Shown: positions 1-64,000 of the stretch, piece by piece
Layout: the number at the start of each line of letters is the position of its first letter
Position numbering within the stretch: the first letter of the stretch is position 1
Assembly: GCF_963668385.1 (NCBI RefSeq)
Contig: NZ_OY764327.1
Location: 3,940,501-4,004,500 of the forward strand
Source: an uncultured Carboxylicivirga sp.
Lineage (GTDB): Bacteria; Bacteroidota; Bacteroidia; Bacteroidales; Marinilabiliaceae
Reading direction: 5' to 3'
Length of the DNA: 64,000 nucleotides
The notes under the pieces: model-generated
Database searches by the model: none
The model's input: only the letters and a program-made list of their open reading frames with translations
What the model was told of the DNA's origin: nothing
Made by a program: the position numbers and the translations under genes

Positions 1-2
1 AT

Positions 3-821
3 GGTACCGGAAAAGAGCTTGTTGCCAATTCAATTCATCAAAAGTCAAAGCGATCCGATCAGATATTTATGTCGGTTGATTTAGGTGCTTTTAACAAAAC
101 GTTGATTGAAAATGAACTATTCGGCCATAAAAAGGGAGCTTATACCGATGCTCGATCAGATAAAGCCGGAAGGTTCGAAATGGCGGATGGGGGAACTATA
201 TTTTTGGATGAGATTGGCAATATGGATGTGTCGGTTCAATCGAAACTACTCACAGTTATTGAAAAACGAGAAGTAACTCGCATTGGCGATACTAAAGCAA
301 AAGCAATTGATATACGATTAGTTTCTGCTACCAATAAAAAGTTGTATAAAATGGTAGATGAGAGTGAATTCAGAACAGATCTGCTTTATAGAATCAATAC
401 GGTTGAAATAGAATTACCACCCTTACGCGAAAGGCAAGAGGATATTCCTGTATTGGTATCTTATTTTTTATCGATGTATTGTGCCTTGTATCGAAAGCCA
501 CTACTTAAAATTGAAAAGGCAGCTATAACTTGTATGCAAAATTACGATTGGCCTGGTAATGTTCGTGAGCTCCAACATGTAATAGAAAAAGCTGTAATAC
601 TTACCGAAGGTAATAAAATTCTTAAACAAGAATTATGTCAGTATATCAAACCCAGTGAAACTGACGATTTAACCTTTACAAGCTATAACCTCGAAGATGT
701 AGAGCGCGAAGTAATAAATAAAGTACTTCGGTTAAAATCGGGAAATTTAACTCATACAGCCGATGTTTTAGGTTTGACAAGAGCTTCTTTATATCGTCGA
801 TTAAGAAAATATCAGCTCTAA
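3..821 (+). CDS. Sigma-54-dependent transcriptional activator, 3' part
   Basis: The reading frame is open from the left edge, so the start and any N-terminal receiver or sensor domain lie outside the window. The visible 272 residues begin with the end of a Walker A motif (GTGKE, from base 3) and continue through the AAA+ sigma-54 interaction domain. The sigma-54 contact loop reads GAYTDA instead of the canonical GAFTGA. Walker B is GGTIFLDEIG, and the sensor region ends at the WPGNVREL motif. The last 40 residues form a Fis-type helix-turn-helix (TADVLGLTRASLYRRL). It is known of the family that such proteins remodel RNA polymerase-sigma54 at -24/-12 promoters. Targets cannot be inferred. Family assignment is secure; the input signal is unknown. 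Confidence 0.95.
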   Translation, partial: GTGKELVANSIHQKSKRSDQIFMSVDLGAFNKTLIENELFGHKKGAYTDARSDKAGRFEMADGGTIFLDEIGNMDVSVQSKLLTVIEKREVTRIGDTKAKAIDIRLVSATNKKLYKMVDESEFRTDLLYRINTVEIELPPLRERQEDIPVLVSYFLSMYCALYRKPLLKIEKAAITCMQNYDWPGNVRELQHVIEKAVILTEGNKILKQELCQYIKPSETDDLTFTSYNLEDVEREVINKVLRLKSGNLTHTADVLGLTRASLYRRLRKYQL

Positions 822-914
822 CACTCACATAATCTTTTTATAAAGAACTATTGAAAAATGCAACTCTGATCTATCGTTTTTCATTTATATCTTCGCAGCG
901 TAAAATTTTTAGTT

Positions 915-1676
915 ATGCGAATTGTTTTGATTGGTTCAGGTAATGTTGCAACTCATCTGGGAAACGCTTTATATGAAGCTGGACATAAAATTGTGCAGGT
1001 GTATAGCAGAAGCAAGGAGAATGCAATTAATTTATCGGCCAGCATTGAGTCAACCGGAATAACTGATTTAAGTAAAATCGATACCAGTGCCGATATTTAC
1101 ATCATTTCGGTGAAAGACGATGCTCTTTCAGAGGTGGCTGAATTAATGCCTAAAGTAGAAGGTTTAGTTGTGCATACAGCAGGAAGCGTTGAGATTGAAG
1201 TTTTAAGTGTGTTTGAGAATTATGGTGTATTATATCCATTCCAAACATTTACTAAGGCAAGTAAAGTAAATTTTGGAAGTGTGCCTGTTTTGGTCGAAAG
1301 TAATACTGAAAAAAATACAGAGACGCTACTCAACTTGGGGCATACCTTAAGTAAGAATGTATTAAAGGCAGATTCTAAACAGCGAGCACAATTACATATT
1401 GCTGCTGTTTATTCGTGCAATTTTGTCAATTTAATGTATCGTTTAGCCGATGATGTTTTACAAGAAAGTGGCTTGCCTTTTAGCTTGTTGCAGCCATTGA
1501 TACTTGAAACAGCCAACAAAGTTCAGGCTTTAAGTCCGTCAGAAACTCAAACAGGTCCGGCTTCACGTGACGATCAGCAGACAATACTAAAACATAAAGA
1601 AGTATTAGCTGATCATAATGAGCTGTCAGAAATATACAATCTTCTTACTGATAGTATATTAAAACGTATTAAATAG
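915..1676 (+). CDS. Rossmann-fold DUF2520 oxidoreductase-like protein
   Basis: This 253-residue protein starts with a Rossmann nucleotide-binding motif (IGSGNVATHLGNAL, residues 6-19), as in F420-dependent NADP reductases and pyrroline-5-carboxylate reductases. The C-terminal half, with GPASRDDQQTILKH, is typical of DUF2520 proteins. The family is common in Bacteroidota and its substrate is not established. The ATG at 915 follows a short leader with a TATCTTCG element near base 889 that resembles a Bacteroidota -7 box. The gene is convergent with, and overlaps by 8 bp, the acetyltransferase that follows. Confidence 0.85.
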   Translation: MRIVLIGSGNVATHLGNALYEAGHKIVQVYSRSKENAINLSASIESTGITDLSKIDTSADIYIISVKDDALSEVAELMPKVEGLVVHTAGSVEIEVLSVFENYGVLYPFQTFTKASKVNFGSVPVLVESNTEKNTETLLNLGHTLSKNVLKADSKQRAQLHIAAVYSCNFVNLMYRLADDVLQESGLPFSLLQPLILETANKVQALSPSETQTGPASRDDQQTILKHKEVLADHNELSEIYNLLTDSILKRIK

Positions 1677-2178
1677 ATGATTTATGAATGCGGTATTCAA
1701 TTCCTTGATTACCTTTTGCATCGCTGAAGGTTAATTTTAGTTGCATGCCGCATTTCTTACATACTTTGATTGATCCTGTATTTTCAGCATACATTCTTGC
1801 GACTATTCTGGTGAAATTGTATTGCTCAAAACAATGGTTAATTAAATAATTACATACTTCGGTACCATAACCTTTGCTCCAGTATATTTCATCAATAATA
1901 AAACCAAGTTCTGCAATGTTATTATCGTTGAACGAATCAAATATACCAGCCTCACCAATAATTTCTCCAGAAGCAATCATCTTAATTGCGAAAATACCAT
2001 AACCACTATCACTTCGTAAAGTAGAGTACTTCTTCTTAAGTTCATCTGCTGTATTGATATGATTATTGGGAATAAACTTCATATTAGCTTTATTGCTATA
2101 AATTTTAAATAATGATGAAATGTCTCCCTGTGTCAAAGGACTAAGTATTATCCTTTTTTCATTTGTTTTAATATCCAT
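1669..2178 (-). CDS. GNAT family N-acetyltransferase (RimJ/RimL type)
   Basis: This 169-residue protein has the GNAT fold order: an N-terminal beta strand (IILSPLTQGDISSLFKIY), then GEIIGEAGIFDS, then ELGFIIDEIYWSKGYGTEVC, which carries the acetyl-CoA pyrophosphate-binding loop (SKGYGTE). It closes with the NTGSIKVCKKCGMQL segment. This pattern matches the RimJ/RimL-like branch that acetylates protein N-termini or small amines. The actual substrate cannot be read from the sequence. Its 3' end overlaps the convergent DUF2520 gene by 8 bp. Confidence 0.88.
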   Translation of the reverse strand: MDIKTNEKRIILSPLTQGDISSLFKIYSNKANMKFIPNNHINTADELKKKYSTLRSDSGYGIFAIKMIASGEIIGEAGIFDSFNDNNIAELGFIIDEIYWSKGYGTEVCNYLINHCFEQYNFTRIVARMYAENTGSIKVCKKCGMQLKLTFSDAKGNQGIEYRIHKSSI

Positions 2179-2569
2179 TTTAATTAACTCTATTTTACAC
2201 TCTATTTTAATGAAACTATAGTGAATGGCCTTTATGTTTTTGGGGTAATTGAGTTGTTTAATAGCTAAAAATAGTCGATTTTTTTATTCTGGCGTTTACC
2301 CAATGTATACTTTAATAAGTCTGATGGATTTATTTATATTATTTTGTAACATAGTCTATTAATTAGTGAATATGTTCTCTTTTAAGTGGTTTGTCAATAC
2401 CAATTCAAATTTTTATGACAAAGACTGTTAATTAATTTCAATTAAATATAACATTTGGTCTTTTGGCATACATAATGATATACTCGTCAATATAATAAAA
2501 ACAAGATTCTTTCTTTTGTAACAACCAAAACATTTTTACGTTGAAGGTCTACAAAGGAGGAGTAACGCG
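2179..2569. other. AT-rich intergenic region with a strong ribosome binding site
   Basis: No gene or repeat is visible in this spacer between divergent genes. It must contain the promoters of both neighbours, but I see no convincing TAnnTTTG box. The only clear signal is AAAGGAGG at 2553-2560, nine bases before the ATG at 2570, a near-perfect Shine-Dalgarno sequence. Confidence 0.6.
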
Positions 2570-3040
2570 ATGTGGATGAAAAGATATGTTGAGCAATTAA
2601 TAGATGATTTGGAGGTGACGTTTGGGAATGCGCAAGAAAAACTTTCTTTATTTTTCAACTCTTCAAACTCTTCAGATTATTTTCCAATTACCGATGATGA
2701 TGAGGGAGGAGTATTAATCTCTGACTTAATTGGTATGGAAAAATTTGTATTTCCTAAAATTAGCTACCTGAGTGATTGTGAGGCTAAGGAACTTACTGGT
2801 GTTATGGTTAAGGTGTTCAATGCTTATGGTTTGAATCCTATTTTTGGAGAGGCAATACCAGAAAAAATTCGTTATGGTCAACTAAGAGAATATGTTTCGC
2901 AAGTGGTATATCCTGTAGATGGTACGCTGGTTGATTTAGAAATGTGTGATTATTTGCCCGCAGATTGTCCGTTTGCGGCAACATGTCCGGCAGTTGAGTT
3001 AACAAGAAATTGTTGTGAGGATAAAAAGAAAAGGGCTTAA
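2570..3040 (+). CDS. Conserved hypothetical protein with a cysteine-rich C-terminus
   Basis: I do not recognise a named family. The 156 residues have no signal peptide or membrane helix. An acidic stretch (ITDDDEGG) is followed by a compact middle region. Five of the six cysteines fall in the last 35 residues (EMCDYL, ADCPF, ATCPA, NCCED), which suggests a metal site or disulfides. The start at 2570 is supported by AAAGGAGG nine bases upstream, unusual in this window, where most starts lack any such site. The stop codon lies inside a strong terminator hairpin. Confidence 0.75.
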   Translation: MWMKRYVEQLIDDLEVTFGNAQEKLSLFFNSSNSSDYFPITDDDEGGVLISDLIGMEKFVFPKISYLSDCEAKELTGVMVKVFNAYGLNPIFGEAIPEKIRYGQLREYVSQVVYPVDGTLVDLEMCDYLPADCPFAATCPAVELTRNCCEDKKKRA

Positions 3041-3054
3041 AAGCCCTTTTTTAT
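3029..3054. terminator. Bidirectional rho-independent terminator
   Basis: The arms AAAAGGGCTT (3029-3038) and AAGCCCTTTT (3041-3050) pair perfectly around a 2-base centre. T-runs on the plus strand and A-runs on the left serve both convergent genes. The stop codons of both neighbours touch or lie inside the hairpin. Confidence 0.85.
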
Positions 3055-3458
3055 TGCAATAAAGCTTCAACATCTTCAAACTGTATTAGCTCTTTTTCTT
3101 TCTCTTTTACAAAAGATAGAACAGAATCTACTTTTTCTCGTCCAATATTTAAGCGAGAGCCTAAGTTTTTACACATTTCCATTTCTTTTTCGTCAATATT
3201 TAAGTCAACTTTCATTAACTGAATAACCCGGAAAAACATAAAAAAGCGTTCTTTCTCGGTGCTTGGTGCTTGAAAATTAAACTTGTCGAGATTAGCTTTT
3301 ATTTCATCCAGTTCTGATGGAGAAATACCCATGCTAACAGTAACAAAGCCCAACCACATATTTTCTGCTGCTGTTAGTTTGTTATCAGCCTGTGCCATTT
3401 TTATAAGAGTGGCTGTGTAGCATTTTGTTTCGTCGAAATAATCTGAGAATTGTAACAT
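3051..3458 (-). CDS. TerB-like helical domain protein
   Basis: This 135-residue soluble, all-helical protein shows the TerB-like pattern twice: MAQADNKLTAAENMWL early and VDLNIDEKEMEMCKNLG later. An acidic, calcium-site-like segment is followed by a helix in each. TerB family members are linked to tellurite-resistance operons and to membrane-stress assemblies. No other ter gene is nearby, so a tellurite role is not supported here. The C-terminus is a charged helix (VKEKEKELIQFEDVEALL). Confidence 0.6.
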   Translation of the reverse strand: MLQFSDYFDETKCYTATLIKMAQADNKLTAAENMWLGFVTVSMGISPSELDEIKANLDKFNFQAPSTEKERFFMFFRVIQLMKVDLNIDEKEMEMCKNLGSRLNIGREKVDSVLSFVKEKEKELIQFEDVEALLQ

Positions 3459-3639
3459 ATTCGTTTTTGAATTTAAATATACATTTTACTTTTTAAATAG
3501 ATTATTGTATACAATAATTAAATTTTTAATCGTTTATTAGTATTATTGAATCGGCACAATAGAAACATGTTTGAGGTTATCTGAAAATGAACTTTCTTCT
3601 ATTTGTGTTGATAGTAATAAACCTAAATGTAACCTACGT

Positions 3640-6516
3640 ATGAAAAAAGTTATATGTTTGGCACTTCACTTGGTTGTGCTGCTAAATTTGTATGCCGAAA
3701 AAGCACCAGATGCTCTAATACTGAAAACTTACAAATTAAAAAATGGATTAACAGTATACTTGAATCACGATGCTACAGCAAATTCAGTTATGGGAATGGT
3801 TGTAGTTAAAGGAGGAAGTAAGCGCGATCCGGCAGATGCCACTGGTATTGCTCACTATTTCGAGCACATCATGTTTAAAGGTACTACGCAATTGGGTACT
3901 ACCGATTATCCTGCAGAAAAAGTTTATTTAGATAGTATAGCCGCTCAATATGAGTTGTTAGGCCAAACAAAAGATGATAAAAAACGATTGGAAATCCAGT
4001 TGAAGATTAATGATTTATCGGTAAAAGCCTCGGAATATGCTATCCCTAATGAATTTGATAAGCTGATTAAGAAAATAGGTGGAGATCATTTAAATGCCTT
4101 TACTTCACAGAATCAGATTGCATACATGAATAGTTTCCCTGCAAACGAAATGGAAAAATGGCTTGATATATATAGCCAGCGTTTTCAGGAGCCAGTGTTT
4201 CGTTTGTTTCAGTCGGAGTTGGAAACTATTTACGAGGAAAAGAATATGTATGCCGATGACATGACAACTCCACTTTTCGAGGATTTTATGAAAGAATTAT
4301 TTGCTGGTACTCCATATGGGGATCAAACAACTTTAGGTACAGCTGAACATTTAAAAAATCCATCATTAAAGAAGATGGAAGAATACTATCATACCTATTA
4401 TGTGCCCAACAATATGGCTTTGATCTTATGTGGTAATTTCGACGAGCAAACAACACCCGAGTTAATTGAACAGAAATTTGGAGTATTAGAATCTAAACCC
4501 TTACCAGAACAGAAGAAGTTTGAATTAACCCCATTTAAGGGACGAGTGCAAAGTAAACATCGACTGTTACCTATACGGGTGGGGTTAATAGGTTTTCATA
4601 CGGTTCCGGTTAATCATCCTGATTATAATGCCTTGGAAGTTTGCCAGAGTGTACTTTCTAATTATTCTACTGGTTTGTTAGATCAATTGGTTGATGATAA
4701 TAAGTTGATGGCTGCAGAAATTGAGTCGATGTCGTATGATGATTTAGGAAGTAGTATGCTTCTGTATGTACCTAAATTAGTTGGCCAATCATTATCAAAC
4801 GCAGAGAAATTAGTGATGGCTCAGATAGATAGTGTGAAAGCAGGACACTTTAATGATTCGTTGCTAAAGGCTGTAAAGCTTGAAATGATTAGAAGAAATC
4901 AGCAAAGATTGGAAGATTCGCGCTATAGAGCTTATTACATTGGTGATGTTTTTGTGAATGGTGAAAACTGGGATGACAAAGTTTTTTATGCTGATAAGAT
5001 CGATGCCATAACAAAAGAAGATGTGGTTGCTGTGGCGAATAAGTACTTTGGCGATAACTATTTGGTATTTCAATCGCGTATGGGGTTTCCTAAAAAAGAT
5101 AAGGTGAAAAAGCCCCCTTATAAGCCTGTTAAACCTTCTAATACCGAAAAACATTCAGAGTACTTTGATCAGATTGCTAATATGCCAAGCCTTCCTTCCG
5201 AACCCCATTTTATTACTGAAGGAGAAGATTTTGTAAAAGGAAAGTTAAATGATGAGGTTGAATATTACTATGTAAATAACCCTATTAATAAGGTATTTTC
5301 GCTACGTTTCTCTTATAATGTCGGAACCATTGAAGAGGGCAAATTATCTATGATGTCGTATGCATTGGGTTATTGTGGCGCAAAAGATATTAGTTATACC
5401 GACTTTAAAAAGAAAATGCAGGAGCTCGGTTCTGATTACTACTTTTATGCCAACGACAATAAGTTAACTGCTTATGTTACCGGATTAGAAACGAATGTTA
5501 CCGAAACCATGAAGCTGATGAATCAGCTTTTATCAAATCCTGTTTTAGATGAAAAGCAAAAAGATAGAATGGTGAAGGAAATGAAGGTTGAGAAAAAATT
5601 TGACCGTAAAGATGTTTCTTATCAGTCTGATGCTTTGAAAGACTATGCTTTGTACGGTCTTAAATCGCCGGAATTACTAGATCCAAGTCTTAAGGAAGTA
5701 AAGAAAACAGAGGTGGATGAAATAATAAGTATGCTGAATAAGGTATTAAAACGAAGTATGGATCTGCATTATGTCGGAACTATTGGTGAAGATCAGTTTG
5801 TGAAACAAGCCAAAGAGAATTTAAGCTGTTTAAATCATCTTGAAGGTAAATCTGAATTTTTGGCTCGTAAAATCAATACCAACAACGAGAATGTGATTTA
5901 CTTTTTAAATAATAAAAAGGCAGTACAATCTCATATTAATATAACAATTGTAGGAGAGGATAATAAATTGGAAAATACTGTTCCGGTAAGGCTTTTCAAT
6001 AGTTATTTTGGAGGAGATATGAGTTCAATAGTATTTCAGGAAATTAGAGAGTATCGATCGTTGGCTTATGGAGCAAGAGGAAGTTTTCGTTTACCTTTCG
6101 ACAGAACTCAGCCTGGGTATTTTACCGGATGGATGACTACACAAGCCGATAAAACTAACGAAGCCGTCGATACTTATATTGGACTTATCAACGATATGCC
6201 ACAATATCCAAATCGTATGGATGATGTAAAAAGCAATCTTATAATGAGTGTCAACAATAATCGCCCATCGTTCCGTTATATTTCAAATAGTGCTTCGTAT
6301 TGGAAATATTTAAATACCAATACCGATCCTCAAAAAGATTTGGTGAAAGGGTATGAATCAGCCTCGTTTGATGATGTTGAGAAACTTTACGAACACGAGA
6401 TTAAAGGTCGTAAGATGATCATCAATATTGTTGGTGATAAACGTAAAATTAATTTAGACGAGTTAAGAAAAATAGGTAAAGTAATTGAAGTTAAAACATC
6501 TGATATTTTCAATTAG
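3640..6516 (+). CDS. Secreted M16 family zinc metallopeptidase
   Basis: The reading frame extends upstream to a TTG at 3571, but the ATG at 3640 is preferred because it begins a clear signal peptide (MKKVICLALHLVVLLNLYA). From that start the protein is 958 residues. The inverted zinc motif HYFEH is at residues 72-76 (HXXEH), with the downstream glutamate region SELETIYEEKNMY supplying the third ligand. The length and the second, motif-less half (from about residue 500) fit the two-domain pitrilysin/insulinase architecture, which closes around unfolded peptides. It is probably periplasmic and degrades peptides. It is transcribed alone. Confidence 0.93.
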   Translation: MKKVICLALHLVVLLNLYAEKAPDALILKTYKLKNGLTVYLNHDATANSVMGMVVVKGGSKRDPADATGIAHYFEHIMFKGTTQLGTTDYPAEKVYLDSIAAQYELLGQTKDDKKRLEIQLKINDLSVKASEYAIPNEFDKLIKKIGGDHLNAFTSQNQIAYMNSFPANEMEKWLDIYSQRFQEPVFRLFQSELETIYEEKNMYADDMTTPLFEDFMKELFAGTPYGDQTTLGTAEHLKNPSLKKMEEYYHTYYVPNNMALILCGNFDEQTTPELIEQKFGVLESKPLPEQKKFELTPFKGRVQSKHRLLPIRVGLIGFHTVPVNHPDYNALEVCQSVLSNYSTGLLDQLVDDNKLMAAEIESMSYDDLGSSMLLYVPKLVGQSLSNAEKLVMAQIDSVKAGHFNDSLLKAVKLEMIRRNQQRLEDSRYRAYYIGDVFVNGENWDDKVFYADKIDAITKEDVVAVANKYFGDNYLVFQSRMGFPKKDKVKKPPYKPVKPSNTEKHSEYFDQIANMPSLPSEPHFITEGEDFVKGKLNDEVEYYYVNNPINKVFSLRFSYNVGTIEEGKLSMMSYALGYCGAKDISYTDFKKKMQELGSDYYFYANDNKLTAYVTGLETNVTETMKLMNQLLSNPVLDEKQKDRMVKEMKVEKKFDRKDVSYQSDALKDYALYGLKSPELLDPSLKEVKKTEVDEIISMLNKVLKRSMDLHYVGTIGEDQFVKQAKENLSCLNHLEGKSEFLARKINTNNENVIYFLNNKKAVQSHINITIVGEDNKLENTVPVRLFNSYFGGDMSSIVFQEIREYRSLAYGARGSFRLPFDRTQPGYFTGWMTTQADKTNEAVDTYIGLINDMPQYPNRMDDVKSNLIMSVNNNRPSFRYISNSASYWKYLNTNTDPQKDLVKGYESASFDDVEKLYEHEIKGRKMIINIVGDKRKINLDELRKIGKVIEVKTSDIFN

Positions 6517-6541
6517 ATAATAAATCATTCTGACAAGAATA

Positions 6542-6577
6542 AACCCCGATACTACCAAAGTGTCGGGGTTGTTTTTT
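6542..6577. terminator. Bidirectional rho-independent terminator
   Basis: The arms AACCCCGATAC (6542-6552) and GTGTCGGGGTT (6560-6570) flank a 7-base loop and are followed by a run of six T. It lies between the convergent M16 peptidase and msrB genes, and the msrB stop codon begins within the T-run. Confidence 0.85.
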
Positions 6578-7031
6578 ATTTCTCATCCGGTATAAACAAT
6601 AACGAAATTGAGTTAACGCAATGCCGTGTATTTTTGGGAGTAAAACCTTCTCCTAAAAAAACGTGTCCTAAATGACCTTTGCAGGTTGAGCATATTATTT
6701 CAGTTCGTCTGCCATCCGCATCAGGTATACGAGTAACAGCTCCCTCAATTTCATTGTCAAAACTCGGCCATCCGCAATGCGAGTCAAATTTATCACCCGA
6801 TTTATATAAAGGTGCATTACATTGCTTACACACGTATGTTCCTTTTTCTTTATTATCGGTATACTTACCTGTATAGGGTAATTCTGTTCCTTTATGAATA
6901 ATAACTCGTTGCTCTTCCAGAGTTAACGGGTTGAATTTTATTTTACTACTATCTTGTTGTGCCATGGTGTTCGACGAATATATTAATATCGTTATAATTG
7001 ATAATAAGATGCTGTATATGGTTTTCTTCAT
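6576..7031 (-). CDS. msrB: Peptide-methionine (R)-S-oxide reductase, exported
   Basis: This enzyme reduces methionine-R-sulfoxide in oxidised proteins. The 151-residue product starts with a signal peptide (MKKTIYSILLSIITILIYSS) ending near TMAQQ, so it should act in the periplasm. Two CxxC pairs (CKQC and CSTC) form the structural zinc site. GWPSFD and the RHCVNSISL segment, which carries the catalytic cysteine, are conserved family features. No MsrA domain is fused to it. Confidence 0.95.
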   Translation of the reverse strand: MKKTIYSILLSIITILIYSSNTMAQQDSSKIKFNPLTLEEQRVIIHKGTELPYTGKYTDNKEKGTYVCKQCNAPLYKSGDKFDSHCGWPSFDNEIEGAVTRIPDADGRRTEIICSTCKGHLGHVFLGEGFTPKNTRHCVNSISLLFIPDEK

Positions 7032-7300
7032 GATTATCGACTTGTTTAACTAGGTATTAATAATCAATTGCTTTCTGTTTACTTAAACTAATTATAAATA
7101 AAGCAAATCTAGCGAATTTTTGTTCACTGCTTTCATATGCTAAAAGTATTGATTTTACCGAATTAAAATGGTGTTTGTAATAATCAGTATTACAATAAAA
7201 TGTAATGGGTAAAAGATTGTAATTATTGTAAAAAGTTAAGAATTGATAAAAGATCGATATGTTGCTTAATATACATGTATTCAGTTGGTAAGGTTGGTCA

Positions 7301-7329
7301 TTGTTAATTCGCTTATTTTAATATATTTG
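7301..7329 (+). promoter_or_regulatory. Bacteroidota-type promoter of the etfBA-acd unit
   Basis: A TTG at 7301-7303 and TATATTTG at 7322-7329 (consensus TAnnTTTG) are separated by 18 bp. The -7 box is 36 bp upstream of the chosen etfB ATG. The rest of the 7032-7365 spacer shows no gene. Confidence 0.6.
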
Positions 7330-7365
7330 TCAACTGTTAATAATTCTTTACCAAAAATTGAAACG

Positions 7366-8238
7366 ATGGGATTAAATGTAATTGTCCTTGCCAAGCAAGT
7401 GCCCGACACCCGTAATGTAGGCAAAGATGCCATGAAAGCAGACGGGACAGTCAATCGTGCAGCTTTGCCGGCGATATTCAATCCTGAGGACTTAAATGCA
7501 CTGGAGCAAGCCCTCCGATTGAAAGATAGGTACCCTGGTACTACTATCACTATTTTAACAATGGGACCAGGTAGAGCTGCCGATATTATTCGCGAAGGCA
7601 TATACCGTGGAGCCGATAATGGTTACTTACTTACCGACCGCGCTTTTGCCGGTTCCGATACATTAGCAACTTCTTATGCATTATCTTGTGCCCTGAAGAA
7701 AATGAAGAAGATTGACCTGATTATTGCAGGTCGTCAGGCGATTGATGGCGATACCGCACAAGTTGGCCCTCAGGTAGCCGAGAAGTTAGGATTACCTCAA
7801 GTAACATATGCCGAAGAAATTATTTCGGCCGAATCATCAAAAATTACCATTAAACGCAGATTAGAACGTGGTGTTGAAACTGTTGAAATGCCTTTGCCGG
7901 GTGTAATTACAGTTAATGCCAGCGCTCCGGAATGTCGTCCGCGCAATGCTAAATTGCTGATGAAGTTTAAACATGCACGCACTATAACCGAGCGTCAGAA
8001 CGAAGCAGAGGATTATATTGATTTAACTGCCGATCGTCCGTATCTGAATATTGAGGAGTGGAGTGTTAATGATATCGAAACCGATATGAACTGGTTAGGT
8101 TTATCAGGTTCGCCTACCAAGGTGAAAAAAATTGAAAACGTCGTATTTCAGGCCAAAGAAGCCAAGCGCTTAACTCCGGCCGATGAAGAAATGGATGAAT
8201 TAATGAAAGAACTTATTGCTAACCATACAATCGGATAA
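7366..8238 (+). CDS. etfB: Electron transfer flavoprotein, beta subunit
   Basis: The frame is open from 7285, but the ATG at 7366 places the conserved N-terminus (VIVLAKQVPDTRNVG) at the family's normal position and lies downstream of the promoter. The 290-residue product has the AMP-binding fold with DLIIAGRQAIDGDTAQVGP and PLPGVITVNASAPECRPRN. With EtfA it forms the heterodimer that takes electrons from the acyl-CoA dehydrogenase encoded downstream. A 21-bp gap separates it from etfA, so co-transcription is likely. Confidence 0.95.
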   Translation: MGLNVIVLAKQVPDTRNVGKDAMKADGTVNRAALPAIFNPEDLNALEQALRLKDRYPGTTITILTMGPGRAADIIREGIYRGADNGYLLTDRAFAGSDTLATSYALSCALKKMKKIDLIIAGRQAIDGDTAQVGPQVAEKLGLPQVTYAEEIISAESSKITIKRRLERGVETVEMPLPGVITVNASAPECRPRNAKLLMKFKHARTITERQNEAEDYIDLTADRPYLNIEEWSVNDIETDMNWLGLSGSPTKVKKIENVVFQAKEAKRLTPADEEMDELMKELIANHTIG

Positions 8239-8259
8239 TCGATTCAGAAATCATTAAAC

Positions 8260-9279
8260 ATGAACAACGTATTTGTTATTTGCGAAGTAGATGAGGGAAA
8301 GATTGCCGATGTTAGTCTTGAGTTGATGACCAAAGGACGTTCTCTTGCCAATCAGTTAAATTGTAAGCTCGAAGCATTGGTGCTGGGAGCAAACCTTAAA
8401 GGGATAGAAAAAGAGTTGTATCCGTACGGAGCTGATGTGGTTCACATTGGTGATGATGAAAGATTGGATCCTTATACTACTCTTCCTCATACTTCAGTAA
8501 TAGTTGATTTATTTAAAAAAGAAGAACCTCAGATTGCCTTATTGGGTGCTTCTACTTTTGGACGCGATTTAGGTCCACGTGTTTCGTCGGCCTTGCAGAG
8601 TGGTTTAACAGCCGACTGTACTTCATTGGAAATTGGCCCTCACGAAGATAAAAAAGCGGGTAAAAATTACGAGAATCTGTTGTATCAGATTCGTCCTGCT
8701 TTTGGTGGAAACATTGTAGCCACCATTATCAACCCCGATTGTCGCCCTCAGATGGCTACCGTTCGCGAAGGGGTGATGAAAAAAGAAATTTACGATGCCA
8801 CTTATAAAGGCAAAGTAAATAAGATTGAAGTGGATAAAATTCTGAAACCCGAAGATACAGTGGTGAAGGTATTGGAACGCCACATGGAAAAATCAAAGGT
8901 CAATATCAAAAACTCATCTATTATTGTAGCTGGTGGTTACGGTGTGGGTTCGAAAGAAAACTTTAATCTATTGTTTGAACTGGCTGAGGTATTGGGTGCC
9001 GAAGTAGGAGCTTCGCGTGCTGCTGTTGATGCAGGTTTTGCCGAACACGAACGTCAGATTGGACAAACAGGTGTTACCGTTCGTCCAAAACTATATATTG
9101 CATGCGGTATTTCAGGACAGATCCAGCATACGGCTGGTATGGAAGAGTCATCAATGATCATTGCCATTAATAATGATCCGAATGCGCCCATCAATAAAAT
9201 TGCCGACTACGCTATTACTGGCGATGTAGGCGAGGTGGTGCCTAAGCTGATTAAGTTCTATAAGCAGAACACGAAATAG
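8260..9279 (+). CDS. etfA: Electron transfer flavoprotein, alpha subunit
   Basis: The 339-residue product has the EtfA N-terminal domain (NNVFVICEVDEGKIADVSLEL) and the C-terminal FAD-binding domain. The latter has SRAAVDAGF, then GQTGVTVRPKLYIACGISG, then QHTAGMEESSMIIAINND. These are the residues that hold FAD in the family. It pairs with EtfB immediately upstream. The acyl-CoA dehydrogenase follows after a 140-bp repeat-rich gap. Confidence 0.96.
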   Translation: MNNVFVICEVDEGKIADVSLELMTKGRSLANQLNCKLEALVLGANLKGIEKELYPYGADVVHIGDDERLDPYTTLPHTSVIVDLFKKEEPQIALLGASTFGRDLGPRVSSALQSGLTADCTSLEIGPHEDKKAGKNYENLLYQIRPAFGGNIVATIINPDCRPQMATVREGVMKKEIYDATYKGKVNKIEVDKILKPEDTVVKVLERHMEKSKVNIKNSSIIVAGGYGVGSKENFNLLFELAEVLGAEVGASRAAVDAGFAEHERQIGQTGVTVRPKLYIACGISGQIQHTAGMEESSMIIAINNDPNAPINKIADYAITGDVGEVVPKLIKFYKQNTK

Positions 9280-9363
9280 ACGATTAGATAGTAGACGATT
9301 AGACAGATAGACCGAAAAATCTGTAATCTAATAGTCTATAGTCTCCAAGTCTATTCATCTATT
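9277..9363. repeat. Degenerate TAG-word repeat between etfA and acyl-CoA dehydrogenase
   Basis: TAGACGATTAGA occurs twice, at 9277-9288 and 9292-9303 (15-bp spacing). The right half is rich in the complementary words (CTAATAGTCTATAGTC, CTATTCATCTATT), giving a loose inverted arrangement. The first copy begins at the etfA stop codon. The composition resembles the TAGG-word spacers of the capsule locus. Confidence 0.6.
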
Positions 9364-9419
9364 AAAAAAATGTTGGATCATGAAACCCCGTTTGGGGAAT
9401 CAATAATACAAAAAACAAA

Positions 9420-11120
9420 ATGGCAAATTTTTTCACAGATAATCAGGACTTAAAATTCCACCTGACGCATCCTTTGATGAAGAAGATTGTGGCTTTGAAA
9501 GAGCGCAATTTTGCTGATAAAGATAAATTCGATTATGCTCCCATGGATTTTGAAGATGCCATGGATAGCTACGAAAAAGTATTGGAAATTGTAGGGGAGA
9601 TTTGTGGTGATATTGTGGCACCTAATGCTGAGAGTGTCGATCAGGAAGGACCAAAGATTGTTAATAACGAAGTGGTTTATGCCAGAGGTACGCAAGAAAA
9701 TCTTGATGCTTTGGTAAAAGCCGGTTTAATGGGTATTACACTTCCTCGCAAATATGAGGGATTAAATTTTCCGATCGTTCCTTATATTATGGCGGCCGAT
9801 ATTGTATCGCGTGCCGATGCCGGATTTGTTAATATATGGGGATTGCAGGATTGTGCCGAAACAATCAACGAATTCGCTGATGAGGATCAAAAAGAGCGTT
9901 TTTTAACTCGAGCTTCGCGTGGCGAGACTATGGCGATGGATTTAACGGAGCCGGATGCAGGGTCGGACTTGCAGGCGGTGGAGTTAAAAGCTACCGAAAA
10001 AGACGGTAAGTGGTATCTGAACGGAGTGAAGCGTTTTATTACCAATGGTGATGGACATATTGCGTTGGTATTGGCCCGCTCCGAAGAAGGAACTCACGAT
10101 GGCCGTGGTTTGTCGATGTTTATTTACGATCGTAACCATAAGGCTGTAATTGTTCGTCGTTTAGAGAATAAAATGGGTATTAAAGGATCGCCTACTTGTG
10201 AGTTGGTTTTTAAAGATGCCCCAGCTGAGTTGGTAGGATCGCGTAAAATGGGACTGATCAAATATGTAATGGCTCTTATGAACGGCGCTCGATTAGGTAT
10301 TGGAGCTCAATCGGTAGGAGTATCAGAATCTGCTTATCGCGAAGCGTTGGCTTATGCTCACGAGCGTCAGCAGTTTGGTAAACCAATCATTCACTTTCCA
10401 GCTGTGTACGAAATGTTGGCTGTGATGAAAGCTAAACTGGATGCTTCTCGTACATTACTATACGAAACATCGCGTTATGTTGATGTGTACAAAACATATA
10501 TGCATATTGCCGAAGAGCGTAAGCTTGAGCCCGACGAACGTAAGGAGATGAAACGTTACCAAAAGTTGGCTGATTATTTTACACCTCTGTTAAAAGGTAT
10601 TTCGAGCGAATATAGTAACCAATTGGCCTACGATGCTGTTCAAATTCATGGTGGATCGGGATTTATGAAGGATTACCCGGTTGAGCGTATCTATCGCGAT
10701 GCACGTATTACTTCTATTTACGAAGGAACCACACAATTACAAGTGGTAGCTGCTATCCGTGGTGTTACAACAGGTGGATATCTCGATCGTATTCGCGAGT
10801 TTGAAATGATGGAACTAAAACCTGAATTGCACAGTTATCGTCGCACCTTAATTGGTATGACCGATGAGTATGAGCGTGCTGTAAAGGCCGTAACAGATGT
10901 GAAAGACAATGAATATGTCGATTTCCATGCTCGTCGCCTGGTTGAAATGGCTGGTAATATTGTAATGGGATATTTATTAGTATTGGATACTCAGCGTGAT
11001 GATAAATTCCGCATTTCAACCGATATCATTATCAAACGAGGTAAAGCTGATAACCATTCAAAAGCCGGATTTATCTTTAACTCATCAATTGATGATTTAG
11101 GATTTTATAAACAAAACTAG
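9420..11120 (+). CDS. Acyl-CoA dehydrogenase with C-terminal extension
   Basis: This FAD enzyme oxidises acyl-CoA to enoyl-CoA and passes electrons to ETF. The 566 residues include the FAD/substrate segment MDLTEPDAGSDLQAVELKAT and the FKDAPAELVG region. The QIHGGSGFMKDYPVERIYRD and ITSIYEGTTQLQ segments follow, with the Glu of IYEGT in the usual catalytic-base position. About 140 residues beyond the canonical end (from about residue 430) form an extra domain seen in long Bacteroidota/Proteobacteria members. Its place behind etfBA indicates that the three proteins work together in fatty-acid or branched-acid oxidation. Confidence 0.93.
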   Translation: MANFFTDNQDLKFHLTHPLMKKIVALKERNFADKDKFDYAPMDFEDAMDSYEKVLEIVGEICGDIVAPNAESVDQEGPKIVNNEVVYARGTQENLDALVKAGLMGITLPRKYEGLNFPIVPYIMAADIVSRADAGFVNIWGLQDCAETINEFADEDQKERFLTRASRGETMAMDLTEPDAGSDLQAVELKATEKDGKWYLNGVKRFITNGDGHIALVLARSEEGTHDGRGLSMFIYDRNHKAVIVRRLENKMGIKGSPTCELVFKDAPAELVGSRKMGLIKYVMALMNGARLGIGAQSVGVSESAYREALAYAHERQQFGKPIIHFPAVYEMLAVMKAKLDASRTLLYETSRYVDVYKTYMHIAEERKLEPDERKEMKRYQKLADYFTPLLKGISSEYSNQLAYDAVQIHGGSGFMKDYPVERIYRDARITSIYEGTTQLQVVAAIRGVTTGGYLDRIREFEMMELKPELHSYRRTLIGMTDEYERAVKAVTDVKDNEYVDFHARRLVEMAGNIVMGYLLVLDTQRDDKFRISTDIIIKRGKADNHSKAGFIFNSSIDDLGFYKQN

Positions 11121-11146
11121 ATACTACTTCTGAAACATATTGTATA

Positions 11147-11175
11147 GCCCCGCAGTGATGCGGGGTTTTGTGTTT
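11147..11175 (+). terminator. Rho-independent terminator after acyl-CoA dehydrogenase
   Basis: CCCCGCA (11148-11154), loop GTGA, TGCGGGG (11159-11165), followed by TTTTGTGTTT. It closes the etfB-etfA-acd unit. Confidence 0.85.
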
Positions 11176-11193
11176 ACGGAGAAGACAGATGAC

Positions 11194-11519
11194 GGAAGAC
11201 GGAAACGTGTGCATAGTTATAAGTGCATAGTGCTTAAAAGCCATTAGTTGATAGCTGGTAGCCACTAGCGATTTCTTTTTCTAACATCTAATCGCTAATT
11301 TCTAGAGTCTAACTCTTAAAACCTATTTCCTAACTACACAGACGTCCCTCCGGGACTCGCTTCCCAAACTTACAGGTCACAGCATTTACGTACTGAGCTT
11401 TTACAGACAGGGCTTCGCCCTTTGTTTAAAGTCAGGAGGTTGGTGGAGGAAGACCGAAACGTGTGCATAGTTAAAAGTGCAGAGCGACGTTACTTCTGAT
11501 CTCTAACATCTAATCGCTA
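11194..11519. repeat. Composite non-coding repeat, two diverged copies
   Basis: No gene is seen in this 11.12-11.70 kb gap. A 34-bp block at 11194-11227 recurs at 11448-11481 with two mismatches (core GAAACGTGTGCATAGTTA). An 18-bp word, TCTAACATCTAATCGCTA, occurs identically at 11280-11297 and 11502-11519, in the same order. Between the copies lie two small hairpins, GTCCC-TCC-GGGAC at 11344-11356 and AGGGC-TTC-GCCCT at 11409-11421. Confidence 0.7.
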
Positions 11520-11672
11520 GGGTCTAGTTTAAACTGATCGATTAATCGGAAATGGTAATCATCACGGTAATGACTATAGGCTAGCAGCCATGAGCTAGCA
11601 GCTTTTAATCGAAAATCAACACATTTTTAGTAGGTTTTGTTTAATTATTTTCTCAAAAATCCTCAAAAAAAC

Positions 11673-11680
11673 TACCTTTG
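11673..11680 (+). promoter_or_regulatory. -7 promoter element of the cysteate synthase gene
   Basis: TACCTTTG matches TAnnTTTG and lies 24 bp upstream of the ATG at 11705. It overlaps the more upstream TTG codon of the same frame, which argues against that codon as the start. No clear -33 partner is visible. Confidence 0.55.
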
Positions 11681-11704
11681 CCACCCAATAATCGAAGAAT
11701 AATC

Positions 11705-12997
11705 ATGGTTAAAGAATTTAAGCCTACACTTTATAAGTTAGAGTCAGTAGCCAGCGGAAAACAATTCGATGATGAAGGCTGGACTTTAGATGCACCGGGA
11801 GAAATGACATTGGTGCGCGCAATCTACGAAAAGAAACAAATTGAAGTAAAAGACTCGTCGTACGGAGTATTCCGTTTTGCCGATTGGTTACCTGTACATA
11901 AGATGCTAGAGGGCTCATCAGCTCCGGTAACATACAAAAGCGAAGGCTTAGCCAAGTATTTAGGCTTGACTGATTTATTTATAACCTTCAGCGGATATTG
12001 GCCTGAGAAAGGTGCTAATTTTCGAACTTGCTCATTCAAAGAAACCGAAGCTTTTTCGGTGGGTGGGCGTTTACAACTCGATGGAGATACCATTTTAGTA
12101 GTAGCTTCAGCTGGTAATACAGCTCGTGCATTTGCCCGTGTTTGTTCCGATAATAATATTCCATTGTTGCTTTGTGTACCTGAGGATAACAAAGATGCAC
12201 TTTGGTTCGATAGCCCAATTAACGATAATGTTAAGTTGGTAGTAACCAAATCAGGATCGGATTATTTCGATGCTATTCATTTATCTAATTTAGCTTGTGA
12301 GCTGGATGGTTTTATTGCAGAGGGAGGAGCAAAAAACGTAGCTCGTCGCGATGGAATGGGAACAACTGCTTTATCAGCCGTTACCGAAATAGGTCGTATA
12401 CCTGATTATTATTTTCAGGCAGTGGGTAGTGGTACTGGTGCCATTGCAGCTTGGGAAGCTAATAAACGGTTGATCGAAGATGGCCGTTTTGGTTCTAATT
12501 TTATGAAACTGATGGTATCGCAAAATCATCCTTTTTTACCAATACATGACGCATGGAAAGCCGATTCACGTGCGATGTTGCCGCTTGATGATGATGTTGC
12601 TCGTAAGCAGGTTGAAGAAATTGATGCCAAAGTTTTATCAAATCGTAAACCTCCTTATTCAATTACTGGTGGATTATACGATGCCATGAAAGAAGCTGGT
12701 GGCGATGTTTTAAAAGCAACTAATACCGAGGCTGCAGAAGCTGCCCGTTTGTTCGAAGAGTTGGAAGGAAACGATATACATAGTGCTGCTTCAGTGGCTA
12801 CTGCTACTTTAATCAATGCAGTTAAAGAAGGTCTCGTTAAAAAAGACGACTGCATAATGCTTAATATTACTGGTGGTGGCGAAAAGAGAATTAAAAAAGA
12901 CAAGGAAGTAACTTACCTCGAACCATCTTATGTGTTTGACATTAATCCGCCATTAGAAAAGGTGCAAGAAGTTATGGATATTCTATTTAAAAAATAG
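11705..12997 (+). CDS. Cysteate synthase (PLP-dependent, threonine synthase fold)
   Basis: Family knowledge: cysteate synthases make L-cysteate from O-phosphoserine and sulfite, and in Bacteroidota cysteate feeds sulfonolipid (capnine-type) synthesis. From the ATG at 11705 the protein is 430 residues. It has the fold type II PLP layout: RFADWLPV near the N-terminus, GANFRTCSFKETEAFS with the likely PLP lysine, the phosphate/PLP loop VGSGTGAIAAWEA, and a late NITGGGEKR. A plain threonine synthase paralogue is the main alternative. I favour cysteate synthase on the overall pattern, but no lipid genes are adjacent. Confidence 0.75.
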   Translation: MVKEFKPTLYKLESVASGKQFDDEGWTLDAPGEMTLVRAIYEKKQIEVKDSSYGVFRFADWLPVHKMLEGSSAPVTYKSEGLAKYLGLTDLFITFSGYWPEKGANFRTCSFKETEAFSVGGRLQLDGDTILVVASAGNTARAFARVCSDNNIPLLLCVPEDNKDALWFDSPINDNVKLVVTKSGSDYFDAIHLSNLACELDGFIAEGGAKNVARRDGMGTTALSAVTEIGRIPDYYFQAVGSGTGAIAAWEANKRLIEDGRFGSNFMKLMVSQNHPFLPIHDAWKADSRAMLPLDDDVARKQVEEIDAKVLSNRKPPYSITGGLYDAMKEAGGDVLKATNTEAAEAARLFEELEGNDIHSAASVATATLINAVKEGLVKKDDCIMLNITGGGEKRIKKDKEVTYLEPSYVFDINPPLEKVQEVMDILFKK

Positions 12998-13031
12998 ATA
13001 GTTTGTTAATAAACTTTTTACCATATATAAG

Positions 13032-13061
13032 TGCCTCGTTGTATCAGCGAGGCATTTTTTT
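13032..13061 (+). terminator. Rho-independent terminator after cysteate synthase
   Basis: TGCCTCG (13032-13038) pairs with CGAGGCA (13048-13054) across a 9-base loop and is followed by seven T. Confidence 0.85.
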
Positions 13062-13070
13062 ACACCAAAA

Positions 13071-13114
13071 TCCGGACATTAATAATGTCCGGAGATGCTG
13101 GATAAGTCCAGCAT
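13071..13114. repeat. Two adjacent perfect hairpins
   Basis: TCCGGACATT (13071-13080) pairs with AATGTCCGGA (13084-13093). Two bases later ATGCTGGA (13095-13102) pairs with TCCAGCAT (13107-13114) around TAAG. They follow the terminator and lie upstream, on the plus strand, of the 3' end of a minus-strand lipoprotein gene. The remainder of 12998-13305 shows no gene. Confidence 0.65.
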
Positions 13115-13305
13115 AAAACAAAGCAATCATGAATTGAATTATTAATATCGTCATTCACGATTGAAGTTTGGTATAAAAATGTAATGAAGGGATGACTCAT
13201 TCATCATCCCTCAATAACCATTAAAGTTTGCTGATTGGTTTCAATACCTGAAAAATTTAAGAATTGAAAATAGGAGTATTGCAGGTACTGAAACTTGATC
13301 GTTAA

Positions 13306-13500
13306 TTAGTTTCCTGCTTCAGGAGCAATTGGAAAATCAGGTGTTGGAGCCATTGGGTGCTCAGGTTTTTCAGGAAGCGGATGAACTGCTTCTGCATCAT
13401 CAGATGGAGTATAAGTATCGTTATCGCTTGAACAAGATGCAAAGCTTACACCTGCTATTAATACTAAACCAAATGCTAAATTTTTTAATAATGATTTCAT
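13306..13500 (-). CDS. Small proline-rich putative lipoprotein
   Basis: This 64-residue protein has a lipoprotein signal (MKSLLKNLAFGLVLIAGVSF) ending in ASC, with the cysteine at position 23. The mature part is only about 42 residues, acidic and proline-rich (PLPEKPEHPMAPTPDFPIAP), and has no recognisable domain. It would sit on the outer or inner membrane. Function is unknown. The coherent signal peptide and clean stop argue for a real gene despite the size. Confidence 0.7.
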   Translation of the reverse strand: MKSLLKNLAFGLVLIAGVSFASCSSDNDTYTPSDDAEAVHPLPEKPEHPMAPTPDFPIAPEAGN

Positions 13501-13837
13501 GATTTCTTAGTTTTAAAATTCCAATAATTGCTTTCGTTAACATTAAATAATTAACTGGTTGCAAAAATGCAGGCATTTAGTTTTAAATAGTTATCCAAAG
13601 TGGTCAAGCTCTTATCCAAAACAGTCAAATGGATTATAAGATGGTAATAGTTATTGAATTAACAGTGTTATAATGACTAAACTATTAGAATAGATTTAGA
13701 TAGATTAGTTAATCTATTGTATTTAGTTTAATGTGTAATAGGATATTTAAATCTCTGGTTTTACCATATTTAGGTTCATTAGAATTTAATAATAGCTATG
13801 GTAATATCAATATTAGTTATAGATGAGGTTTAAATAC

Positions 13838-13869
13838 TTGCAATTAGGTGTTTTAAATTAATACCTTTG
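13838..13869 (+). promoter_or_regulatory. Promoter of the phnA-like gene
   Basis: TTG at 13838-13840 and TACCTTTG at 13862-13869 are separated by 21 bp and lie 27 bp before the chosen ATG at 13897. The -7 box overlaps the TTG at 13867, ruling that out as a start. The rest of the 13501-13837 spacer is AT-rich, with nothing else recognisable. Confidence 0.6.
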
Positions 13870-13896
13870 TCGCTCCAAAAAAATAAACAGATAATA

Positions 13897-14466
13897 ATGA
13901 GTGTTCAAAAAGCTTTAATAGAGCGTAGTGGTGGAAAATGTGAATTGTGTTCTGCCGAAGACAATTTAAGTGTATATGAGGTACCTCCGGTAGAAAATAG
14001 TACAGCCGAAAATTCAATCATGGTTTGTCCAACCTGTTTAGCTCAAATCAACGAACCTGAATCGATGGATCCTAATCATTGGAGATGTTTAAACGATAGT
14101 ATGTGGAGTACCGAACCAGCAGTACAGGTAATGGCTTATCGTTTACTAAATCGTATGAAGGCCGAAGGATGGCCGCAGGATTTGTTGGATATGCTCTATT
14201 TAGATGACGAAACATTAGCATGGGCTAAAGCTGATAACGAAGGTGACGATGCACTAAAATATATTGATAGCAACGGAGCTGAGTTAAAAGCAGGTGATTC
14301 TGTTGTATTAATTAAAGATTTAAATGTAAAAGGTGGTGGATTTACTGCAAAGCGTGGTACTCCTGTACGTAATATTGGTTTAGCAGCCGACGATCCTGAG
14401 CATATTGTTGGTAAGGTAAATGGTCAAACCATTTATATTCTTACTAAATTTGTAAAGAAAAACTAA
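13897..14466 (+). CDS. PhnA/YjdM family zinc-ribbon protein
   Basis: This 189-residue protein starts with a zinc-ribbon of the form CELC...CPTC (residues about 15-45), followed by the C-terminal PhnA domain (DSNGAELKAGDSVVLIKDL, then RGTPVRNIGL). Family members were once linked to phosphonoacetate hydrolysis, but YjdM-type proteins have no proven phosphonatase activity. The start is fixed by the upstream -7 box. The acetyltransferase gene begins 29 bp downstream, so the two may be co-transcribed. Confidence 0.88.
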   Translation: MSVQKALIERSGGKCELCSAEDNLSVYEVPPVENSTAENSIMVCPTCLAQINEPESMDPNHWRCLNDSMWSTEPAVQVMAYRLLNRMKAEGWPQDLLDMLYLDDETLAWAKADNEGDDALKYIDSNGAELKAGDSVVLIKDLNVKGGGFTAKRGTPVRNIGLAADDPEHIVGKVNGQTIYILTKFVKKN

Positions 14467-14495
14467 GAAATTTTACTACGTATTAATTCCATTTT

Positions 14496-14978
14496 ATGAT
14501 ACGAACTGTTGAGGTTGCTGATGTGCAGGATATTTGTAACATTTATAATTATTACATTGAAAATACCTTTGTTACTTTTGAGGAGCAAAAGGTTACTGCT
14601 GAGCAAATGCAGGAACGTATAAGTAATGTGCAGCAAAAATTCGATTGGTTTGTTTATGAGAAGGAAGGCGAAGTTATTGGATATTGTTACGCTACGGGCT
14701 GGAGAGCCCGTTCGGCGTATCGATTCTCGGTTGAAACAACCGTATATCTTAAAAATGGCTATGAAGGTAATGGCGTTGGGACTCAACTTTATCGCCATTT
14801 AATTAAAGAACTCATTAAAAAAGATATTCATTCGTTTATTGGAGGAATATCGTTACCCAACGAAACCAGTATTGCCCTTCACGAAAAGTTGGGATTTCAA
14901 AAAATAGCTCATTTCCGTGAGGTAGGACAAAAATTCAATAAATGGATTGATGTCGGTTACTGGCAGCTTGTGTTATAA
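14496..14978 (+). CDS. GNAT N-acetyltransferase, phosphinothricin/amino acid type
   Basis: This 160-residue protein matches the Pat/MnaT (YncA) branch. It has the N-terminal VADVQDICNIYNYYIENT, the central GYCYATGWRARSAYRFSVET (typical WR.R.AYR..VE pattern), the acetyl-CoA loop NGYEGNGVGTQLY, and NETSIALHEKLGFQ. Enzymes of this branch acetylate methionine analogues and phosphinothricin; the natural substrate here is unknown. Confidence 0.9.
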   Translation: MIRTVEVADVQDICNIYNYYIENTFVTFEEQKVTAEQMQERISNVQQKFDWFVYEKEGEVIGYCYATGWRARSAYRFSVETTVYLKNGYEGNGVGTQLYRHLIKELIKKDIHSFIGGISLPNETSIALHEKLGFQKIAHFREVGQKFNKWIDVGYWQLVL

Positions 14979-14988
14979 GGCAAAAAGA

Positions 14989-15050
14989 TTAAATTCAAAA
15001 GTAGAAATATCCTATACTTAAGTTTTTTAACTTTAAACTTTTGAATTTAA
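14989..15050. terminator. Long perfect inverted repeat between convergent genes
   Basis: TTAAATTCAAAAGT (14989-15002) is repeated in inverted orientation at 15037-15050, a perfect 14-bp stem. A smaller internal pairing, TTAAGT with ACTTTAA, lies in the spacer. It sits between the convergent acetyltransferase and CvfB-like genes, so a bidirectional terminator is the simplest reading. The AU-only stem and lack of a U-run make this uncertain. Confidence 0.5.
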
Positions 15051-15062
15051 CCTTGATGCTTT

Positions 15063-15893
15063 TTATTTAATCAGTTTGATGCCTTCTTCTTCAATTGTAA
15101 TTATGCGCTGTTTATAAAGAGTTCCAATGGCTTTTTTAAAACTCTTTTTACTCATCTTAAACATTTTGTAGATTAACTCTGCAGGGCTTTTATCCGAAAC
15201 AGCTAAATAGCCACCTCTTTCTTTTAACAGATTTAATACTTCTCCGGCTTGTCCTTCAATAGCTTCAAATCCGGGTTTTTGAAGGGCTACGTCAATTTTA
15301 TCGTCTTCGCGTACTTTCTGAACAAAGCCTTTTAGCTTATCGCCTAATTTAATAGGTTGAAACAGTTGGTTATGGTACAACATCCCCGAATGTAAATCGT
15401 TTACCACAACACGGTAACCTATATCAGCTTTGGCATATACAAATAAGTCCACTTCCTGACCCACCTCGTAATCGGGCAGTAGGTTATTGAGTACTGTATA
15501 TAATTTCGAAGTAGCTACAATACGATTGCTTTCTTCATCGAGATAAATATAAACAGGGTAGGTTTTACCCTCTTCCATTTTTTCTTCCTGCTCCCTAAAA
15601 GGAACTAAAAGATCTTTCATTAAACCCCAATCAAGAAAAGCACCTACTTTGGTTACCGATTTAACTTGTAACAGGGCAAATTCACCTACAATGGCAAACG
15701 GTTTTTCGGTAGTGGCAATAACTCTATCTTCCGAATCAAGATAAATAAATACCTCCAGTTCATCGTCAACTTGTGTGTTTTCGGGTACATAACGTGTTGG
15801 AAGCAATATCTCACCATATTCTTCACCGCCATCCAAATAAACACCAAAATCAACTTCTTTTACTACCTTGAGTGTATTGTACTTACCTATCAT
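15063..15893 (-). CDS. CvfB-like S1 RNA-binding protein
   Basis: From the ATG at 15893 the product is 276 residues. It has tandem S1-like OB folds: IGKYNTLKVVKEVDFGVYLD, then ALLQVKSVTKVGAFLDWGL, then KLKGFVQKVREDDKIDVAL. A C-terminal winged helix (SPAELIYKMFKMSKKSFKKA) follows, which is the CvfB/YitL arrangement. CvfB proteins bind RNA and affect virulence factor expression in Firmicutes. The ORF extends upstream to a TTG at 15914, which overlaps the -7 box and is rejected. Confidence 0.88.
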   Translation of the reverse strand: MIGKYNTLKVVKEVDFGVYLDGGEEYGEILLPTRYVPENTQVDDELEVFIYLDSEDRVIATTEKPFAIVGEFALLQVKSVTKVGAFLDWGLMKDLLVPFREQEEKMEEGKTYPVYIYLDEESNRIVATSKLYTVLNNLLPDYEVGQEVDLFVYAKADIGYRVVVNDLHSGMLYHNQLFQPIKLGDKLKGFVQKVREDDKIDVALQKPGFEAIEGQAGEVLNLLKERGGYLAVSDKSPAELIYKMFKMSKKSFKKAIGTLYKQRIITIEEEGIKLIK

Positions 15894-15911
15894 TATTATT
15901 GTTTTAGCTTG

Positions 15912-15919
15912 CAAAGATA
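15912..15919 (-). promoter_or_regulatory. -7 promoter element of the CvfB-like gene
   Basis: On the minus strand this reads TATCTTTG (TAnnTTTG), about 19 bp before the ATG at 15893. It sets the start codon of the gene. Confidence 0.6.
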
Positions 15920-16017
15920 GATAAAAACACTTGGGGTTAATTCAATTATAGAAAAAATCAAAAAATCTTTCTGATTGTTTTAACTCTGACTAAATTCGTT
16001 TAACTAACAACTGGCTT

Positions 16018-16776
16018 ATGTGCTACGACATTAAATCAAAGGTGGAAACCCAATTAAAAAGAGCCCGGCACAATAATAATCAGCCTTGGATTAAGGAATT
16101 AGAAAAGAAACTTCAACCTTATCTGGAAAAGGATATTAATCATGCCAGTGGATTTACTCATCCAACGGTATTGGTTTATACTTCAGAAAAACCATTTGAA
16201 CCGCAGCCTTACCAATGGGGTTTAGTTCCATCCTGGGTAAAAGACGAGAAACAGCAAAACAATATTTGGAATAAAACCATTAATGCAAGAGGTGAAACTA
16301 TCTTTGAAAAGCCATCATTTAAAGCAGCAGCTATGGCTCGCCATTGCGTTGTGTATGTCGATGGTTTTTTCGAGCATCATCATTATAAGGGAAAAACATA
16401 TCCGTTTTATATTTCCCGAGAAGACAATGAACCCTTGCCATTGGCTGGTTTATTTGAACATTGGGTTAATAAACAAAGTGGAGAGATGTATCATACATTT
16501 ACTATAATAACAACCAAGGCGAATGAATTGATGAGGAAGATACATAATAATCCAAAGCTAAACGAAGCCCGAATGCCCGTAATTCTATCGAATCTCAATG
16601 AAGAAAGGTGGCTTAATAGTTTTGATATTCAATTAATGAAAGATCTTATGATACCATTTTCAACAGAGGCATTGATTGCGCATACAGTAGCTCCATTGCG
16701 AGGTAAAAAGGCCTTGGGTGATGTGCCGGAGGCAAGTGATCTATTTATTTACTCAGAGTTAGACTGGGCTGGTTAA
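16018..16776 (+). CDS. SRAP domain protein (YedK/HMCES type)
   Basis: Members of this family form a covalent thiazolidine link to abasic sites in single-stranded DNA through Cys2. Here the protein begins MCYDIKSK, so Cys2 becomes N-terminal after methionine removal. The other active-site elements are visible: the asparagine of INARGET, the glutamate of DGFFEHH, and the NEARMPVIL segment; the catalytic histidine is not pinpointed. The 252 residues are the family's usual length. It is a single gene with no SOS-gene neighbours. Confidence 0.93.
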   Translation: MCYDIKSKVETQLKRARHNNNQPWIKELEKKLQPYLEKDINHASGFTHPTVLVYTSEKPFEPQPYQWGLVPSWVKDEKQQNNIWNKTINARGETIFEKPSFKAAAMARHCVVYVDGFFEHHHYKGKTYPFYISREDNEPLPLAGLFEHWVNKQSGEMYHTFTIITTKANELMRKIHNNPKLNEARMPVILSNLNEERWLNSFDIQLMKDLMIPFSTEALIAHTVAPLRGKKALGDVPEASDLFIYSELDWAG

Positions 16777-16889
16777 CTCATTAGTAATGCATGTTTTAAT
16801 ATTCACACAATGTTTGTTTAACTTTTATGTTTGATATTTAAACTTTATATTCGTATTACTTTTAATCATAACAAAACACCCAAATACTC

Positions 16890-17453
16890 ATGAAAACTAC
16901 TATTTATCTTCTACTTATATTAGTGCTTTTATCCTCGTGCGACGGAATAAAAGTGATTACTGATTACGATAAAAGTGTAGACTTTACTAACTATAAAACC
17001 ATTAAGTTTTATGGATGGGAAAAGAACAGCGATCAGATTTTAAGCAAATTCGATAAAGACAGAATTGAAAATGCGGTGAGTCTTGAATTTCGAAAGAGAG
17101 GCCACGAAGTAGTAGAATTAGATGCTGATTTGGTTATATCCTTGTATGTAATAACCGAAACTCAAACCCGCGAAATGGCAACAACTGATTATTATGGTGG
17201 ATATGGGCCCTATTTTGGTTATGGACCACGATGGGGTTGGGGTGCTGGTTATGGATATGCTACTATTAGAACTGAAAAAGAAAACTTTCAGGTTGGAACA
17301 TTGGTGATATCGGTTTACGACAGAGCAAAAAAAGAATTGATATGGGAAGGTGCAGCAAAAGGCACAGTTGGTGATAACATTCGAAATAAGGAGGCTAAAT
17401 TAAACCATGCTGTAGGTAAAATAATGTATAAATACCCTAAAACCTCAACGTAA
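16890..17453 (+). CDS. DUF4136 lipoprotein
   Basis: The 187-residue protein has a lipoprotein signal (MKTTIYLLLILVLLSSC, lipid-modified cysteine at 17). The DUF4136 pattern follows: DYDKSVDFTNYKTIKFYGW, then ADLVISLYV, and VGTLVISVYDRAKKELIWEG near the end. A glycine/tyrosine-rich insertion (YGGYGPYFGYGPRWGWGAGY) lies in the middle. Function is unknown. It is 39 bp upstream of an outer-membrane barrel gene and probably co-transcribed with it. Confidence 0.9.
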   Translation: MKTTIYLLLILVLLSSCDGIKVITDYDKSVDFTNYKTIKFYGWEKNSDQILSKFDKDRIENAVSLEFRKRGHEVVELDADLVISLYVITETQTREMATTDYYGGYGPYFGYGPRWGWGAGYGYATIRTEKENFQVGTLVISVYDRAKKELIWEGAAKGTVGDNIRNKEAKLNHAVGKIMYKYPKTST

Positions 17454-17492
17454 ATAACTATTAATAACTACATAAACCCCAAAATTCATATT

Positions 17493-18023
17493 ATGAAAAA
17501 GCAAAGATTTGTGATTATTGGCATTTTAATGGCTTTATTAGTTGTGCCTTCGTTAAAAGCACAAGAAAGTAAAATTGGAGTAAGAGCTGGATGGCAATCA
17601 TCTTTATTAAATTCTGATGGAAATAAGTCGGATAAATTAAGCTCTTTTTATGCAGGTGTGTTTAAAGAAAATAAATTAATTCCATTGATTCATTTAGGAT
17701 ATGGATTAGAGTATTCGCAGATGGGTGGAGCATATGATTTATTGGATTATAAATTAGGATATTTAGGTGTTCCTGTATACGCAAAAGCCAAAGTGGGACC
17801 ATTGTATGGCTTAGTTGGATCTGGTATTAATTTTAAAATATCTGAAACTGATTTAGGTGATGGTGAAGATAATGCAAAAGGAATAGATGTACCTGTTTAT
17901 GCAGGTGTTGGATTTAATTTCTTAATGCTTTCTATCGAGGCTCGTTATCATTTCGGGATGATTGAAATACAAGACAAAACAAAGAACCAGTATCTGCAAT
18001 TGGGTGTTGCAGCTCGTTTCTAA
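17493..18023 (+). CDS. Small outer-membrane beta-barrel protein
   Basis: The 176-residue product has a signal peptide ending at LKAQE and then alternating hydrophobic strands typical of an eight-stranded OmpA/opacity-like barrel (KIGVRAGWQSSLL; GLEYSQMGGAY; YLQLGVAARF). The final residue is phenylalanine, a feature of barrel C-termini recognised by BamA. Ligand and role are unknown. Confidence 0.85.
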   Translation: MKKQRFVIIGILMALLVVPSLKAQESKIGVRAGWQSSLLNSDGNKSDKLSSFYAGVFKENKLIPLIHLGYGLEYSQMGGAYDLLDYKLGYLGVPVYAKAKVGPLYGLVGSGINFKISETDLGDGEDNAKGIDVPVYAGVGFNFLMLSIEARYHFGMIEIQDKTKNQYLQLGVAARF

Positions 18024-18042
18024 TAATTACTAAAATAATATT

Positions 18043-18078
18043 TAAAGGTCTGTTCTATTTGGAGTGGGCCTTTTTTTA
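18043..18078 (+). terminator. Rho-independent terminator
   Basis: AAAGGTC near 18043 pairs imperfectly with GGCCTTT and is followed by seven T ending at 18077. It follows the barrel gene. Confidence 0.6.
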
Positions 18079-18119
18079 TGAATAGATGAGAACATTATCA
18101 CATCTTAATATTATTAATC

Positions 18120-18127
18120 TATCTTTG
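18120..18127 (+). promoter_or_regulatory. -7 promoter element of the hemolysin III homologue
   Basis: TATCTTTG matches TAnnTTTG, six bases before the ATG at 18134. It lies inside the upstream extension of that reading frame, so the longer start at 18086 is unlikely. Confidence 0.55.
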
Positions 18128-18133
18128 GTGCGT

Positions 18134-18772
18134 ATGAAAAACACCGTTAAATACTACTCAAAGAAAGAAGAAAATTTAAATGTTATTTCCCATTTAATTG
18201 GCGTGATAGCAGGTTTAATTGCCTATGTTTTTCTTATTTCCAAATCAGTTGAATTAAAAAGTTTATTTCATTTTGGAATTTACACCATATATGCTCTTTG
18301 CATTCTAACCCTTTTTCTGGCTTCTACCTTGTATCATAACTCTAAGACAGATGAGGTTCGAATGCGTTTGAAAATTTTTGATCATTGTGCCATTTATCTT
18401 TTGATTGCCGGAAGTTATGTGCCTTTTGTAGTATTTGGATTAAATAATGCATGGGGATATTGGGTGTTAGCAGTGGTTTGGGTTTTGGCAATTGCAGGTA
18501 TTATCCTTAAGTTGTTTTTTACAGGTAGGTTTAAGCTATTGTCCACTATCAGTTATGTATTGCTGGGGTGGATAGTAGTTATTGCATCTAAATCATTAAT
18601 TGATAATTTGCCTGCCGGGGCATTATATGGATTGGCCATTGGAGGTGCATTTTATACTGTTGGGGCGGCTTTGTATATGATTAAAAGTTTGCCTTTTAAC
18701 CACGCCATATTCCATTTCTTTGTTTTAGGAGGTGCTTTTGCTCATTTCTGGGCAGTTTATTTTTATCTTTGA
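18134..18772 (+). CDS. Hemolysin III / PAQR family membrane protein
   Basis: From the ATG at 18134 the product is 212 residues with seven predicted membrane segments. The family's metal-site residues are present: FLASTLYHNS (S..YH), FDHCAIYLLIAGSY, and the C-terminal HAIFHFFVLGGAFAHF. PAQR proteins have hydrolase or receptor roles; in bacteria the TrhA members affect membrane lipid homeostasis. Despite the family name, a cytolytic role is not implied. Confidence 0.92.
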   Translation: MKNTVKYYSKKEENLNVISHLIGVIAGLIAYVFLISKSVELKSLFHFGIYTIYALCILTLFLASTLYHNSKTDEVRMRLKIFDHCAIYLLIAGSYVPFVVFGLNNAWGYWVLAVVWVLAIAGIILKLFFTGRFKLLSTISYVLLGWIVVIASKSLIDNLPAGALYGLAIGGAFYTVGAALYMIKSLPFNHAIFHFFVLGGAFAHFWAVYFYL

Positions 18773-18804
18773 TGCTTGTTAAAACCTAATTAACTTTTCC
18801 TGTA

Positions 18805-19689
18805 ATGAAATCGAAGATTAAAAATACTGCTCTTGTGTTGGAAGGAGGAGGTTTCAGAGGTATGTTTACATCCGGTCTTTTGGATGCCTTCTTAAAAAAC
18901 GACATTTTTTTTTCGTATTGTATTGGTGTATCAGCAGGTGCTGCTTATGGGATATCTTATATGTCGCATCAATACGAACGAAACAGGCAGGTTAATCTTC
19001 AATACACGGCCGATCCTCGTTATATGAGCTGGCGTAATCTTATTAAAAAAGGAAATTTGTTCGATTGGGATTTTGTGTATGATGAAATTCCAAACCAACA
19101 TATTTTATTGGATTATGATGCAATACTGAAGTCCGATGATGTATTTAAAATTGGCATTACTGATGTAATAACCGGTAATGCTGAGTTTGTTCAGGCTAAC
19201 AAGGTTAATAAAAAGGAATTAATTCAAGCTTGTATTGCATCATCGAGTTTACCTTTTGTATCGCAGTTAGCAGAGTTTAAAGAGCATCTTTATATGGACG
19301 GAGGTATTAGTGATTCAATACCTGTGAGGCAAGCATTAAAAGATGGTAATGATAGGGTGGTTGTTGTACTTACTCGTAATAAGGAATATCGAAAAAAAGA
19401 GGTGAAAATAAAATCATTCGTAAAATGGTATTATCGAAAGTATCCTCAATTGGCCGAGGCTATTTTATCGAGGTTTAAACATTATAATGCCACGCTTGAT
19501 TTAATTGATCAACTTGAAGAAGATGGACGGGCATATGTTATTCGCCCTAACGAGCATATGGAAGTATCGCGAATCGAGAATAATCCGGAAAAGCTAGATC
19601 AATTATACTTGCAAGGATTAAATCAAGGCAATGATTTAATTGGTGACTTGCAAAACTTCTTAAGCCATCAAACAGTATTGACTCATTGA
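18805..19689 (+). CDS. Patatin-like phospholipase
   Basis: This 294-residue protein has the full patatin signature. The glycine-rich oxyanion loop is EGGGFRGMFTSGL, the nucleophile elbow is GVSAGAAYG, and the catalytic aspartate lies in DGGISDSIP. It resembles the YjjU branch of serine-aspartate dyad lipid hydrolases. No signal peptide is present, so it is cytoplasmic or membrane-associated. It starts 33 bp after the hemolysin III homologue, and a joint role in membrane lipid turnover is plausible. Confidence 0.93.
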   Translation: MKSKIKNTALVLEGGGFRGMFTSGLLDAFLKNDIFFSYCIGVSAGAAYGISYMSHQYERNRQVNLQYTADPRYMSWRNLIKKGNLFDWDFVYDEIPNQHILLDYDAILKSDDVFKIGITDVITGNAEFVQANKVNKKELIQACIASSSLPFVSQLAEFKEHLYMDGGISDSIPVRQALKDGNDRVVVVLTRNKEYRKKEVKIKSFVKWYYRKYPQLAEAILSRFKHYNATLDLIDQLEEDGRAYVIRPNEHMEVSRIENNPEKLDQLYLQGLNQGNDLIGDLQNFLSHQTVLTH

Positions 19690-19741
19690 TAAAAACTATT
19701 CTTCTTTCTCATCTGTTAATACTTTAAGAAAAAAAGAAAAG

Positions 19742-20146
19742 ATGAGGAAAAAAGTCGTTGGTATAGGGGGTGTATTCTTTAAAGCATCCAATCCTGACAA
19801 AATAAAAGAATGGTATCAGCAAAATTTAGGTATGAATTGCGATGAGCATGGAGTACTTTTCGAATCGTTGGATGTTGATGATCCTAATTCCAAAACATAT
19901 TTACAATGGAGTCCGTTTCCAGCACAAACAGATTATTTCAAGCCTTCGGACAAGGAATTTATGATCAATTATAGAGTAGTTGATATTGAATTGTTGATAG
20001 AAGACCTAAGAGCAGCGGGAGTTACTATTGTTGATGATATAGAAACTTATCCTTACGGAAAGTTTGTTCATATTTTAGATCCGGATAATAATAAAATTGA
20101 ATTATGGGAAGCTCCTGCTAATACCTTTGAAAATGGTGAGAAATAA
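19742..20146 (+). CDS. VOC superfamily (glyoxalase-like) protein
   Basis: The 134 residues form one pair of beta-alpha-beta-beta-beta modules. The first is GIGGVFFKASNPDKIKEWYQ and the second is INYRVVDIELLIEDLRAAGV, closing with FVHILDPDNNKIELWEA. The last segment carries the metal-ligand glutamate typical of glyoxalase/bleomycin-resistance proteins. The substrate cannot be inferred. Three bases separate its stop from the convergent metallophosphoesterase gene. Confidence 0.88.
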   Translation: MRKKVVGIGGVFFKASNPDKIKEWYQQNLGMNCDEHGVLFESLDVDDPNSKTYLQWSPFPAQTDYFKPSDKEFMINYRVVDIELLIEDLRAAGVTIVDDIETYPYGKFVHILDPDNNKIELWEAPANTFENGEK

Positions 20147-20149
20147 TTT

Positions 20150-21436
20150 TTACATTGGAGCGTTACTAATCGGTCCTCTTGTTAACTCTATAATAGTAAT
20201 TTCGGGTGGCATACCAATGCGTGCTGGCATACCTAGGTAGCCTAGTCCACGGTTTACATACAAAAATTGTGTGTCAGCCTGATATAAGCCTGCCCAACGT
20301 TTAAACTTATATTTTGCCGGACTCCATTGAAAACCTTTAAATTCCAAACCAAACTGCATGCCATGAGTATGGCCGGCAAGTGTTAAATCATAATCGGTTT
20401 GCGGGACCACTTCAGCATCCCAATGATCAGGATCGTGCGACATTAGTATTTTAAACGGAATACCTTCGGTACCTATAGTAGCTTCTTCTAGATTCCCATA
20501 TCGGGGAAACGGAGGGTGTCCCCAATTTTCAACACCTGCCATAGCTATTTTATCACCATTGTATTCAATTATCGAGGAGGCATTATTTAATATTTTAAAG
20601 CCTAAACGGTGATGTGCATTTTTAATATTTTGAAGATTGATCGCTTTTGCTTCGGGCGATGGCCATTTGGAATAGTCGCCATAATCGTGGTTACCCATTA
20701 TCGAATATTTTCCGAAACGTGCTTCAAGCTTGTTAAAGACTTTTTCCCAACCAATGGTTTCTTCGTAAAAATTATTTACTAAATCACCGGTAAAACAGAT
20801 AATATCTGGATTTTCATCATTGATAAGCTTTATAGCCTCTTCCATTTCCTGATAATTGGAATTAAGGCTACCTAAATGAAGATCGGATATTTGTACAATC
20901 TTTAGCCCATCAAACGAAGAGGGTAAGTTTGGATACGATATTTTGGAGTATTTCTTACTAAAATTAAATCGTCCTTTAATGGCTCCAAAAAGCAAAGATA
21001 CAAATGGTAATGAAGCTGTGATGATACCAACCTGACTTAAGAATTTCTTACGCGATATTTGCGGATATCGCCCATCGTTCATCTTCTTTATCTTGCCTTT
21101 GTTGTTAAATTTCGATTTAATTTTAATGGCTTTATTGAGTACTTTATATGTAATGTAGTATACTGCTTTAGGGATATATATCAATAAATACGACATCATC
21201 AACCATTGAAAATATACATAGGTTGCCGGATTATTGGTAATGGTGATTGTTGTAAGAAATATACCAAATGCAAAAATGTAAAACGTAGCAATACTGTAAT
21301 GCCAAAAAGCTCCGAAAGGAAATTGAAAATGTGGAGGATGTTCTGTTTTTGATTTTAAAATTAAACGATAAAGTAAAAAATCAATTAACATTGTAAATAG
21401 TACCAATCCCACAAAAGCCCACACTGTAAATTTCAT
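20150..21436 (-). CDS. Membrane-anchored calcineurin-like metallophosphoesterase
   Basis: The N-terminal ~120 residues hold several hydrophobic segments. A positively charged signal-like stretch (SRKKFLSQVGIITASLPFVS) precedes the catalytic domain from about residue 165. All metal-binding blocks are present: QISDLHLGS, FTGDLVNNF, IMGNHDYG, MSHDPDHW and AGHTHGMQF. This matches the YkuE/YaeI-type phosphoesterases, some of which hydrolyse UDP-diacylglucosamine or other phosphodiesters. The substrate here is not known. The 428-residue length is larger than soluble relatives because of the membrane region. Confidence 0.9.
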   Translation of the reverse strand: MKFTVWAFVGLVLFTMLIDFLLYRLILKSKTEHPPHFQFPFGAFWHYSIATFYIFAFGIFLTTITITNNPATYVYFQWLMMSYLLIYIPKAVYYITYKVLNKAIKIKSKFNNKGKIKKMNDGRYPQISRKKFLSQVGIITASLPFVSLLFGAIKGRFNFSKKYSKISYPNLPSSFDGLKIVQISDLHLGSLNSNYQEMEEAIKLINDENPDIICFTGDLVNNFYEETIGWEKVFNKLEARFGKYSIMGNHDYGDYSKWPSPEAKAINLQNIKNAHHRLGFKILNNASSIIEYNGDKIAMAGVENWGHPPFPRYGNLEEATIGTEGIPFKILMSHDPDHWDAEVVPQTDYDLTLAGHTHGMQFGLEFKGFQWSPAKYKFKRWAGLYQADTQFLYVNRGLGYLGMPARIGMPPEITIIELTRGPISNAPM

Positions 21437-21556
21437 AATTTCCCTTGGTTTTTAGCCATCCTTAATTAGCGATTCAAAGTAACAATACGTAATAGTAATA
21501 CAAATGTTTTGAATTGGTTAGGAGCTTAAGTTGCTTTTAATGTTTTTTAGCTTTTG

Positions 21557-24547
21557 TCAGTTTTTGTTTTTGCCAAGAGAAAAGCCTGAAAAGCTCATAC
21601 CTAAAAGAAATTCGTTATAATTGGATGATTGATTAGCTAAATAAGCGTATCGATATCCAAGAGTGATGGGATAGACAAACCTGAATGGATGTAATTCGGC
21701 TCTTAATTCAGTTCCGATCGATTGAAAATTGTTAGTGTATCTATACCACTCATTTGTTTGAGAATTTTGGGTATGGTAAATCGAATGAGAGAAATCGTAG
21801 AATATATTTGCTGTTATTCGTTTCAGATACATCACGCCTGGTAGATTCCAATCGGGCGAAATTAATGGAAATATATAATCTCCTCTGAAAGAATACAGCT
21901 CATCGTTACTGGTTCCATTAACTCCCCTTGGAAATTTTATGAAATCGGTAAAGTAACGATAGTAGTTTCTGGTTTCCGATTTGTTGTATAGTTCTCCATA
22001 TTGCTTTTTCTGATAATCATTATCAATGCGGATAGAATGATGCTTAATTAAACCTGGAAAATACAATCGGGTATGTATGCCAAATATAGAACCCAAATCA
22101 CTTCCGGTAATAGGAGTATGGCGATATTTCATTTCGACTAATTGTCCCCAACGTGTTGTAACATCTCTCTCTGATCGGCGCTGTAGATTGTAGGCATATA
22201 ATCCATAATTTATAGGATTGGCATGAAAAGCATTGGTTGTCACAGTTTCGGAACTTTTAATATGCCATTGGTTATTGATTAATGTAAGATAAGTAAGATC
22301 ATAGGAATACTCCGAGGCGTACTGGTAACTGCTACTTATAGAAGGCTGAATATATCTTTGCCATTTACCACGCGTAAAATTGAGGGGTACATTAACTTCA
22401 AGGTGCGCATATAAATGTTGTTGTTTTGCATCCAGATCAATCGTAAATGTGTCGGTTGTATTGGCAAAAATGCCATTCTGATATTGTTTTTCATCACCAG
22501 CTTTTACTTCAAATTCAATTACTGGGAACCAGGCCTTGTGCTGTATGTTGAAATAGTACTTTTCGCGGCTATATTGTTTATCAGCATTATACCCTAGGTT
22601 TGTAAAGGTGGACCCCAATAAATTTTGTGACATCAAAGATATGCCTTGAGTAAGAGTTTCGTCATTTACGTTTAAATTTACCGGAGCCCAACTGTGAAAA
22701 TTAAAAATGTTCCACTTCGAGTAGGCTTTACTTGTATAATCAGTTATGCTGTCGGTATTAAAATTAGGTAAGCCTTTTTCATCTTTTTTAAGGTCGTTGA
22801 TAAAGGATTCTATTGGTAACTTCTGTGGTTTAAACGCTAAAATATTTAGTGAGTTAAGGTTTGCTTGTGCAACTAAATATCCATCAGACGTATAATCCTG
22901 GTAGACAATGTTGTTTGAATTAGTTTCTGCAGAAATTTGTGTTGCTCCAAATCGTGATTCGGTTATTTTTTGAAGGTTGCTTCCGTCAAATTTAATTCGA
23001 TAAATATTATCAATTCCGCTCCACGATCCAGAGAAATAGATTTGATTATTAATAATTTTCGGTGATACTATTTCAGTAAATTCTGGTTGTGTAATTGTTT
23101 CCCATTTACGCGTTGTTGTATTTACAATGGCCAATTGTTTCCCTTCATTCCCGAGTAAAACCATTACCAGGGTTTTTCCTGTTTCGTCCCAGCTTGGTGT
23201 TAAAGGAAGTTTATTATCAGGAATACGTATCTTCTGAAGAACCATTCCATCTGAAACATCCAGAATGTGTATCTCTTTCTGATTATCCTCAGAAACGTAA
23301 ACAGTTGCTATGCGTTTGCTGTCAGGCGAGATGGAAGGGGCAAAATACCTGCTTTTAAAAGTAAGTTTGTGTTGCTTTTTTGTTGTGAGATCATAAAGCC
23401 TTATAACCGAAAAATATTGGTTTTCCCATCTTGGACTTCGTTCCTGCTCAGTCCAGCATATTTTGTTATCAGCGTAAGAAAAAGGCTCTCTATCCCGGTA
23501 ACCAATAGTAAGAAGTTTTTCTTCTGAACCATCCTTTATATTAATTTTTGAAAAGTGTCTTACTTCACCCGGACCATCAATCTCCGCTATTATGTGTTCA
23601 GAATCAATTACTACTGGGTATAAATAGTTTTTGTAGTTGGAATCTCTTACTGTAACCAAATTGAATTTACTTGGTTGAAGTTTTTCATCCTGTAATTCCC
23701 ATCTTTGTTGCCAATCACTAAATACCTCGCGATAGAGAGGAACTTTATTTTTACCTGTCACTGCTTTAATACCATTATTGAATGGCGTGATTGACCAGCT
23801 TCTTTTACCTGTTTCATCTAGTGCTTTATCCCATACATCTGCTCCGTATTTATGACGAGCACCTGCGGTAAATAAATAGCCCATTCGATAGTAGTTGGGT
23901 ACATAATTATAATACGAACCAAAGTAAGCTTTTTCGTAATCGTAGGTTTGTTTTTCTAGTAATTGAGCTCTAATTTCCTGTTCAAAAGAAGGCACTCTTC
24001 CTCTTCCACTTTTCGATAAGGTTGTTTCTGTTGTTACCGCATCGCCTTCTAAAAACCATAATGGAATATATAAACCTAATACTCCGCCTACTATTTGTTC
24101 TCCAAATGGATAAGTAAGAATATGTGTAAATCCTTGGTTTATTTTGTCGATTTGTACCACATGACGAAATTCGTGAATTGCCAACTGTTGTAGGTAATCC
24201 TGTGCAAACACATTTTGACTGGCTGTAGGATATAACTCCATTCGCTTTGGTGCCCATGTTACTAATCCATTGGAATAGGCAGAGTGTGAATGCACTACAA
24301 CAGGTATAGGTTTAGGAGTGTGACTAAGACTATATCCTCCATACATGTATAGCGAATCTAGCATTGAAATCAGCCGATTGGCTTCACTTTCAAAATCGTT
24401 AGGATAGATAACCTTAAAAAAAGGACTCTTAATCTGTCGCCATTTGATGTAAGCAGGATCGGAACCAGTGCTGTAATATTGTGCGTATATATTAGGATGT
24501 ATAGTTATCAGAATAGCAAAAAGAATAATGCCTTTCAATAGTTTCAT
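21557..24547 (-). CDS. Large outer-membrane protein with HEXXH metallopeptidase-like domain, beta-propeller and barrel
   Basis: The 996 residues begin with a signal peptide ending near IYAQYY. Residues about 30-290 resemble a gluzincin peptidase: AIHEFRHVVQ has the HEXXH zinc motif, and LWFLEGDAVTTE supplies a candidate third ligand downstream. The middle (about 300-580) has repeated TolB/PD40-like propeller blades (SPDSKRIATVYVSED; PSWDETGKTLVMVLL). The last ~350 residues alternate polar and hydrophobic strands, fitting an outer-membrane barrel (YSYDLTYLTLINNQWH; LLGMSFSGFSLGKN). Peptidase activity is an inference; no substrate or partner is apparent. Confidence 0.8.
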   Translation of the reverse strand: MKLLKGIILFAILITIHPNIYAQYYSTGSDPAYIKWRQIKSPFFKVIYPNDFESEANRLISMLDSLYMYGGYSLSHTPKPIPVVVHSHSAYSNGLVTWAPKRMELYPTASQNVFAQDYLQQLAIHEFRHVVQIDKINQGFTHILTYPFGEQIVGGVLGLYIPLWFLEGDAVTTETTLSKSGRGRVPSFEQEIRAQLLEKQTYDYEKAYFGSYYNYVPNYYRMGYLFTAGARHKYGADVWDKALDETGKRSWSITPFNNGIKAVTGKNKVPLYREVFSDWQQRWELQDEKLQPSKFNLVTVRDSNYKNYLYPVVIDSEHIIAEIDGPGEVRHFSKINIKDGSEEKLLTIGYRDREPFSYADNKICWTEQERSPRWENQYFSVIRLYDLTTKKQHKLTFKSRYFAPSISPDSKRIATVYVSEDNQKEIHILDVSDGMVLQKIRIPDNKLPLTPSWDETGKTLVMVLLGNEGKQLAIVNTTTRKWETITQPEFTEIVSPKIINNQIYFSGSWSGIDNIYRIKFDGSNLQKITESRFGATQISAETNSNNIVYQDYTSDGYLVAQANLNSLNILAFKPQKLPIESFINDLKKDEKGLPNFNTDSITDYTSKAYSKWNIFNFHSWAPVNLNVNDETLTQGISLMSQNLLGSTFTNLGYNADKQYSREKYYFNIQHKAWFPVIEFEVKAGDEKQYQNGIFANTTDTFTIDLDAKQQHLYAHLEVNVPLNFTRGKWQRYIQPSISSSYQYASEYSYDLTYLTLINNQWHIKSSETVTTNAFHANPINYGLYAYNLQRRSERDVTTRWGQLVEMKYRHTPITGSDLGSIFGIHTRLYFPGLIKHHSIRIDNDYQKKQYGELYNKSETRNYYRYFTDFIKFPRGVNGTSNDELYSFRGDYIFPLISPDWNLPGVMYLKRITANIFYDFSHSIYHTQNSQTNEWYRYTNNFQSIGTELRAELHPFRFVYPITLGYRYAYLANQSSNYNEFLLGMSFSGFSLGKNKN

Positions 24548-24691
24548 TATGTAGTTGTTTGAAGCTAAAATTACACTTTTATCTCTTAACTCAATAAATT
24601 CGATTGTCAGGTTTTACTTATATTTAAATATTAACTATCTTTTCATTGTCCTTTCAGATCTAAATCCAATCCAACTCAAAACACATTTTTT

Positions 24692-26371
24692 ATGGGCAAA
24701 GCTATTATATATCAAGTATTACCTCGTTTATTTAGTAATTTAAATTCCAACAATAATAATAACGGAAATATTCAGGAGAATGGCTCAGGTAAGTTCAATG
24801 CTTTTGATGATGAAGTATTGGCTTATTTTAAAAGGTTGGGTATTAGTCATATGTGGTACACGGGTATTATAGAACATGCTACTGCCACCGATTACTCTTC
24901 TTTTTCAATAAATAAAGATAATTCACAAGTAGTAAAAGGATTAGCTGGAAGCCCTTATGCTATTAAAGACTATTACGATGTTGATCCCGATTTAGCTGAA
25001 GATGTAAATAATCGTATGACAGAATTCGAAGCATTAGTTGCTAGAACTCATAATGCCGGAATGAAAGTGTTAATTGATTTTGTTCCCAATCATTTAGCAC
25101 GTCATTATTATTCAGATGCAAAGCCTGAAGGTGTAATTGATTTTGGTGAAGATGATGATCAATCGAAAAAATTCGATTTTAATAACAATTTCTATTATTT
25201 GCCTGATCAAAAGTTTGTTGCTCCCATTAATTCAGATGATCCTTGGATGGAACAACCCGCAAAGGTAACCGGTAATGATTGCTTTTCAGCTGAACCATCG
25301 ATAAATGACTGGTACGAAACCGTAAAATTGAATTACGGAGTAGATGTTGAGAATGATAGAGAAAAGCATTTTGAACCTATACCGGATACCTGGCTAAAAA
25401 TGAAAGATGTTCTGTTGTATTGGTGTGCTAAAGAAGTAGATGGATTTAGATGCGATATGGCAGAAATGGTACCAGTAGAATTTTGGCAATGGTGTATTCG
25501 AGAAGTAAAAGAGCAATATCCTAAAGTTGTGTTTGTAGCTGAGATATATCAACCATCATTATATCCATCTTATTTAATAGAAGGTGGTTTCGATTGTTTG
25601 TATGATAAAGTGGGATTTTATGATAGTGTAATTGGGGTACTAAAAGATGAAGGAGGTATTAATTCCATTCAACAATCGTGGCAAGCCATTGATAAGTTCT
25701 CAAACAATATGCTATTCTTTCTCGAAAATCATGATGAACAGAGGTTAGCATCAGATTTTATAATTAAAGAAGGAAGGAAAGCATGGCCAGCCTGGGTTTT
25801 AACAGCTGCTTTTTCAACCAACCCTGTTATGATTTATAATGGCCAGGAAATTGGTGAAAAAGGTATGGATAATGAGGGTTTTAGTGGTATTGACGGACGT
25901 ACTACTATTTTTGACTATTGGGCAGTTGATAGTTTGAGGCGGTATTATCAATCCATAAAAGGTAAAGCCTTACTAACTGAAGATGAACAGTGGCTGTTAC
26001 AGAGATACAAAAAGCTAAATGATTTAATTCTCAATTATCTACCATTGTATGAGGGAGGGGTTTACGATTTAATGTGGTGCAATAATAACAAAGGAGGGAT
26101 TAAAGAGCAAAAAGTATATGCTTGGTTACGTTTTTATAAGCATCAATGGATGTTGCTTATTGCAAATCTTACAGGTAATGAATATAATTGCCGTGTTGTC
26201 ATTCCAGAGCATGCATTTAAAATGGTAGGAGCTGATCATCATAGTTATTTTAAAGGAAAGGAATTATTGGATGGAGGAAGGTCTATTCAATTTCCAAAGG
26301 AAGTGGCGATGACAACCGGAGTAGGTATTAAGATAGGAGCTAACAAAGCACATATTTATTTACTAAGTTAA
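24692..26371 (+). CDS. GH13 family alpha-amylase
   Basis: This 559-residue (alpha/beta)8 glycoside hydrolase shows the four GH13 regions. Region I is VLIDFVPNHLARHY; region II is VDGFRCDMAEMV with the nucleophile aspartate; region III is VVFVAEIYQPS with the acid/base glutamate; region IV is FFLENHDEQRLAS with the transition-state aspartate. No signal peptide is present, so it acts in the cytoplasm on maltodextrin or storage glucan. It starts at the ATG 24692 and is transcribed divergently from the outer-membrane protein gene. Confidence 0.93.
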   Translation: MGKAIIYQVLPRLFSNLNSNNNNNGNIQENGSGKFNAFDDEVLAYFKRLGISHMWYTGIIEHATATDYSSFSINKDNSQVVKGLAGSPYAIKDYYDVDPDLAEDVNNRMTEFEALVARTHNAGMKVLIDFVPNHLARHYYSDAKPEGVIDFGEDDDQSKKFDFNNNFYYLPDQKFVAPINSDDPWMEQPAKVTGNDCFSAEPSINDWYETVKLNYGVDVENDREKHFEPIPDTWLKMKDVLLYWCAKEVDGFRCDMAEMVPVEFWQWCIREVKEQYPKVVFVAEIYQPSLYPSYLIEGGFDCLYDKVGFYDSVIGVLKDEGGINSIQQSWQAIDKFSNNMLFFLENHDEQRLASDFIIKEGRKAWPAWVLTAAFSTNPVMIYNGQEIGEKGMDNEGFSGIDGRTTIFDYWAVDSLRRYYQSIKGKALLTEDEQWLLQRYKKLNDLILNYLPLYEGGVYDLMWCNNNKGGIKEQKVYAWLRFYKHQWMLLIANLTGNEYNCRVVIPEHAFKMVGADHHSYFKGKELLDGGRSIQFPKEVAMTTGVGIKIGANKAHIYLLS

Positions 26372-26514
26372 AATTTAACAATTAGTTCGTTTATTGTTAA
26401 AGATTGGTCTAATTATTTAGAATATAGATAAATAAGAGATTTTATTCGTTGCAATCTTCCCTTTGAATCGGAAATTTAGTAATTTGTTTACTGTCAAACT
26501 AAAACTGAGGTGTT

Positions 26515-26838
26515 ATGTCAAAGCAACTATCATTACATGTAGTATTGGAAAGTGATGAATACATCAAAATATCCGATCACGTTTATACCACAAAAGCTTC
26601 ATTGTTAAACGAAGAAACCAAAATCCATTTAATCGAAAAATGTTGCTTCAGTATTCTTAAAGAATTCGAAGGACAATTAACTCAAACGATTGTTGAGGAG
26701 TGGTTGCTGCTTTCTAAAGCATTAGATCAATCTTGCAACTACGAAAATCGATGGGATGATAGAAAAATGCTAAAAGAATTAATTGATGGACATGCACATT
26801 CAGTTTCGTGGTATGCCTCTAATTGTAAAGTAAGTTAA
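26515..26838 (+). CDS. Hypothetical protein
   Basis: I recognise no family. The 107 residues are soluble, mixed alpha/beta and slightly acidic, with cysteines at EKCCFSI, QSCNYEN and SNCKVS. A clear terminator follows 22 bp after the stop, and spacing to the amylase (143 bp) suggests its own promoter. It is listed as real because of its clean start context and terminator. Confidence 0.65.
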   Translation: MSKQLSLHVVLESDEYIKISDHVYTTKASLLNEETKIHLIEKCCFSILKEFEGQLTQTIVEEWLLLSKALDQSCNYENRWDDRKMLKELIDGHAHSVSWYASNCKVS

Positions 26839-26860
26839 TTGGCGTGATATAAATATATTA

Positions 26861-26898
26861 AGCAGTTGTTGACTATATTTTCAGCAACTGCTTTTTTA
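26861..26898 (+). terminator. Rho-independent terminator
   Basis: AGCAGTTGTTG (26861-26871) pairs with CAGCAACTGCT (26882-26892), with one wobble, followed by six T. Confidence 0.85.
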
Positions 26899-26938
26899 TG
26901 CATATCATTTTCTATTCCGAAAATTATTTGGATTGCAT

Positions 26939-26946
26939 TATATTTG
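26939..26946 (+). promoter_or_regulatory. -7 promoter element of the nucleoid-associated protein gene
   Basis: TATATTTG matches TAnnTTTG, 19 bp before the ATG at 26966. It lies inside the upstream extension of the frame, which removes the alternative start at 26933. Confidence 0.55.
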
Positions 26947-26965
26947 TTTGCTAAAATTATTACAG

Positions 26966-28015
26966 ATGATTGATTTCACTCAGACAGAGATAAACAAAAT
27001 TGTTGTACACCATATAGGATGCAGAGCCGAGGGCGAAGAGATTCGTTTTTCGAATAGTGAGGCACGTTTGCAGGATGAAGAAGTGGTTTCGGATGTTTTG
27101 AAACAGTATTTCTTCAAACCATTTAAAACAGAATTATACTTCAATTTTGATCATGAAGACGGATTGGAGAACAATCTAGTATTTAATTTGAGTGATAAGG
27201 TATTTAACGATGCATCTACTTTTCACGAAGTATCTGTTGCTATTGGAAATCATCTTTTCGAACAATCCAATCATCCAAAAATTAGAGGTGGCGAGTTTTA
27301 TATGGTGTTGTTCAGTAATGTGGTGGTTGATGGTGAAATAGTTGATGCACTTGGTATTTTTAAATCTGAAAATAAGGATACTTTTCTTAAAGTGATGCTT
27401 CAAAATCAAGGTTTTGAATTAGATGCTCAACAAGGTATTAATATTAAAAAGCTGGATAAAGGTTGTTTGATTTTCAATACCGAAAAAGAATTAGGATTCA
27501 AAGTTTGTTCGGTTGACAATATTAATAAAGGTAACGAGGCTCATTTTTGGAAAACTGACTTTTTAGGATTGAAATCACGCGAAGATAATTATTACTTTAC
27601 CAATAACTATCTGCAAATGTGTAAAGGGTTTGTAGGCGAGGTATTTAATGAAGATAATGATGTGTCGCGTCCCGATCAGGTTGATTTACTAAATCGTTCC
27701 ATTGACTATTTTGGTAAGCATGCCAATTTTGATGAACGCGAATTTGAACGCGAAGTAATTCGTCAACCCGAAGTGGTAGATGCTTTCCAGGATTATAAAA
27801 ACTTCTGTCAGAGTGAAAAAAATATGCCTTTGCAGGATAGTTTTGATATTTCAAAGGATGCTGTAAAAGCAGAAAAGAAACATTTTAAATCGGTGCTTAA
27901 ACTTGATAAAAACTTTCATGTATATGTACATGGTAAACGTCAGTATATCGAAAAGGGCTTTGATAGCGAACGTGGAATGAAGTTTTATAAACTGTTTTTT
28001 GAGTCAGAAGAGTAA
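26966..28015 (+). CDS. Nucleoid-associated protein (NdpA/YejK-like)
   Basis: From the ATG at 26966 the protein is 349 residues. The N-terminal domain (QTEINKIVVHHIGCRAEGEE), the central RGGEFYMVLFSNVVVDGEIV and LGIFKSENKDTFLKV, and the C-terminal region around FWKTDFLGLK place it in the 37-kDa nucleoid-associated protein family. Bacteroidota members of this family are common and of uncertain role. The soluble, acidic composition is consistent with a cytoplasmic protein. Confidence 0.85.
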   Translation: MIDFTQTEINKIVVHHIGCRAEGEEIRFSNSEARLQDEEVVSDVLKQYFFKPFKTELYFNFDHEDGLENNLVFNLSDKVFNDASTFHEVSVAIGNHLFEQSNHPKIRGGEFYMVLFSNVVVDGEIVDALGIFKSENKDTFLKVMLQNQGFELDAQQGINIKKLDKGCLIFNTEKELGFKVCSVDNINKGNEAHFWKTDFLGLKSREDNYYFTNNYLQMCKGFVGEVFNEDNDVSRPDQVDLLNRSIDYFGKHANFDEREFEREVIRQPEVVDAFQDYKNFCQSEKNMPLQDSFDISKDAVKAEKKHFKSVLKLDKNFHVYVHGKRQYIEKGFDSERGMKFYKLFFESEE

Positions 28016-28024
28016 TAACTCCCA

Positions 28025-28056
28025 TTTGTATATGTCGATTAATAATTAAATCTTTG
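28025..28056 (+). promoter_or_regulatory. Probable promoter of the endonuclease/phosphatase lipoprotein gene
   Basis: TTTG at 28025-28028 and AATCTTTG at 28049-28056 (one mismatch to TAnnTTTG) are 20 bp apart and 26 bp before the ATG at 28083. Confidence 0.4.
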
Positions 28057-28082
28057 CGACCAATTGGTCTAATGATTTAATT

Positions 28083-29006
28083 ATGAAGTTAAGGGTATAT
28101 TTTGCTTTTGTTTCAGTATTTTTTTTGGTTGTTTCTTCCTCTTGTAAAAAAGAAGATGAAGGAACATCGTGGGCGGTTGATTTTAGTGATTGTGTTGGAA
28201 GTACCAGTGCTGAATCACTTGAAGTGGTAACTTTCAATCTGGAACATTTCCGGGTTAATGCCCAACCCGATCATCCATATAGTGTTTCGGTTCGAATACC
28301 ATATATTGCCAGTTTAATAGGTCAGCTAGATGCCGATGTGGTGGCCTTGCAGGAGGTCGGTAGCGAATATGTTACTTTGCGATTGGCTGATGAATTACCT
28401 GGTTGGGAAGGAATATTTACACCTAAAAGTTCTGGCAAACAATCCTTAGCTTATCTGTATAAAACCTCAGAAGTTGAACTTTATGAAAGTGAAACTGAAG
28501 CACTTTCTTTTGGAGCTGATGATTATCTTCCTTTTCCGCGATTACCTTTTAAAATTAAGATTCATCATAAAGGAACAGGCTTGGATGTGTACTTGATTAA
28601 TAATCATTTAAAATGCTGTGGTGGTGCTTCTAATAAAGATAGAAGGAGAGATGCTGCTGAGAAATTAAAGAATTATATCGATACGCAATTAGATGATGAA
28701 CCCGTAATTGTGTTAGGAGATTGTAATGATTATATCAGCGAAAATTATTCGTCAGATAACGTGTTTTGGAATTTTGTTGAGGATGCTGATAACTATCAGT
28801 TTACAGATATGCAAATAGCCATGGGTGATGAGGAGTATTGGTCATATCCAGGAAGCTATTACAGTAGTCATCTCGATCATATTTTAATAACCAATGAATT
28901 GTTTGATGTTTATCAATCAGTAACTACTATTCGACCTTCGTTTTGTTATACCGATTATTTGGAGATGATTAGTGATCATCGACCTGTAATGGCTGTTTTT
29001 AAATAG
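28083..29006 (+). CDS. Endonuclease/exonuclease/phosphatase-fold lipoprotein
   Basis: The 307-residue protein starts with a lipoprotein signal ending in VVSSSC (cysteine 21). The EEP superfamily motifs follow in order: VVTFNLEHF, VVALQEVGS with the metal-binding glutamate, LINNHLKCC, PVIVLGDCNDY, SHLDHILIT and SDHRPVMAVF with the catalytic histidine. The fold covers nucleases and phosphatases, so the substrate is open. It acts outside the cytoplasm, anchored to a membrane. Its stop is 3 bp from the convergent creatininase gene. Confidence 0.9.
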   Translation: MKLRVYFAFVSVFFLVVSSSCKKEDEGTSWAVDFSDCVGSTSAESLEVVTFNLEHFRVNAQPDHPYSVSVRIPYIASLIGQLDADVVALQEVGSEYVTLRLADELPGWEGIFTPKSSGKQSLAYLYKTSEVELYESETEALSFGADDYLPFPRLPFKIKIHHKGTGLDVYLINNHLKCCGGASNKDRRRDAAEKLKNYIDTQLDDEPVIVLGDCNDYISENYSSDNVFWNFVEDADNYQFTDMQIAMGDEEYWSYPGSYYSSHLDHILITNELFDVYQSVTTIRPSFCYTDYLEMISDHRPVMAVFK

Positions 29007-29009
29007 AAA

Positions 29010-29777
29010 TTAATACTCATAAAAATCTTTGTTATTGGTCGTTGCCAATTGATAGATGAATTTAGATAAGACAGAACAAACATCCAGAAAATATTTTTCG
29101 CCTTTTTCAGCGGATGAATAATGCGGATTTCCAATGCCTGTGTCGTTTGTAACTTGTGTCCATTTTCTTTCGGCCCAGGCCCATTTTTCATTTAAACCAT
29201 ATACTCTGAACTTTTTGAATTGTCCGTTCCCAGCTTCGTCTAACGGAAGAACTAATTCGGGGTATAAATACATCATTAAACTGGTTTCCAGTTCATCTGC
29301 ATGTTCTCCTTCGTGCGAAAAATAATTGCTGTGTTTTAAGGCTTGAAACCAATTACAGCTACAGATGATTTTATCTGGATAATGAGCTCCAGTTTCGCGA
29401 ATAATACTTTTAAAATCATTGCCTCCATGCCCGTTAAATAAAAGAAGCTTATCAATATTACTGCTAAAAACCGATTCAGCCACATCCTTTATTATAGCAG
29501 CTTGTGTAGAGGGCATCATATTAATCACATAGGGTAAATCAGACTGTCCTGTGTTTACGCCAAATGGAATGATTGGAAGAATGAGGACAGAAGCTCCTTT
29601 TTCTGATGCTATTTCAACACTTTGTTGTAAAATAACTTCGGCTTGCAGATTATCGGTCCCGTATGGTAAATGAAGATTATGAGGTTCAGTTGCTCCCCAT
29701 GGCAGAATAGCGAGGTCGTAATGGCGATCTTTAACCTGTTTGTAAGTCAACTTCTGAAGATGCGATGTTGCGTTCAT
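29010..29777 (-). CDS. Creatininase family amidohydrolase
   Basis: The 255-residue protein has the creatininase metal-site pattern: LPWGATEPHNLHLPYGTDN, then FNGHGGNDFK, then SHEGEHADELETSLMMY. The acidic and histidine residues of these blocks bind two metals in known members. Members include creatinine amidohydrolase and FAPy deformylase (ArfB). The exact substrate cannot be assigned. It has no signal peptide. Confidence 0.9.
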   Translation of the reverse strand: MNATSHLQKLTYKQVKDRHYDLAILPWGATEPHNLHLPYGTDNLQAEVILQQSVEIASEKGASVLILPIIPFGVNTGQSDLPYVINMMPSTQAAIIKDVAESVFSSNIDKLLLFNGHGGNDFKSIIRETGAHYPDKIICSCNWFQALKHSNYFSHEGEHADELETSLMMYLYPELVLPLDEAGNGQFKKFRVYGLNEKWAWAERKWTQVTNDTGIGNPHYSSAEKGEKYFLDVCSVLSKFIYQLATTNNKDFYEY

Positions 29778-29933
29778 ATCAAAAGGATTTGCTAGTCAGA
29801 ATGGTTTCTGATTACTGTTAATCCTTTAAAGTTACGCAAAGCACTTAAATTGTGGTAGAAATATTTAAGTACTTTGCGATTTTTTTTACAGGAGCTGATG
29901 AATTTTTTATTCTTAGAAAATGCTCATCAAAGC

Positions 29934-32357
29934 TTATTTCTTATTCTTTACATATTTCTCCAGCCACTGGTCTTGTTCCCAAAGAACATGAAGAACCGAT
30001 TCGCGTGCTCGATAGCCATGACTTTCAGAGGGTAGTAATACTAATCGAACAGTGGCTCCTAATCCTTTTAAGGCATTAAAATAGCGCTCGCTTTGCATGG
30101 TATAGGTTCCGGAATTATTATCCTCTCTACCATGAATCAATAATAAAGGATGTTTCATTTGATCGGCATGCATAAAGGGCGACATTTCGTAGTAAATATT
30201 GGGTGCTTCCCAGTAATTGCGCTCCTCACTCTGAAATCCAAATGGTGTAAGAGTGCGGTTGTACGCTCCGCTTCGTGCAACACCCGCTGCAAACAAATCG
30301 CAATGGCTTAAAAGGTTTGCTGTCATAAAGGCACCGTATGAGTGACCTCCAACGGCAACTCTTTTTCGATCAATGTAACCCTGATTATCCAGATAATCGA
30401 TGGCTGCTTTGGCATTGCTCACCAATTGCGGTATAAATGTATCATTAGGTTCTGATTCACCTTCGCCAACAATTGGAAAAGATGCATCGTCCAGAACAGC
30501 ATATCCTTTCATTACCCAGAATATAGGTGAACCATACCATGGATAGATAAATTCATTGGGTGATGTTGTAACTTGTGATGCACTGTTTTTATCCTTGAAT
30601 TCATAAGGATAGGCCCACATAATTAAAGGAAGACGTTCTTTCTTCTCGAAGTCGTAATTGGCCGGAAGATACAAAGTACCGGATAGTGACAAGCTATCCT
30701 CCCGGGTGTAATTAATTTGTTCTTTATGAACTCCGGCAAGACTCTTAAACGGATTCTCGAATTGAGTTAATGGAACAGGCGCTTTTTTGGTTTTAATATT
30801 GCGTAAATAGTAATTTGGATATTCAGTTGGTGATTGTATGCGCGTTAAAATAATCCCTTTCTTGATGTCAATTGCTTTAGAGATGGTTTCTAATTTATCC
30901 TTATTATTAGCTTGAAATAATCTTGCGGTTTTTTTCGATTTCAGATTCATCCTGTCAATAAAAGGCTTTTGACCTTCAGCAGAGAATCCATCACCTTCGA
31001 GATACACACTTCCTTTATCATACAATAAAACATTGCGATTATATGTGTTTTTAACAGTGATAAACGATCCAGGATCGTTATATCTGTCCTGATAATTGCG
31101 ATCAAAAAGTACCTCTGGTTGTTGCTGATTGTTTGAAGGATTGAAAATGTAGCTTTTGGTATTGCGTGTGTTCCACCAATAATCATAAGCTATAGCCAAC
31201 TGGTCGTTACACCAGGTTATTGAATTGAAACGATTTTTGACTTTTAACAATGAAGTTGGCTCCTGTGTAAAAGGTGCAGCTAATTCAAAAACTTCGTCAC
31301 GATAGTCAATTTCCTTTTCAGGATCGCCATCGTCCAATACTTCTGCCCAGTATATCGTTGCTGGTTTATCAGCCCTCCAACCAAAGCTACGTTTGCCTTT
31401 TCGTTCGGCCATAAAGCCTTGAGGAAGATCTTCTGTTAAAGGAACATTCTCTAGTAAGGTGACTTTTTCTCCTTTACTATTGTAAATTAAATATTCGGTG
31501 CTGAATCTGTAATAGGGAACAAGGTAAGAGAAAGGCTTTTTTATAACTGATAGAAAAACGTAGTTCCCATCAGGAGATAAGCTAATAGTACCGTAAATAG
31601 CTGTGGGAGCCCACTCTTTCGATGAACCATCCAAACCAATAATGTTAAGCTCAGATTCGGCAAGAGTAATAAAGTTTTGTTCGTCGGTTTTATCTTTAAG
31701 CAAATCCTGGTAAGTTCTGTTTTGTGCTTTCTTTCCATCGTTTTCAGATACTACAGGTCCGGTTGGAATGGCTTTACTTTTATCGATTAATGCCGGGCGA
31801 TTTTCAGGAAGTGTTTTTACCAATAAACCCGAATTGTCTTTTAACCAGGTATACGGTGTGTTGCCGAGGTTACCGTTTACAATCGGAGCAGTAAGACGGT
31901 GAGCCTCCAATGTAGCAAGGTTTAAATACCACAGCTCGGTACCGTCATCTGTTGTGTTGGCAAATGAAAATTTGGTTTGATCAGGTGACCATTTGAAGTT
32001 TGAGAAACGAGGATTATCTGGCAAACCTTTAACTTTTTGAGGTTCACTATTTCCTTTTTTGATTACTTCCAAGTTGTTGTAAAAAGTAATGCGAGATGAC
32101 ATATTGGTCAACGGATTGGTACGGATTCCGGCTAGTTTCATCTCTGCAACCGATAACTCTCCAATACTTTTATATTGATTTCGGTAAATTAAAATCACGA
32201 TGGATGCATCGTCGTTGGTTGTGGTAGAAGGTGGTAAAGGAACATCTGCTAATTCCATTATCTCTCTTGATGGCTGTTGATATTTTATGTCAATCTGAGC
32301 AGCTGTAATTAATGGAACTAAAAATAATAATGGTGATAATAATAATTTGAATTTCAT
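29934..32357 (-). CDS. Secreted S9 family serine peptidase
   Basis: The frame extends to 32384, but the ATG at 32357 starts the signal peptide (MKFKLLLSPLLFLVPLITAA), giving 807 residues. An N-terminal beta-propeller (to about residue 510) is followed by an alpha/beta-hydrolase domain. The nucleophile lies in GGHSYGAFMTANLL, the aspartate in LLIHGREDNNSGT and the histidine in LPSESHGYRARES. The pattern is closest to the S9D glutamyl-endopeptidase-like branch, with YPYEFKDKNSA upstream of the catalytic domain. It is likely periplasmic and trims peptides. Confidence 0.92.
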   Translation of the reverse strand: MKFKLLLSPLLFLVPLITAAQIDIKYQQPSREIMELADVPLPPSTTTNDDASIVILIYRNQYKSIGELSVAEMKLAGIRTNPLTNMSSRITFYNNLEVIKKGNSEPQKVKGLPDNPRFSNFKWSPDQTKFSFANTTDDGTELWYLNLATLEAHRLTAPIVNGNLGNTPYTWLKDNSGLLVKTLPENRPALIDKSKAIPTGPVVSENDGKKAQNRTYQDLLKDKTDEQNFITLAESELNIIGLDGSSKEWAPTAIYGTISLSPDGNYVFLSVIKKPFSYLVPYYRFSTEYLIYNSKGEKVTLLENVPLTEDLPQGFMAERKGKRSFGWRADKPATIYWAEVLDDGDPEKEIDYRDEVFELAAPFTQEPTSLLKVKNRFNSITWCNDQLAIAYDYWWNTRNTKSYIFNPSNNQQQPEVLFDRNYQDRYNDPGSFITVKNTYNRNVLLYDKGSVYLEGDGFSAEGQKPFIDRMNLKSKKTARLFQANNKDKLETISKAIDIKKGIILTRIQSPTEYPNYYLRNIKTKKAPVPLTQFENPFKSLAGVHKEQINYTREDSLSLSGTLYLPANYDFEKKERLPLIMWAYPYEFKDKNSASQVTTSPNEFIYPWYGSPIFWVMKGYAVLDDASFPIVGEGESEPNDTFIPQLVSNAKAAIDYLDNQGYIDRKRVAVGGHSYGAFMTANLLSHCDLFAAGVARSGAYNRTLTPFGFQSEERNYWEAPNIYYEMSPFMHADQMKHPLLLIHGREDNNSGTYTMQSERYFNALKGLGATVRLVLLPSESHGYRARESVLHVLWEQDQWLEKYVKNKK

Positions 32358-32416
32358 TAAGAAGTGTTTTTGGTTAGACTTCAATGTATCTTATTTATTT
32401 GAATATTAAATATAAC

Positions 32417-32445
32417 AAAAAAAAGGTTATCAAACGATAACCTTT
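32417..32445 (-). terminator. Terminator of the SprB-repeat gene
   Basis: On the minus strand AAAGGTTATC and GATAACCTTT (32422-32431 with 32436-32445) form a perfect 10-bp stem around four bases, followed by a run of T (the A-run from 32417). It follows the stop of the minus-strand gene at 32472. Confidence 0.8.
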
Positions 32446-32471
32446 CTTCTTAAAATCGGGAAGTATAATTC

Positions 32472-35261
32472 TTAGCGAATCTTCATTAATTTACCTTGTA
32501 CAATTTCATCACCACAAATTAAGCGATAGAAATATATACCTTCATTAGTATTGGTTGGACGGAATTCGAAATTGTAATAAGTATTTTCATCAACCGGTCC
32601 GTTGTAAATACAATCTATAAAGTTACCATAGATATCGTAAATATTCAACTCAGCATTGCCTGTTTGTGCTGATGTAAACTTTATCTGAGTTGCATCAGTA
32701 AATGGATTTGGATAAGAGGAGCTATTAATATTATTAATGAAGGCAGAAAGGTCGAATGTTACGTGATCGTTACTTACACATTGCGCCGATTTGTAGGCTA
32801 TTGCAAAAGTATTTTGTGGTTCATCATCGTAACATACAGTGAATTCCACATTAAATTGATCACTACTTTTACCAAAGTTGCTGATGTCATCAATTTTGAA
32901 TCCATATAAGCCTGTTGTTGGATCTGTTGAATTGGCTTCGACTTTCCAAGCTTTTGAATTATAAATTGATTTTACATATCCACCTTCAATTTCAAAGGTC
33001 ATATGCGATAATTCATAACTACATGTGCCGTCGGTATGAACGGTTAATGAGTATTGATAGCAATTGTCATCAATTTTTTCAACATTGGTTGGAGTAATTG
33101 TATAACATGGATCGCAGTTTTTATCACCATCTGTGATAGAATCTTCTGGTAGATCCACATCATTGGCAATACATGAAAGTAAAATTGAATCGCTGGCCAT
33201 GCAATTGCTAGAACTGGTTACTGATAGTTTAACCCAGGCAGTGCCATCTCCAGCGGTATAGGTAATCTGATCGACTTGCTCATTGTCTATATTCCATCCT
33301 GATTCTGAATTAGTAATAGTCCATTCAAAGGAGGTAGCATTATTGGTAAATGCAAACAGATTGTGGTTTGATGATGAGCAATCTGGCATCACATCCGGAG
33401 TTATTATTTCAGCATTAGCAATTTCAACCGAAGTTATTGAAACACTATGTTGCGAAGTACATCCAACTGCATCTGTTATTATAACCTGATAATTACCGTC
33501 TGTCAGGTCATTTCTGGTCATAGCATCAGAGCCGTCAGACCAGGAGGCAGTGTAAGGAGCAACGCCATTTTCAACTGTAATAACCGCTGTTCCATAATCG
33601 CTGATACAGTTTGGTTGAGTGATTCTGATGGATGTGTTTAAACCTGTTTCAGGGCGATTAACTATTATTGTCTCAGTTTTTTCACATCCTTTGGAATCAA
33701 TTACTGTAAATTCGTAATCTCCAGTTGTGGTTATAGTTATACTGTCATCAATTTCATTTTCCTCATAGTAGAAGGAGTAGGGAGCAGTTCCTCCGGATGC
33801 ATGAAGATTAATTACAATATTCGAATCATTTTCATTACATGATGTTCTTGTAAACGATGCAGATAAATTAATTTCTGAAGGTTCTGTAATGTTTACATAT
33901 TTTCGATATGTACATCCATTTGCATCTGTAATATCAGCCCAGTACCATCCAGCTCCTAAATCAGTAATGGTAGTTTCTGTTGAACCGGTATTCCAAACTA
34001 TATCATAAGGTTCGGTACCATTAATCACAGTGATGGTTGCTGACCCGTTGGCTTCTCCGTTACATGCTGGATTATTTATTACTGCGGTAGCATTAAGTTT
34101 GCTGATGATAACATATGACGTTTTTTCGATGCTACATCCTGCTGCATCTGTAATAACTACTGTATGCATTCCGCTATTCAAATTGTTTGCTGTTGCCGTT
34201 GTATCACCATTGTCCCAAAGATAGGTATATGGGTCTATTCCACCGTTAGGTGTTACAGTTAAACTACCTTCTCCTTCTTCATGGCATTGAAGGGTAGAGG
34301 TAGTTATGGTTGCTCGTAACGATGTTGTACTGTATATATTGTAAGAGAACGTTTTTGCGCAATCATTTGCATCTGTTATAGTAAGTGTGTATTGTCCCTC
34401 TTCCAAATTAGTAATAGAAGAATTGGTTGCCCCATTATTCCATTTGTAGGTATATGGTTCTGTACCTCCAGTAACGCTAACTTCTATGTAACCATCACTT
34501 TGTCCGCAATTTGTATTTTGAACATTGGCTTGTGTGGTTATGTCTTCAGGCTGATTGATAATAGCCGTTAATGTTAAGCTTTTATCATTAGCATCGGTAA
34601 TTGTCACTTCATAAGTTCCTGCTGCAACATCAATCAAATCTTTGCTGGTAGAGCCATTATTCCATTGAAAAGAAAAGGGTTCTTTACCTTCTGTAATAGT
34701 TGTTATTATTTGACCACTATTACTCCCATAGCAGAGAATGTCCTCAGGTGTAAGATAAGCCTCCAGATCACTTTGTTCAGGTTCAACTTGGTCTGTAAAT
34801 ACACAGGTCGAAGCTTTGTAGGCAATATCAAAGCCTTCTTCAATAATGTTTTTACACTCTGCATCGCTGTAGCAAATAGTGTATTCGATAGTGAAAGATG
34901 AAGAATCGCCATCTTCACCAAAATCATTAATATCATCTATTTTGAGCCCCCAGATACCAGTTGTCGGATCTTTGGAATTAATTTCCATTGGCCATCCCAT
35001 AGAGTTACTTGCCGAACTAACTGTTCCGCAAGGTACTTCAATGGTTAAATGAGATAATGCATAATTGCAATTCGAAGCACTTATCTGCATTTGTATGGTG
35101 GTGCAGGCTTCATCGGCTTCAAGCGCTAGTAGCTCGGTTGAAAAACAATTTATACATTCCTTTGTTGGATCTTGAGCGCGTGCAGGGCTTGATAGTAAAA
35201 AGAAGGCAGCAACAAGAAAATAGGTTAATTTGGTTATTACGTTTAGGTAATAATGTGTCAT
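32472..35261 (-). CDS. Secreted SprB-repeat protein with T9SS sorting domain
   Basis: The 929 residues have a signal peptide (ending SSPARAQ). Six SprB-type repeats follow, with the pattern G..PY.Y.W.NG.......L..G.Y...ITDA.GC (for example EPYTYKWNNGATNSSITNL). The C-terminus (about 85 residues) ends in NTNEGIYFYRLICGDEIV and GKLMKIR, a type A sorting signal for the type IX secretion system. A cysteine-containing module appears twice, near residues 35-150 and about 720-840, bracketing the repeats. SprB-type proteins are cell-surface adhesins used in gliding. Whether this one is an adhesin is inferred. Confidence 0.88.
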   Translation of the reverse strand: MTHYYLNVITKLTYFLVAAFFLLSSPARAQDPTKECINCFSTELLALEADEACTTIQMQISASNCNYALSHLTIEVPCGTVSSASNSMGWPMEINSKDPTTGIWGLKIDDINDFGEDGDSSSFTIEYTICYSDAECKNIIEEGFDIAYKASTCVFTDQVEPEQSDLEAYLTPEDILCYGSNSGQIITTITEGKEPFSFQWNNGSTSKDLIDVAAGTYEVTITDANDKSLTLTAIINQPEDITTQANVQNTNCGQSDGYIEVSVTGGTEPYTYKWNNGATNSSITNLEEGQYTLTITDANDCAKTFSYNIYSTTSLRATITTSTLQCHEEGEGSLTVTPNGGIDPYTYLWDNGDTTATANNLNSGMHTVVITDAAGCSIEKTSYVIISKLNATAVINNPACNGEANGSATITVINGTEPYDIVWNTGSTETTITDLGAGWYWADITDANGCTYRKYVNITEPSEINLSASFTRTSCNENDSNIVINLHASGGTAPYSFYYEENEIDDSITITTTGDYEFTVIDSKGCEKTETIIVNRPETGLNTSIRITQPNCISDYGTAVITVENGVAPYTASWSDGSDAMTRNDLTDGNYQVIITDAVGCTSQHSVSITSVEIANAEIITPDVMPDCSSSNHNLFAFTNNATSFEWTITNSESGWNIDNEQVDQITYTAGDGTAWVKLSVTSSSNCMASDSILLSCIANDVDLPEDSITDGDKNCDPCYTITPTNVEKIDDNCYQYSLTVHTDGTCSYELSHMTFEIEGGYVKSIYNSKAWKVEANSTDPTTGLYGFKIDDISNFGKSSDQFNVEFTVCYDDEPQNTFAIAYKSAQCVSNDHVTFDLSAFINNINSSSYPNPFTDATQIKFTSAQTGNAELNIYDIYGNFIDCIYNGPVDENTYYNFEFRPTNTNEGIYFYRLICGDEIVQGKLMKIR

Positions 35262-35356
35262 AATAACTAGTTTGAGTGTATGATGTTATACATGAAAAAA
35301 GTTTGTAGGTTTCGTTAGTGTAAGAAAATATTCAATTAATCACCATAAAATGATGA

Positions 35357-35390
35357 TTGACCACTGAAAATGCGCATTTTATTAACTTTG
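35357..35390 (+). promoter_or_regulatory. Promoter of the menF-menD-menB operon
   Basis: TTG at 35357-35359 and TAACTTTG at 35383-35390 (TAnnTTTG) lie 23 bp apart. The likely start of menF is 22 bp downstream of the -7 box. Confidence 0.55.
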
Positions 35391-35412
35391 CCTATGGTTT
35401 GATGTGCCGGCA

Positions 35413-36567
35413 ATGCACGGTAAATTATTATCTTTGTTCTTTACAAAATTTATAGTGAATACAACGCATATTACAGATCAATTAAAAACGGTATTGGAAG
35501 AAGGAAGTGATTCTGTTGTCTTATACAGACTTCCCTTTAAGAAGAAGAAAATTTTGCATGTTGGGAATGCTAAATATTTGACTGATTTAAATAATGAATT
35601 ATTGTCAGATACAAGCTTTATCATTCATCCTTTTCAATCTAAAAAATTTCCAATTGTTAAGGTTGATCAGCAATTTAAGGATGTCTTAGAAGGTGAGTTT
35701 GATGATGACATTACAAATTTACTGATACCTCTATTTAAAAAGTATTTACAAGAAGATAATGTTCTGGCTACTCAGTTTGAAGAGTATCGTCAGCAATTTA
35801 ATAAGATGTATGATGCTTTATCTGCCGGAAGCCTGAATAAAGTAATTTTGTCTAAAATTAAATTAGCTGATCGTATTGATGCCACCAGTATCATTCCTCT
35901 ATTTAACGAGTTAAGTAGTTTATATGAACATGCCTTTGTTTATGCGCTGGTTACTCCCGAAACGGGTGTTTGGATAGGCGCTGGTCCTGAGCTTTTATTA
36001 AAGAAGGAGCAGGAATGTTTGCACACCGTATCTTTGGCCGGAACACTACCTAGTAAGGATGATGCAGAATGGGGGCATAAGGAATTGGATGAGCAAGGAT
36101 TGGTTACTGCATATATGGAAGAGGTGTTAATGCGTAACTACATTACTAATTACTCAAAAAAAGGTCCTTATACAATAAAAGCAGGGCAGGTTTGTCATTT
36201 AAAAACAGATTTTCATTTTAAGTTAAATAATTTAAATGGAGAGGTGACAGAATTATTATCTCAGCTTCATCCAACCCCTGCTGTTTGTGGGATGCCAAAA
36301 GAACTGGCTTTTGATGTTATTTCAAAAACAGAATCAAACAGAAGAGAGTACTATGCTGGATTTCTGGGGCCGGTTGATAATGGAGATTTTTCGTTTTTTG
36401 TAAATATTCGTTGTATGAAAGTAACCCGGTCGAAAGCTGCTTTATTTATAGGTGGGGGATTAACGCTGGGGAGCGAAGTAAATAAAGAGTGGGATGAAAC
36501 AGAGTTGAAGGCTCAAACTCTTTTGTCGGTAATGAAAAATGTAGCTAATTTGCAGGGATATGAATAA
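35413..36567 (+). CDS. menF: Isochorismate synthase
   Basis: This enzyme converts chorismate to isochorismate, the first menaquinone-specific step. The ATG at 35413 gives 384 residues; a GTG at 35404 in the same frame is the alternative. The chorismate-binding C-terminal domain is complete: SLAGTLPSKDD, then LHPTPAVCGMPKELAFDVI, then SNRREYYAGFLGPV, and GGGLTLGSEVNKEWDETELKAQ near the end. Its last 8 bp overlap menD, so translation is coupled. Confidence 0.93.
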   Translation: MHGKLLSLFFTKFIVNTTHITDQLKTVLEEGSDSVVLYRLPFKKKKILHVGNAKYLTDLNNELLSDTSFIIHPFQSKKFPIVKVDQQFKDVLEGEFDDDITNLLIPLFKKYLQEDNVLATQFEEYRQQFNKMYDALSAGSLNKVILSKIKLADRIDATSIIPLFNELSSLYEHAFVYALVTPETGVWIGAGPELLLKKEQECLHTVSLAGTLPSKDDAEWGHKELDEQGLVTAYMEEVLMRNYITNYSKKGPYTIKAGQVCHLKTDFHFKLNNLNGEVTELLSQLHPTPAVCGMPKELAFDVISKTESNRREYYAGFLGPVDNGDFSFFVNIRCMKVTRSKAALFIGGGLTLGSEVNKEWDETELKAQTLLSVMKNVANLQGYE

Positions 36568-38251
36568 ATCGGTTTCCGAGAAAAAAGTTGTTAAAACTTT
36601 AGTTGATATATGTTTGGCAGAAGGATTGAAGGAAGTAGTAATTTCACCCGGTTCGAGAAATGCACCGTTGACGATTACTTTTGCTGCACATCCAGAATTT
36701 AATTGTTATAGTGTGGTTGATGAGCGTAGTGCAGGTTTTTTTGCCTTGGGGATAGCTCAGCAAACACGTAAGCCGGTTGCATTGGTTTGTACTAGTGGCT
36801 CGGCTTTATTGAATTATGCTCCGGCTCTTTCCGAAGCGTTTTATCAGAATATTCCTTTGATGGTAATTAGTGCCGATAGACCAATGGAGTGGATTGATCA
36901 AGGTGATGGTCAAACCATTCGTCAGGTCGGAGCCCTAGATAATGTGGTGAAGTATTCGTGTAATATACCTACCTATCTTGAAGAAAATGATTGGTATGTG
37001 AAGCGTTTGGTAAGTGAAGCATTCTATAATTGTATGAATCGGAAACCTGGTCCGGTGCATATTAATATGCCTTTGCGCGAACCCTTGTATGGAAAAACAG
37101 TACATCCCGAAGATAAAATCAGAACTATTCATCAATATCCGGCAGAATATCGATTGTCAGATTCTCAGGTAAAAGAGTTATCCGCAGTCTGGAATCAATC
37201 AGACAGTATTCTGATATTGGTTGGATCATTGTTTCCATCATCGCAATTACATGAGTTGTTAAACCAGTTATCTGGTTTTGAACAGGTGGTTATTTTAACT
37301 GAAGTGGGTTCCAATATTCAAGGTTCACAAATTATAGGTGGAATAGATAAGGTTGTTTCAACCATTACAGAGGAGGAAATATACTTTTATAAGCCAAGCC
37401 TATTAATTACCATGGATGGTGCTGTTGTATCAAAGATGGTGAAAAAGTTTTTACGCAGTTATCCTGCCAAATACCATTGGCATCTAAGTTCAGTGAATCG
37501 TCATTTGGATACATATAAGCAGTTAACTGCAAGTATTGAAGCTGAGCCACTCGATTTCTTTCAGCAGTTATTACCTGTATTGGAATCGAAGAAAAGTCGT
37601 TTTAGAACAACTTGGCTTAATCGACGAGAAAGATCAGAAAAGCATCATGCCGAGTATTTAGATAATGCTCCCTGGAGTGATTTAAAAGTATTTGAAAAGC
37701 TGGAACAGAAGTTACCAAAAGAGTATATGTTGCAGTGGGGTAATAGCTCAGCTATCCGTTATGCGCAGTTGTTTGAAGGATTTCAGAAATACGAATCTTT
37801 TTGTAATCGTGGTACCAGTGGTATTGATGGATGTACAAGTACAGCTGTAGGAGCATCGTTTATCAGCCAAAAACCAACTTTACTGATTAGTGGTGATCTT
37901 TCATTTTTATACGATAGTAATGGCTTGTGGAATAATCAACTACAACCAAATCTGAGGATTTTGGTTTTTAATAATGGAGGAGGAGGAATCTTCCGTTTTA
38001 TCCCGGGTCCATCAGATACCGATGAATTGGAAACATTTTTCGAGGCCAAACACTCCTTAAATGTGAAGCCATTGGCCGAAATGTATGGATTAAATTATCT
38101 CTTTGCATCAGATGAAGAAAGTCTTGAATTGGGATTGGATCAACTTTTTGCAGATAGTGATAAAGCAATTATTTTAGAAGTAAAAACACCTGACAAAGAA
38201 AGTGCCAGTGTGTTAAGATCATATTTTAAACGCTTAAAAGAAGAATTATGA
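36560..38251 (+). CDS. menD: SEPHCHC synthase (MenD)
   Basis: This thiamine diphosphate enzyme joins 2-oxoglutarate and isochorismate. The 563-residue length is normal. The N-terminal pyrimidine-binding domain has [20 protein letters not shown] and [20 protein letters not shown]. The ThDP-binding C-terminal domain has [19 protein letters not shown] and [18 protein letters not shown] with the GD...N metal motif. It starts inside menF and ends overlapping menB by 4 bp (ATGA). Confidence 0.96.
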
Positions 38252-39069
38252 GCGCAGTAAGCTGGACTTCTGTTAAGGAGTATGAAGATATTAAATTTGA
38301 ATTTTCCGAAGGTATTGCCAAGATAACGATTAATCGTCCAAGGGTATACAATGCTTTTCGCCCTAAGACAGTTAATGAACTGATTGAGGCTTTTGACACA
38401 TGTCGTGAACGTCAGGATGTAGGTGTCATTATTCTAACCGGAGCAGGTGACAAGGCCTTTTGTTCAGGTGGAGATCAGAACGTAAAAGGATATGGCGGTT
38501 ACATTGATGATGCCGGGGTGCCTCGTTTGAACGTATTGGATTTGCATAAGCGGATTCGTTCCATGCCTAAACCAGTGGTGGCTATGGTAAACGGATACGC
38601 TATTGGTGGAGGTCATGTTTTGCATGTGGTATGTGATTTAACCATAGCTTCAGAAAATGCTATTTTTGGTCAGTCCGGACCTAAAGTGGGTAGTTTCGAT
38701 GGTGGTTTTGGATCATCTTATCTGGCTCGTCACGTGGGGCAGAAAAAGGCACGTGAGATATGGTTTTTATGCAAGCAATATTCAGCAAAAGAAGCTGAAG
38801 ATATGGGCTTGGTAAACCGTGTAGTTCCTTTCGATCAGTTGGAAGAAGCTACCATTGAATGGTGTAAAATTATGCTGGAACGCAGTCCGATGGCTTTACG
38901 TATGATAAAACGTGGATTAAATGCTGAACTGGACGGTCAAACTGGTATTATGGAAATGGCGGGTGATGCCACTTTAATGTTTTACCTTATGGAAGAAGCA
39001 CAGGAAGGACGTAAGGCTTTTCTTGAAAAGAGAGATCCAGATTTTCAGCAGTTTCCGAAGTTTCCTTGA
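38248..39069 (+). CDS. menB: 1,4-dihydroxy-2-naphthoyl-CoA synthase
   Basis: This crotonase-fold enzyme closes the second ring of the menaquinone head group. The 273-residue product has the family blocks [20 protein letters not shown] and [19 protein letters not shown] followed by [20 protein letters not shown]. The ATG overlaps the menD stop as ATGA. The genes for MenC, MenE and the later steps are not in this operon and must lie elsewhere. Confidence 0.96.
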
Positions 39070-39082
39070 TGTTTATAATGAT

Positions 39083-39116
39083 ATTACTCCCCTTCGTTTC
39101 CTAACGAAGGGGTAAT
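39083..39116. repeat. Solitary REP-like hairpin between convergent genes
   Basis: CCCCTTCGTT (39089-39098), loop TCCT, AACGAAGGGG (39103-39112) form a perfect 10-bp stem, extended loosely by ATTA/TAAT. It is the same hairpin as unit A of the arrays at 40-41.5 kb. It occupies the spacer between menB and the convergent META-domain gene and may double as a terminator, although no T-run follows. Confidence 0.8.
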
Positions 39117-39118
39117 GT

Positions 39119-39805
39119 TTAATCTATATGTCGGGCCTCAATCACCACCTCATTACCATTAAGCAGCAGTAAGGTATTATTAAATTTATAATACGAAGTT
39201 ACTGATTGTAATGTTTTAAGGTATTCATCTTCTGTTTTTTGATTATTGCAATACATCTCTGTATTAATCATCTGTACAAAATTAATTCCGTTCCATCCTG
39301 TTGTTGCTTTTAGTTTACCATTGTAATGATTGCAAGCCGCTTGCCCCATAAAGGTCATTTCAGTTGTATTAATCTCAAGTGTTTGGTAAATTCCTTTAGG
39401 TACCTGTTTGTTATTAATGCTTATGATACTGTATATATCATAAAGATGGGTTATTTGTTGCTCTGTTGCTCGTTGTTCTGTTATATCCACTAACTCGTAT
39501 TTTATAGAAGAAGCATCAGCAGGTGGATTCTCAATATTAGTTTCCTTTACCTTGATAATATATGTTTGACCAAATTGATGATTAAAACCTTCAATATTTC
39601 CATAAAAATACTTCCATGGGCTCTCCATTTTTGATTTAACCAATAAGCAAGAAGTCGGAGCAACACCAGTACATGAGACTTTTACAGGAGCTACGTAATA
39701 TGTTTTTATATCGTAAGTACTTAATTCTGGAGCATTGATTGGTTTCTTTGCGGTTTGGCAAGATACTAGTATTAGAAAAAAGGATAGAAGTGGTAAATAT
39801 TTCAT
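39119..39805 (-). CDS. META-domain and DUF4377-like lipoprotein
   Basis: The 228-residue protein has a lipoprotein signal (MKYLPLLSFFLILVSC). The first half (YYVAPVKVSCTGVAPTSCLL, then SPWKYFYGNIEGFNHQFGQTY) fits DUF4377. The second half is a META domain, recognised by FMGQAACNHYNGKLKA and by KTEDEYLKTLQSVTSYY. META-domain lipoproteins such as HslJ are linked to stress tolerance in the envelope. Exact function is unknown. Confidence 0.9.
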   Translation of the reverse strand: MKYLPLLSFFLILVSCQTAKKPINAPELSTYDIKTYYVAPVKVSCTGVAPTSCLLVKSKMESPWKYFYGNIEGFNHQFGQTYIIKVKETNIENPPADASSIKYELVDITEQRATEQQITHLYDIYSIISINNKQVPKGIYQTLEINTTEMTFMGQAACNHYNGKLKATTGWNGINFVQMINTEMYCNNQKTEDEYLKTLQSVTSYYKFNNTLLLLNGNEVVIEARHID

Positions 39806-39957
39806 CGCTAAAATGTTTATGTTAATTTAATTCTAAACTATTATAATACCAAATCTTATGCCGTTTGTATAAGAACTGGCCTTCATTTTTAATAATGGTT
39901 GAGCTGCGTTATCAATATTTATTGATAATCATCTTTTTATCAGCTTTATTTATGCTT

Positions 39958-40494
39958 CCCTTCGTTTCCTAACGAAGGGAAATTTTTTTTATCAATTCTT
40001 ATTGATAAAGTTCAATAACATCAGTAATAAGCTATAAATACTTGCAGTAGGAATACGTAAAAATGAATTAAGAAATTTATGCTTCTCTTCATTTCCTAAC
40101 GAAGGGAAAATAGTCTCATCAATTCCTATTGATAAAGTTCAATAACATCAGTAATAAGCTATAAATACTTGCAGTAGGAATACGTAAAAATGAATTAAGA
40201 AATTTATGCTTCTCTTCATTTCCTAACGAAGGGAAATTTGTCTCATCCATTCCTATTGATAAGGTTCAATAACATTAAGTCATAAGCTATAAATACTTAC
40301 AGTAGGAATACGTAAAAATGAATTAAGAAATTAATGCTTCCCTTCGTTTCCTAACGAAGGGAAAATAGTCTCATCAATTCTTATTGATAAAGTTCAATAA
40401 AATCAGTAATAAGCTGCAAATATTTACAGTAGGAATATGATAAAATGAATTAAGAAATTCAAAACAATTAGCTCCTCGATAGGAATCGAGGAGC
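39958..40494. repeat. REP-like hairpin array, left of the RAYT gene
   Basis: Four tandem units of about 127 bp start at 39958, 40085, 40212 and 40340. Each holds hairpin A (stem CCCTTCGTT or variants, loop TCCT), hairpin B (ATCAAT, loop TCCT or TCTT, ATTGAT), a conserved spacer, and hairpin C (imperfect TTAC...GTAA stem, loop AGGA). The last unit ends with hairpin D at 40471-40494 (GCTCCTCGAT, loop AGGA). Precise A hairpins are 39958-39979, 40085-40106, 40212-40233 and 40340-40361. A related ATCAAT hairpin with loop ATTT lies at 39909-39928. No gene is present in 39806-40538. Confidence 0.9.
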
Positions 40495-40538
40495 AGGAGT
40501 TGAAAAATTGAGTTAAGTATGATAAATTTAATAATAAA

Positions 40539-41087
40539 ATGTCTTCAGAAAACTATTTAATAGGAGATCAACATGCTACATACTTTGTTACATTTACTAT
40601 AACTGATTGGATTGATGTTTTTACAAGGCTTAAGTATAAAGATTTGATTGTAGATTCTTTGAGATTTTGTCAGGATAATAAAGAGTTAAGAATCTTTGCA
40701 TGGGTACTAATGACAAATCATTTGCATATGATTTGTAAAACTGAATATCCTCAACAACTAAGTGATCTTATTCGAGATTTTAAGCAATTTACTGCTAAGA
40801 AACTTTTAAAGCTGATTGAAGAGGGTAAGGAAAGTCGAAGAGAATGGATGCTGTATCGTTTTCAATATGCAGGTAAATATGATAATAGAATTAGAAAGTA
40901 CAGATTCTGGCAAGACAAAAGTCATCCTGTTCTGATGGATAGCAATACTAAGCTTAATCAACGGTTAAACTATATCCATAATAACCCTGTAAAAGCTGGA
41001 TGGGTCTTGAATCCTGAAGATTATCCTTATAGTAGTGCCGTCAATTACTCAGGAGGTAAAGGGTTATTGGATGTAGAGTGTATATGA
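40539..41087 (+). CDS. REP-associated tyrosine transposase (RAYT)
   Basis: The 182 residues match the Y1 HUH transposase fold of the RAYT branch. The HUH motif is NHLHMI, and the catalytic-tyrosine helix is NYIHNNPVKAGWVL, with a preceding RFWQDKSHPVLMDSN. RAYTs bind and cut REP hairpins as single strands and are usually single-copy and domesticated. The flanks here support this: hairpin arrays with AGGA/TCCT loops begin within 50 bp on both sides. The reading frame is intact. It has no terminal features of an autonomous IS200/IS605 element. Confidence 0.92.
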   Translation: MSSENYLIGDQHATYFVTFTITDWIDVFTRLKYKDLIVDSLRFCQDNKELRIFAWVLMTNHLHMICKTEYPQQLSDLIRDFKQFTAKKLLKLIEEGKESRREWMLYRFQYAGKYDNRIRKYRFWQDKSHPVLMDSNTKLNQRLNYIHNNPVKAGWVLNPEDYPYSSAVNYSGGKGLLDVECI

Positions 41088-41107
41088 ATTGAAAACGCAA
41101 AACCTCC

Positions 41108-41450
41108 CCCTTCGTTTCCTAACAAAGGGAAAATTGTCTCATCAATTCTAATTGATAAAGTTCCTTAATATTAAGTAATAAGCTATAAATACTTACAGTA
41201 GGAATATGATAAAATGAATTAAGAAATTCAAAACAATTAGCTCCTCGATAGGAATCGAGGAGTAGGTCGAGGAGGTAGTAGAATTACTTTATGCTTCTCT
41301 TCGTTTCCTAACGAAGGGAAAATTGTCTCATCAATTCTTATTGATAAGTTCCTTAACATTAAGTCATCAGCTATAAATACTTACAGTAGGAATACGGTAA
41401 AATAAATTTAGAAATTCAAAATAATTAGCTCCTCGATAGTAATCGAGGAG
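41108..41450. repeat. REP-like hairpin array, right of the RAYT gene
   Basis: Two units of about 189 bp follow the RAYT gene. Each has hairpins A (41108-41129 and 41297-41318), B (41141-41156 and 41330-41345), C (about 41195 and 41385) and D (41241-41262 and 41429-41450). Hairpin A of the first unit has one stem mismatch, and D of the second has loop AGTA instead of AGGA. Compared with the left array, every unit here ends in D. No gene is present in 41088-41488. Confidence 0.9.
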
Positions 41451-41488
41451 AAGTTAGAGGAGCTAGAGTTGATTAGGATAAAGTGTTT

Positions 41489-43876
41489 TTATTCTTCATA
41501 ATACCCATGTCCATAAGAATATCGATATCCATAATTGTAACGATAATTGTATCCATAACCATAACCTTTTCTTATATTAAGATCATTTAAAAGGATACCA
41601 ACATTCTTAATCCCTTCTTCTGATACATTACGAAGAGTTTGCTCTGTAATTTTTTTGATAGAGTGATTTTGTCTTACCAAAAAGATTAAAGAATCGGCAT
41701 GACGCGCCAATAAAAATGGATCGGATACAATTCCCATTGGTGGTGTATCAATAATTATAAAATCAAACTCTTCCTTCAACTTTTTAAATAAAACTTCTGT
41801 TTTGGGAGAACTTATCAATTCCGAAGGATTAGGAGGAATATCTCCCGAAGGGATGACAGTTAAGTTATCTTGTTGATGAGGTACTTTAATTTCATCGTAC
41901 GTTGCCTTACCAATTAAATAGTTAGAAAGGCCCGTCATTCCTTTGGTTTCAACCAATTTGTTTAAGCCCGGTTTGCGAAGGTCAAATCCCAGAATCACTG
42001 TTTTTTTACCACTGATGGCTAAAGCTGCAGCAATATTGAGTGCACAAAATGTTTTGCCTTCACCAGGAATAGATGAGGTAACACTTACAATTGGACATTC
42101 AATACCTTGTGTAAGAAAATCAAGACGGGTTCTGACTCTCCTGAAACTTTCTGTAATTACCGATTTTGGATGATGTTGTACAACGTTGCTTTCTTCTTTC
42201 GAATTGTGCAATATCTGGCCAATAATTGGTTTATTAGTTAATTTGGTAACATCGTCTTCATCCAGGATTTTATTATTTAATACCTGACGAAGTCCAACAA
42301 AGGCAAGAGGTAGGAATAAGCCTATTAAGAGACTGTTTTTATAATTTCCACTTGTATTAGGTGCAATGATTCCATTGCTTTGGGCAGCTTCTAAAACCTT
42401 ATGATCAGGAGTGTTGGAAGCTTTTTGTATTTGAGATTCCGATCGTTTGCGAAGTAGAAAAGTATACACCTCGTTACTTAACTGAAATTTACGCTCTATT
42501 CCTAGTAATTTTCTTTCTGTTTCGGGTAATCCGTATAATTCTTTCTCATTTTCATTTTTTTGTGCTTCTAGTCTACTGACTGTTTCATTAATAACATCCA
42601 ATTGGCTGTTAATAGATTTTAAAAGGGTTTCAGTGGCTACTTTTATTTGTCCTTCCAACTCTCTGTTAGCCAGGTTTAAATCTTCACTAAACGAACTGCG
42701 CATTCCCAAACGTTGGGTATTGAGTTCAACAATTTGGCGTATTTGCTCCGATAGTATATCATTATCTATCTCATATTGTGCCGGTGCAATAATCTCTCCT
42801 TCAGCGAATCCGTTTGAAAAGTAGTTTTTTAAATAGTTATAATATCTGCGGGTAATTTCTATTTGAGCCATTTTTTGCTCAATTTCCTGTAATCCACTGA
42901 ATAAATATTGAGCTTTAACAGAAACACTTTGGATGCGGTTATCTGTTCTGAATTGACTTAATTCAGAGCCGGTAAGGTATAATGAGTCTGAAATAACTCC
43001 CAATTGATCTTCAATAAATTTGATAGTATTGGTAGCAATCTGATTTTTTTGCTCCAGATTATTTTGAATAAAAACTTTTGCAAGCTGATTTAGAAAAATA
43101 GTATTTTTAAGATTGTTTTTTCCTGTTACTGAAACACGTATAATAGATGAGCTTTCGTTTGCTCTGAATGTTCTAAGTGTTGATTTATATCGGGATGCAA
43201 TATTTAAAGGGTGATTAAAAATAAAATACATCTCCTGATTAGAAGAGCTGGTTCCTCTATAATTTTCAATTTTAAAACGTGCCCAAGGTAAATTAACTAC
43301 TTCTCCAAAATGGAAGGTTTGTTCAAAGTTGATTGGTCCGGTACCCGATCCATTTCTGTTATCTTTATATAAATATGAACCTGCATTTTCGGTATGAACC
43401 TTTATTCTGTATTCTTTTTTATTGATGAACTCAAGGTAAATAGGAGTATTGAGGATCTGTTGGTGCAACGAGTCAAATTCGACTTTAAAAGGTTCATCAT
43501 GATAAACCTCAGTGTGTTTCATCCTGCCCTGAATAAAATAACTTAAATGAAAATCCAGTTGATCAACCGTTTCTTTTATTACATCCCATGAGGTAAGAAT
43601 GGCCATTTGATTTTCCATGTTTTGTTGACCTGGTGTAAGACCAAAGCCTTCCATCATATTACTATTGGGCATCTTGTCACCTCTTTCTTCTATCAGTAAA
43701 GAAATAGATGCTCTGTATGTTGGAAGAGTATAACGATGAATGAAAAAAACAATCGTTAAGCATATTGGAATTGTAATAGCAAACAACCACCAGAAATGTA
43801 ATAAGTCGAATAAGAAGCGTTTGGTGTCGAAACTAAATCCCGTTGATTGATTGTTATTCGGTTGATTCTGTGCCAC
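41489..43876 (-). CDS. Wzc-type polysaccharide co-polymerase and tyrosine autokinase
   Basis: This 795-residue inner-membrane protein controls chain length and export. The N-terminal Wzz domain has one membrane helix (LLHFWWLFAITIPICLTIVF) and a second at about 500-520; a long coiled coil lies between. The BY-kinase domain has Walker A SIPGEGKTF (about residue 602), A' VILGFDLRKPG (about 627) and Walker B DFIIIDTPPMG (about 707). The last 25 residues are a tyrosine cluster with eleven tyrosines, the autophosphorylation site. It is 6 bp downstream of the export lipoprotein gene and forms one operon with it. Confidence 0.94.
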   Translation of the reverse strand: MAQNQPNNNQSTGFSFDTKRFLFDLLHFWWLFAITIPICLTIVFFIHRYTLPTYRASISLLIEERGDKMPNSNMMEGFGLTPGQQNMENQMAILTSWDVIKETVDQLDFHLSYFIQGRMKHTEVYHDEPFKVEFDSLHQQILNTPIYLEFINKKEYRIKVHTENAGSYLYKDNRNGSGTGPINFEQTFHFGEVVNLPWARFKIENYRGTSSSNQEMYFIFNHPLNIASRYKSTLRTFRANESSSIIRVSVTGKNNLKNTIFLNQLAKVFIQNNLEQKNQIATNTIKFIEDQLGVISDSLYLTGSELSQFRTDNRIQSVSVKAQYLFSGLQEIEQKMAQIEITRRYYNYLKNYFSNGFAEGEIIAPAQYEIDNDILSEQIRQIVELNTQRLGMRSSFSEDLNLANRELEGQIKVATETLLKSINSQLDVINETVSRLEAQKNENEKELYGLPETERKLLGIERKFQLSNEVYTFLLRKRSESQIQKASNTPDHKVLEAAQSNGIIAPNTSGNYKNSLLIGLFLPLAFVGLRQVLNNKILDEDDVTKLTNKPIIGQILHNSKEESNVVQHHPKSVITESFRRVRTRLDFLTQGIECPIVSVTSSIPGEGKTFCALNIAAALAISGKKTVILGFDLRKPGLNKLVETKGMTGLSNYLIGKATYDEIKVPHQQDNLTVIPSGDIPPNPSELISSPKTEVLFKKLKEEFDFIIIDTPPMGIVSDPFLLARHADSLIFLVRQNHSIKKITEQTLRNVSEEGIKNVGILLNDLNIRKGYGYGYNYRYNYGYRYSYGHGYYEE

Positions 43877-43882
43877 TCTTTA

Positions 43883-44692
43883 TTATTTTATTAGTGAATC
43901 AAGTGTTAAATATAGTGCAAGTAATCCGGTGATAATACCAAGAGAAAAGGACTCACCTATGCCAAATTGTTTGGCTCGCATTGGTCGCACATATAACATA
44001 TCGTTGGGATAGATATAATAATATTCAGAATTAACAATATTTTTATCAGTTAAATCAATGGTGTAGGTTACCGGACCGTCAGGTAATTGTCGGAGTAATT
44101 GCAACTTTTTCTGTTTTCCGTATGGGGTTATTCCTCCTGCTATAGCTACAGCTTCAAATATGGTTATTTGCTCTTTAGTCATGCTATGAACTCCCTGGCT
44201 TCTGAATTCACCTAAAGTTGTAAAAGTGTTGGTAGCCAATTTAAAAGTAAGGTTGTATTCTTTTAAAAAAGGTTTTAATGCCTGTTTAACACGCTCTTTT
44301 CCTTTTACAACATTACAGCCTAGTAGGTTAATTTTACCTATATAAGGGAAGTCAATATTCATACTATCATCGATTTGATAATAGAAGAAGGTTTGATTTT
44401 GCTGGCCACCACCGGTACTACCACTCCGACTCTGGTTAAAGAATTCTGAGATTTTTTCATCAGGAGTAGATACATTGATAAAAAGGTAATCATTAGGTTG
44501 TAGCATATACTTATCAGTAATACCTTCCATGTCGGCGTATGGATTACTGTAGTTTTTATCAGAACTTTTGTCCTGAAGTAATACAATTTCTTTTTGTGGA
44601 ATACAGCTAAATAATATGGCTGATAGTAGAATTCCATATAGGTATGGAGAACTGATTGTATTTTTAATTCTGGAAATAAAAAGCTGCATCAA
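43883..44692 (-). CDS. Wza-type polysaccharide export lipoprotein
   Basis: The 269 residues start with a signal ending in AILFSC, so the protein is lipidated. The polysaccharide export (Poly_export) domain follows (KYMLQPNDYLFINVSTPDEK), and a soluble ligand-binding beta-grasp segment contains VHSMTKEQITIFEAVAIAGG. A hydrophobic C-terminal segment (SFSLGIITGLLALYLTL) differs from the classical Wza helix. It is shorter than E. coli Wza, as is usual in Bacteroidota. It forms the outer-membrane exit for the capsule together with the Wzc-type protein. Confidence 0.92.
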   Translation of the reverse strand: MMQLFISRIKNTISSPYLYGILLSAILFSCIPQKEIVLLQDKSSDKNYSNPYADMEGITDKYMLQPNDYLFINVSTPDEKISEFFNQSRSGSTGGGQQNQTFFYYQIDDSMNIDFPYIGKINLLGCNVVKGKERVKQALKPFLKEYNLTFKLATNTFTTLGEFRSQGVHSMTKEQITIFEAVAIAGGITPYGKQKKLQLLRQLPDGPVTYTIDLTDKNIVNSEYYYIYPNDMLYVRPMRAKQFGIGESFSLGIITGLLALYLTLDSLIK

Positions 44693-44724
44693 TTTCGTGT
44701 CTGTTGATTTTGAATATTAGAAAT

Positions 44725-44758
44725 CAAAAATAAGCTTTTCTAAATAAAATAAAGCAAA
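44725..44758 (-). promoter_or_regulatory. Probable promoter of the wza-wzc operon
   Basis: On the minus strand TATTTTTG (44725-44732) fits TAnnTTTG, with TTTG at 44755-44758, 22 bp upstream. It is 32 bp before the export lipoprotein start. The rest of the 44693-45071 spacer is AT-rich with a half-hairpin relic AATCGAGGAG at 44911-44920. Confidence 0.5.
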
Positions 44759-45071
44759 GCATAGCTCTTTTATGCTTAAGCCATAAGATTCAAATGATTT
44801 TATGTTCTTTCATAGAGGTTGATAATTATAGTTTTATAATAACATATTTTAATTATGAAATATTCTTCTCTAAAGAACAAAAAGTGGACTTATAAGTGCT
44901 ATTCATTAAGAATCGAGGAGGAGGTAAAGGAAGCAAATAATTAAAATATTGAAATGGCTAACATATTGATTAAATTGCTTCAAGCATTATAGATATTACA
45001 TCTTTGATATAAACTGATAACAAAGGCTTCTTTTCTGCGTATATTTTATTCATTAAACAGAAAAAGCTTGC

Positions 45072-45079
45072 TATTTTTG
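45072..45079 (+). promoter_or_regulatory. -7 promoter element of the initiating glycosyltransferase gene
   Basis: TATTTTTG matches TAnnTTTG and is 24 bp before the ATG at 45104. It overlaps the upstream extension of the frame, which is therefore unlikely to be translated. Confidence 0.55.
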
Positions 45080-45103
45080 CAGATACGATATATAAAATGC
45101 TTT

Positions 45104-46225
45104 ATGGACGAATTGACAATTCAGCTTTTAATACCTTTTGCTACCTTTTTATCATTTATTGTGGTTTTTCTATCAATACCAACCATACTACGTGTGGCTA
45201 AAATGAAAAATCTTTTTGATGAACCTAACCGAAGAACAGTGCACAGAGTGAAGATTCCAACCTTAGGTGGAATGGCTATTTTTATTGGTTTTATTTTCAC
45301 CTACTCATTATTTGTTGATTGGTTTCAATTTCCGCATATACCTTTTCTGACTTCTTCGTTGGTAATAATTTTTGCTATTGGTATAAAGGATGATATACTG
45401 GCAACAGCCCCCATGGTTAAATTGGGCGGACAACTTCTGGCTGCACTTATTGTTGTTGGATTAGGACATGTGGTATTAACTGATTTTCATGGTTTTTTTG
45501 GTATTCAACCCAATGCTTTTTGGGGGACTGTATTTACCATTTTTACGATTATATTTTTGGTCAATGGATTTAATCTGATTGATGGAATAGACGGGTTAGC
45601 AGCTATAACAGGTATTATTTCTCTTTTCTCTTTTTCTGTATGGTTCTTTATTAATGGAGAATATCATATCCCGGTATTAGCAGCAGCCTTAATTGGAGGG
45701 TTATTGGCTTTTTCCTATTATAATATTTTTTCAAAACGTCAGAAAATATTCATGGGAGATACCGGATCGTTGGTACTTGGTTTTTTGGTTTCAATAGTTG
45801 CTATTCGATTTAGTGAAATGAATGGAATGGTTCACCGTCATTACCTCGAATATCAAATGAACAGTGCTCCTGCTGTAGCCATGGCTATCTTAATAGTACC
45901 TTTTATTGATACGGTAAGAGTTTTCTTTTTACGTGTATCTCAAGGTAATTCGCCCTTTATGGCAGATAAGAACCATATCCATCACCGTATGCTGGCATTG
46001 GGCTTTACTCATTTACAGGTCTCACTAATAATTGGTGCGGTTAATATTGCATTTGTAATTTTAGGGTTCAGTCTTCGTAATATTGGTGTGCTTAAATTAA
46101 CGATTGTTGTTTTTTCATTGGGAATGACAGTTGCTTATATTCCATCCTGGGCATTGTATCATAAAAAGAAAAGCTTTATTAAGAGATTGAAAAGAATAAA
46201 GCACCGAAGTGAGTTAGCTGAATAG
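45104..46225 (+). CDS. WecA/TagO-type undecaprenyl-phosphate sugar-1-phosphate transferase
   Basis: The 373-residue membrane protein has about ten hydrophobic segments and the family's catalytic blocks. DEPNRRTVHRVKIPTLGG lies near the N-terminus, then GIKDDILATAPMVKL with the paired aspartates, then NLIDGIDGLAAITG, and KNHIHHRMLALGFTH in the late cytoplasmic loop. It transfers GlcNAc-1-P or a similar sugar phosphate to undecaprenyl phosphate, starting capsule or O-antigen repeat synthesis. It is the only plus-strand core enzyme of this locus. Confidence 0.92.
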   Translation: MDELTIQLLIPFATFLSFIVVFLSIPTILRVAKMKNLFDEPNRRTVHRVKIPTLGGMAIFIGFIFTYSLFVDWFQFPHIPFLTSSLVIIFAIGIKDDILATAPMVKLGGQLLAALIVVGLGHVVLTDFHGFFGIQPNAFWGTVFTIFTIIFLVNGFNLIDGIDGLAAITGIISLFSFSVWFFINGEYHIPVLAAALIGGLLAFSYYNIFSKRQKIFMGDTGSLVLGFLVSIVAIRFSEMNGMVHRHYLEYQMNSAPAVAMAILIVPFIDTVRVFFLRVSQGNSPFMADKNHIHHRMLALGFTHLQVSLIIGAVNIAFVILGFSLRNIGVLKLTIVVFSLGMTVAYIPSWALYHKKKSFIKRLKRIKHRSELAE

Positions 46226-46385
46226 GATAATAGTCAATAGATTATGGGCTAAGAGGTGAATAGATCTGGAAAAAATTGAAAGATTTTGGATTAATATTTG
46301 ACTACTAACCTATATTTTCTGTAATTAATTTGAATACGTATTTTATGCTCATTGATGATTCTTCGATTGAGGATTGATTCTTATA

Positions 46386-46484
46386 ATCGAATGAGCATCG
46401 AACAACTATCAAACAGAGATCGAATAACCATCGAACGACCTCCGAAGGAATATCGAATGACCATCGAATAAACTACGAAGGGTA
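46386..46484. repeat. Nine-copy 11-bp degenerate tandem array
   Basis: Nine contiguous 11-bp units occupy exactly 99 bp. The first is ATCGAATGAGC and the fifth is ATCGAACGACC. Every unit matches NNCRAA at its start; six of nine begin with ATCGAA. An inverted TTCGATT word precedes the array near 46365. The spacer 46226-46600 contains no gene and also has TAG words near 46230-46270. Confidence 0.85.
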
Positions 46485-46600
46485 TGCGTGTAGCACCTCA
46501 ATAATCTCCAATTTGTGAGTAAGAGTTTACGATGGCATTTATCGCTTCTCAATATTATAGGAGCTTGCTAATGTTAATATGTTTAGCTTAATTGTAAGAA

Positions 46601-47713
46601 ATGAGTGAATCAAAGCAAATCGAAAAAGAGGCTATTGAGTCTCTGATACATTTAAATCTATGTGGTCAGATTGTAGTTTCTTTTGAGAAAGCTTTAGAAG
46701 CATCATTTGTTCAACTAGCTGTCGTGCATGGATTAGGGGCTAATATATTTCTTAAGGTTAAAAGGGAAAAAATAGTTGGGATTAGCGAAGAGCACATTGA
46801 TTTATGGAAAAGGAATTATTTCCAGATATCGCTTCAATTTCAACAAAAACTAAAGGTATTTCTCGAAATACAAGAATTGTTTAAGCAAAATAATATCCCA
46901 ATAGTAGCATTAAAAGGTATAGCTTTAGCTATCTCGTTATATGATGATGAAGGGGTGCGCCCAATGGGGGATATTGATATACTAGTGCCGGAAGGTAAAG
47001 CGATGGAAGCATTAAAATTACTTAAGAATGCAGGAGCAATACAAGCCTATACGCCTCGTTCTGTTATTCATGAGAAAGCTCATTCGCATGTAAGAGCTGT
47101 CAATTATAACGGTGTGTTGGTTGAAATTCATCAACGATTATTTGCCTTGGGAAACAGATTTTATGTGGATACAAATGCTTGCTTCGATAACACGAAAAGT
47201 ATTATGTACCAAATGAAAAATATCCTTGTATTAAATGACTTATATATGGCCTATCATTTAATTTGTCATTTGGCTTATAATGTAAAAAATGAAGGTTTAC
47301 GTCTGGGGTGGCTTTTAGATATTGCTTTATTGCTTAATAAACAAAATAATCTGTTAGATTTTGTTCAAGAGGTTCTCAGTTTTAAGTCAGCCTTAAGGAA
47401 GGAAATCTTGGATGTGATAAAAATGGCATCCTTATTTCTTTGCGTTGAAAAACAAAAGTGTATACTGAAAGATAATGATGAGGAACAATATACACATTTG
47501 GTAGAGAAGTATGTAAAATTACGAGAAAACAAGGTAATGTATAAAATTACCAATGTAAAGGAGATCTTTAGTGTGCCAGGATGGAGTAATAAGTTGCAAT
47601 TATTGTGGTATGAGTTGTTTCCTTCGAAAGAGTATATGTGTGAATGGAATGGAAACAGAAAAGAGTGTTTATTAAAACTTCATATAAAGCGACTTCTAAA
47701 TGTAAGGAGATAA
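46601..47713 (+). CDS. Nucleotidyltransferase family protein (PF14907 type)
   Basis: The 370-residue protein carries the pattern of the uncharacterised nucleotidyltransferase family often found in polysaccharide loci: PIVALKGIALAISLYDDEG followed by RPMGDIDILVPEGK. The G-x-DID(I/L) motif supplies the metal-binding aspartates. A later segment (NDLYMAYHLICHLAYN, then LRLGWLLDIALLL) is helical. The substrate is unknown, and it has no transmembrane segment. Position between the initiating transferase and the glycosyltransferases suggests a role in the same pathway. Confidence 0.8.
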   Translation: MSESKQIEKEAIESLIHLNLCGQIVVSFEKALEASFVQLAVVHGLGANIFLKVKREKIVGISEEHIDLWKRNYFQISLQFQQKLKVFLEIQELFKQNNIPIVALKGIALAISLYDDEGVRPMGDIDILVPEGKAMEALKLLKNAGAIQAYTPRSVIHEKAHSHVRAVNYNGVLVEIHQRLFALGNRFYVDTNACFDNTKSIMYQMKNILVLNDLYMAYHLICHLAYNVKNEGLRLGWLLDIALLLNKQNNLLDFVQEVLSFKSALRKEILDVIKMASLFLCVEKQKCILKDNDEEQYTHLVEKYVKLRENKVMYKITNVKEIFSVPGWSNKLQLLWYELFPSKEYMCEWNGNRKECLLKLHIKRLLNVRR

Positions 47714-47736
47714 GGATTGTTTGTTAAATAAATAGC

Positions 47737-48819
47737 CTATATGGAAAGCAATTGATTGAAAAGTGCGACTTGCTGATCGGCTATTTTTTGTAAAGAATAA
47801 TTTTGATTGATATAATGATTAGCCTCCTGACTCAGTTGCTTATAATCACTATCGTTTAACTCAATTGCTTTTTGTAAACCTTGCATGATAGAAGATTTAT
47901 TTGTACTTATCTGAATAGCTTTATTGTTTTCAAGTGCTTCAGGAAAATTACAACCTTCAGTTATAATCGGAATTAATCCATATTGCATGGCTTCTAATAC
48001 TGATGTAGGAAAACCTTCACTTTGAGATGGAAGAATATAGAAGTGTGAGTTATATAATAATTCTTCTTTTTCCTTGCCATATACTGCGCCTTTATAATGT
48101 ATATTCTTTGAGTTATTTTCTTTGATTAAAGAGAGCATATTATCCTTTTCTCCATCATCAGGGCCGGCAATGTTTAATTGGTAGTTATTATTATTGTGTA
48201 ATTTTGAATCTATCCAAGCTTGTATCAATGGCAGTATGCCTTTTTTATGGTGTAAGCGTGCCATAAATAAAAAACAAGTTGGTTTAGTTAAAGTTTTTAC
48301 GTCGAAATTGGTTTCTTCAATTCCATTAGGAATTAATATGGTTTGATGATAGTGTTTAATCAGGTTTTTAAGTTCTGGAGATCCAACAGCTCTAATAATA
48401 TCAGCCTTTTTAGATAGGCGATGTTCAACCAGACTGTAATAGATCTTTTTCTTCCATTTTTTTTGTTGCACGCTCCATGGTTCAAGCATACCATGTGGTA
48501 CATACATCCATTTATAACCTTTCTTTTTAAATTCAGCTCCCCAACGAGTAGCATATTGCCAGCAACCGTGTGTTATGATAATACAATCTTTGGGATCGAG
48601 CTTGCGTGAGGCTATCATTTGTCCAATAGTGGCAATGGATAAATCACTCAAAGGAACTAAAACTACATTATCTAAAGTAGCAGATGCATCTGTTTGGGGA
48701 TACCATAGCTCAGATTCTATATTATATTTTTCCTGCAGTATAGAAGCGGTTGAAATAGCAGCATTCCATATACCAAAATTAACCTTGGTGAAATTATCGA
48801 TGATGTTGATGATTCTCAT
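47737..48819 (-). CDS. Family 4 glycosyltransferase
   Basis: The ATG at 48819 is preferred over 48834 because it starts the usual first strand (MRIINIIDNFTKVNFG). The 360-residue GT-B enzyme has the N-terminal acceptor domain and the C-terminal nucleotide-sugar domain with FLMARLHHKKGILPLIQAW and the SEGFPTSVLEAMQYGLIPI segment (E..P...LEAM pattern). It would add a sugar to the lipid-linked capsule repeat. The donor is unknown. A RAYT pseudogene lies immediately upstream. Confidence 0.88.
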   Translation of the reverse strand: MRIINIIDNFTKVNFGIWNAAISTASILQEKYNIESELWYPQTDASATLDNVVLVPLSDLSIATIGQMIASRKLDPKDCIIITHGCWQYATRWGAEFKKKGYKWMYVPHGMLEPWSVQQKKWKKKIYYSLVEHRLSKKADIIRAVGSPELKNLIKHYHQTILIPNGIEETNFDVKTLTKPTCFLFMARLHHKKGILPLIQAWIDSKLHNNNNYQLNIAGPDDGEKDNMLSLIKENNSKNIHYKGAVYGKEKEELLYNSHFYILPSQSEGFPTSVLEAMQYGLIPIITEGCNFPEALENNKAIQISTNKSSIMQGLQKAIELNDSDYKQLSQEANHYINQNYSLQKIADQQVALFNQLLSI

Positions 48820-48840
48820 GTCTGTTTGCAGCAAATTTTA

Positions 48841-49506
48841 TTATTCAGAAAAAAGATTCTCATTAAAATTCGTTATCGACCGATGACAATGTATGAAGTT
48901 TTCCTTATCATCAAATAAATTTATTACCACTTCACGGCTTAGATTTGTTTCTTTATTTGAAAGACACGTTGAATAACTACTCCATGAGTATTCATTGGCG
49001 TTATTGACGAATGAATGGTGAACCGGATTGTTATTTATATAAATAATTGTGTGTTTTAGATATTCTTCTGAGGCTATTAATTTTCTTTTGAAGGGTCTTT
49101 CAAATAAGGCTCCGTGTCTCTGATTATATTTATTAAAGTATTTTGCATATGAATTGAATAAGTGTGAAAAATGGGAAGTCGGATTAGGAATTTTTAACGC
49201 TCACAGGTTTTCAACACTGTCAGGTTTAGTAATTGTTTCCCATTTATTATTGCGTAACCCGACAGTGTCGGCAGACCTGTCGGAGTTGTTAAATTTATAT
49301 ATAATATCTTCCTTAATTTGAATTAAAAAATGAAAGTGATTCGGCATCAGAACCCATGCATATGTATATGCTACAGGATTTATATATTTATTATATAGGG
49401 AAAGAAAATATTTGTAATTGGTTTCGTCTTTAAATAAAATACAACTATTTATTACTCTGTTATATATGTGATAGTATTGTCCGCTTACAAGGTTTGGGTG
49501 CATCAC
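48841..49506 (-). pseudogene. REP-associated tyrosine transposase, interrupted by an in-frame stop and inverted-repeat insertion
   Basis: The 5' part (49506 to 49201) encodes SGQYYHIYNRVINS and the HUH motif MPNHFHFLIQ. A TGA at 49201-49203 stops it. Reading continues in the same frame for 120 codons to 48841, giving FERPFKRKLIASEEYLKHT, then IIYINNNPVHHSFVNN, with the catalytic-tyrosine helix YINNNPVHH, and EYSWSSYSTC. The gene therefore lost function by a single stop. It does not belong to the same branch as the intact RAYT at 40.5 kb. Confidence 0.88.
49203..49280. repeat. Imperfect inverted repeat inside the RAYT pseudogene
   Basis: Arms of about 24 bp face each other. CACTGTCAGGTT at 49215-49226 is matched by AACCCGACAGTG at 49256-49267, and the outer ACAGG (49203-49207) by CCTGT (49276-49280). 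Translated in the transposase frame it adds residues including NSDRSADTVG and places the stop. It looks like a REP pair inserted in the coding region. Confidence 0.75.
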
Positions 49507-49556
49507 ACTTTATTTTTGTAATTATAGCTGATAACCAGTATAATTATATTAAATAA

Positions 49557-50795
49557 TTAAGTCTGAGAGTTGATTTTTAACACTGAGTCCATGCGTTTGG
49601 TATAATTTTCCCATGAGTATGCAGTGGCAGACTCACGGGCTTTAATTCGCATTGTAAGATATTGCTCTTCGCTGCTGTTGCGTAATTGAATAATTGCTGA
49701 TTTTAACGATTCAATATCCCTTATCGGTACAATATATCCATTTTCAGAATCGGTAATTAACTCTGGACCTATGGAGTGAGGAGTGGTAATTACAGGTAAA
49801 CCTGCTGCCATAGCTTCCACAATAACCAATCCGAATCCTTCAAATATGGTTGGAAGAACCAAGGCATCGAATTGATCATACATTTGAAATAATTCATTTT
49901 GCGATACAGGTGGATGATAATGAAAAAGTCCTTTGTAATGGTTTAACACCTCATCACTACCTTGTATTCCACCTACGATATGTAATTCAATATCCGTACT
50001 ATTAATTTCCTTTAATGCTTCCAATAGGTATTTAATGCCTTTTCGTTGGGTTACTGTACCTGCATACAATAGTTTTAAAGGTCGTTTCTCGATATCCGAC
50101 TGCTGTTTTTCGCTATAAGGAATATAATCCAAATCAAAACCTAGAGGAAGACAGATAATATTTTCTTTCTGAATGCCGGCTTCCAATAAAGTCCTTTCAG
50201 TAAAAGTAGATGCTGCTATAGCTTTTGATGCCATGTGTGGTTCTTCTTCCAGTCGTTTCTCATAGTAAGCCGGAAAAACCAGGTTGTCGATGGTATGCGC
50301 CCATTCTTTGTGTAATAAAGCTTCTTCTCCCAAAATCCGTTTGGCAGCAGTAACATGTGCTGTCGCTAATTCGCAATACGATGTAATATTTTCTGATTTT
50401 GCTGCTTTGAGCGTTTCATAACAACTTCCCTGAAACCCCCAGAATTGTAATTCTTTATTAGACTTTGATTTCTTAATTAATTGTCTGGAGACATACTTGT
50501 CGAAATTAATATCGCGAGCATAAACCGCTTCCTGAACAGCCGGACTTTTACCCTGTATAGTACGCAAAGCCATTTCCTTCATCTCGAAACGCCAGTTTGC
50601 ATTGACTTTATTACCAGGTAATCCTTTAATAAATCTGCGACTCCAGTAGGTATTATTACGTTTTTCAATCTCTATCTGCAATAAATGATTGGTAATATAA
50701 CTGCTGGTATAATAAGTATCCAATAGCCCCAGATCAAATAGGCTTTTGGCAGTATGATAACTGTGTTGTTTACCGGAGTGGGAGAGTAGGAACAT
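49557..50795 (-). CDS. Family 4 glycosyltransferase
   Basis: The 412-residue GT-B protein has the donor-domain pattern LLYAGTVTQRKGIKYLLEAL followed by IFEGFGLVIVEAMAAGLPVI and TTPHSIGPELI. The N-terminal half is variable, with a start at the ATG 50795 (MFLLSHSGKQHSYHTAKSL) typical of this group. It presumably transfers a hexose in the capsule pathway. Upstream lies a decayed four-helix-bundle gene. Confidence 0.88.
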   Translation of the reverse strand: MFLLSHSGKQHSYHTAKSLFDLGLLDTYYTSSYITNHLLQIEIEKRNNTYWSRRFIKGLPGNKVNANWRFEMKEMALRTIQGKSPAVQEAVYARDINFDKYVSRQLIKKSKSNKELQFWGFQGSCYETLKAAKSENITSYCELATAHVTAAKRILGEEALLHKEWAHTIDNLVFPAYYEKRLEEEPHMASKAIAASTFTERTLLEAGIQKENIICLPLGFDLDYIPYSEKQQSDIEKRPLKLLYAGTVTQRKGIKYLLEALKEINSTDIELHIVGGIQGSDEVLNHYKGLFHYHPPVSQNELFQMYDQFDALVLPTIFEGFGLVIVEAMAAGLPVITTPHSIGPELITDSENGYIVPIRDIESLKSAIIQLRNSSEEQYLTMRIKARESATAYSWENYTKRMDSVLKINSQT

Positions 50796-50798
50796 AAA

Positions 50799-50843
50799 AT
50801 AGGTTTTAGTATCCAGGATTTAGGTTATAGGCTTTAGGTACTT
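50799..50843. repeat. TTTAGG/ATAGG-word spacer
   Basis: The bases read in order TAGGTTTTAGTATCC, then AGGATTTAGGTTATAGG, then CTTTAGGTAC. It sits between a glycosyltransferase start and the four-helix-bundle pseudogene. Confidence 0.7.
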
Positions 50844-50846
50844 TGA

Positions 50847-51190
50847 TTAATGCCGTTTGGATGTGATTGGTGCATCGATCATCTTAAGAATTTCCATTCT
50901 TAAAGCTTCGAGTTCTTCCAGTTCAACTAAAGTAAGCATTTTTCTTTATTTTAAGATATTATGCACAGTTATACATTCATATAATCATCCACGAGCTATA
51001 TGAAGAAAATTTTATTCGATAAGCCCCCTTTATCCTAGGTAATATTTTGTGCAACAGAACAGGAACATGATTCCAATTGCTGATCTAGACGGTAATGTCT
51101 TTCTATTGAATCAGTAATGTTTAAACATTCATTTGCCAGTATTACTACTTTTTGCCAAATAATTAAATCTTTAAACACTAAAACATACAT
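50847..51190 (-). pseudogene. Decayed four-helix-bundle protein gene (IVS type)
   Basis: From the ATG complement at 51188-51190 the frame reads FKDLIIWQKVVILANECLN, then ITDSIERHYRLDQQLESCSC and SVAQNI. Stops (for example TAG after SVAQNIT) and frameshifts then follow, and the end VELEELEALRMEILKM is recoverable in another frame. It aligns along its whole length with the intact copy at 53758-54117. The spacer 50796-51231 has no other gene. Confidence 0.85.
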
Positions 51191-51231
51191 TGTTTTTATA
51201 TAGTTGAATTATTTTTTACGAAACCCTAACC

Positions 51232-52506
51232 CTATGACTTAGATTCTATAAGCTCATTCACTCTCATTGCACTCTCAATTGCTTTATCCATGTTATGGTA
51301 TTCCCATTCAGCAAAACGACCAACCAGGTAGAAGTTATCATTTGAGAGAATATTTTTAACATTCGCAATTTTCTCTCTGTCTCCGTTTTGTTGAATTACA
51401 TAAGAGTTGGGTTCGTAATTTTGATCAATGATTTTCGGGTTATAAGGTAGTTTCTTGATTGCCACTTTCATATCCTCATATGAGGTATGTCCCGAAAACT
51501 CAATGGTACATGAGGAAGATCCATCCATAGGGGTATTGGTATGACTGAAGTTTCCAGTGAAAATCATACGATGTGCAGGAATCGTAGCTTCAGGTAAATA
51601 CATCCATGAGTAATCATTTGAATCAATCGTACATAATACATTGCTTGTGCCATTGGATTGAAGTTCTTTTACCTTTAGACATGCTTCCTTGGTTTCGTTA
51701 TCAATGTCTTTTAAAAGTATATGTAACTGTCGAATATCAACAGTATAGATAATTTTATCAGCAGTATAAGCCCCATTTACTTCCCAACAATCACCTTTAC
51801 GAGTAATACTCTCAACCGGAGTTTGATATTGTATACTTAATCCTTCTGCCAAACGATCAGCAATGAACTGAGAACCGTTATTTTCCGGGTAAAAGAAGTT
51901 ACTGTGAACCATATTACCTTCTTCTTTACGCAAAATATTGCTTAGTATAGTTTCGCGATAACGTGGCATGGGTAGTTTACCATCCAGCCAGGGTAATGCT
52001 ACTTTACTTAAATCTGTTTTCCAGATTTTATGATTATATGGTTTAAAGTACAATTCAAATAGGGTAGGTCCGAAATTACCTTTTAAAAAAGTTTCAAAGT
52101 TATTGTACTCAGTTGGAGCTTTACTTCCTGTTTTATCAAGATCTAACAGTTCGTTAATTATCTTTTCAGTAGTTGTATTATCTAACTGATAAAGGTAGTT
52201 CTCAATGGGATAACCGATTATCTTATTCTGAAAGTTAATTCCTGCTTTTCGTGTTGCCGAAATGAATTCTTCTTCTTTATTAAAAAAATTCCAGAACCAG
52301 CTGGCCACTTCTGGTACTTTGGTATTGAAAACATGACCTCCAACGCGGTGAAATAAATGTCCATCAACGCGATCGCATTTAATTAAACCTCCGGGTTTGT
52401 GACTTTTCTCAAGCACAGTAACGCTATATCCTTTTTCTTGAGCTAAACGAGAGGAAGCTAAGCCGGAAACACCGGCTCCTATTACTATTATATCAGAGTG
52501 TTGCAT
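51232..52506 (-). CDS. FAD-dependent amine oxidase/UDP-galactopyranose-mutase-like protein
   Basis: The 424-residue protein begins with the FAD-binding Rossmann motif (IVIGAGVSGLASSRLAQEKG, then EKSHKPGGLIKCD). The second region FHRVGGHVFNTKVPEV and the C-terminal FYLVGRFAEWEYHNMD with SAMRVNELIES match the NAD(P)/FAD protoporphyrinogen-oxidase-like and UDP-galactopyranose-mutase-like family. Given its place in the capsule locus, a sugar-nucleotide mutase or oxidoreductase is plausible. Exact activity is not shown. Confidence 0.82.
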   Translation of the reverse strand: MQHSDIIVIGAGVSGLASSRLAQEKGYSVTVLEKSHKPGGLIKCDRVDGHLFHRVGGHVFNTKVPEVASWFWNFFNKEEEFISATRKAGINFQNKIIGYPIENYLYQLDNTTTEKIINELLDLDKTGSKAPTEYNNFETFLKGNFGPTLFELYFKPYNHKIWKTDLSKVALPWLDGKLPMPRYRETILSNILRKEEGNMVHSNFFYPENNGSQFIADRLAEGLSIQYQTPVESITRKGDCWEVNGAYTADKIIYTVDIRQLHILLKDIDNETKEACLKVKELQSNGTSNVLCTIDSNDYSWMYLPEATIPAHRMIFTGNFSHTNTPMDGSSSCTIEFSGHTSYEDMKVAIKKLPYNPKIIDQNYEPNSYVIQQNGDREKIANVKNILSNDNFYLVGRFAEWEYHNMDKAIESAMRVNELIESKS

Positions 52507-52509
52507 TTT

Positions 52510-52605
52510 TTAGTATTTAGGGCTTAGAATTTTGAACTTAGGGTTTAGGCTATCGGAATTAGAAAAATAATTTTCTTTTATCCTAAAACCTATATCCTAA
52601 AACCT
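52510..52605. repeat. TTTAGG/ATAGG-word spacer overlapping a stop codon
   Basis: TAGGGTTTAGGC-like words near 52511-52550 face the complementary TATCCTAAAACC, then TATATCCTAAAACCTAC, at 52580-52607. The complement of the CTA at 52604-52606 is the TAG stop of the adjacent glycosyltransferase. Confidence 0.7.
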
Positions 52606-53671
52606 ACTTAATCCATTCTACTATTTTCTGTGCCCATGTTTGACACGAATAATTATCTATAATATTTTGGGAATTTGTTCCCATTTTAATCAGTTGTTCT
52701 GGTGATGATTCAGCAAGTTTGTCAAGAGATTCTATTAGCTCTGAATCATCGTTAGGATTAAAACTCCAACCATTTTTATTTTCTTCCAATAAATCGGGTA
52801 AAGCTCCTGTTTCGGTACTTAATAATACTGGTTTGCCTGCTGCCATTGCTTCGTTGATTACCAATCCCCAGGGTTCGAAAGAGCTGGGTAAGATAAAAGC
52901 GTGACTCGAAGCATATAATTCAGGTAATTGATCGTAAGTTAACCAATCGCATAACTCAATCTGTTCAAATTCATTTATTTCCTGCTGAAGAGTTTCTTTT
53001 AAAGGACCACCGCCCACTATTTTTAATTTCCAACCTTCAGATAGAGAAGAGGATTTGAAAGCTTTGATCAGAAATCTTAAATTTTTTTCTTCAGCAAAAC
53101 GGGCTACACATAATAGGGTAGGAGATCCTTTCGGATATGAGGGATCAGTAGAGAAATGATCATTATCTACTACACTATATCCTTCAATGATATTTTTATG
53201 AGGAATTCCCAATCGTTTAGTGAAATGTACAGCGGCTCTTTTCCCCGAGACAAAACAAACATGCGTTGTCCTATTAATCAGTTGACCTTTTAAAAAGTCC
53301 AGAATACGATTACCCGAATACCACGATTCGGCAAATAACAATACTTGTAATCCGTATCGTTTGCTCCACAATAACATTTTGATATATGCTTTTCGGCCGT
53401 AACCGGGTATGCATACATGGGTAATCTGGTTTTCTTTAATAATCCTTTTATAATTGGCTAAAGCCTCAGAAACATCAACATCTTCTACCTTTTTATTGGA
53501 TAAGAGGTGATGATTGGCACTTTCGGTATTCATCCATTGATAAATACCATCTCCACTGCCCAAATCAGCAGTATGGACATTCTCTTCTCCCAGTAGGTTA
53601 TTAATTGCCTTAATTCTGGCGCGGTGGTAATCGCCCATGCGATCCCATATGATTAGTGTTTTGTGTTGCAT
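52604..53671 (-). CDS. Family 4 glycosyltransferase
   Basis: The 355 residues form a GT-B fold with LLCVARFAEEKNLRFLIKAF and SFEPWGLVINEAMAAGKPVL followed by STETGALPDLL. The first 20 residues (HKTLIIWDRMGDYHRARIKA) are typical of this group. The stop codon TAG lies inside a TTTAGG-type repeat spacer, so the C-terminus (EWIK) may have been set by that sequence. Confidence 0.88.
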   Translation of the reverse strand: MQHKTLIIWDRMGDYHRARIKAINNLLGEENVHTADLGSGDGIYQWMNTESANHHLLSNKKVEDVDVSEALANYKRIIKENQITHVCIPGYGRKAYIKMLLWSKRYGLQVLLFAESWYSGNRILDFLKGQLINRTTHVCFVSGKRAAVHFTKRLGIPHKNIIEGYSVVDNDHFSTDPSYPKGSPTLLCVARFAEEKNLRFLIKAFKSSSLSEGWKLKIVGGGPLKETLQQEINEFEQIELCDWLTYDQLPELYASSHAFILPSSFEPWGLVINEAMAAGKPVLLSTETGALPDLLEENKNGWSFNPNDDSELIESLDKLAESSPEQLIKMGTNSQNIIDNYSCQTWAQKIVEWIK

Positions 53672-53678
53672 TGATTTT

Positions 53679-53745
53679 TCTAGGTTTTAGCTATTAGGAT
53701 CTAGGTTATAGGACATAGGGTGTAGGATTTAGTATATAGGTTATC
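53679..53745. repeat. TTTAGG/ATAGG-word spacer
   Basis: Successive words read CTAGGTTTTAGC, TATTAGGATCTAGG, TTATAGGACATAGGG, TGTAGGATTTAG and TATATAGG. It separates a glycosyltransferase start from the four-helix-bundle gene. Confidence 0.75.
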
Positions 53746-53757
53746 GATAAGTTGTTT

Positions 53758-54117
53758 TTAAGAATTGCGTTTGGATGTGATTAGGGCATTAATCATCTTA
53801 AGAATTTCCATACTTAAAGCTTCAAGTTCTTCTAATTGACTTGTTGTGATAAAATCTCTTCTTTCAAAAATATTTAGCACAGTTATACACTCATAAAGAG
53901 AACCACGAGCAATATGCAGAAAATGAATGAATTCTTTTTGAGAATATCTACCTTTAGCTTCTGATATATTCTGAGGTACCGAGCAAGAACAGGATTCTAA
54001 TTGTTCACAAAGACGATAGTGACCATCTATCGATTCAGTGATAGTTAAACATTCATTGGCAAGTATCATTGCCTTCTGCCAAACTTTTAACTCCTTAAAA
54101 TCAAATTTATCCATCAT
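53758..54117 (-). CDS. Four-helix-bundle protein (23S rRNA IVS type)
   Basis: The 119 residues match the family encoded in intervening sequences of 23S rRNA and as free genes: FDFKELKVWQKAMILANECL, then YRLCEQLESCSCSVPQNISE and GRYSQKEFIHFLHIARGSLY. The first helix pattern (F.EL.VWQ.A) and LCEQL..C are the hallmark. It forms pentameric helical bundles in known structures; its biological role is unclear. It is an intact paralogue of the decayed copy at 50.8-51.2 kb. Confidence 0.93.
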   Translation of the reverse strand: MMDKFDFKELKVWQKAMILANECLTITESIDGHYRLCEQLESCSCSVPQNISEAKGRYSQKEFIHFLHIARGSLYECITVLNIFERRDFITTSQLEELEALSMEILKMINALITSKRNS

Positions 54118-54160
54118 ATTTGATTATCTATTTTAACTGAGTTAGCTTTTTGCCTTCTAT

Positions 54161-54205
54161 GCCCTAATACCTATAGCCTAAACCCTATGTCCTAATTCCT
54201 ACTCT
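54161..54205. repeat. TTTAGG/ATAGG-word spacer overlapping a stop codon
   Basis: On the minus strand the words read TAGGAATTAGGAC, then ATAGGGTTTAGGC and TATAGGTATTAGGGC. The CTA at 54192-54194 provides the TAG stop of the polymerase gene. Confidence 0.75.
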
Positions 54206-55460
54206 CCAAAAACTTATTATACTGCCAAACAAATAAAAATACGGGCCAATAACTCATGCCGATAAAAGCAATTATACCCGGTAAGTCACCTCCACGTAAA
54301 ATAGGAACAAAAGAAGCAATGATAATACCTTTTAATAACCAATGTAAGTCACTATTGAATTTGTAAGTAAGGCGAAAAAGCTTAACAAATAGCCAACCAT
54401 ATACAATCGATAGTATGATAATTCCTATTATTCCTCCTTCACCGTAAAAGGTACCGTAGATTGTTTGTGATATACCAACTGTTCCACTTGTTTTATATTT
54501 GTTTAATCCCAATTTATTAGCGTATCCACCAACCGGTTTACCAGGCCATAGCTGGCGTGGAATTGGTCGCATTAAAATCTCAAGGTGCTCCATTCCATAA
54601 TGATAATTCAAATGTTCGGGATACACATCTAATACCATCATAAAACCATCCAGCATATTTTGGTCTTCTTTGGAGTCTGAACGTTCAAAGGCTGCCTCTA
54701 ATTTTTCTTCCCAGGTCATTTGCGATAGGTTGGCTTTACGCGCTACGCCTGCCAAAGAAAAGAAGATAAGTACTACAACACCACCAATGGCATAATATTT
54801 AATTTTTTGTTTGGGCTGATAAGTCTGAAAAGCAATAATACCAATGGCAACCATCCAGCTTAAAAATTGAAAACGCTGACTTGGGTTATAGGAGATCCAC
54901 ATTCCATAAATAATCATAAATAGATAAACCCTTTTCATGGGGCCTTTATCATTGCGATAGGCAAGGAATCCCAATAGGATAAAAGATGCTACCCCCATAC
55001 TAAATAAAAGAAAGTAACTATTTCCCAGTGCGATGGGGCCACTAATCAGACCTCTGAAAAGTGTATTGATGCCTAAAAAAGCAATAAAACCGTAAAGAAT
55101 AAAATTCTTTTTAGTAGTGATAAATTCAGAAAACAATATGGGATTATCTTTGACTATTTCAGGATAGGGCGTTCTGGTATTGTAAAAGCGATAGCTAAAA
55201 AAGAAGATTACTGTGCCCATAAAAAACAAACTTAAAGCTATCATGGCTTTTTCGTTTGTCATGGGAGTGAAGATATTAAAGCTATAGGCTACTCTTACCC
55301 AATCGGCTTTGCCATCTAAAACGGCTTCGTATCGTTGTATGCCTGTACTCCAGAAAAATAATACCGGCAGAAACAGGAATTCGTCGTTGTATTTGATAAA
55401 ATGTACAAAGGCCAGTAATATCAATATATATGTGAGTATTTCAATCAGTGTGATTGACAT
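54192..55460 (-). CDS. O-antigen/capsule repeat-unit polymerase (Wzy-like)
   Basis: The 422-residue protein has about 11-12 hydrophobic segments, e.g. IILSIVYGWLFVKLF and IIASFVPILRGGDLPGIIAF, with a long periplasmic loop (about residues 240-320; DGFMMVLDVYPEHLNYHYG). This is the Wzy-like layout with little sequence identity to other members. It would polymerise the exported repeat units. The ESRN C-terminus is encoded by TAGG repeat DNA. Confidence 0.82.
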   Translation of the reverse strand: MSITLIEILTYILILLAFVHFIKYNDEFLFLPVLFFWSTGIQRYEAVLDGKADWVRVAYSFNIFTPMTNEKAMIALSLFFMGTVIFFFSYRFYNTRTPYPEIVKDNPILFSEFITTKKNFILYGFIAFLGINTLFRGLISGPIALGNSYFLLFSMGVASFILLGFLAYRNDKGPMKRVYLFMIIYGMWISYNPSQRFQFLSWMVAIGIIAFQTYQPKQKIKYYAIGGVVVLIFFSLAGVARKANLSQMTWEEKLEAAFERSDSKEDQNMLDGFMMVLDVYPEHLNYHYGMEHLEILMRPIPRQLWPGKPVGGYANKLGLNKYKTSGTVGISQTIYGTFYGEGGIIGIIILSIVYGWLFVKLFRLTYKFNSDLHWLLKGIIIASFVPILRGGDLPGIIAFIGMSYWPVFLFVWQYNKFLESRN

Positions 55461-55484
55461 GTTTTTTTATTTGCGAATATAGTT

Positions 55485-55600
55485 AATTAGTATTTAGGTT
55501 TTAGGTAATAGTATTTAGCGTTTAGAAGTTAGAGATTAGAATATAGATGAGTAGTTCAGTAGATGTTTAGGTTTTAGGAAATAGGATATTAGGATTAGAC
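55485..55600. repeat. TTTAGG/ATAGG-word spacer
   Basis: This 130-bp spacer between two genes is almost entirely TAGTATTTAGG, TTTTAGGTAATAG, TATTTAGCGTTTAG, then TTTAGGTTTTAGG, AAATAGG and ATATTAGG words. No other feature is visible in it. Confidence 0.75.
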
Positions 55601-55611
55601 TTATTAAGGCT

Positions 55612-56421
55612 TTAAATTACTTTATAGCCAAACAAACTCATTGCTTCTTCTGCATATTGTCTTATAAAAGCCAGATCATTTTTGTCAAATTGTCTAAGCC
55701 ATTCACTATTTTTAGTTTTATTGTCATACGGTACGATGGCAGTGCTTGTCGGGTTGGTTGAAAAAATGCGCTGTAATCGGGCATGCCATATTGAATTGAC
55801 TTTAGATGGAAGAAGTGGATAATTTATTTTTGGCTTTAAATCGATAAAATCACCTAATTTATTGATGGTTTGTTCGGTTTTAGTAATGATTTCTTCATAG
55901 CTTACCAGCAAAGTATTTTTTTTACCTTTCCATTTGATCATTTCATTATTCCAATACATAATTCTGTTTTCATAACCTAAGTATGATTGCCTGATAAATT
56001 CTTTTAACGGGCAACGAGCATTCTCATTAAACGACTGTTCGTACAAATGCATTGATGTTAAAACCGAATAGATATTCCTATATACAAAAATAGTTTTTCC
56101 TTTTTCTGTCATCCATTCAATCCAATGAGGATAATTCTTTTCTATTCCTTGCCAGGCATAGGTGTGTAATTTAATAACAGGATGTGTGCAGGGACTAATA
56201 AGCTTTAGTGCTTCTGCTTCTATACTTCGGTTATATTGATTATTACTATTATAACTTCCGATAGATAGAAATACATTATCATTACTACCCCATCTTTTAT
56301 ATATTCTCGACTCAGGAAAGTGTCTGCGTATTAAATCTATGGTAAGGTGAGTTCCCGATCTAGGATGACTCGTTATAACAATAGGGGTTTTTTCTTGTGT
56401 TATCTCTTTAAAGTAATCCAT
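55612..56421 (-). CDS. Sulfotransferase
   Basis: The 269 residues have the PAPS-binding elements of the sulfotransferase family. The 5'-phosphosulfate loop is IVITSHPRSGTHLTIDLIRR, and the 3'-phosphate-binding segment is IFVYRNIYSVLTSMHLYEQS. The C-terminal AIVPYDNKTKNSEWLRQF and AYAEEAMSLFGY-like end fits carbohydrate sulfotransferases. It should add sulfate to the exopolysaccharide, a common trait of marine capsules. Acceptor is unknown. Confidence 0.88.
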   Translation of the reverse strand: MDYFKEITQEKTPIVITSHPRSGTHLTIDLIRRHFPESRIYKRWGSNDNVFLSIGSYNSNNQYNRSIEAEALKLISPCTHPVIKLHTYAWQGIEKNYPHWIEWMTEKGKTIFVYRNIYSVLTSMHLYEQSFNENARCPLKEFIRQSYLGYENRIMYWNNEMIKWKGKKNTLLVSYEEIITKTEQTINKLGDFIDLKPKINYPLLPSKVNSIWHARLQRIFSTNPTSTAIVPYDNKTKNSEWLRQFDKNDLAFIRQYAEEAMSLFGYKVI

Positions 56422-56423
56422 TA

Positions 56424-56460
56424 ATTCAACTTCCTATTACCTAAATCCTATTCACCTATC
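56424..56460. repeat. TTTAGG/ATAGG-word spacer overlapping a stop codon
   Basis: Minus-strand words TAGGTGAATAGG, ATTTAGGTAATAGG lie between the sulfotransferase start and the next gene, and the CTA at 56448-56450 supplies the TAG stop of that gene. Confidence 0.7.
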
Positions 56461-57593
56461 GACCTAATAATTTCTTCCGCCTGTTTATCCCAGGAAGCAT
56501 ACTTGAGGTAGTTATCCCAATACTGTTTATATGATTTATCTATTATTGCCGATTTCACTCCTTTTACAAAGAATTCTGCGGAATCAGCTTTTGCAATGGT
56601 GCCCAGGTTAAATTCTTTAGCTAGTTTGGTGAGTGCGCTGGATGTATCACTGATTAGTACATTCTTTTTTAATGGGGCTATCTGATTTAGTATACCACTT
56701 TGACTGGTAAAGCTTTGCTGATAGTATAGTAAGATTAGATCTGAAACTTCCAGTATTGAAGTGAACTCACTCTCGCTTAGGTAACGACAGAGCCAAAAGA
56801 TCCGTCCATCCACTTTATATTCGTAGGACAACTTTTTTAATTCATCAATGTGAACACTGCTTGACGACGGTGCTCCCGCAATTAAAAGTTTGCATTCTGG
56901 TATATTTTGCAGAGTTTTAATAATAAGCTGATAGTTTTTTTCATATCGTATATTACCCGGGATTACCAATAGCTGAGAATCTTGTTTAAACTGATTTATT
57001 TCTTCAAATAATTTTTCATCAAGTTTTGCGGGAGGATATATACCATGAGGTATAGTTTGCTTATAACCCGGAAAATTTTGGTAATAAATCTTCTCAGGTA
57101 GCTGTTCATGAAAAAAGGCTACATCCATTACATTCATGATAGCCTTCATACTGCGTTTTGTATGTTTTATTCCTCCGGGATATGCATCCCGATCAGGGTC
57201 ATGAAGTACTATTGAAAATTTATGTTTTTTCTTTAGCTTTTTAAATAATGGGCCCCAAAAAATGGCCGTTAATTGATCAAAGTCATTGAAGATGATTTTT
57301 GAAGCGGGTTGTTTTTTTAGGAAACGGTAAAATATTATAGGGTTAAAGAAGATGCGGTAGAAGAAGTATAGTTTTTTTAAGAGAGTGTTTGTTGTGTTTG
57401 GTTGGTCGGATAATAGAATAGGTCTGTAGGTCTGTAGGTCATTAGGACTATAGGTTGTTAGGTTGTTGGGTTGGGAGTTTTTTGGTAGAATAAGGGTTAC
57501 ATGAGCGCCTTTTTCTGCCAGTGCGTTAGTGGTATATTGAGCGTACTTGTAATTTCCACCTTTGGAGTTGGGGTTATAAATGAATATTTGCAT
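56448..57593 (-). CDS. Family 4 glycosyltransferase with a repeat-encoded insertion
   Basis: The 381-residue GT-B protein shows the C-terminal donor-domain pattern (QLLVIPGNIRYEKNYQLIIK, then KLLIAGAPSSSSVHID, then SDLILLYYQQSFTSQSGILN). Residues about 40-65 (SQPNNLTTYSPNDLQTYRPI) are encoded by the TAGG-word repeat at 57415-57474, so they are an added segment near the N-terminus that other members would lack. The stop TAG also falls in a TAGG-word spacer. It would act in repeat-unit assembly. The donor is unknown. Confidence 0.85.
   Translation of the reverse strand: MQIFIYNPNSKGGNYKYAQYTTNALAEKGAHVTLILPKNSQPNNLTTYSPNDLQTYRPILLSDQPNTTNTLLKKLYFFYRIFFNPIIFYRFLKKQPASKIIFNDFDQLTAIFWGPLFKKLKKKHKFSIVLHDPDRDAYPGGIKHTKRSMKAIMNVMDVAFFHEQLPEKIYYQNFPGYKQTIPHGIYPPAKLDEKLFEEINQFKQDSQLLVIPGNIRYEKNYQLIIKTLQNIPECKLLIAGAPSSSSVHIDELKKLSYEYKVDGRIFWLCRYLSESEFTSILEVSDLILLYYQQSFTSQSGILNQIAPLKKNVLISDTSSALTKLAKEFNLGTIAKADSAEFFVKGVKSAIIDKSYKQYWDNYLKYASWDKQAEEIIRSIGE
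57415..57474. repeat. TAGG-word repeat inside a glycosyltransferase gene
   Basis: Words read AATAGGTCTGTAGG, TCTGTAGGTCATTAGG, ACTATAGGTTGTTAGG, then TTGTTGGGTTGGG. The frame stays open, giving the peptide QPNNLTTYSPNDLQTYRPI. It matches the repeat class found in neighbouring spacers. Confidence 0.75.
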
Positions 57594-57605
57594 GAATGTT
57601 TTTTT

Positions 57606-58141
57606 AACCGCAGAGGACGCAAAGGTTATTACGCAAAGAGCGCAGAGGTATTTTATGAACTTAGCGCCTTCTTAGTGTACTTTTCGGTTTCTTTTTATAA
57701 GTTATTTACAATTCTTCTAATGCCCTGTTTTAATATTGAGACATTAAAATTAATCAATAGTCCCAACTTGTAATCGCCCAGCTTCATATATGTTAATGTT
57801 TGTGCCATATGGACATCATTTAAAGCTTCTATACTTTTTAATTCAATAACAACTTTGTCTTCAACTAAAAGATCAATTCTATAACCACATTCTAACTTAA
57901 TCTCTTCAAAAACAAGAGGCATTGCTTTTTCTTTTTCAACCTTAAGATCATTTTTTTGCAATTTGTAGAATAAACATTCTTGATATGCTTTTTCTAGTAA
58001 TCCGGGACCTAAAGTTTTATGAACATCTATGGCCGCGCCTATTATTTTAAATGCTATCTCATTTTCAGTCATATTTCTTTTAACGTAAAGTAAACAGAAA
58101 TATTTTGCGTGCTTTGCGCCTTCTTAGCGAACTTTGCGGTT
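57606..58141. mobile_element. GxxExxY gene cassette with AACCGC terminal repeats
   Basis: The 536-bp block begins AACCGCAGAGGACGCAAAGG (57606-57625) and ends ...ACTTTGCGGTT (58131-58141), giving inverted ends AACCGC/GCGGTT. A 29-bp direct repeat lies at both flanks of the gene (57661-57689 and 58113-58141, 25 of 29 identical; core GCGCCTTCTTAG). The left flank also holds repeated CGCAAAG words. Mobility is an inference; no transposase is inside. Confidence 0.55.
57695..58072 (-). CDS. GxxExxY family protein (PDDEXK-like)
   Basis: The 125 residues include the family signature, a G..E..Y helix (LGPGLLEKAYQECLFYKLQ). The predicted nuclease-like core is ECGYRIDLLVEDKVVIELKS, with the D...E.K arrangement of the PD-(D/E)XK fold. 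MAQTLTYMKLGDYKLGLLIN follows. Function is not established. It is embedded in repeat-flanked DNA within the capsule cluster. Confidence 0.9.
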   Translation of the reverse strand: MTENEIAFKIIGAAIDVHKTLGPGLLEKAYQECLFYKLQKNDLKVEKEKAMPLVFEEIKLECGYRIDLLVEDKVVIELKSIEALNDVHMAQTLTYMKLGDYKLGLLINFNVSILKQGIRRIVNNL

Positions 58142-58149
58142 ACATTTTT

Positions 58150-58689
58150 TTACTCAAGGAACGGAGTATACTTCAATTCATAACTCAGATCATTCACTCT
58201 TTTTCTAATCTCTTTTGCCGGGTTGCCGGCTACTACTGATAGCTTATCAACATCTTTATGCACCATACTTGCTGATGCCACCACAGCACCATCCTTAATA
58301 GTTACACCCGGAAGTATTGTTACTCCTGATGCTATCCAAACATGGTGTCCAATGTTGACAGGTGCTCCTTTTACTTCATGGGTTGGGGAGTCCGGATTAT
58401 GCCCCAGAGTCCATATTCTTGTATAGGGACCTATGTCGGTATCATTATCAACCATAATAGGGTAATGCCGACAATCTAACAAACAATGCTGATTAATCAC
58501 TACGTTTTCTTCTAATGTCAGATTCCAGAAATGTAAAAGCCGGGCATGCATCAACACTTTGCTCGACTTTGATATTTTCTTGTTGAATAATCTTAGAAAT
58601 GTTTTTCGGAACCAATGACATGGTACATGACTAATACAGTCATTATATACAAAGTTTAAAAGGTTACCAAATAAAACTCTAAAGTTCAT
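58150..58689 (-). CDS. Hexapeptide-repeat acyltransferase (WcaF/maltose-acetyltransferase type)
   Basis: The 179-residue left-handed beta-helix protein has hexapeptide repeats (LTLEENVVINQHCLLDC, then TDIGPYTRIWTLGHNPDSP, then NIGHHVWIASGVTILPG, then VTIKDGAVVASASMVHKDVD). The catalytic histidine lies in TLGHNPDSP. It should O-acetylate a sugar of the capsule repeat. It overlaps the upstream glycosyltransferase by 11 bp, so the two are translationally coupled. Confidence 0.92.
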   Translation of the reverse strand: MNFRVLFGNLLNFVYNDCISHVPCHWFRKTFLRLFNKKISKSSKVLMHARLLHFWNLTLEENVVINQHCLLDCRHYPIMVDNDTDIGPYTRIWTLGHNPDSPTHEVKGAPVNIGHHVWIASGVTILPGVTIKDGAVVASASMVHKDVDKLSVVAGNPAKEIRKRVNDLSYELKYTPFLE

Positions 58690-59785
58690 GACTTAAAAAT
58701 TGATGAAGTTCTTGTGCTCCTGTCTTTACTTTTTCTGATGAATACCAATAACCTTTGATATAGCCTCTGAGATAATTTGTTCGTTGCTGTTCAAGCATTA
58801 ACAATGCATAGCAGAATGTGCCGAAGTTGTATTTTTTCGATTTGAATTTAAGCCAGTTTTTGAAAGCTCCGTAGTAGGATCGAAGACCAGAGAGGGTAAT
58901 AAAGGTTATTAGGCCGATAGGTAAATAGCTTATAGGCTTTAGGCTATAGGCTTTAGTATATAGATCAATAGTTATTATACAAATCCATATGATCAATGTA
59001 GTAAAGAAACCATAGCGTAGCCCAGTTTCTATTAGGTTGCTCCAGAAGTTTTTATAATTTACTTTTGCTTCTCCGTCTCCAAGACCATACCGATAAGATT
59101 CTCTGTTATATTGTTGTCTTTTCTCGTGGCGACCCCAATAAACATAGGGCTTGTCAACTAATTCAATAGGTATATTTTGTGATTGTATTTTTAATCCAAA
59201 TACTAAATCGTCAGCTGCTAGTGTTAGCCATTCTGAGTATCCTCCTACTTGTTGCCATATTTCTTTTTTATAAGCAATGGAACGGGAAGAGGGGATAAAT
59301 CCTTCGTTAAGAATAGGTTGATAACCTCCAGAAAGAATATAATTGGCTCTGGCAGCTTTGGTCTGTATATCGGATTCCATGACACTAAATGAGCCTCCAA
59401 TAACTTGTATGTCATTAGGATTTAGGTTATAGGATTTAGTGAATAGGAGAGGAGTCAGCAGACTCTCTAACCATTGCGGCTGAAAGCGGCAGCCAAAGTC
59501 GGTACTGACGATCCATTCTGTATGTGCTTTTTCTATGGCTAAATTGCGGCCGCGTGCTACGTTACAGCCTTTTTCAATTAATACTGTAATTTTTATGGTG
59601 CTGTATTGCTTCCATTCTTCTAATATTTCAATAGAACCATCTTTACTACCTGCATCTGTAATGATGATCTCTGATGGTTTCAGCGTTTGGGCTTCTAAAT
59701 CTGCAATAGTTTGTTCTAAGCGCGCTGCTTCGTTGTATATTGTGGATACAATGGTGAATTGCATTTGATTTAATTGTTGTGCCAT
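58679..59785 (-). CDS. Family 2 glycosyltransferase with two repeat-encoded segments
   Basis: The 368 residues start with the GT2 fold (FTIVSTIYNEAARLEQTIAD, with TDAGSKDGSIEI nearby) and the DXD-like STDFGCRFQPQWL. C-terminal hydrophobic segments (GFFTTLIIWICIITIDLY; SYLPIGLITFITLSG) resemble membrane-anchored GT2 enzymes. The peptide KSYNLNPNDIQV is encoded by the TAGG-word repeat at 59411-59448, and the AYSLKPISYLP region by one at 58927-58963. Its start overlaps the upstream stop as TAATG; an alternative start is 59764. Confidence 0.86.
   Translation of the reverse strand: MAQQLNQMQFTIVSTIYNEAARLEQTIADLEAQTLKPSEIIITDAGSKDGSIEILEEWKQYSTIKITVLIEKGCNVARGRNLAIEKAHTEWIVSTDFGCRFQPQWLESLLTPLLFTKSYNLNPNDIQVIGGSFSVMESDIQTKAARANYILSGGYQPILNEGFIPSSRSIAYKKEIWQQVGGYSEWLTLAADDLVFGLKIQSQNIPIELVDKPYVYWGRHEKRQQYNRESYRYGLGDGEAKVNYKNFWSNLIETGLRYGFFTTLIIWICIITIDLYTKAYSLKPISYLPIGLITFITLSGLRSYYGAFKNWLKFKSKKYNFGTFCYALLMLEQQRTNYLRGYIKGYWYSSEKVKTGAQELHQFLSHEL
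58927..58963. repeat. TTTAGG/ATAGG words inside a glycosyltransferase gene
   Basis: Words read TTATAGGCTTTAGGC, then TATAGGCTTTAG, then TATATAG, in an open frame encoding AYSLKPISYLP in a hydrophobic linker. Confidence 0.7.
59411..59448. repeat. TTTAGG/ATAGG words inside a glycosyltransferase gene
   Basis: Words read GTCATTAGGATTTAGG, then TTATAGGATTTAG, then TGAATAGG. The frame stays open and encodes the peptide SYNLNPND. This peptide lies just before the VIGGSFSVMESD block and would interrupt a surface loop. Confidence 0.75.
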
Positions 59786-60870
59786 TATTTTAATCCTTGG
59801 GGTGAGAAATATCTTTTAAGTTTTAGAAAGCGTTTCTCAAATATTTCATAGCTTAATGCAGAAAGTAAAATACTACTGCTAATATGAGTGAACAAATTAA
59901 TAAGTATATTTTGGGATGGGAAGTAATGACTTATAACAAGGTAACAAACTGGATGATATACATATAATCCGTAGCTGATCTTTCCCAAATAAATTAAAGG
60001 TTTAGTAGCTAGTATTTTAGTAAATATTGATTTGTTAATGATGATATACCCAAGAATTAGTGTATAAAATAATCCTATTAACAGAAATTTAAGAACCTGC
60101 ATAGTAGGATTTCCTTCACCACTCGTGAAATACCATAGAACAGAACAAAGCAAGAAGTATATTCCTATTAAAACAACAAATTTTTTACCTTTTAAAAAGT
60201 TTAATAAATGTGGAAACTGGAGATAAATAATAGCCAGTAATGCGCCCAATGATATATCATCCAGACGAGTTAGTGTAAAGTAGAAAACCTCATAACCTGC
60301 CTGTACCATTATGATTCTGGTTAATAGCGATAAACAAATTAATCCGATTAACCATATGTATACTTTTTTTGAATTAACCAAATATACTAACAAAGGCCAG
60401 AAAAGATAAAAATGTTCTTCAACTGCTAAAGACCAAAAATGACCAGGTCCAGTAATTGGGGTATTGGAGAAAGTAAGGAAGATATTTTGAAGATAAGTGA
60501 AATATACCAACATATCCTTAAAACTTACCTGTCTATTCTCGAAATACGGAATTATTATAAAGTAGAATAGCAATAAAAAGACATAATACAAAGGGAATAT
60601 TCGTAGAACTCTTTTTGCATAGAAGTTTCTAAAATAATGAGCTTCCTCTTTTGCTGCTACTAGAATGCGGGTAATTAAAAAACCGGAAAGGACAAAAAAT
60701 AAAGAAACCCCGGTTTGTCCAAATACTGAGGTTTTTTGAATTAGATTTAAAATCGTATTTCCGTAAATTTGATAAGCCTGAAAAAAATGAAAATGCATCA
60801 CCAATAAAGCGGCAATAGCTCGAATACCATCGAGTTGAGGAATATATGAGGTTAATTTTATTTTATTCAT
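59785..60870 (-). CDS. Membrane-bound acyltransferase family 3 (OafA/YrhL type)
   Basis: The 361-residue protein has about ten membrane segments and the family opening (YIPQLDGIRAIAALLVMHFH, with the catalytic-type histidine near 27). FFVLSGFLITRILVAAKEE and GHFWSLAVEEHFYLFWPLLV follow, the latter with the conserved E.FY.WP pattern. It should acetylate or otherwise acylate the exported polysaccharide. It overlaps the GT2 gene at its stop codon. Confidence 0.93.
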   Translation of the reverse strand: MNKIKLTSYIPQLDGIRAIAALLVMHFHFFQAYQIYGNTILNLIQKTSVFGQTGVSLFFVLSGFLITRILVAAKEEAHYFRNFYAKRVLRIFPLYYVFLLLFYFIIIPYFENRQVSFKDMLVYFTYLQNIFLTFSNTPITGPGHFWSLAVEEHFYLFWPLLVYLVNSKKVYIWLIGLICLSLLTRIIMVQAGYEVFYFTLTRLDDISLGALLAIIYLQFPHLLNFLKGKKFVVLIGIYFLLCSVLWYFTSGEGNPTMQVLKFLLIGLFYTLILGYIIINKSIFTKILATKPLIYLGKISYGLYVYHPVCYLVISHYFPSQNILINLFTHISSSILLSALSYEIFEKRFLKLKRYFSPQGLK

Positions 60871-60928
60871 ATATTAAAATTGCAGGTGGAAATTTTAGAA
60901 TTCAATACCATAATATATAGAAAGAAAA

Positions 60929-61924
60929 TCAGGAAAGAGGTTTTTTATTATTGATGTTTTGTGAATAGGAAAGTACTCTTTTTAAAGCCGCTTTTGAATT
61001 ATTAATGTTTATAAAAGAGGATAATAGAAACCCTTTGGCAATTTCAAATTTTAAAAAGAGCGAATCATTTTTTCGGTAAGTAAGTTTTAATAAAATTGAT
61101 AGAATATTTTTAATTGCTAAAATTATTATCCATAAAACATTCTGTTTAAATTTAAATTCATTAATTAATGAATACCCTATTGTTAAAGGTATTGTTAGGC
61201 CACTGCCAAAATTCATTCGTTTTAAATATTGCCAGTTGAGCCTTTCTTTTGTAAGGTAATGCTTGAACTTTAAACTTTCATTATAAACTATCCTGTAACC
61301 AGCCAAACGAATGGCGTTGCACAGCTCAATATCTTCACCTCCGGTTAAGCTCTTTCCGTTGCGACCTAAACTATTAAATTGAAAGCCATTAAAGAAAATA
61401 TAATCTAACGCTTCTTTATTAAATACAGCACCTGCGCCATAAACATAACCTTTTGAAAAGGTTATGTCATCTAAACTTTTATTTGCTTGTTTTCCAACAG
61501 CGTATTGTTCAATATAGGGTAGGATCCTTTTTTCGGGTTCGATTTCAAATAAAGGACTGCCTATCCCTCCAAGAGCGCCAATATTTTTATTTGTACTAAT
61601 GATATGATATGCATTACTAATATAATCCTCTACTAAAAAGTTGTCATCATCACAATATAGCAGATAATCATATTGTGAAGTTTTATACCCTCTTATTCTT
61701 GCGTGACTTAATCCTTGTTTCTTTTCTCTGACAATTGATATTAAAGGATTTATTTTTATAAAATCGTTAACTATATTGAAAGTACTATCTGTTGAATTAT
61801 TGTCTACAACGATTATTTCCGTTGGTATGTTTTCTATACTTTTTTGATTGACAATAGTTCTTAAAGTCTCTCCTATTGTCCTCTCTGAGTTGTAACAGCA
61901 TATAATTATACTAATTCCGTTCAT
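60929..61924 (-). CDS. Family 2 glycosyltransferase
   Basis: The ATG at 61924 (MNGISIIICCYN) is preferred over 61936, as it is the classical GT2 start. It overlaps the upstream gene's stop (61911). The 331-residue enzyme has CYNSERTIGETLRTI, IIVVDNNSTDSTFNIV, CDDDNFLVEDYISNA and GGEDIELCNAIRLAGY, the last being the GED-type acceptor block. A hydrophobic region near residue 255 (VLWIIILAIKNILSIL) suggests membrane association. Confidence 0.9.
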   Translation of the reverse strand: MNGISIIICCYNSERTIGETLRTIVNQKSIENIPTEIIVVDNNSTDSTFNIVNDFIKINPLISIVREKKQGLSHARIRGYKTSQYDYLLYCDDDNFLVEDYISNAYHIISTNKNIGALGGIGSPLFEIEPEKRILPYIEQYAVGKQANKSLDDITFSKGYVYGAGAVFNKEALDYIFFNGFQFNSLGRNGKSLTGGEDIELCNAIRLAGYRIVYNESLKFKHYLTKERLNWQYLKRMNFGSGLTIPLTIGYSLINEFKFKQNVLWIIILAIKNILSILLKLTYRKNDSLFLKFEIAKGFLLSSFININNSKAALKRVLSYSQNINNKKPLS

Positions 61925-63059
61925 GGACATTCTCAATTACTTTAAAAAAAACGGATTCCGGATTTGCAGGTGTCAGTTGCAATATTTTGCTATGTGCCAT
62001 CAATCCCATTTGCTTTAAGTTATTTCTATTATTCCAACATCTTTCCATTGTTTCGTTTAATAGTTGAGAAGTTGGAGCCGGACAAATAAAACCTGTAATA
62101 TTATCTTCTATAAATTCAGCATTACCTCCAACATTAGTTACAACTGATGGCCTACCACATATCATAGCTTCCTGAAGAGAAATTGGATTTCCTTCATGAA
62201 AAGATGGTAATACCAGTAAATGATTTAACTTATATATTTCTCTAATATTTTTTACGTGGCCATGAAAATGAATTCTTGATTGCAAATCAAAATATTGTAC
62301 TTGTTCTTTTAAATATTTCATATCTGGACCATTACCATATAAATTTAAAGTCCATTCTCGTTTTCTCCATTCTTCCGAATTTAAAACCTGTATAAGCATA
62401 GCTTGACCTTTAATATTGACTTCTAATCTAGCAACACAGGCTATGTTTAGTTTATTATCTAAATTTGGAAAAGGAACAATTTCTTTTGATTGAAGATTAA
62501 GTGGGCTGGTTAAAACTATAGAGTTAGGTAAATTTTGTAAAATTTGATTTTCAGCTGAGACTTTATTGTATGCTGAGGCAAAAACAATTTTAGCGGCTTT
62601 GTTAAATATTCTTCTTGAGTCTTCTATAATATTATAGTTTAGTACATTATAATCGTAATTAAAACGGGCTGTAAGAACAAATGGAATAGATGTACTGGAT
62701 AAATAGTTATAGCATTCTTTATCCTCTATTGCATTATAAGTTCCACCTTGATTAACAACAATTACATCGGGATTAATTTCATTTATTTTGTTGAATATAT
62801 TATTATTTAATATTTTTTTTATTGTTTTATTATGAACTTTATATAAAAAAGTACTTTTAAAAAGTTTATTATACGGCCTATAATAAATGGTTGCATTTTT
62901 CTTTTTAAGTTCATTGATATGGGCAGGTGTGTCATCCCATTTATAGGTAAAAATAGATACCTGAAATCCTTTTTCGATAGCCATTAAGGCTGTTTTATAC
63001 CATAGAACTTCGCTCCCGCCGAATGGAGCTGTCAACGTACTAATGAATACTATTTTCAT
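61911..63059 (-). CDS. Family 4 glycosyltransferase
   Basis: The 382 residues have the GT-B pattern KIVFISTLTAPFGGSEVLWY at the N-terminus and the donor site ACVARLEVNIKGQAMLIQVL and SFHEGNPISLQEAMICGRPS. Its stop overlaps the downstream GT2 gene, so the products are made together. It would act in assembling the capsule unit. Confidence 0.9.
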   Translation of the reverse strand: MKIVFISTLTAPFGGSEVLWYKTALMAIEKGFQVSIFTYKWDDTPAHINELKKKNATIYYRPYNKLFKSTFLYKVHNKTIKKILNNNIFNKINEINPDVIVVNQGGTYNAIEDKECYNYLSSTSIPFVLTARFNYDYNVLNYNIIEDSRRIFNKAAKIVFASAYNKVSAENQILQNLPNSIVLTSPLNLQSKEIVPFPNLDNKLNIACVARLEVNIKGQAMLIQVLNSEEWRKREWTLNLYGNGPDMKYLKEQVQYFDLQSRIHFHGHVKNIREIYKLNHLLVLPSFHEGNPISLQEAMICGRPSVVTNVGGNAEFIEDNITGFICPAPTSQLLNETMERCWNNRNNLKQMGLMAHSKILQLTPANPESVFFKVIENVHERN

Positions 63060-63070
63060 CGAAAAGTTAC

Positions 63071-63679
63071 TTAGTTTGTTTTATGTTGTTTGATTACAAC
63101 TGCCGGTATTCCGTTAGCTAAAGAGAATGGTGGAATGCTTTTAGATACTACACTGTTTGCTCCTATAATACTGCCTTTACCAATAATTACACCTGGTAGA
63201 ATTACACAGTTTGTACTTATCCAAACATCATCTTCAATCATGATGCTTTTTGAAGTACCATAGCTATTTATTCTTTCTTCAACGTCTTCAAAGCATTGAT
63301 CATGACCATTGTTATCTATTATTTGGCAATTGGCAGCAATTAAGCATCTTTCTCCAATAATTATTTCTTTTGTTGCATGAATACATGACCCATGAATACG
63401 TGATGATTTTCCTATTTTCAATAAAGCATTAGGCCTGTCCAAAAGTATTTTAACAGGGTTAAACATATTTAAATGGTAACCATTATTTGAAGAATCAATA
63501 ATAACGTTTTCTTCTAAAATACAACGAGCGGATTCACATATATTAATTATTGGTTTATCATTGAATACAACCCCCTTATTAATGCTTAGAGATTTGTTTT
63601 CATACAATAGTGAAATTTCGTAATCACTTATTTTCTGTTTTATAATAAGATATAATGTATATAGTAGTTTTTTTAACAT
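63071..63679 (-). CDS. Hexapeptide-repeat acyltransferase
   Basis: The 202-residue protein has left-handed beta-helix repeats (IDSSNNGYHLNM; LLKIGKSSRIHGSCIHATKE; IIGERCLIAANCQIIDNNGH; SIMIEDDVWISTNCVILPG; VIIGKGSIIGANSVVSKS). It resembles serine/sugar O-acetyltransferases. The catalytic histidine is probably in NNGHDQC. It is the second acyltransferase of this fold in the locus. Confidence 0.9.
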   Translation of the reverse strand: MLKKLLYTLYLIIKQKISDYEISLLYENKSLSINKGVVFNDKPIINICESARCILEENVIIDSSNNGYHLNMFNPVKILLDRPNALLKIGKSSRIHGSCIHATKEIIIGERCLIAANCQIIDNNGHDQCFEDVEERINSYGTSKSIMIEDDVWISTNCVILPGVIIGKGSIIGANSVVSKSIPPFSLANGIPAVVIKQHKTN

Positions 63680-63689
63680 TCTTTATTTC

Positions 63690-64000
63690 TTAAGGGATCT
63701 TTAAAAGTTTTCCGTAATAATTGTCTAGCTCTTTAGGGAAACGAATATTAAGGCCAATACCCGGCATGAAGGTTAATTCTCCAAAGTAAATATTATCGTT
63801 AACTGAATATAAATCAACTCTTACAAATGGAAACTTTGATGATAATATTTCGGCTTTACTAATCATTTCTTTTAAATTTTCGGGTTTGTCGGGAATATTA
63901 TCATATTTGTCAATATTGGGATAGCGAATTGGTAATTCCTTCCAATTATTATCCAAAATAATACCACGTAATTTTTTTTGACGGTTTCCGTACACGCCAA
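63690..64000 (-). CDS. TupA-like ATP-grasp protein, C-terminal part
   Basis: The frame is open to the right edge, so the start is outside the window. The visible residues hold the C-terminal ATP-grasp motif FPFVRVDLYSVNDNIYFGEL followed by TFMPGIGLNIRFPKELD. This matches TupA-like proteins of teichuronic and capsule gene clusters, which join an amino group or amino acid to a sugar acid. The family is secure from the motif, but the substrate is not. Confidence 0.85.
   Translation of the reverse strand, partial: GVYGNRQKKLRGIILDNNWKELPIRYPNIDKYDNIPDKPENLKEMISKAEILSSKFPFVRVDLYSVNDNIYFGELTFMPGIGLNIRFPKELDNYYGKLLKIP

Follow-up and report, generated by a model that had tools for sequence, protein, structure and literature searches.

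A RAYT gene between arrays of paired hairpins lacking a GTAG foot in an uncultured Carboxylicivirga sp.: a probable REPtron of the Bacteroidota RAYT class

The RAYT gene and the hairpin arrays

The window, i.e., the whole stretch of 64,000 nucleotides that was analysed, corresponds to positions 3940501-4004500 of a 6.27-Mb single-contig genome (G000). It contains a gene for a REP-associated tyrosine transposase (RAYT) located between arrays of hairpins; the frame 40539-41087 is uninterrupted, which confirms the preliminary description of the gene as intact. The features of the locus, in window coordinates, are the following:

39089-39112, plus strand: A-type hairpin with the foot ACT, standing alone between menB and the DUF4377 gene
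39909-39928: B-like hairpin TTATCAAT-ATTT-ATTGATAA at the left edge
39948-40074: array unit 1, A-B-C and degraded E, without D
40075-40201: array unit 2, A-B-C and degraded E, without D
40202-40329: array unit 3, A-B-C and degraded E, without D
40296-40318, minus strand: hairpin C of unit 3, TTACGTA-TTCC-TAC-bulged T-GTAA
40330-40509: array unit 4, A-B-C-E-D
40338-40363, plus strand: outer hairpin A of unit 4, with TCCT as its loop and GCT as its foot
39956, 40083, 40210, 41106 and 41295: starts of the other array copies of A
40373-40388, plus strand: inner hairpin B of unit 4, ATCAAT-TCTT-ATTGAT, left-arm partner of A
40446-40461, minus strand: inner hairpin E of unit 4, TGAATT-TCTT-AATTCA as read on this strand, right-arm partner of D
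40471-40494, minus strand: outer hairpin D of unit 4, minus-strand loop TCCT, foot CCT
40539-41087, plus strand: RAYT gene, 182 aa, with HUH motif H61-L-H63, W124-Q125, catalytic Y145 in YIHNNP, and SS165-166
41098-41278: array unit 5, A-B-C-E-D
41215-41230: second perfect copy of E
41241-41262 and 41429-41450: other copies of D
41287-41466: array unit 6, A-B-C-E-D, with E altered

The RAYT scored 115 bits against the NCBIfam REP-associated tyrosine transposase model NF047646 (cut-off 80) and 31.5 bits against Pfam Y1_Tnp (cut-off 23); the score against NF033573, 24.6 bits, is below the cut-off of 55. Its best PDB match is TnpArep, 4er8 (E 5.7e-5), and the closest named relative found is the RAYT of Carboxylicivirga linearis FB218 (83% identity), dN/dS between the two being 0.088 for codons 1-122. 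All 99 aligned relatives have H61 and H63, and Y145 is conserved in 96 of the 97 that have a residue at this position. AlphaFold, run on ten sequences, gave a weak model (mean pLDDT 61).

Subclass 2.6 of the TnpA_Y1 proteins, corresponding to RAYT group 5, is characterized by a long HUH-to-Y spacing (median 82 residues) and, in its row of Table 1, by the motifs NH[LIV]H, WQ and YIH[QN]NP and a length of about 179 aa (PMC6006769). The RAYT of the window has NHLH, WQ and YIHNNP, 182 aa, and a spacing of 82 residues between H63 and Y145. Motifs, length, spacing and phylum fit its assignment to Quentin subclass 2.6 / Bertels group 5, for which it is a candidate member. The tyrosine motif Y---Q of IS200/IS605 is absent, YIHNNP being present instead. 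RAYTs are considered domesticated transposases retained over long periods (PMC8049555).

Six array units were found, four on the left and two on the right, as described earlier: three units of 127-128 bp and one longer unit precede the gene, and two units of 188 bp follow it. In the reported order, with A-B-C three times, then a unit with D on the left and two on the right, E had been overlooked, and the full unit is A-B-C-E-D. Its outer hairpins, A and D, have stems of about 10 bp, and B and E are 6-bp hairpins located about 10 nt inward of A and D. The stem of E (plus strand TGAATT-AAGA-AATTCA) is perfect only in units 4 and 5, both of which contain D. Units 1-3, without D, have an E with a degraded right arm, and in unit 6, where D is present, the left arm of E is altered. 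The B-like hairpin at the left edge is possibly a relic.

The opposite orientation of A and B relative to C and D, proposed earlier, is supported. The tetraloops assigned to these hairpins were found in part: TCCT is the loop of A in 6 of 6 copies but of B in only 2 of 6, the other copies of B having TCTT (3/6) or TCTA (1/6), and AGGA is the loop of two copies of D but not of the third, which has AGTA. C had been presented as an AGGA-loop hairpin; folding of units 3 and 6 gave a weak 7-bp stem with a bulge or mismatch and the minus-strand loop TTCC. The sequence GTAGGA noted within C is present in all six copies.

The stems of the hairpin types had been called unrelated. A and B in the window do share little except the loop and the last T of the stem, but A (CCCTTCGTT) and D (CTCCTCGAT) are related, and the fourth pair of paired hairpins also matches above the permuted level across the family. 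Intermediates of the A and D stems, CCCCTCGAT or CCCCTCGTT, occur on both sides of the RAYT at relatives of 53-62% identity. The A and D stems are variants of one theme.

As judged by its structure, the full array unit is a REPIN-like element with two inverted arms, A-B on the left, on the plus strand, and E-D on the right, with its T-first loops on the minus strand. Inverted REP pairs dispersed between genes, typical of REPINs and BIMEs, are represented by units 4-6 and by a pair at 227.5 kb of the genome. The latter element consists of two arms, D-E and B-A, without C, and the minimal element is thus an inverted pair of double-hairpin arms, with C as an extra weak hairpin outside it. Units of 127 bp are 91% alike, so the array copies are not independent. 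A known RNA family was rejected, the one Rfam match being sub-threshold (25.7 vs 85 bits).

Distribution of the locus and its hairpins in the genus

The RAYT of C. linearis occupies the same site, between the DUF4377 gene and the Wzz-kinase gene. Its frame (L058:3001-3545) is broken, ending at residue 131 with the remainder matching in another frame, through either a sequencing error or decay. The full DUF4377-gene locus was obtained from 10 of the 14 genus genomes, with a RAYT beside it in two, G000 and G009. In the other eight, the Wzz-kinase gene adjoins the DUF4377 gene with no RAYT between them, so the whole RAYT block is either present or absent. Contig C74 of the genome G007 starts inside a hairpin array beside the Wzz-kinase gene (L276:1-492, G007:C74:1-492), and a RAYT may therefore lie beyond the contig end; the best RAYT match in this assembly is 49% identical and has another hairpin type. 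The 227.5-kb REPIN is common to G000, G009 and G007; in G008 and G019, the two further genomes compared base by base, the equivalent intergenic gap lacks it.

Presence or absence of the entire block agrees with the RAYT and its arrays moving together as an ordinary mobile unit of the IS200/IS605 type. Such a unit is nevertheless highly improbable, the least probable of the alternatives weighed, in view of the identical place and flanking genes of the block in both carrier species and the tyrosine motif YIHNNP, not Y---Q. Moreover, no second copy of the array RAYT was found in the genome, where the next best RAYTs are 43-45% identical and have other hairpins. The interpretation of the RAYT and arrays as an insertion sequence was rejected on the basis of the shared site. 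The patterns of the RAYT site and of the 227.5-kb REPIN fit rare movement followed by vertical inheritance, the mover not necessarily being the RAYT.

Hairpins of the TCCT type were searched for with a covariance model trained solely on hairpins at the RAYT loci of G000 and C. linearis; 150 of 2704 first-look candidates were scored, and the counts are lower bounds. At E<=0.05, G000 contains at least 17 rows, representing at least 15 distinct hairpins. Nine of these lie in the array and one near menB, two form the pair at 227.5 kb, and singles are located at 5826, 5829 and 5021 kb. The preliminary description had held that hairpins occurring only at this locus would speak against a REP family; at least six hairpins at five places lie beyond the array in G000. 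At E<=0.1, among the candidates scored in 14 genomes, at least 17 rows were obtained for G000, at least 19 for G009, which carries an 82% identical RAYT, at least 9 for G007, at least 1 in each of two other genus genomes, and 0 in nine. The array is seen in three of the 14 genus genomes, and TCCT-type hairpins are concentrated in these three. All 19 hairpins checked (G000, G009, G007 and G012) are located outside closed ORFs of >=80 aa, end-open ORFs being uncounted. Canonical REPs usually exceed 100 per genome (PMC2817692), a copy number above the at least 15 distinct hairpins found in G000 with 150 of 2704 candidates scored.

Two further RAYTs, 43-45% identical to that of the array, are encoded in the genome and flanked by different hairpin types. 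For the hairpin GCGAAGTT-TGT of one of these paralogues, four matches within about 4 kb and four dispersed matches were found at <=3 mismatches, with 0 in the control.

Other repeats were observed in the same genome. A 2.4-kb stretch (L038:1657-4120; G000:C1:5826156-5828619) containing a gene that we take, by eye from its sequence, to be sensor-kinase-like lies between two A-type hairpins, and the matching place of G009 (L275:1532-1563, G009:C88) has one hairpin and no gene; the stretch was possibly gained or lost between two REP copies. A palindrome of about 48 nt at L037:1100-1150 (about G000:C1:226600-226650) has many matches on both strands in several genus genomes and is another dispersed repeat family. 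The hairpin ACACCTCGCT-TAGA-AGCGAGGTGT with a T-first loop at L039:2028-2051 (G000:C1:4132527-4132550) is possibly a stray REP of another type.

Hairpin grammar at related RAYT loci

The first RAYT set comprised 114 loci (the window, the paralogue loci L041 and L042, and L049-L159) taken from a longer match list that included many fragments, and was reduced to 100 non-redundant loci (<90% identity). Within 350 nt of these 100 RAYTs, 281 strong hairpins were found, or 4.15 per kb versus 0.07 per kb in shuffled flanks; at 600-1500 nt from the RAYTs the density is 0.41 per kb, and 91 of the 100 loci have at least one near hairpin. The loop is T-first or A-last in 271 of the 281 strong hairpins, versus 48 of 85 in shuffled flanks, where a laxer threshold was used. 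The rest of the window outside the array contains 0.16 strong hairpins per kb, 7 of 10 being T-first or A-last in this small sample. An arm was defined as a long and then a short hairpin with T-first loops, or the mirror image, i.e., long-short on the left and short-long on the right. This arrangement was found in 142 of 213 neighbouring hairpin pairs, distributed over 64 loci, and the remaining 36 of the 100 loci have no arm under this rule.

The agreement between the two hairpins of an arm was analysed in the first RAYT set alone, using 134 arms from 60 loci with gaps of <=15 nt; one arm per locus was drawn, and inner hairpins were permuted between loci. The same three apical pairs are present in the outer and inner hairpin in 58% of arms versus 16% after permutation (highest permuted value 32%), the fourth pair is identical in 66% versus 32%, and the whole loop in 31% versus 14%. 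The fifth pair is identical in 39% versus 29%, and the entire apex, i.e., two pairs and the loop, in only 14% versus 7%. When each of the 20 clusters formed at 60% identity contributed a single arm, the values were 65% versus 18% for the three apical pairs; for the loop they were 28% versus 11%, a level reached in 1.6% of permutations, and for the fifth pair 43% versus 30%, a level reached in 12%. Within an arm, the two hairpins resemble each other in the three or four uppermost pairs and, less strictly, in the loop; their lower stems are different. The earlier formula of different stems with the same loop accordingly survives in a general form, as an apex shared within an arm, but not as an exact tetraloop.

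Foot sequences were counted with hairpins of ambiguous polarity or without full flanks left out. G[CT]T located exactly 10 nt below the T-first loop (-13 to -11) has a weight of 0.58; the mirror strand gives 0.11, and no other tested offset exceeds 0.055. Unweighted, it is present in 84 of 146 hairpins versus 12 of 146 on the mirror strand, and by 60%-identity cluster the weights are 0.62 and 0.04. The foot of A in the array is GCT in five of six copies, A5 having lost CT, and the feet of D are CCT or ACT. The canonical foot GT[AG]G, ending 9-13 nt from the loop, was found in 4 of 146 first-set hairpins and 1 of 34 TCCT-type hairpins. The earlier suggestion of REP-like hairpins tied to the RAYT without a GTAG-type foot is thus upheld. 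GTAG was rejected as the tag, GT[AG]G being nearly absent from the foot and the GTAGGA of C lying inside that hairpin.

TCCT-type hairpins of the three genomes have CT at -12/-11 in 29 of 34 cases and T first in the loop in 33 of 34, the latter count leaning toward the rule because the orientation favoured T first where possible (2 of the 34 are orientable either way by loop). The exact loop TCCT is present in 21 of 34, namely in 17 of 19 hairpins at the RAYT arrays of three genomes versus 4 of 15 elsewhere, where the loops are TCTT, TCCC, TCCA, TCCG, TGAA, TCGT and once ACCT; relatives have TGT, TGC, TCT and other loops. Beyond tandem copying, the loop conservation anticipated earlier therefore concerns the first T, retained in 14 of the 15 hairpins away from arrays, but not the exact tetraloop. 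The proposal that the tetraloop TCCT is the recognition key does not agree with this drift or with the loops of relatives, and TCCT as a key of the family was dropped, since loops vary across loci.

The foot rule derived on the first set was applied unchanged, with a hairpin threshold of 7 instead of 8, to a hold-out of 69 loci (67 non-redundant) from other orders and classes of the phylum, drawn from a longer list. At >=40% identity, 40 of 47 loci have a strong hairpin; the 111 hairpins found (3.37 per kb vs 0.03 shuffled) are T-first or A-last in 105 cases, and the foot weight is 0.304 versus 0.044 on the mirror strand. Below 40% identity, 12 of 20 loci have a hairpin, and 29 of 34 hairpins are T-first or A-last. 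The foot is nearly missing at the standard offset in these 20 loci (0.045), and G[CT]T flanks the loop on either side at a distance of 7 nt (0.364 and 0.341), so this branch needs its own description. The 7-nt position hints at a second foot geometry in the distant branch. Shorter stems, such as CCGTAGC-TCC, were observed at L232-L244, where the RAYTs are 30-37% identical. Overall, T-first loops recur in the hold-out and the foot recurs more weakly. Taken over more than 150 related loci, these data suggest that RAYT-associated hairpins share a loop starting with T, a short foot tag and a small partner hairpin.

Plain tandem duplication by slippage or recombination, with the shared loops inherited from one ancestral hairpin and read by nothing, would account for the likeness of the 127-bp units. 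Agreement of arm stems in the upper three or four pairs, as in a shortened copy of one hairpin, also accords with it. It does not account for the recurrence of T-first loops and the foot at unrelated hold-out RAYT loci, for the persistence of the foot and matched apices after 60%-identity clustering, or for the first T outliving the remaining loop away from arrays, and it is considered very unlikely.

For the 99 of 167 loci with an oriented strong hairpin, RAYT distance correlates with stem distance: rho is 0.357, a value reached in 0 of 999 permutations. This tracking of RAYT relatedness by hairpin type bears on another reading, in which the main role of the hairpins is that of bidirectional transcription terminators or of RNA-stability elements at gene 3' ends and the RAYT is a passenger. 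Ten terminator-like sites were predicted in 38200-42000 versus a shuffle mean of 1.6, seven of the ten being array or menB-side hairpins, and the hairpin copies occupy intergenic gaps, several beside 3' ends. A terminator function leaves unexplained, besides the correlation, the concentration of hairpins in array-bearing genomes, the strand-specific foot and the paired inner hairpins; as the main role it is unlikely, if a little less so than duplication. REPs can serve both as terminator-like and as transposase-linked elements.

Proposed reading and comparison with known systems

The locus is, with a probability of roughly 0.75, a REPtron of the Bacteroidota RAYT class, in which the RAYT would bind the arms on one strand, read the first loop T, the apex and the foot, and move the elements at a low rate. 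Class motifs, arm architecture, T-first loops, the foot and the array-tied distribution are the observations on which this reading is based. From these we infer binding, cutting and movement by the RAYT, as well as what each signal does.

By homology with TnpA_REP and the IS200/IS605 enzymes, the RAYT should cut single-stranded hairpin DNA. Most likely, as an HUH single-strand endonuclease, it binds the folded arm on one strand only, and it would recognise polarity by T at the first loop position, by the apical pairs and, below the 10-bp stem, by a CT or G[CT]T foot. Loop T and apical pairs would specify strand and hairpin type in group 5, and the foot would substitute for GTAG as a guide or cut-site partner. 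The RAYT would then nick and move paired arms at a low rate through single-stranded DNA, which would produce arrays at the locus and a small number of copies scattered between genes. A second binding site may be provided by the inner hairpin. Recognition of the loop by the encoded transposase, as put forward in the preliminary description, is thus kept in the form of a probable reading of the shared apex and T-first loop, but not of the tetraloop TCCT.

More tentatively, at slightly less than even odds, group-5 RAYTs may use a two-hairpin address with co-varying apices, T-first loops and differing lower stems; one protein would read much the same apex twice, perhaps by dimerising or by binding twice in succession, and the G[CT]T foot would stand in for GTAG. 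Such a two-hairpin recognition mode was not found in the literature searched.

The RAYT shares protein length, motifs and phylum with subclass 2.6 / group 5 of Quentin et al. (2018, PMC6006769). Flanking hairpins of an atypical kind, lacking GT[AG]G and present in further genomic copies, are likewise described for this subclass, and both features were found for the present locus. A tetraloop-keyed REP family of Bacteroidota had been thought new; with atypical hairpins without GT[AG]G already published in 2018, the lack of GTAG does not by itself make a REP family of Bacteroidota new. The hairpins of subclass 2.6 are called atypical and weaker in the text of PMC6006769, which gives no foot, loop rule or paired arms, whereas the outer hairpins described here are strong and bound by a grammar. 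This grammar, comprising foot, loop and paired arms, appears to be new relative to the texts searched: it was not found in literature including PMC6006769, PMC8266576, PMC3733652 and PMC8049555, supplementary Table S1 of PMC6006769 being outside this scope.

In PMC8266576, the targets studied experimentally belong to GTAG-type systems of RAYT groups 2 and 3. REP annotation across Bacteroidota would become possible with a searchable grammar of G[CT]T foot, 10-bp stem, T-first loop and inner hairpin. The grammar also supplies oligonucleotides for cleavage assays on the group-5 class, for which no such assay was found in the texts searched, and a poorly described hairpin class would become easier to recognise and test. 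It also raises the question of which element replaces GTAG as the guide.

GTAG REPINs and BIMEs of E. coli and Pseudomonas have the same inverted intergenic pairs, a foot tag on one strand and a single-copy inherited RAYT. The elements of the present locus differ in the foot G[CT]T or NCT, the T-first loop, the second small hairpin in each arm, and the copy number, which is in the tens rather than the hundreds. The Stenotrophomonas TnpA_Sm REPtron resembles the proposal made here in that loop identity matters: a loop replaced by its reverse complement severely affected cleavage and compromised binding, and loop G13 was needed (PMC8266576). It differs in the key base G and the tag GTAG, and no paired hairpin is described for it in the text of PMC8266576. 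Transposases of IS608 and ISDra2 contact a loop T, the loop base conferring strand specificity (PMC8266576), and the foot tetranucleotide acts as a guide directing the cut (PMC6006769). The ends of these elements, with a loop T and a guide at the foot, resemble the hairpins described here, but IS608 and ISDra2 are autonomous insertion sequences with Y---Q transposases.
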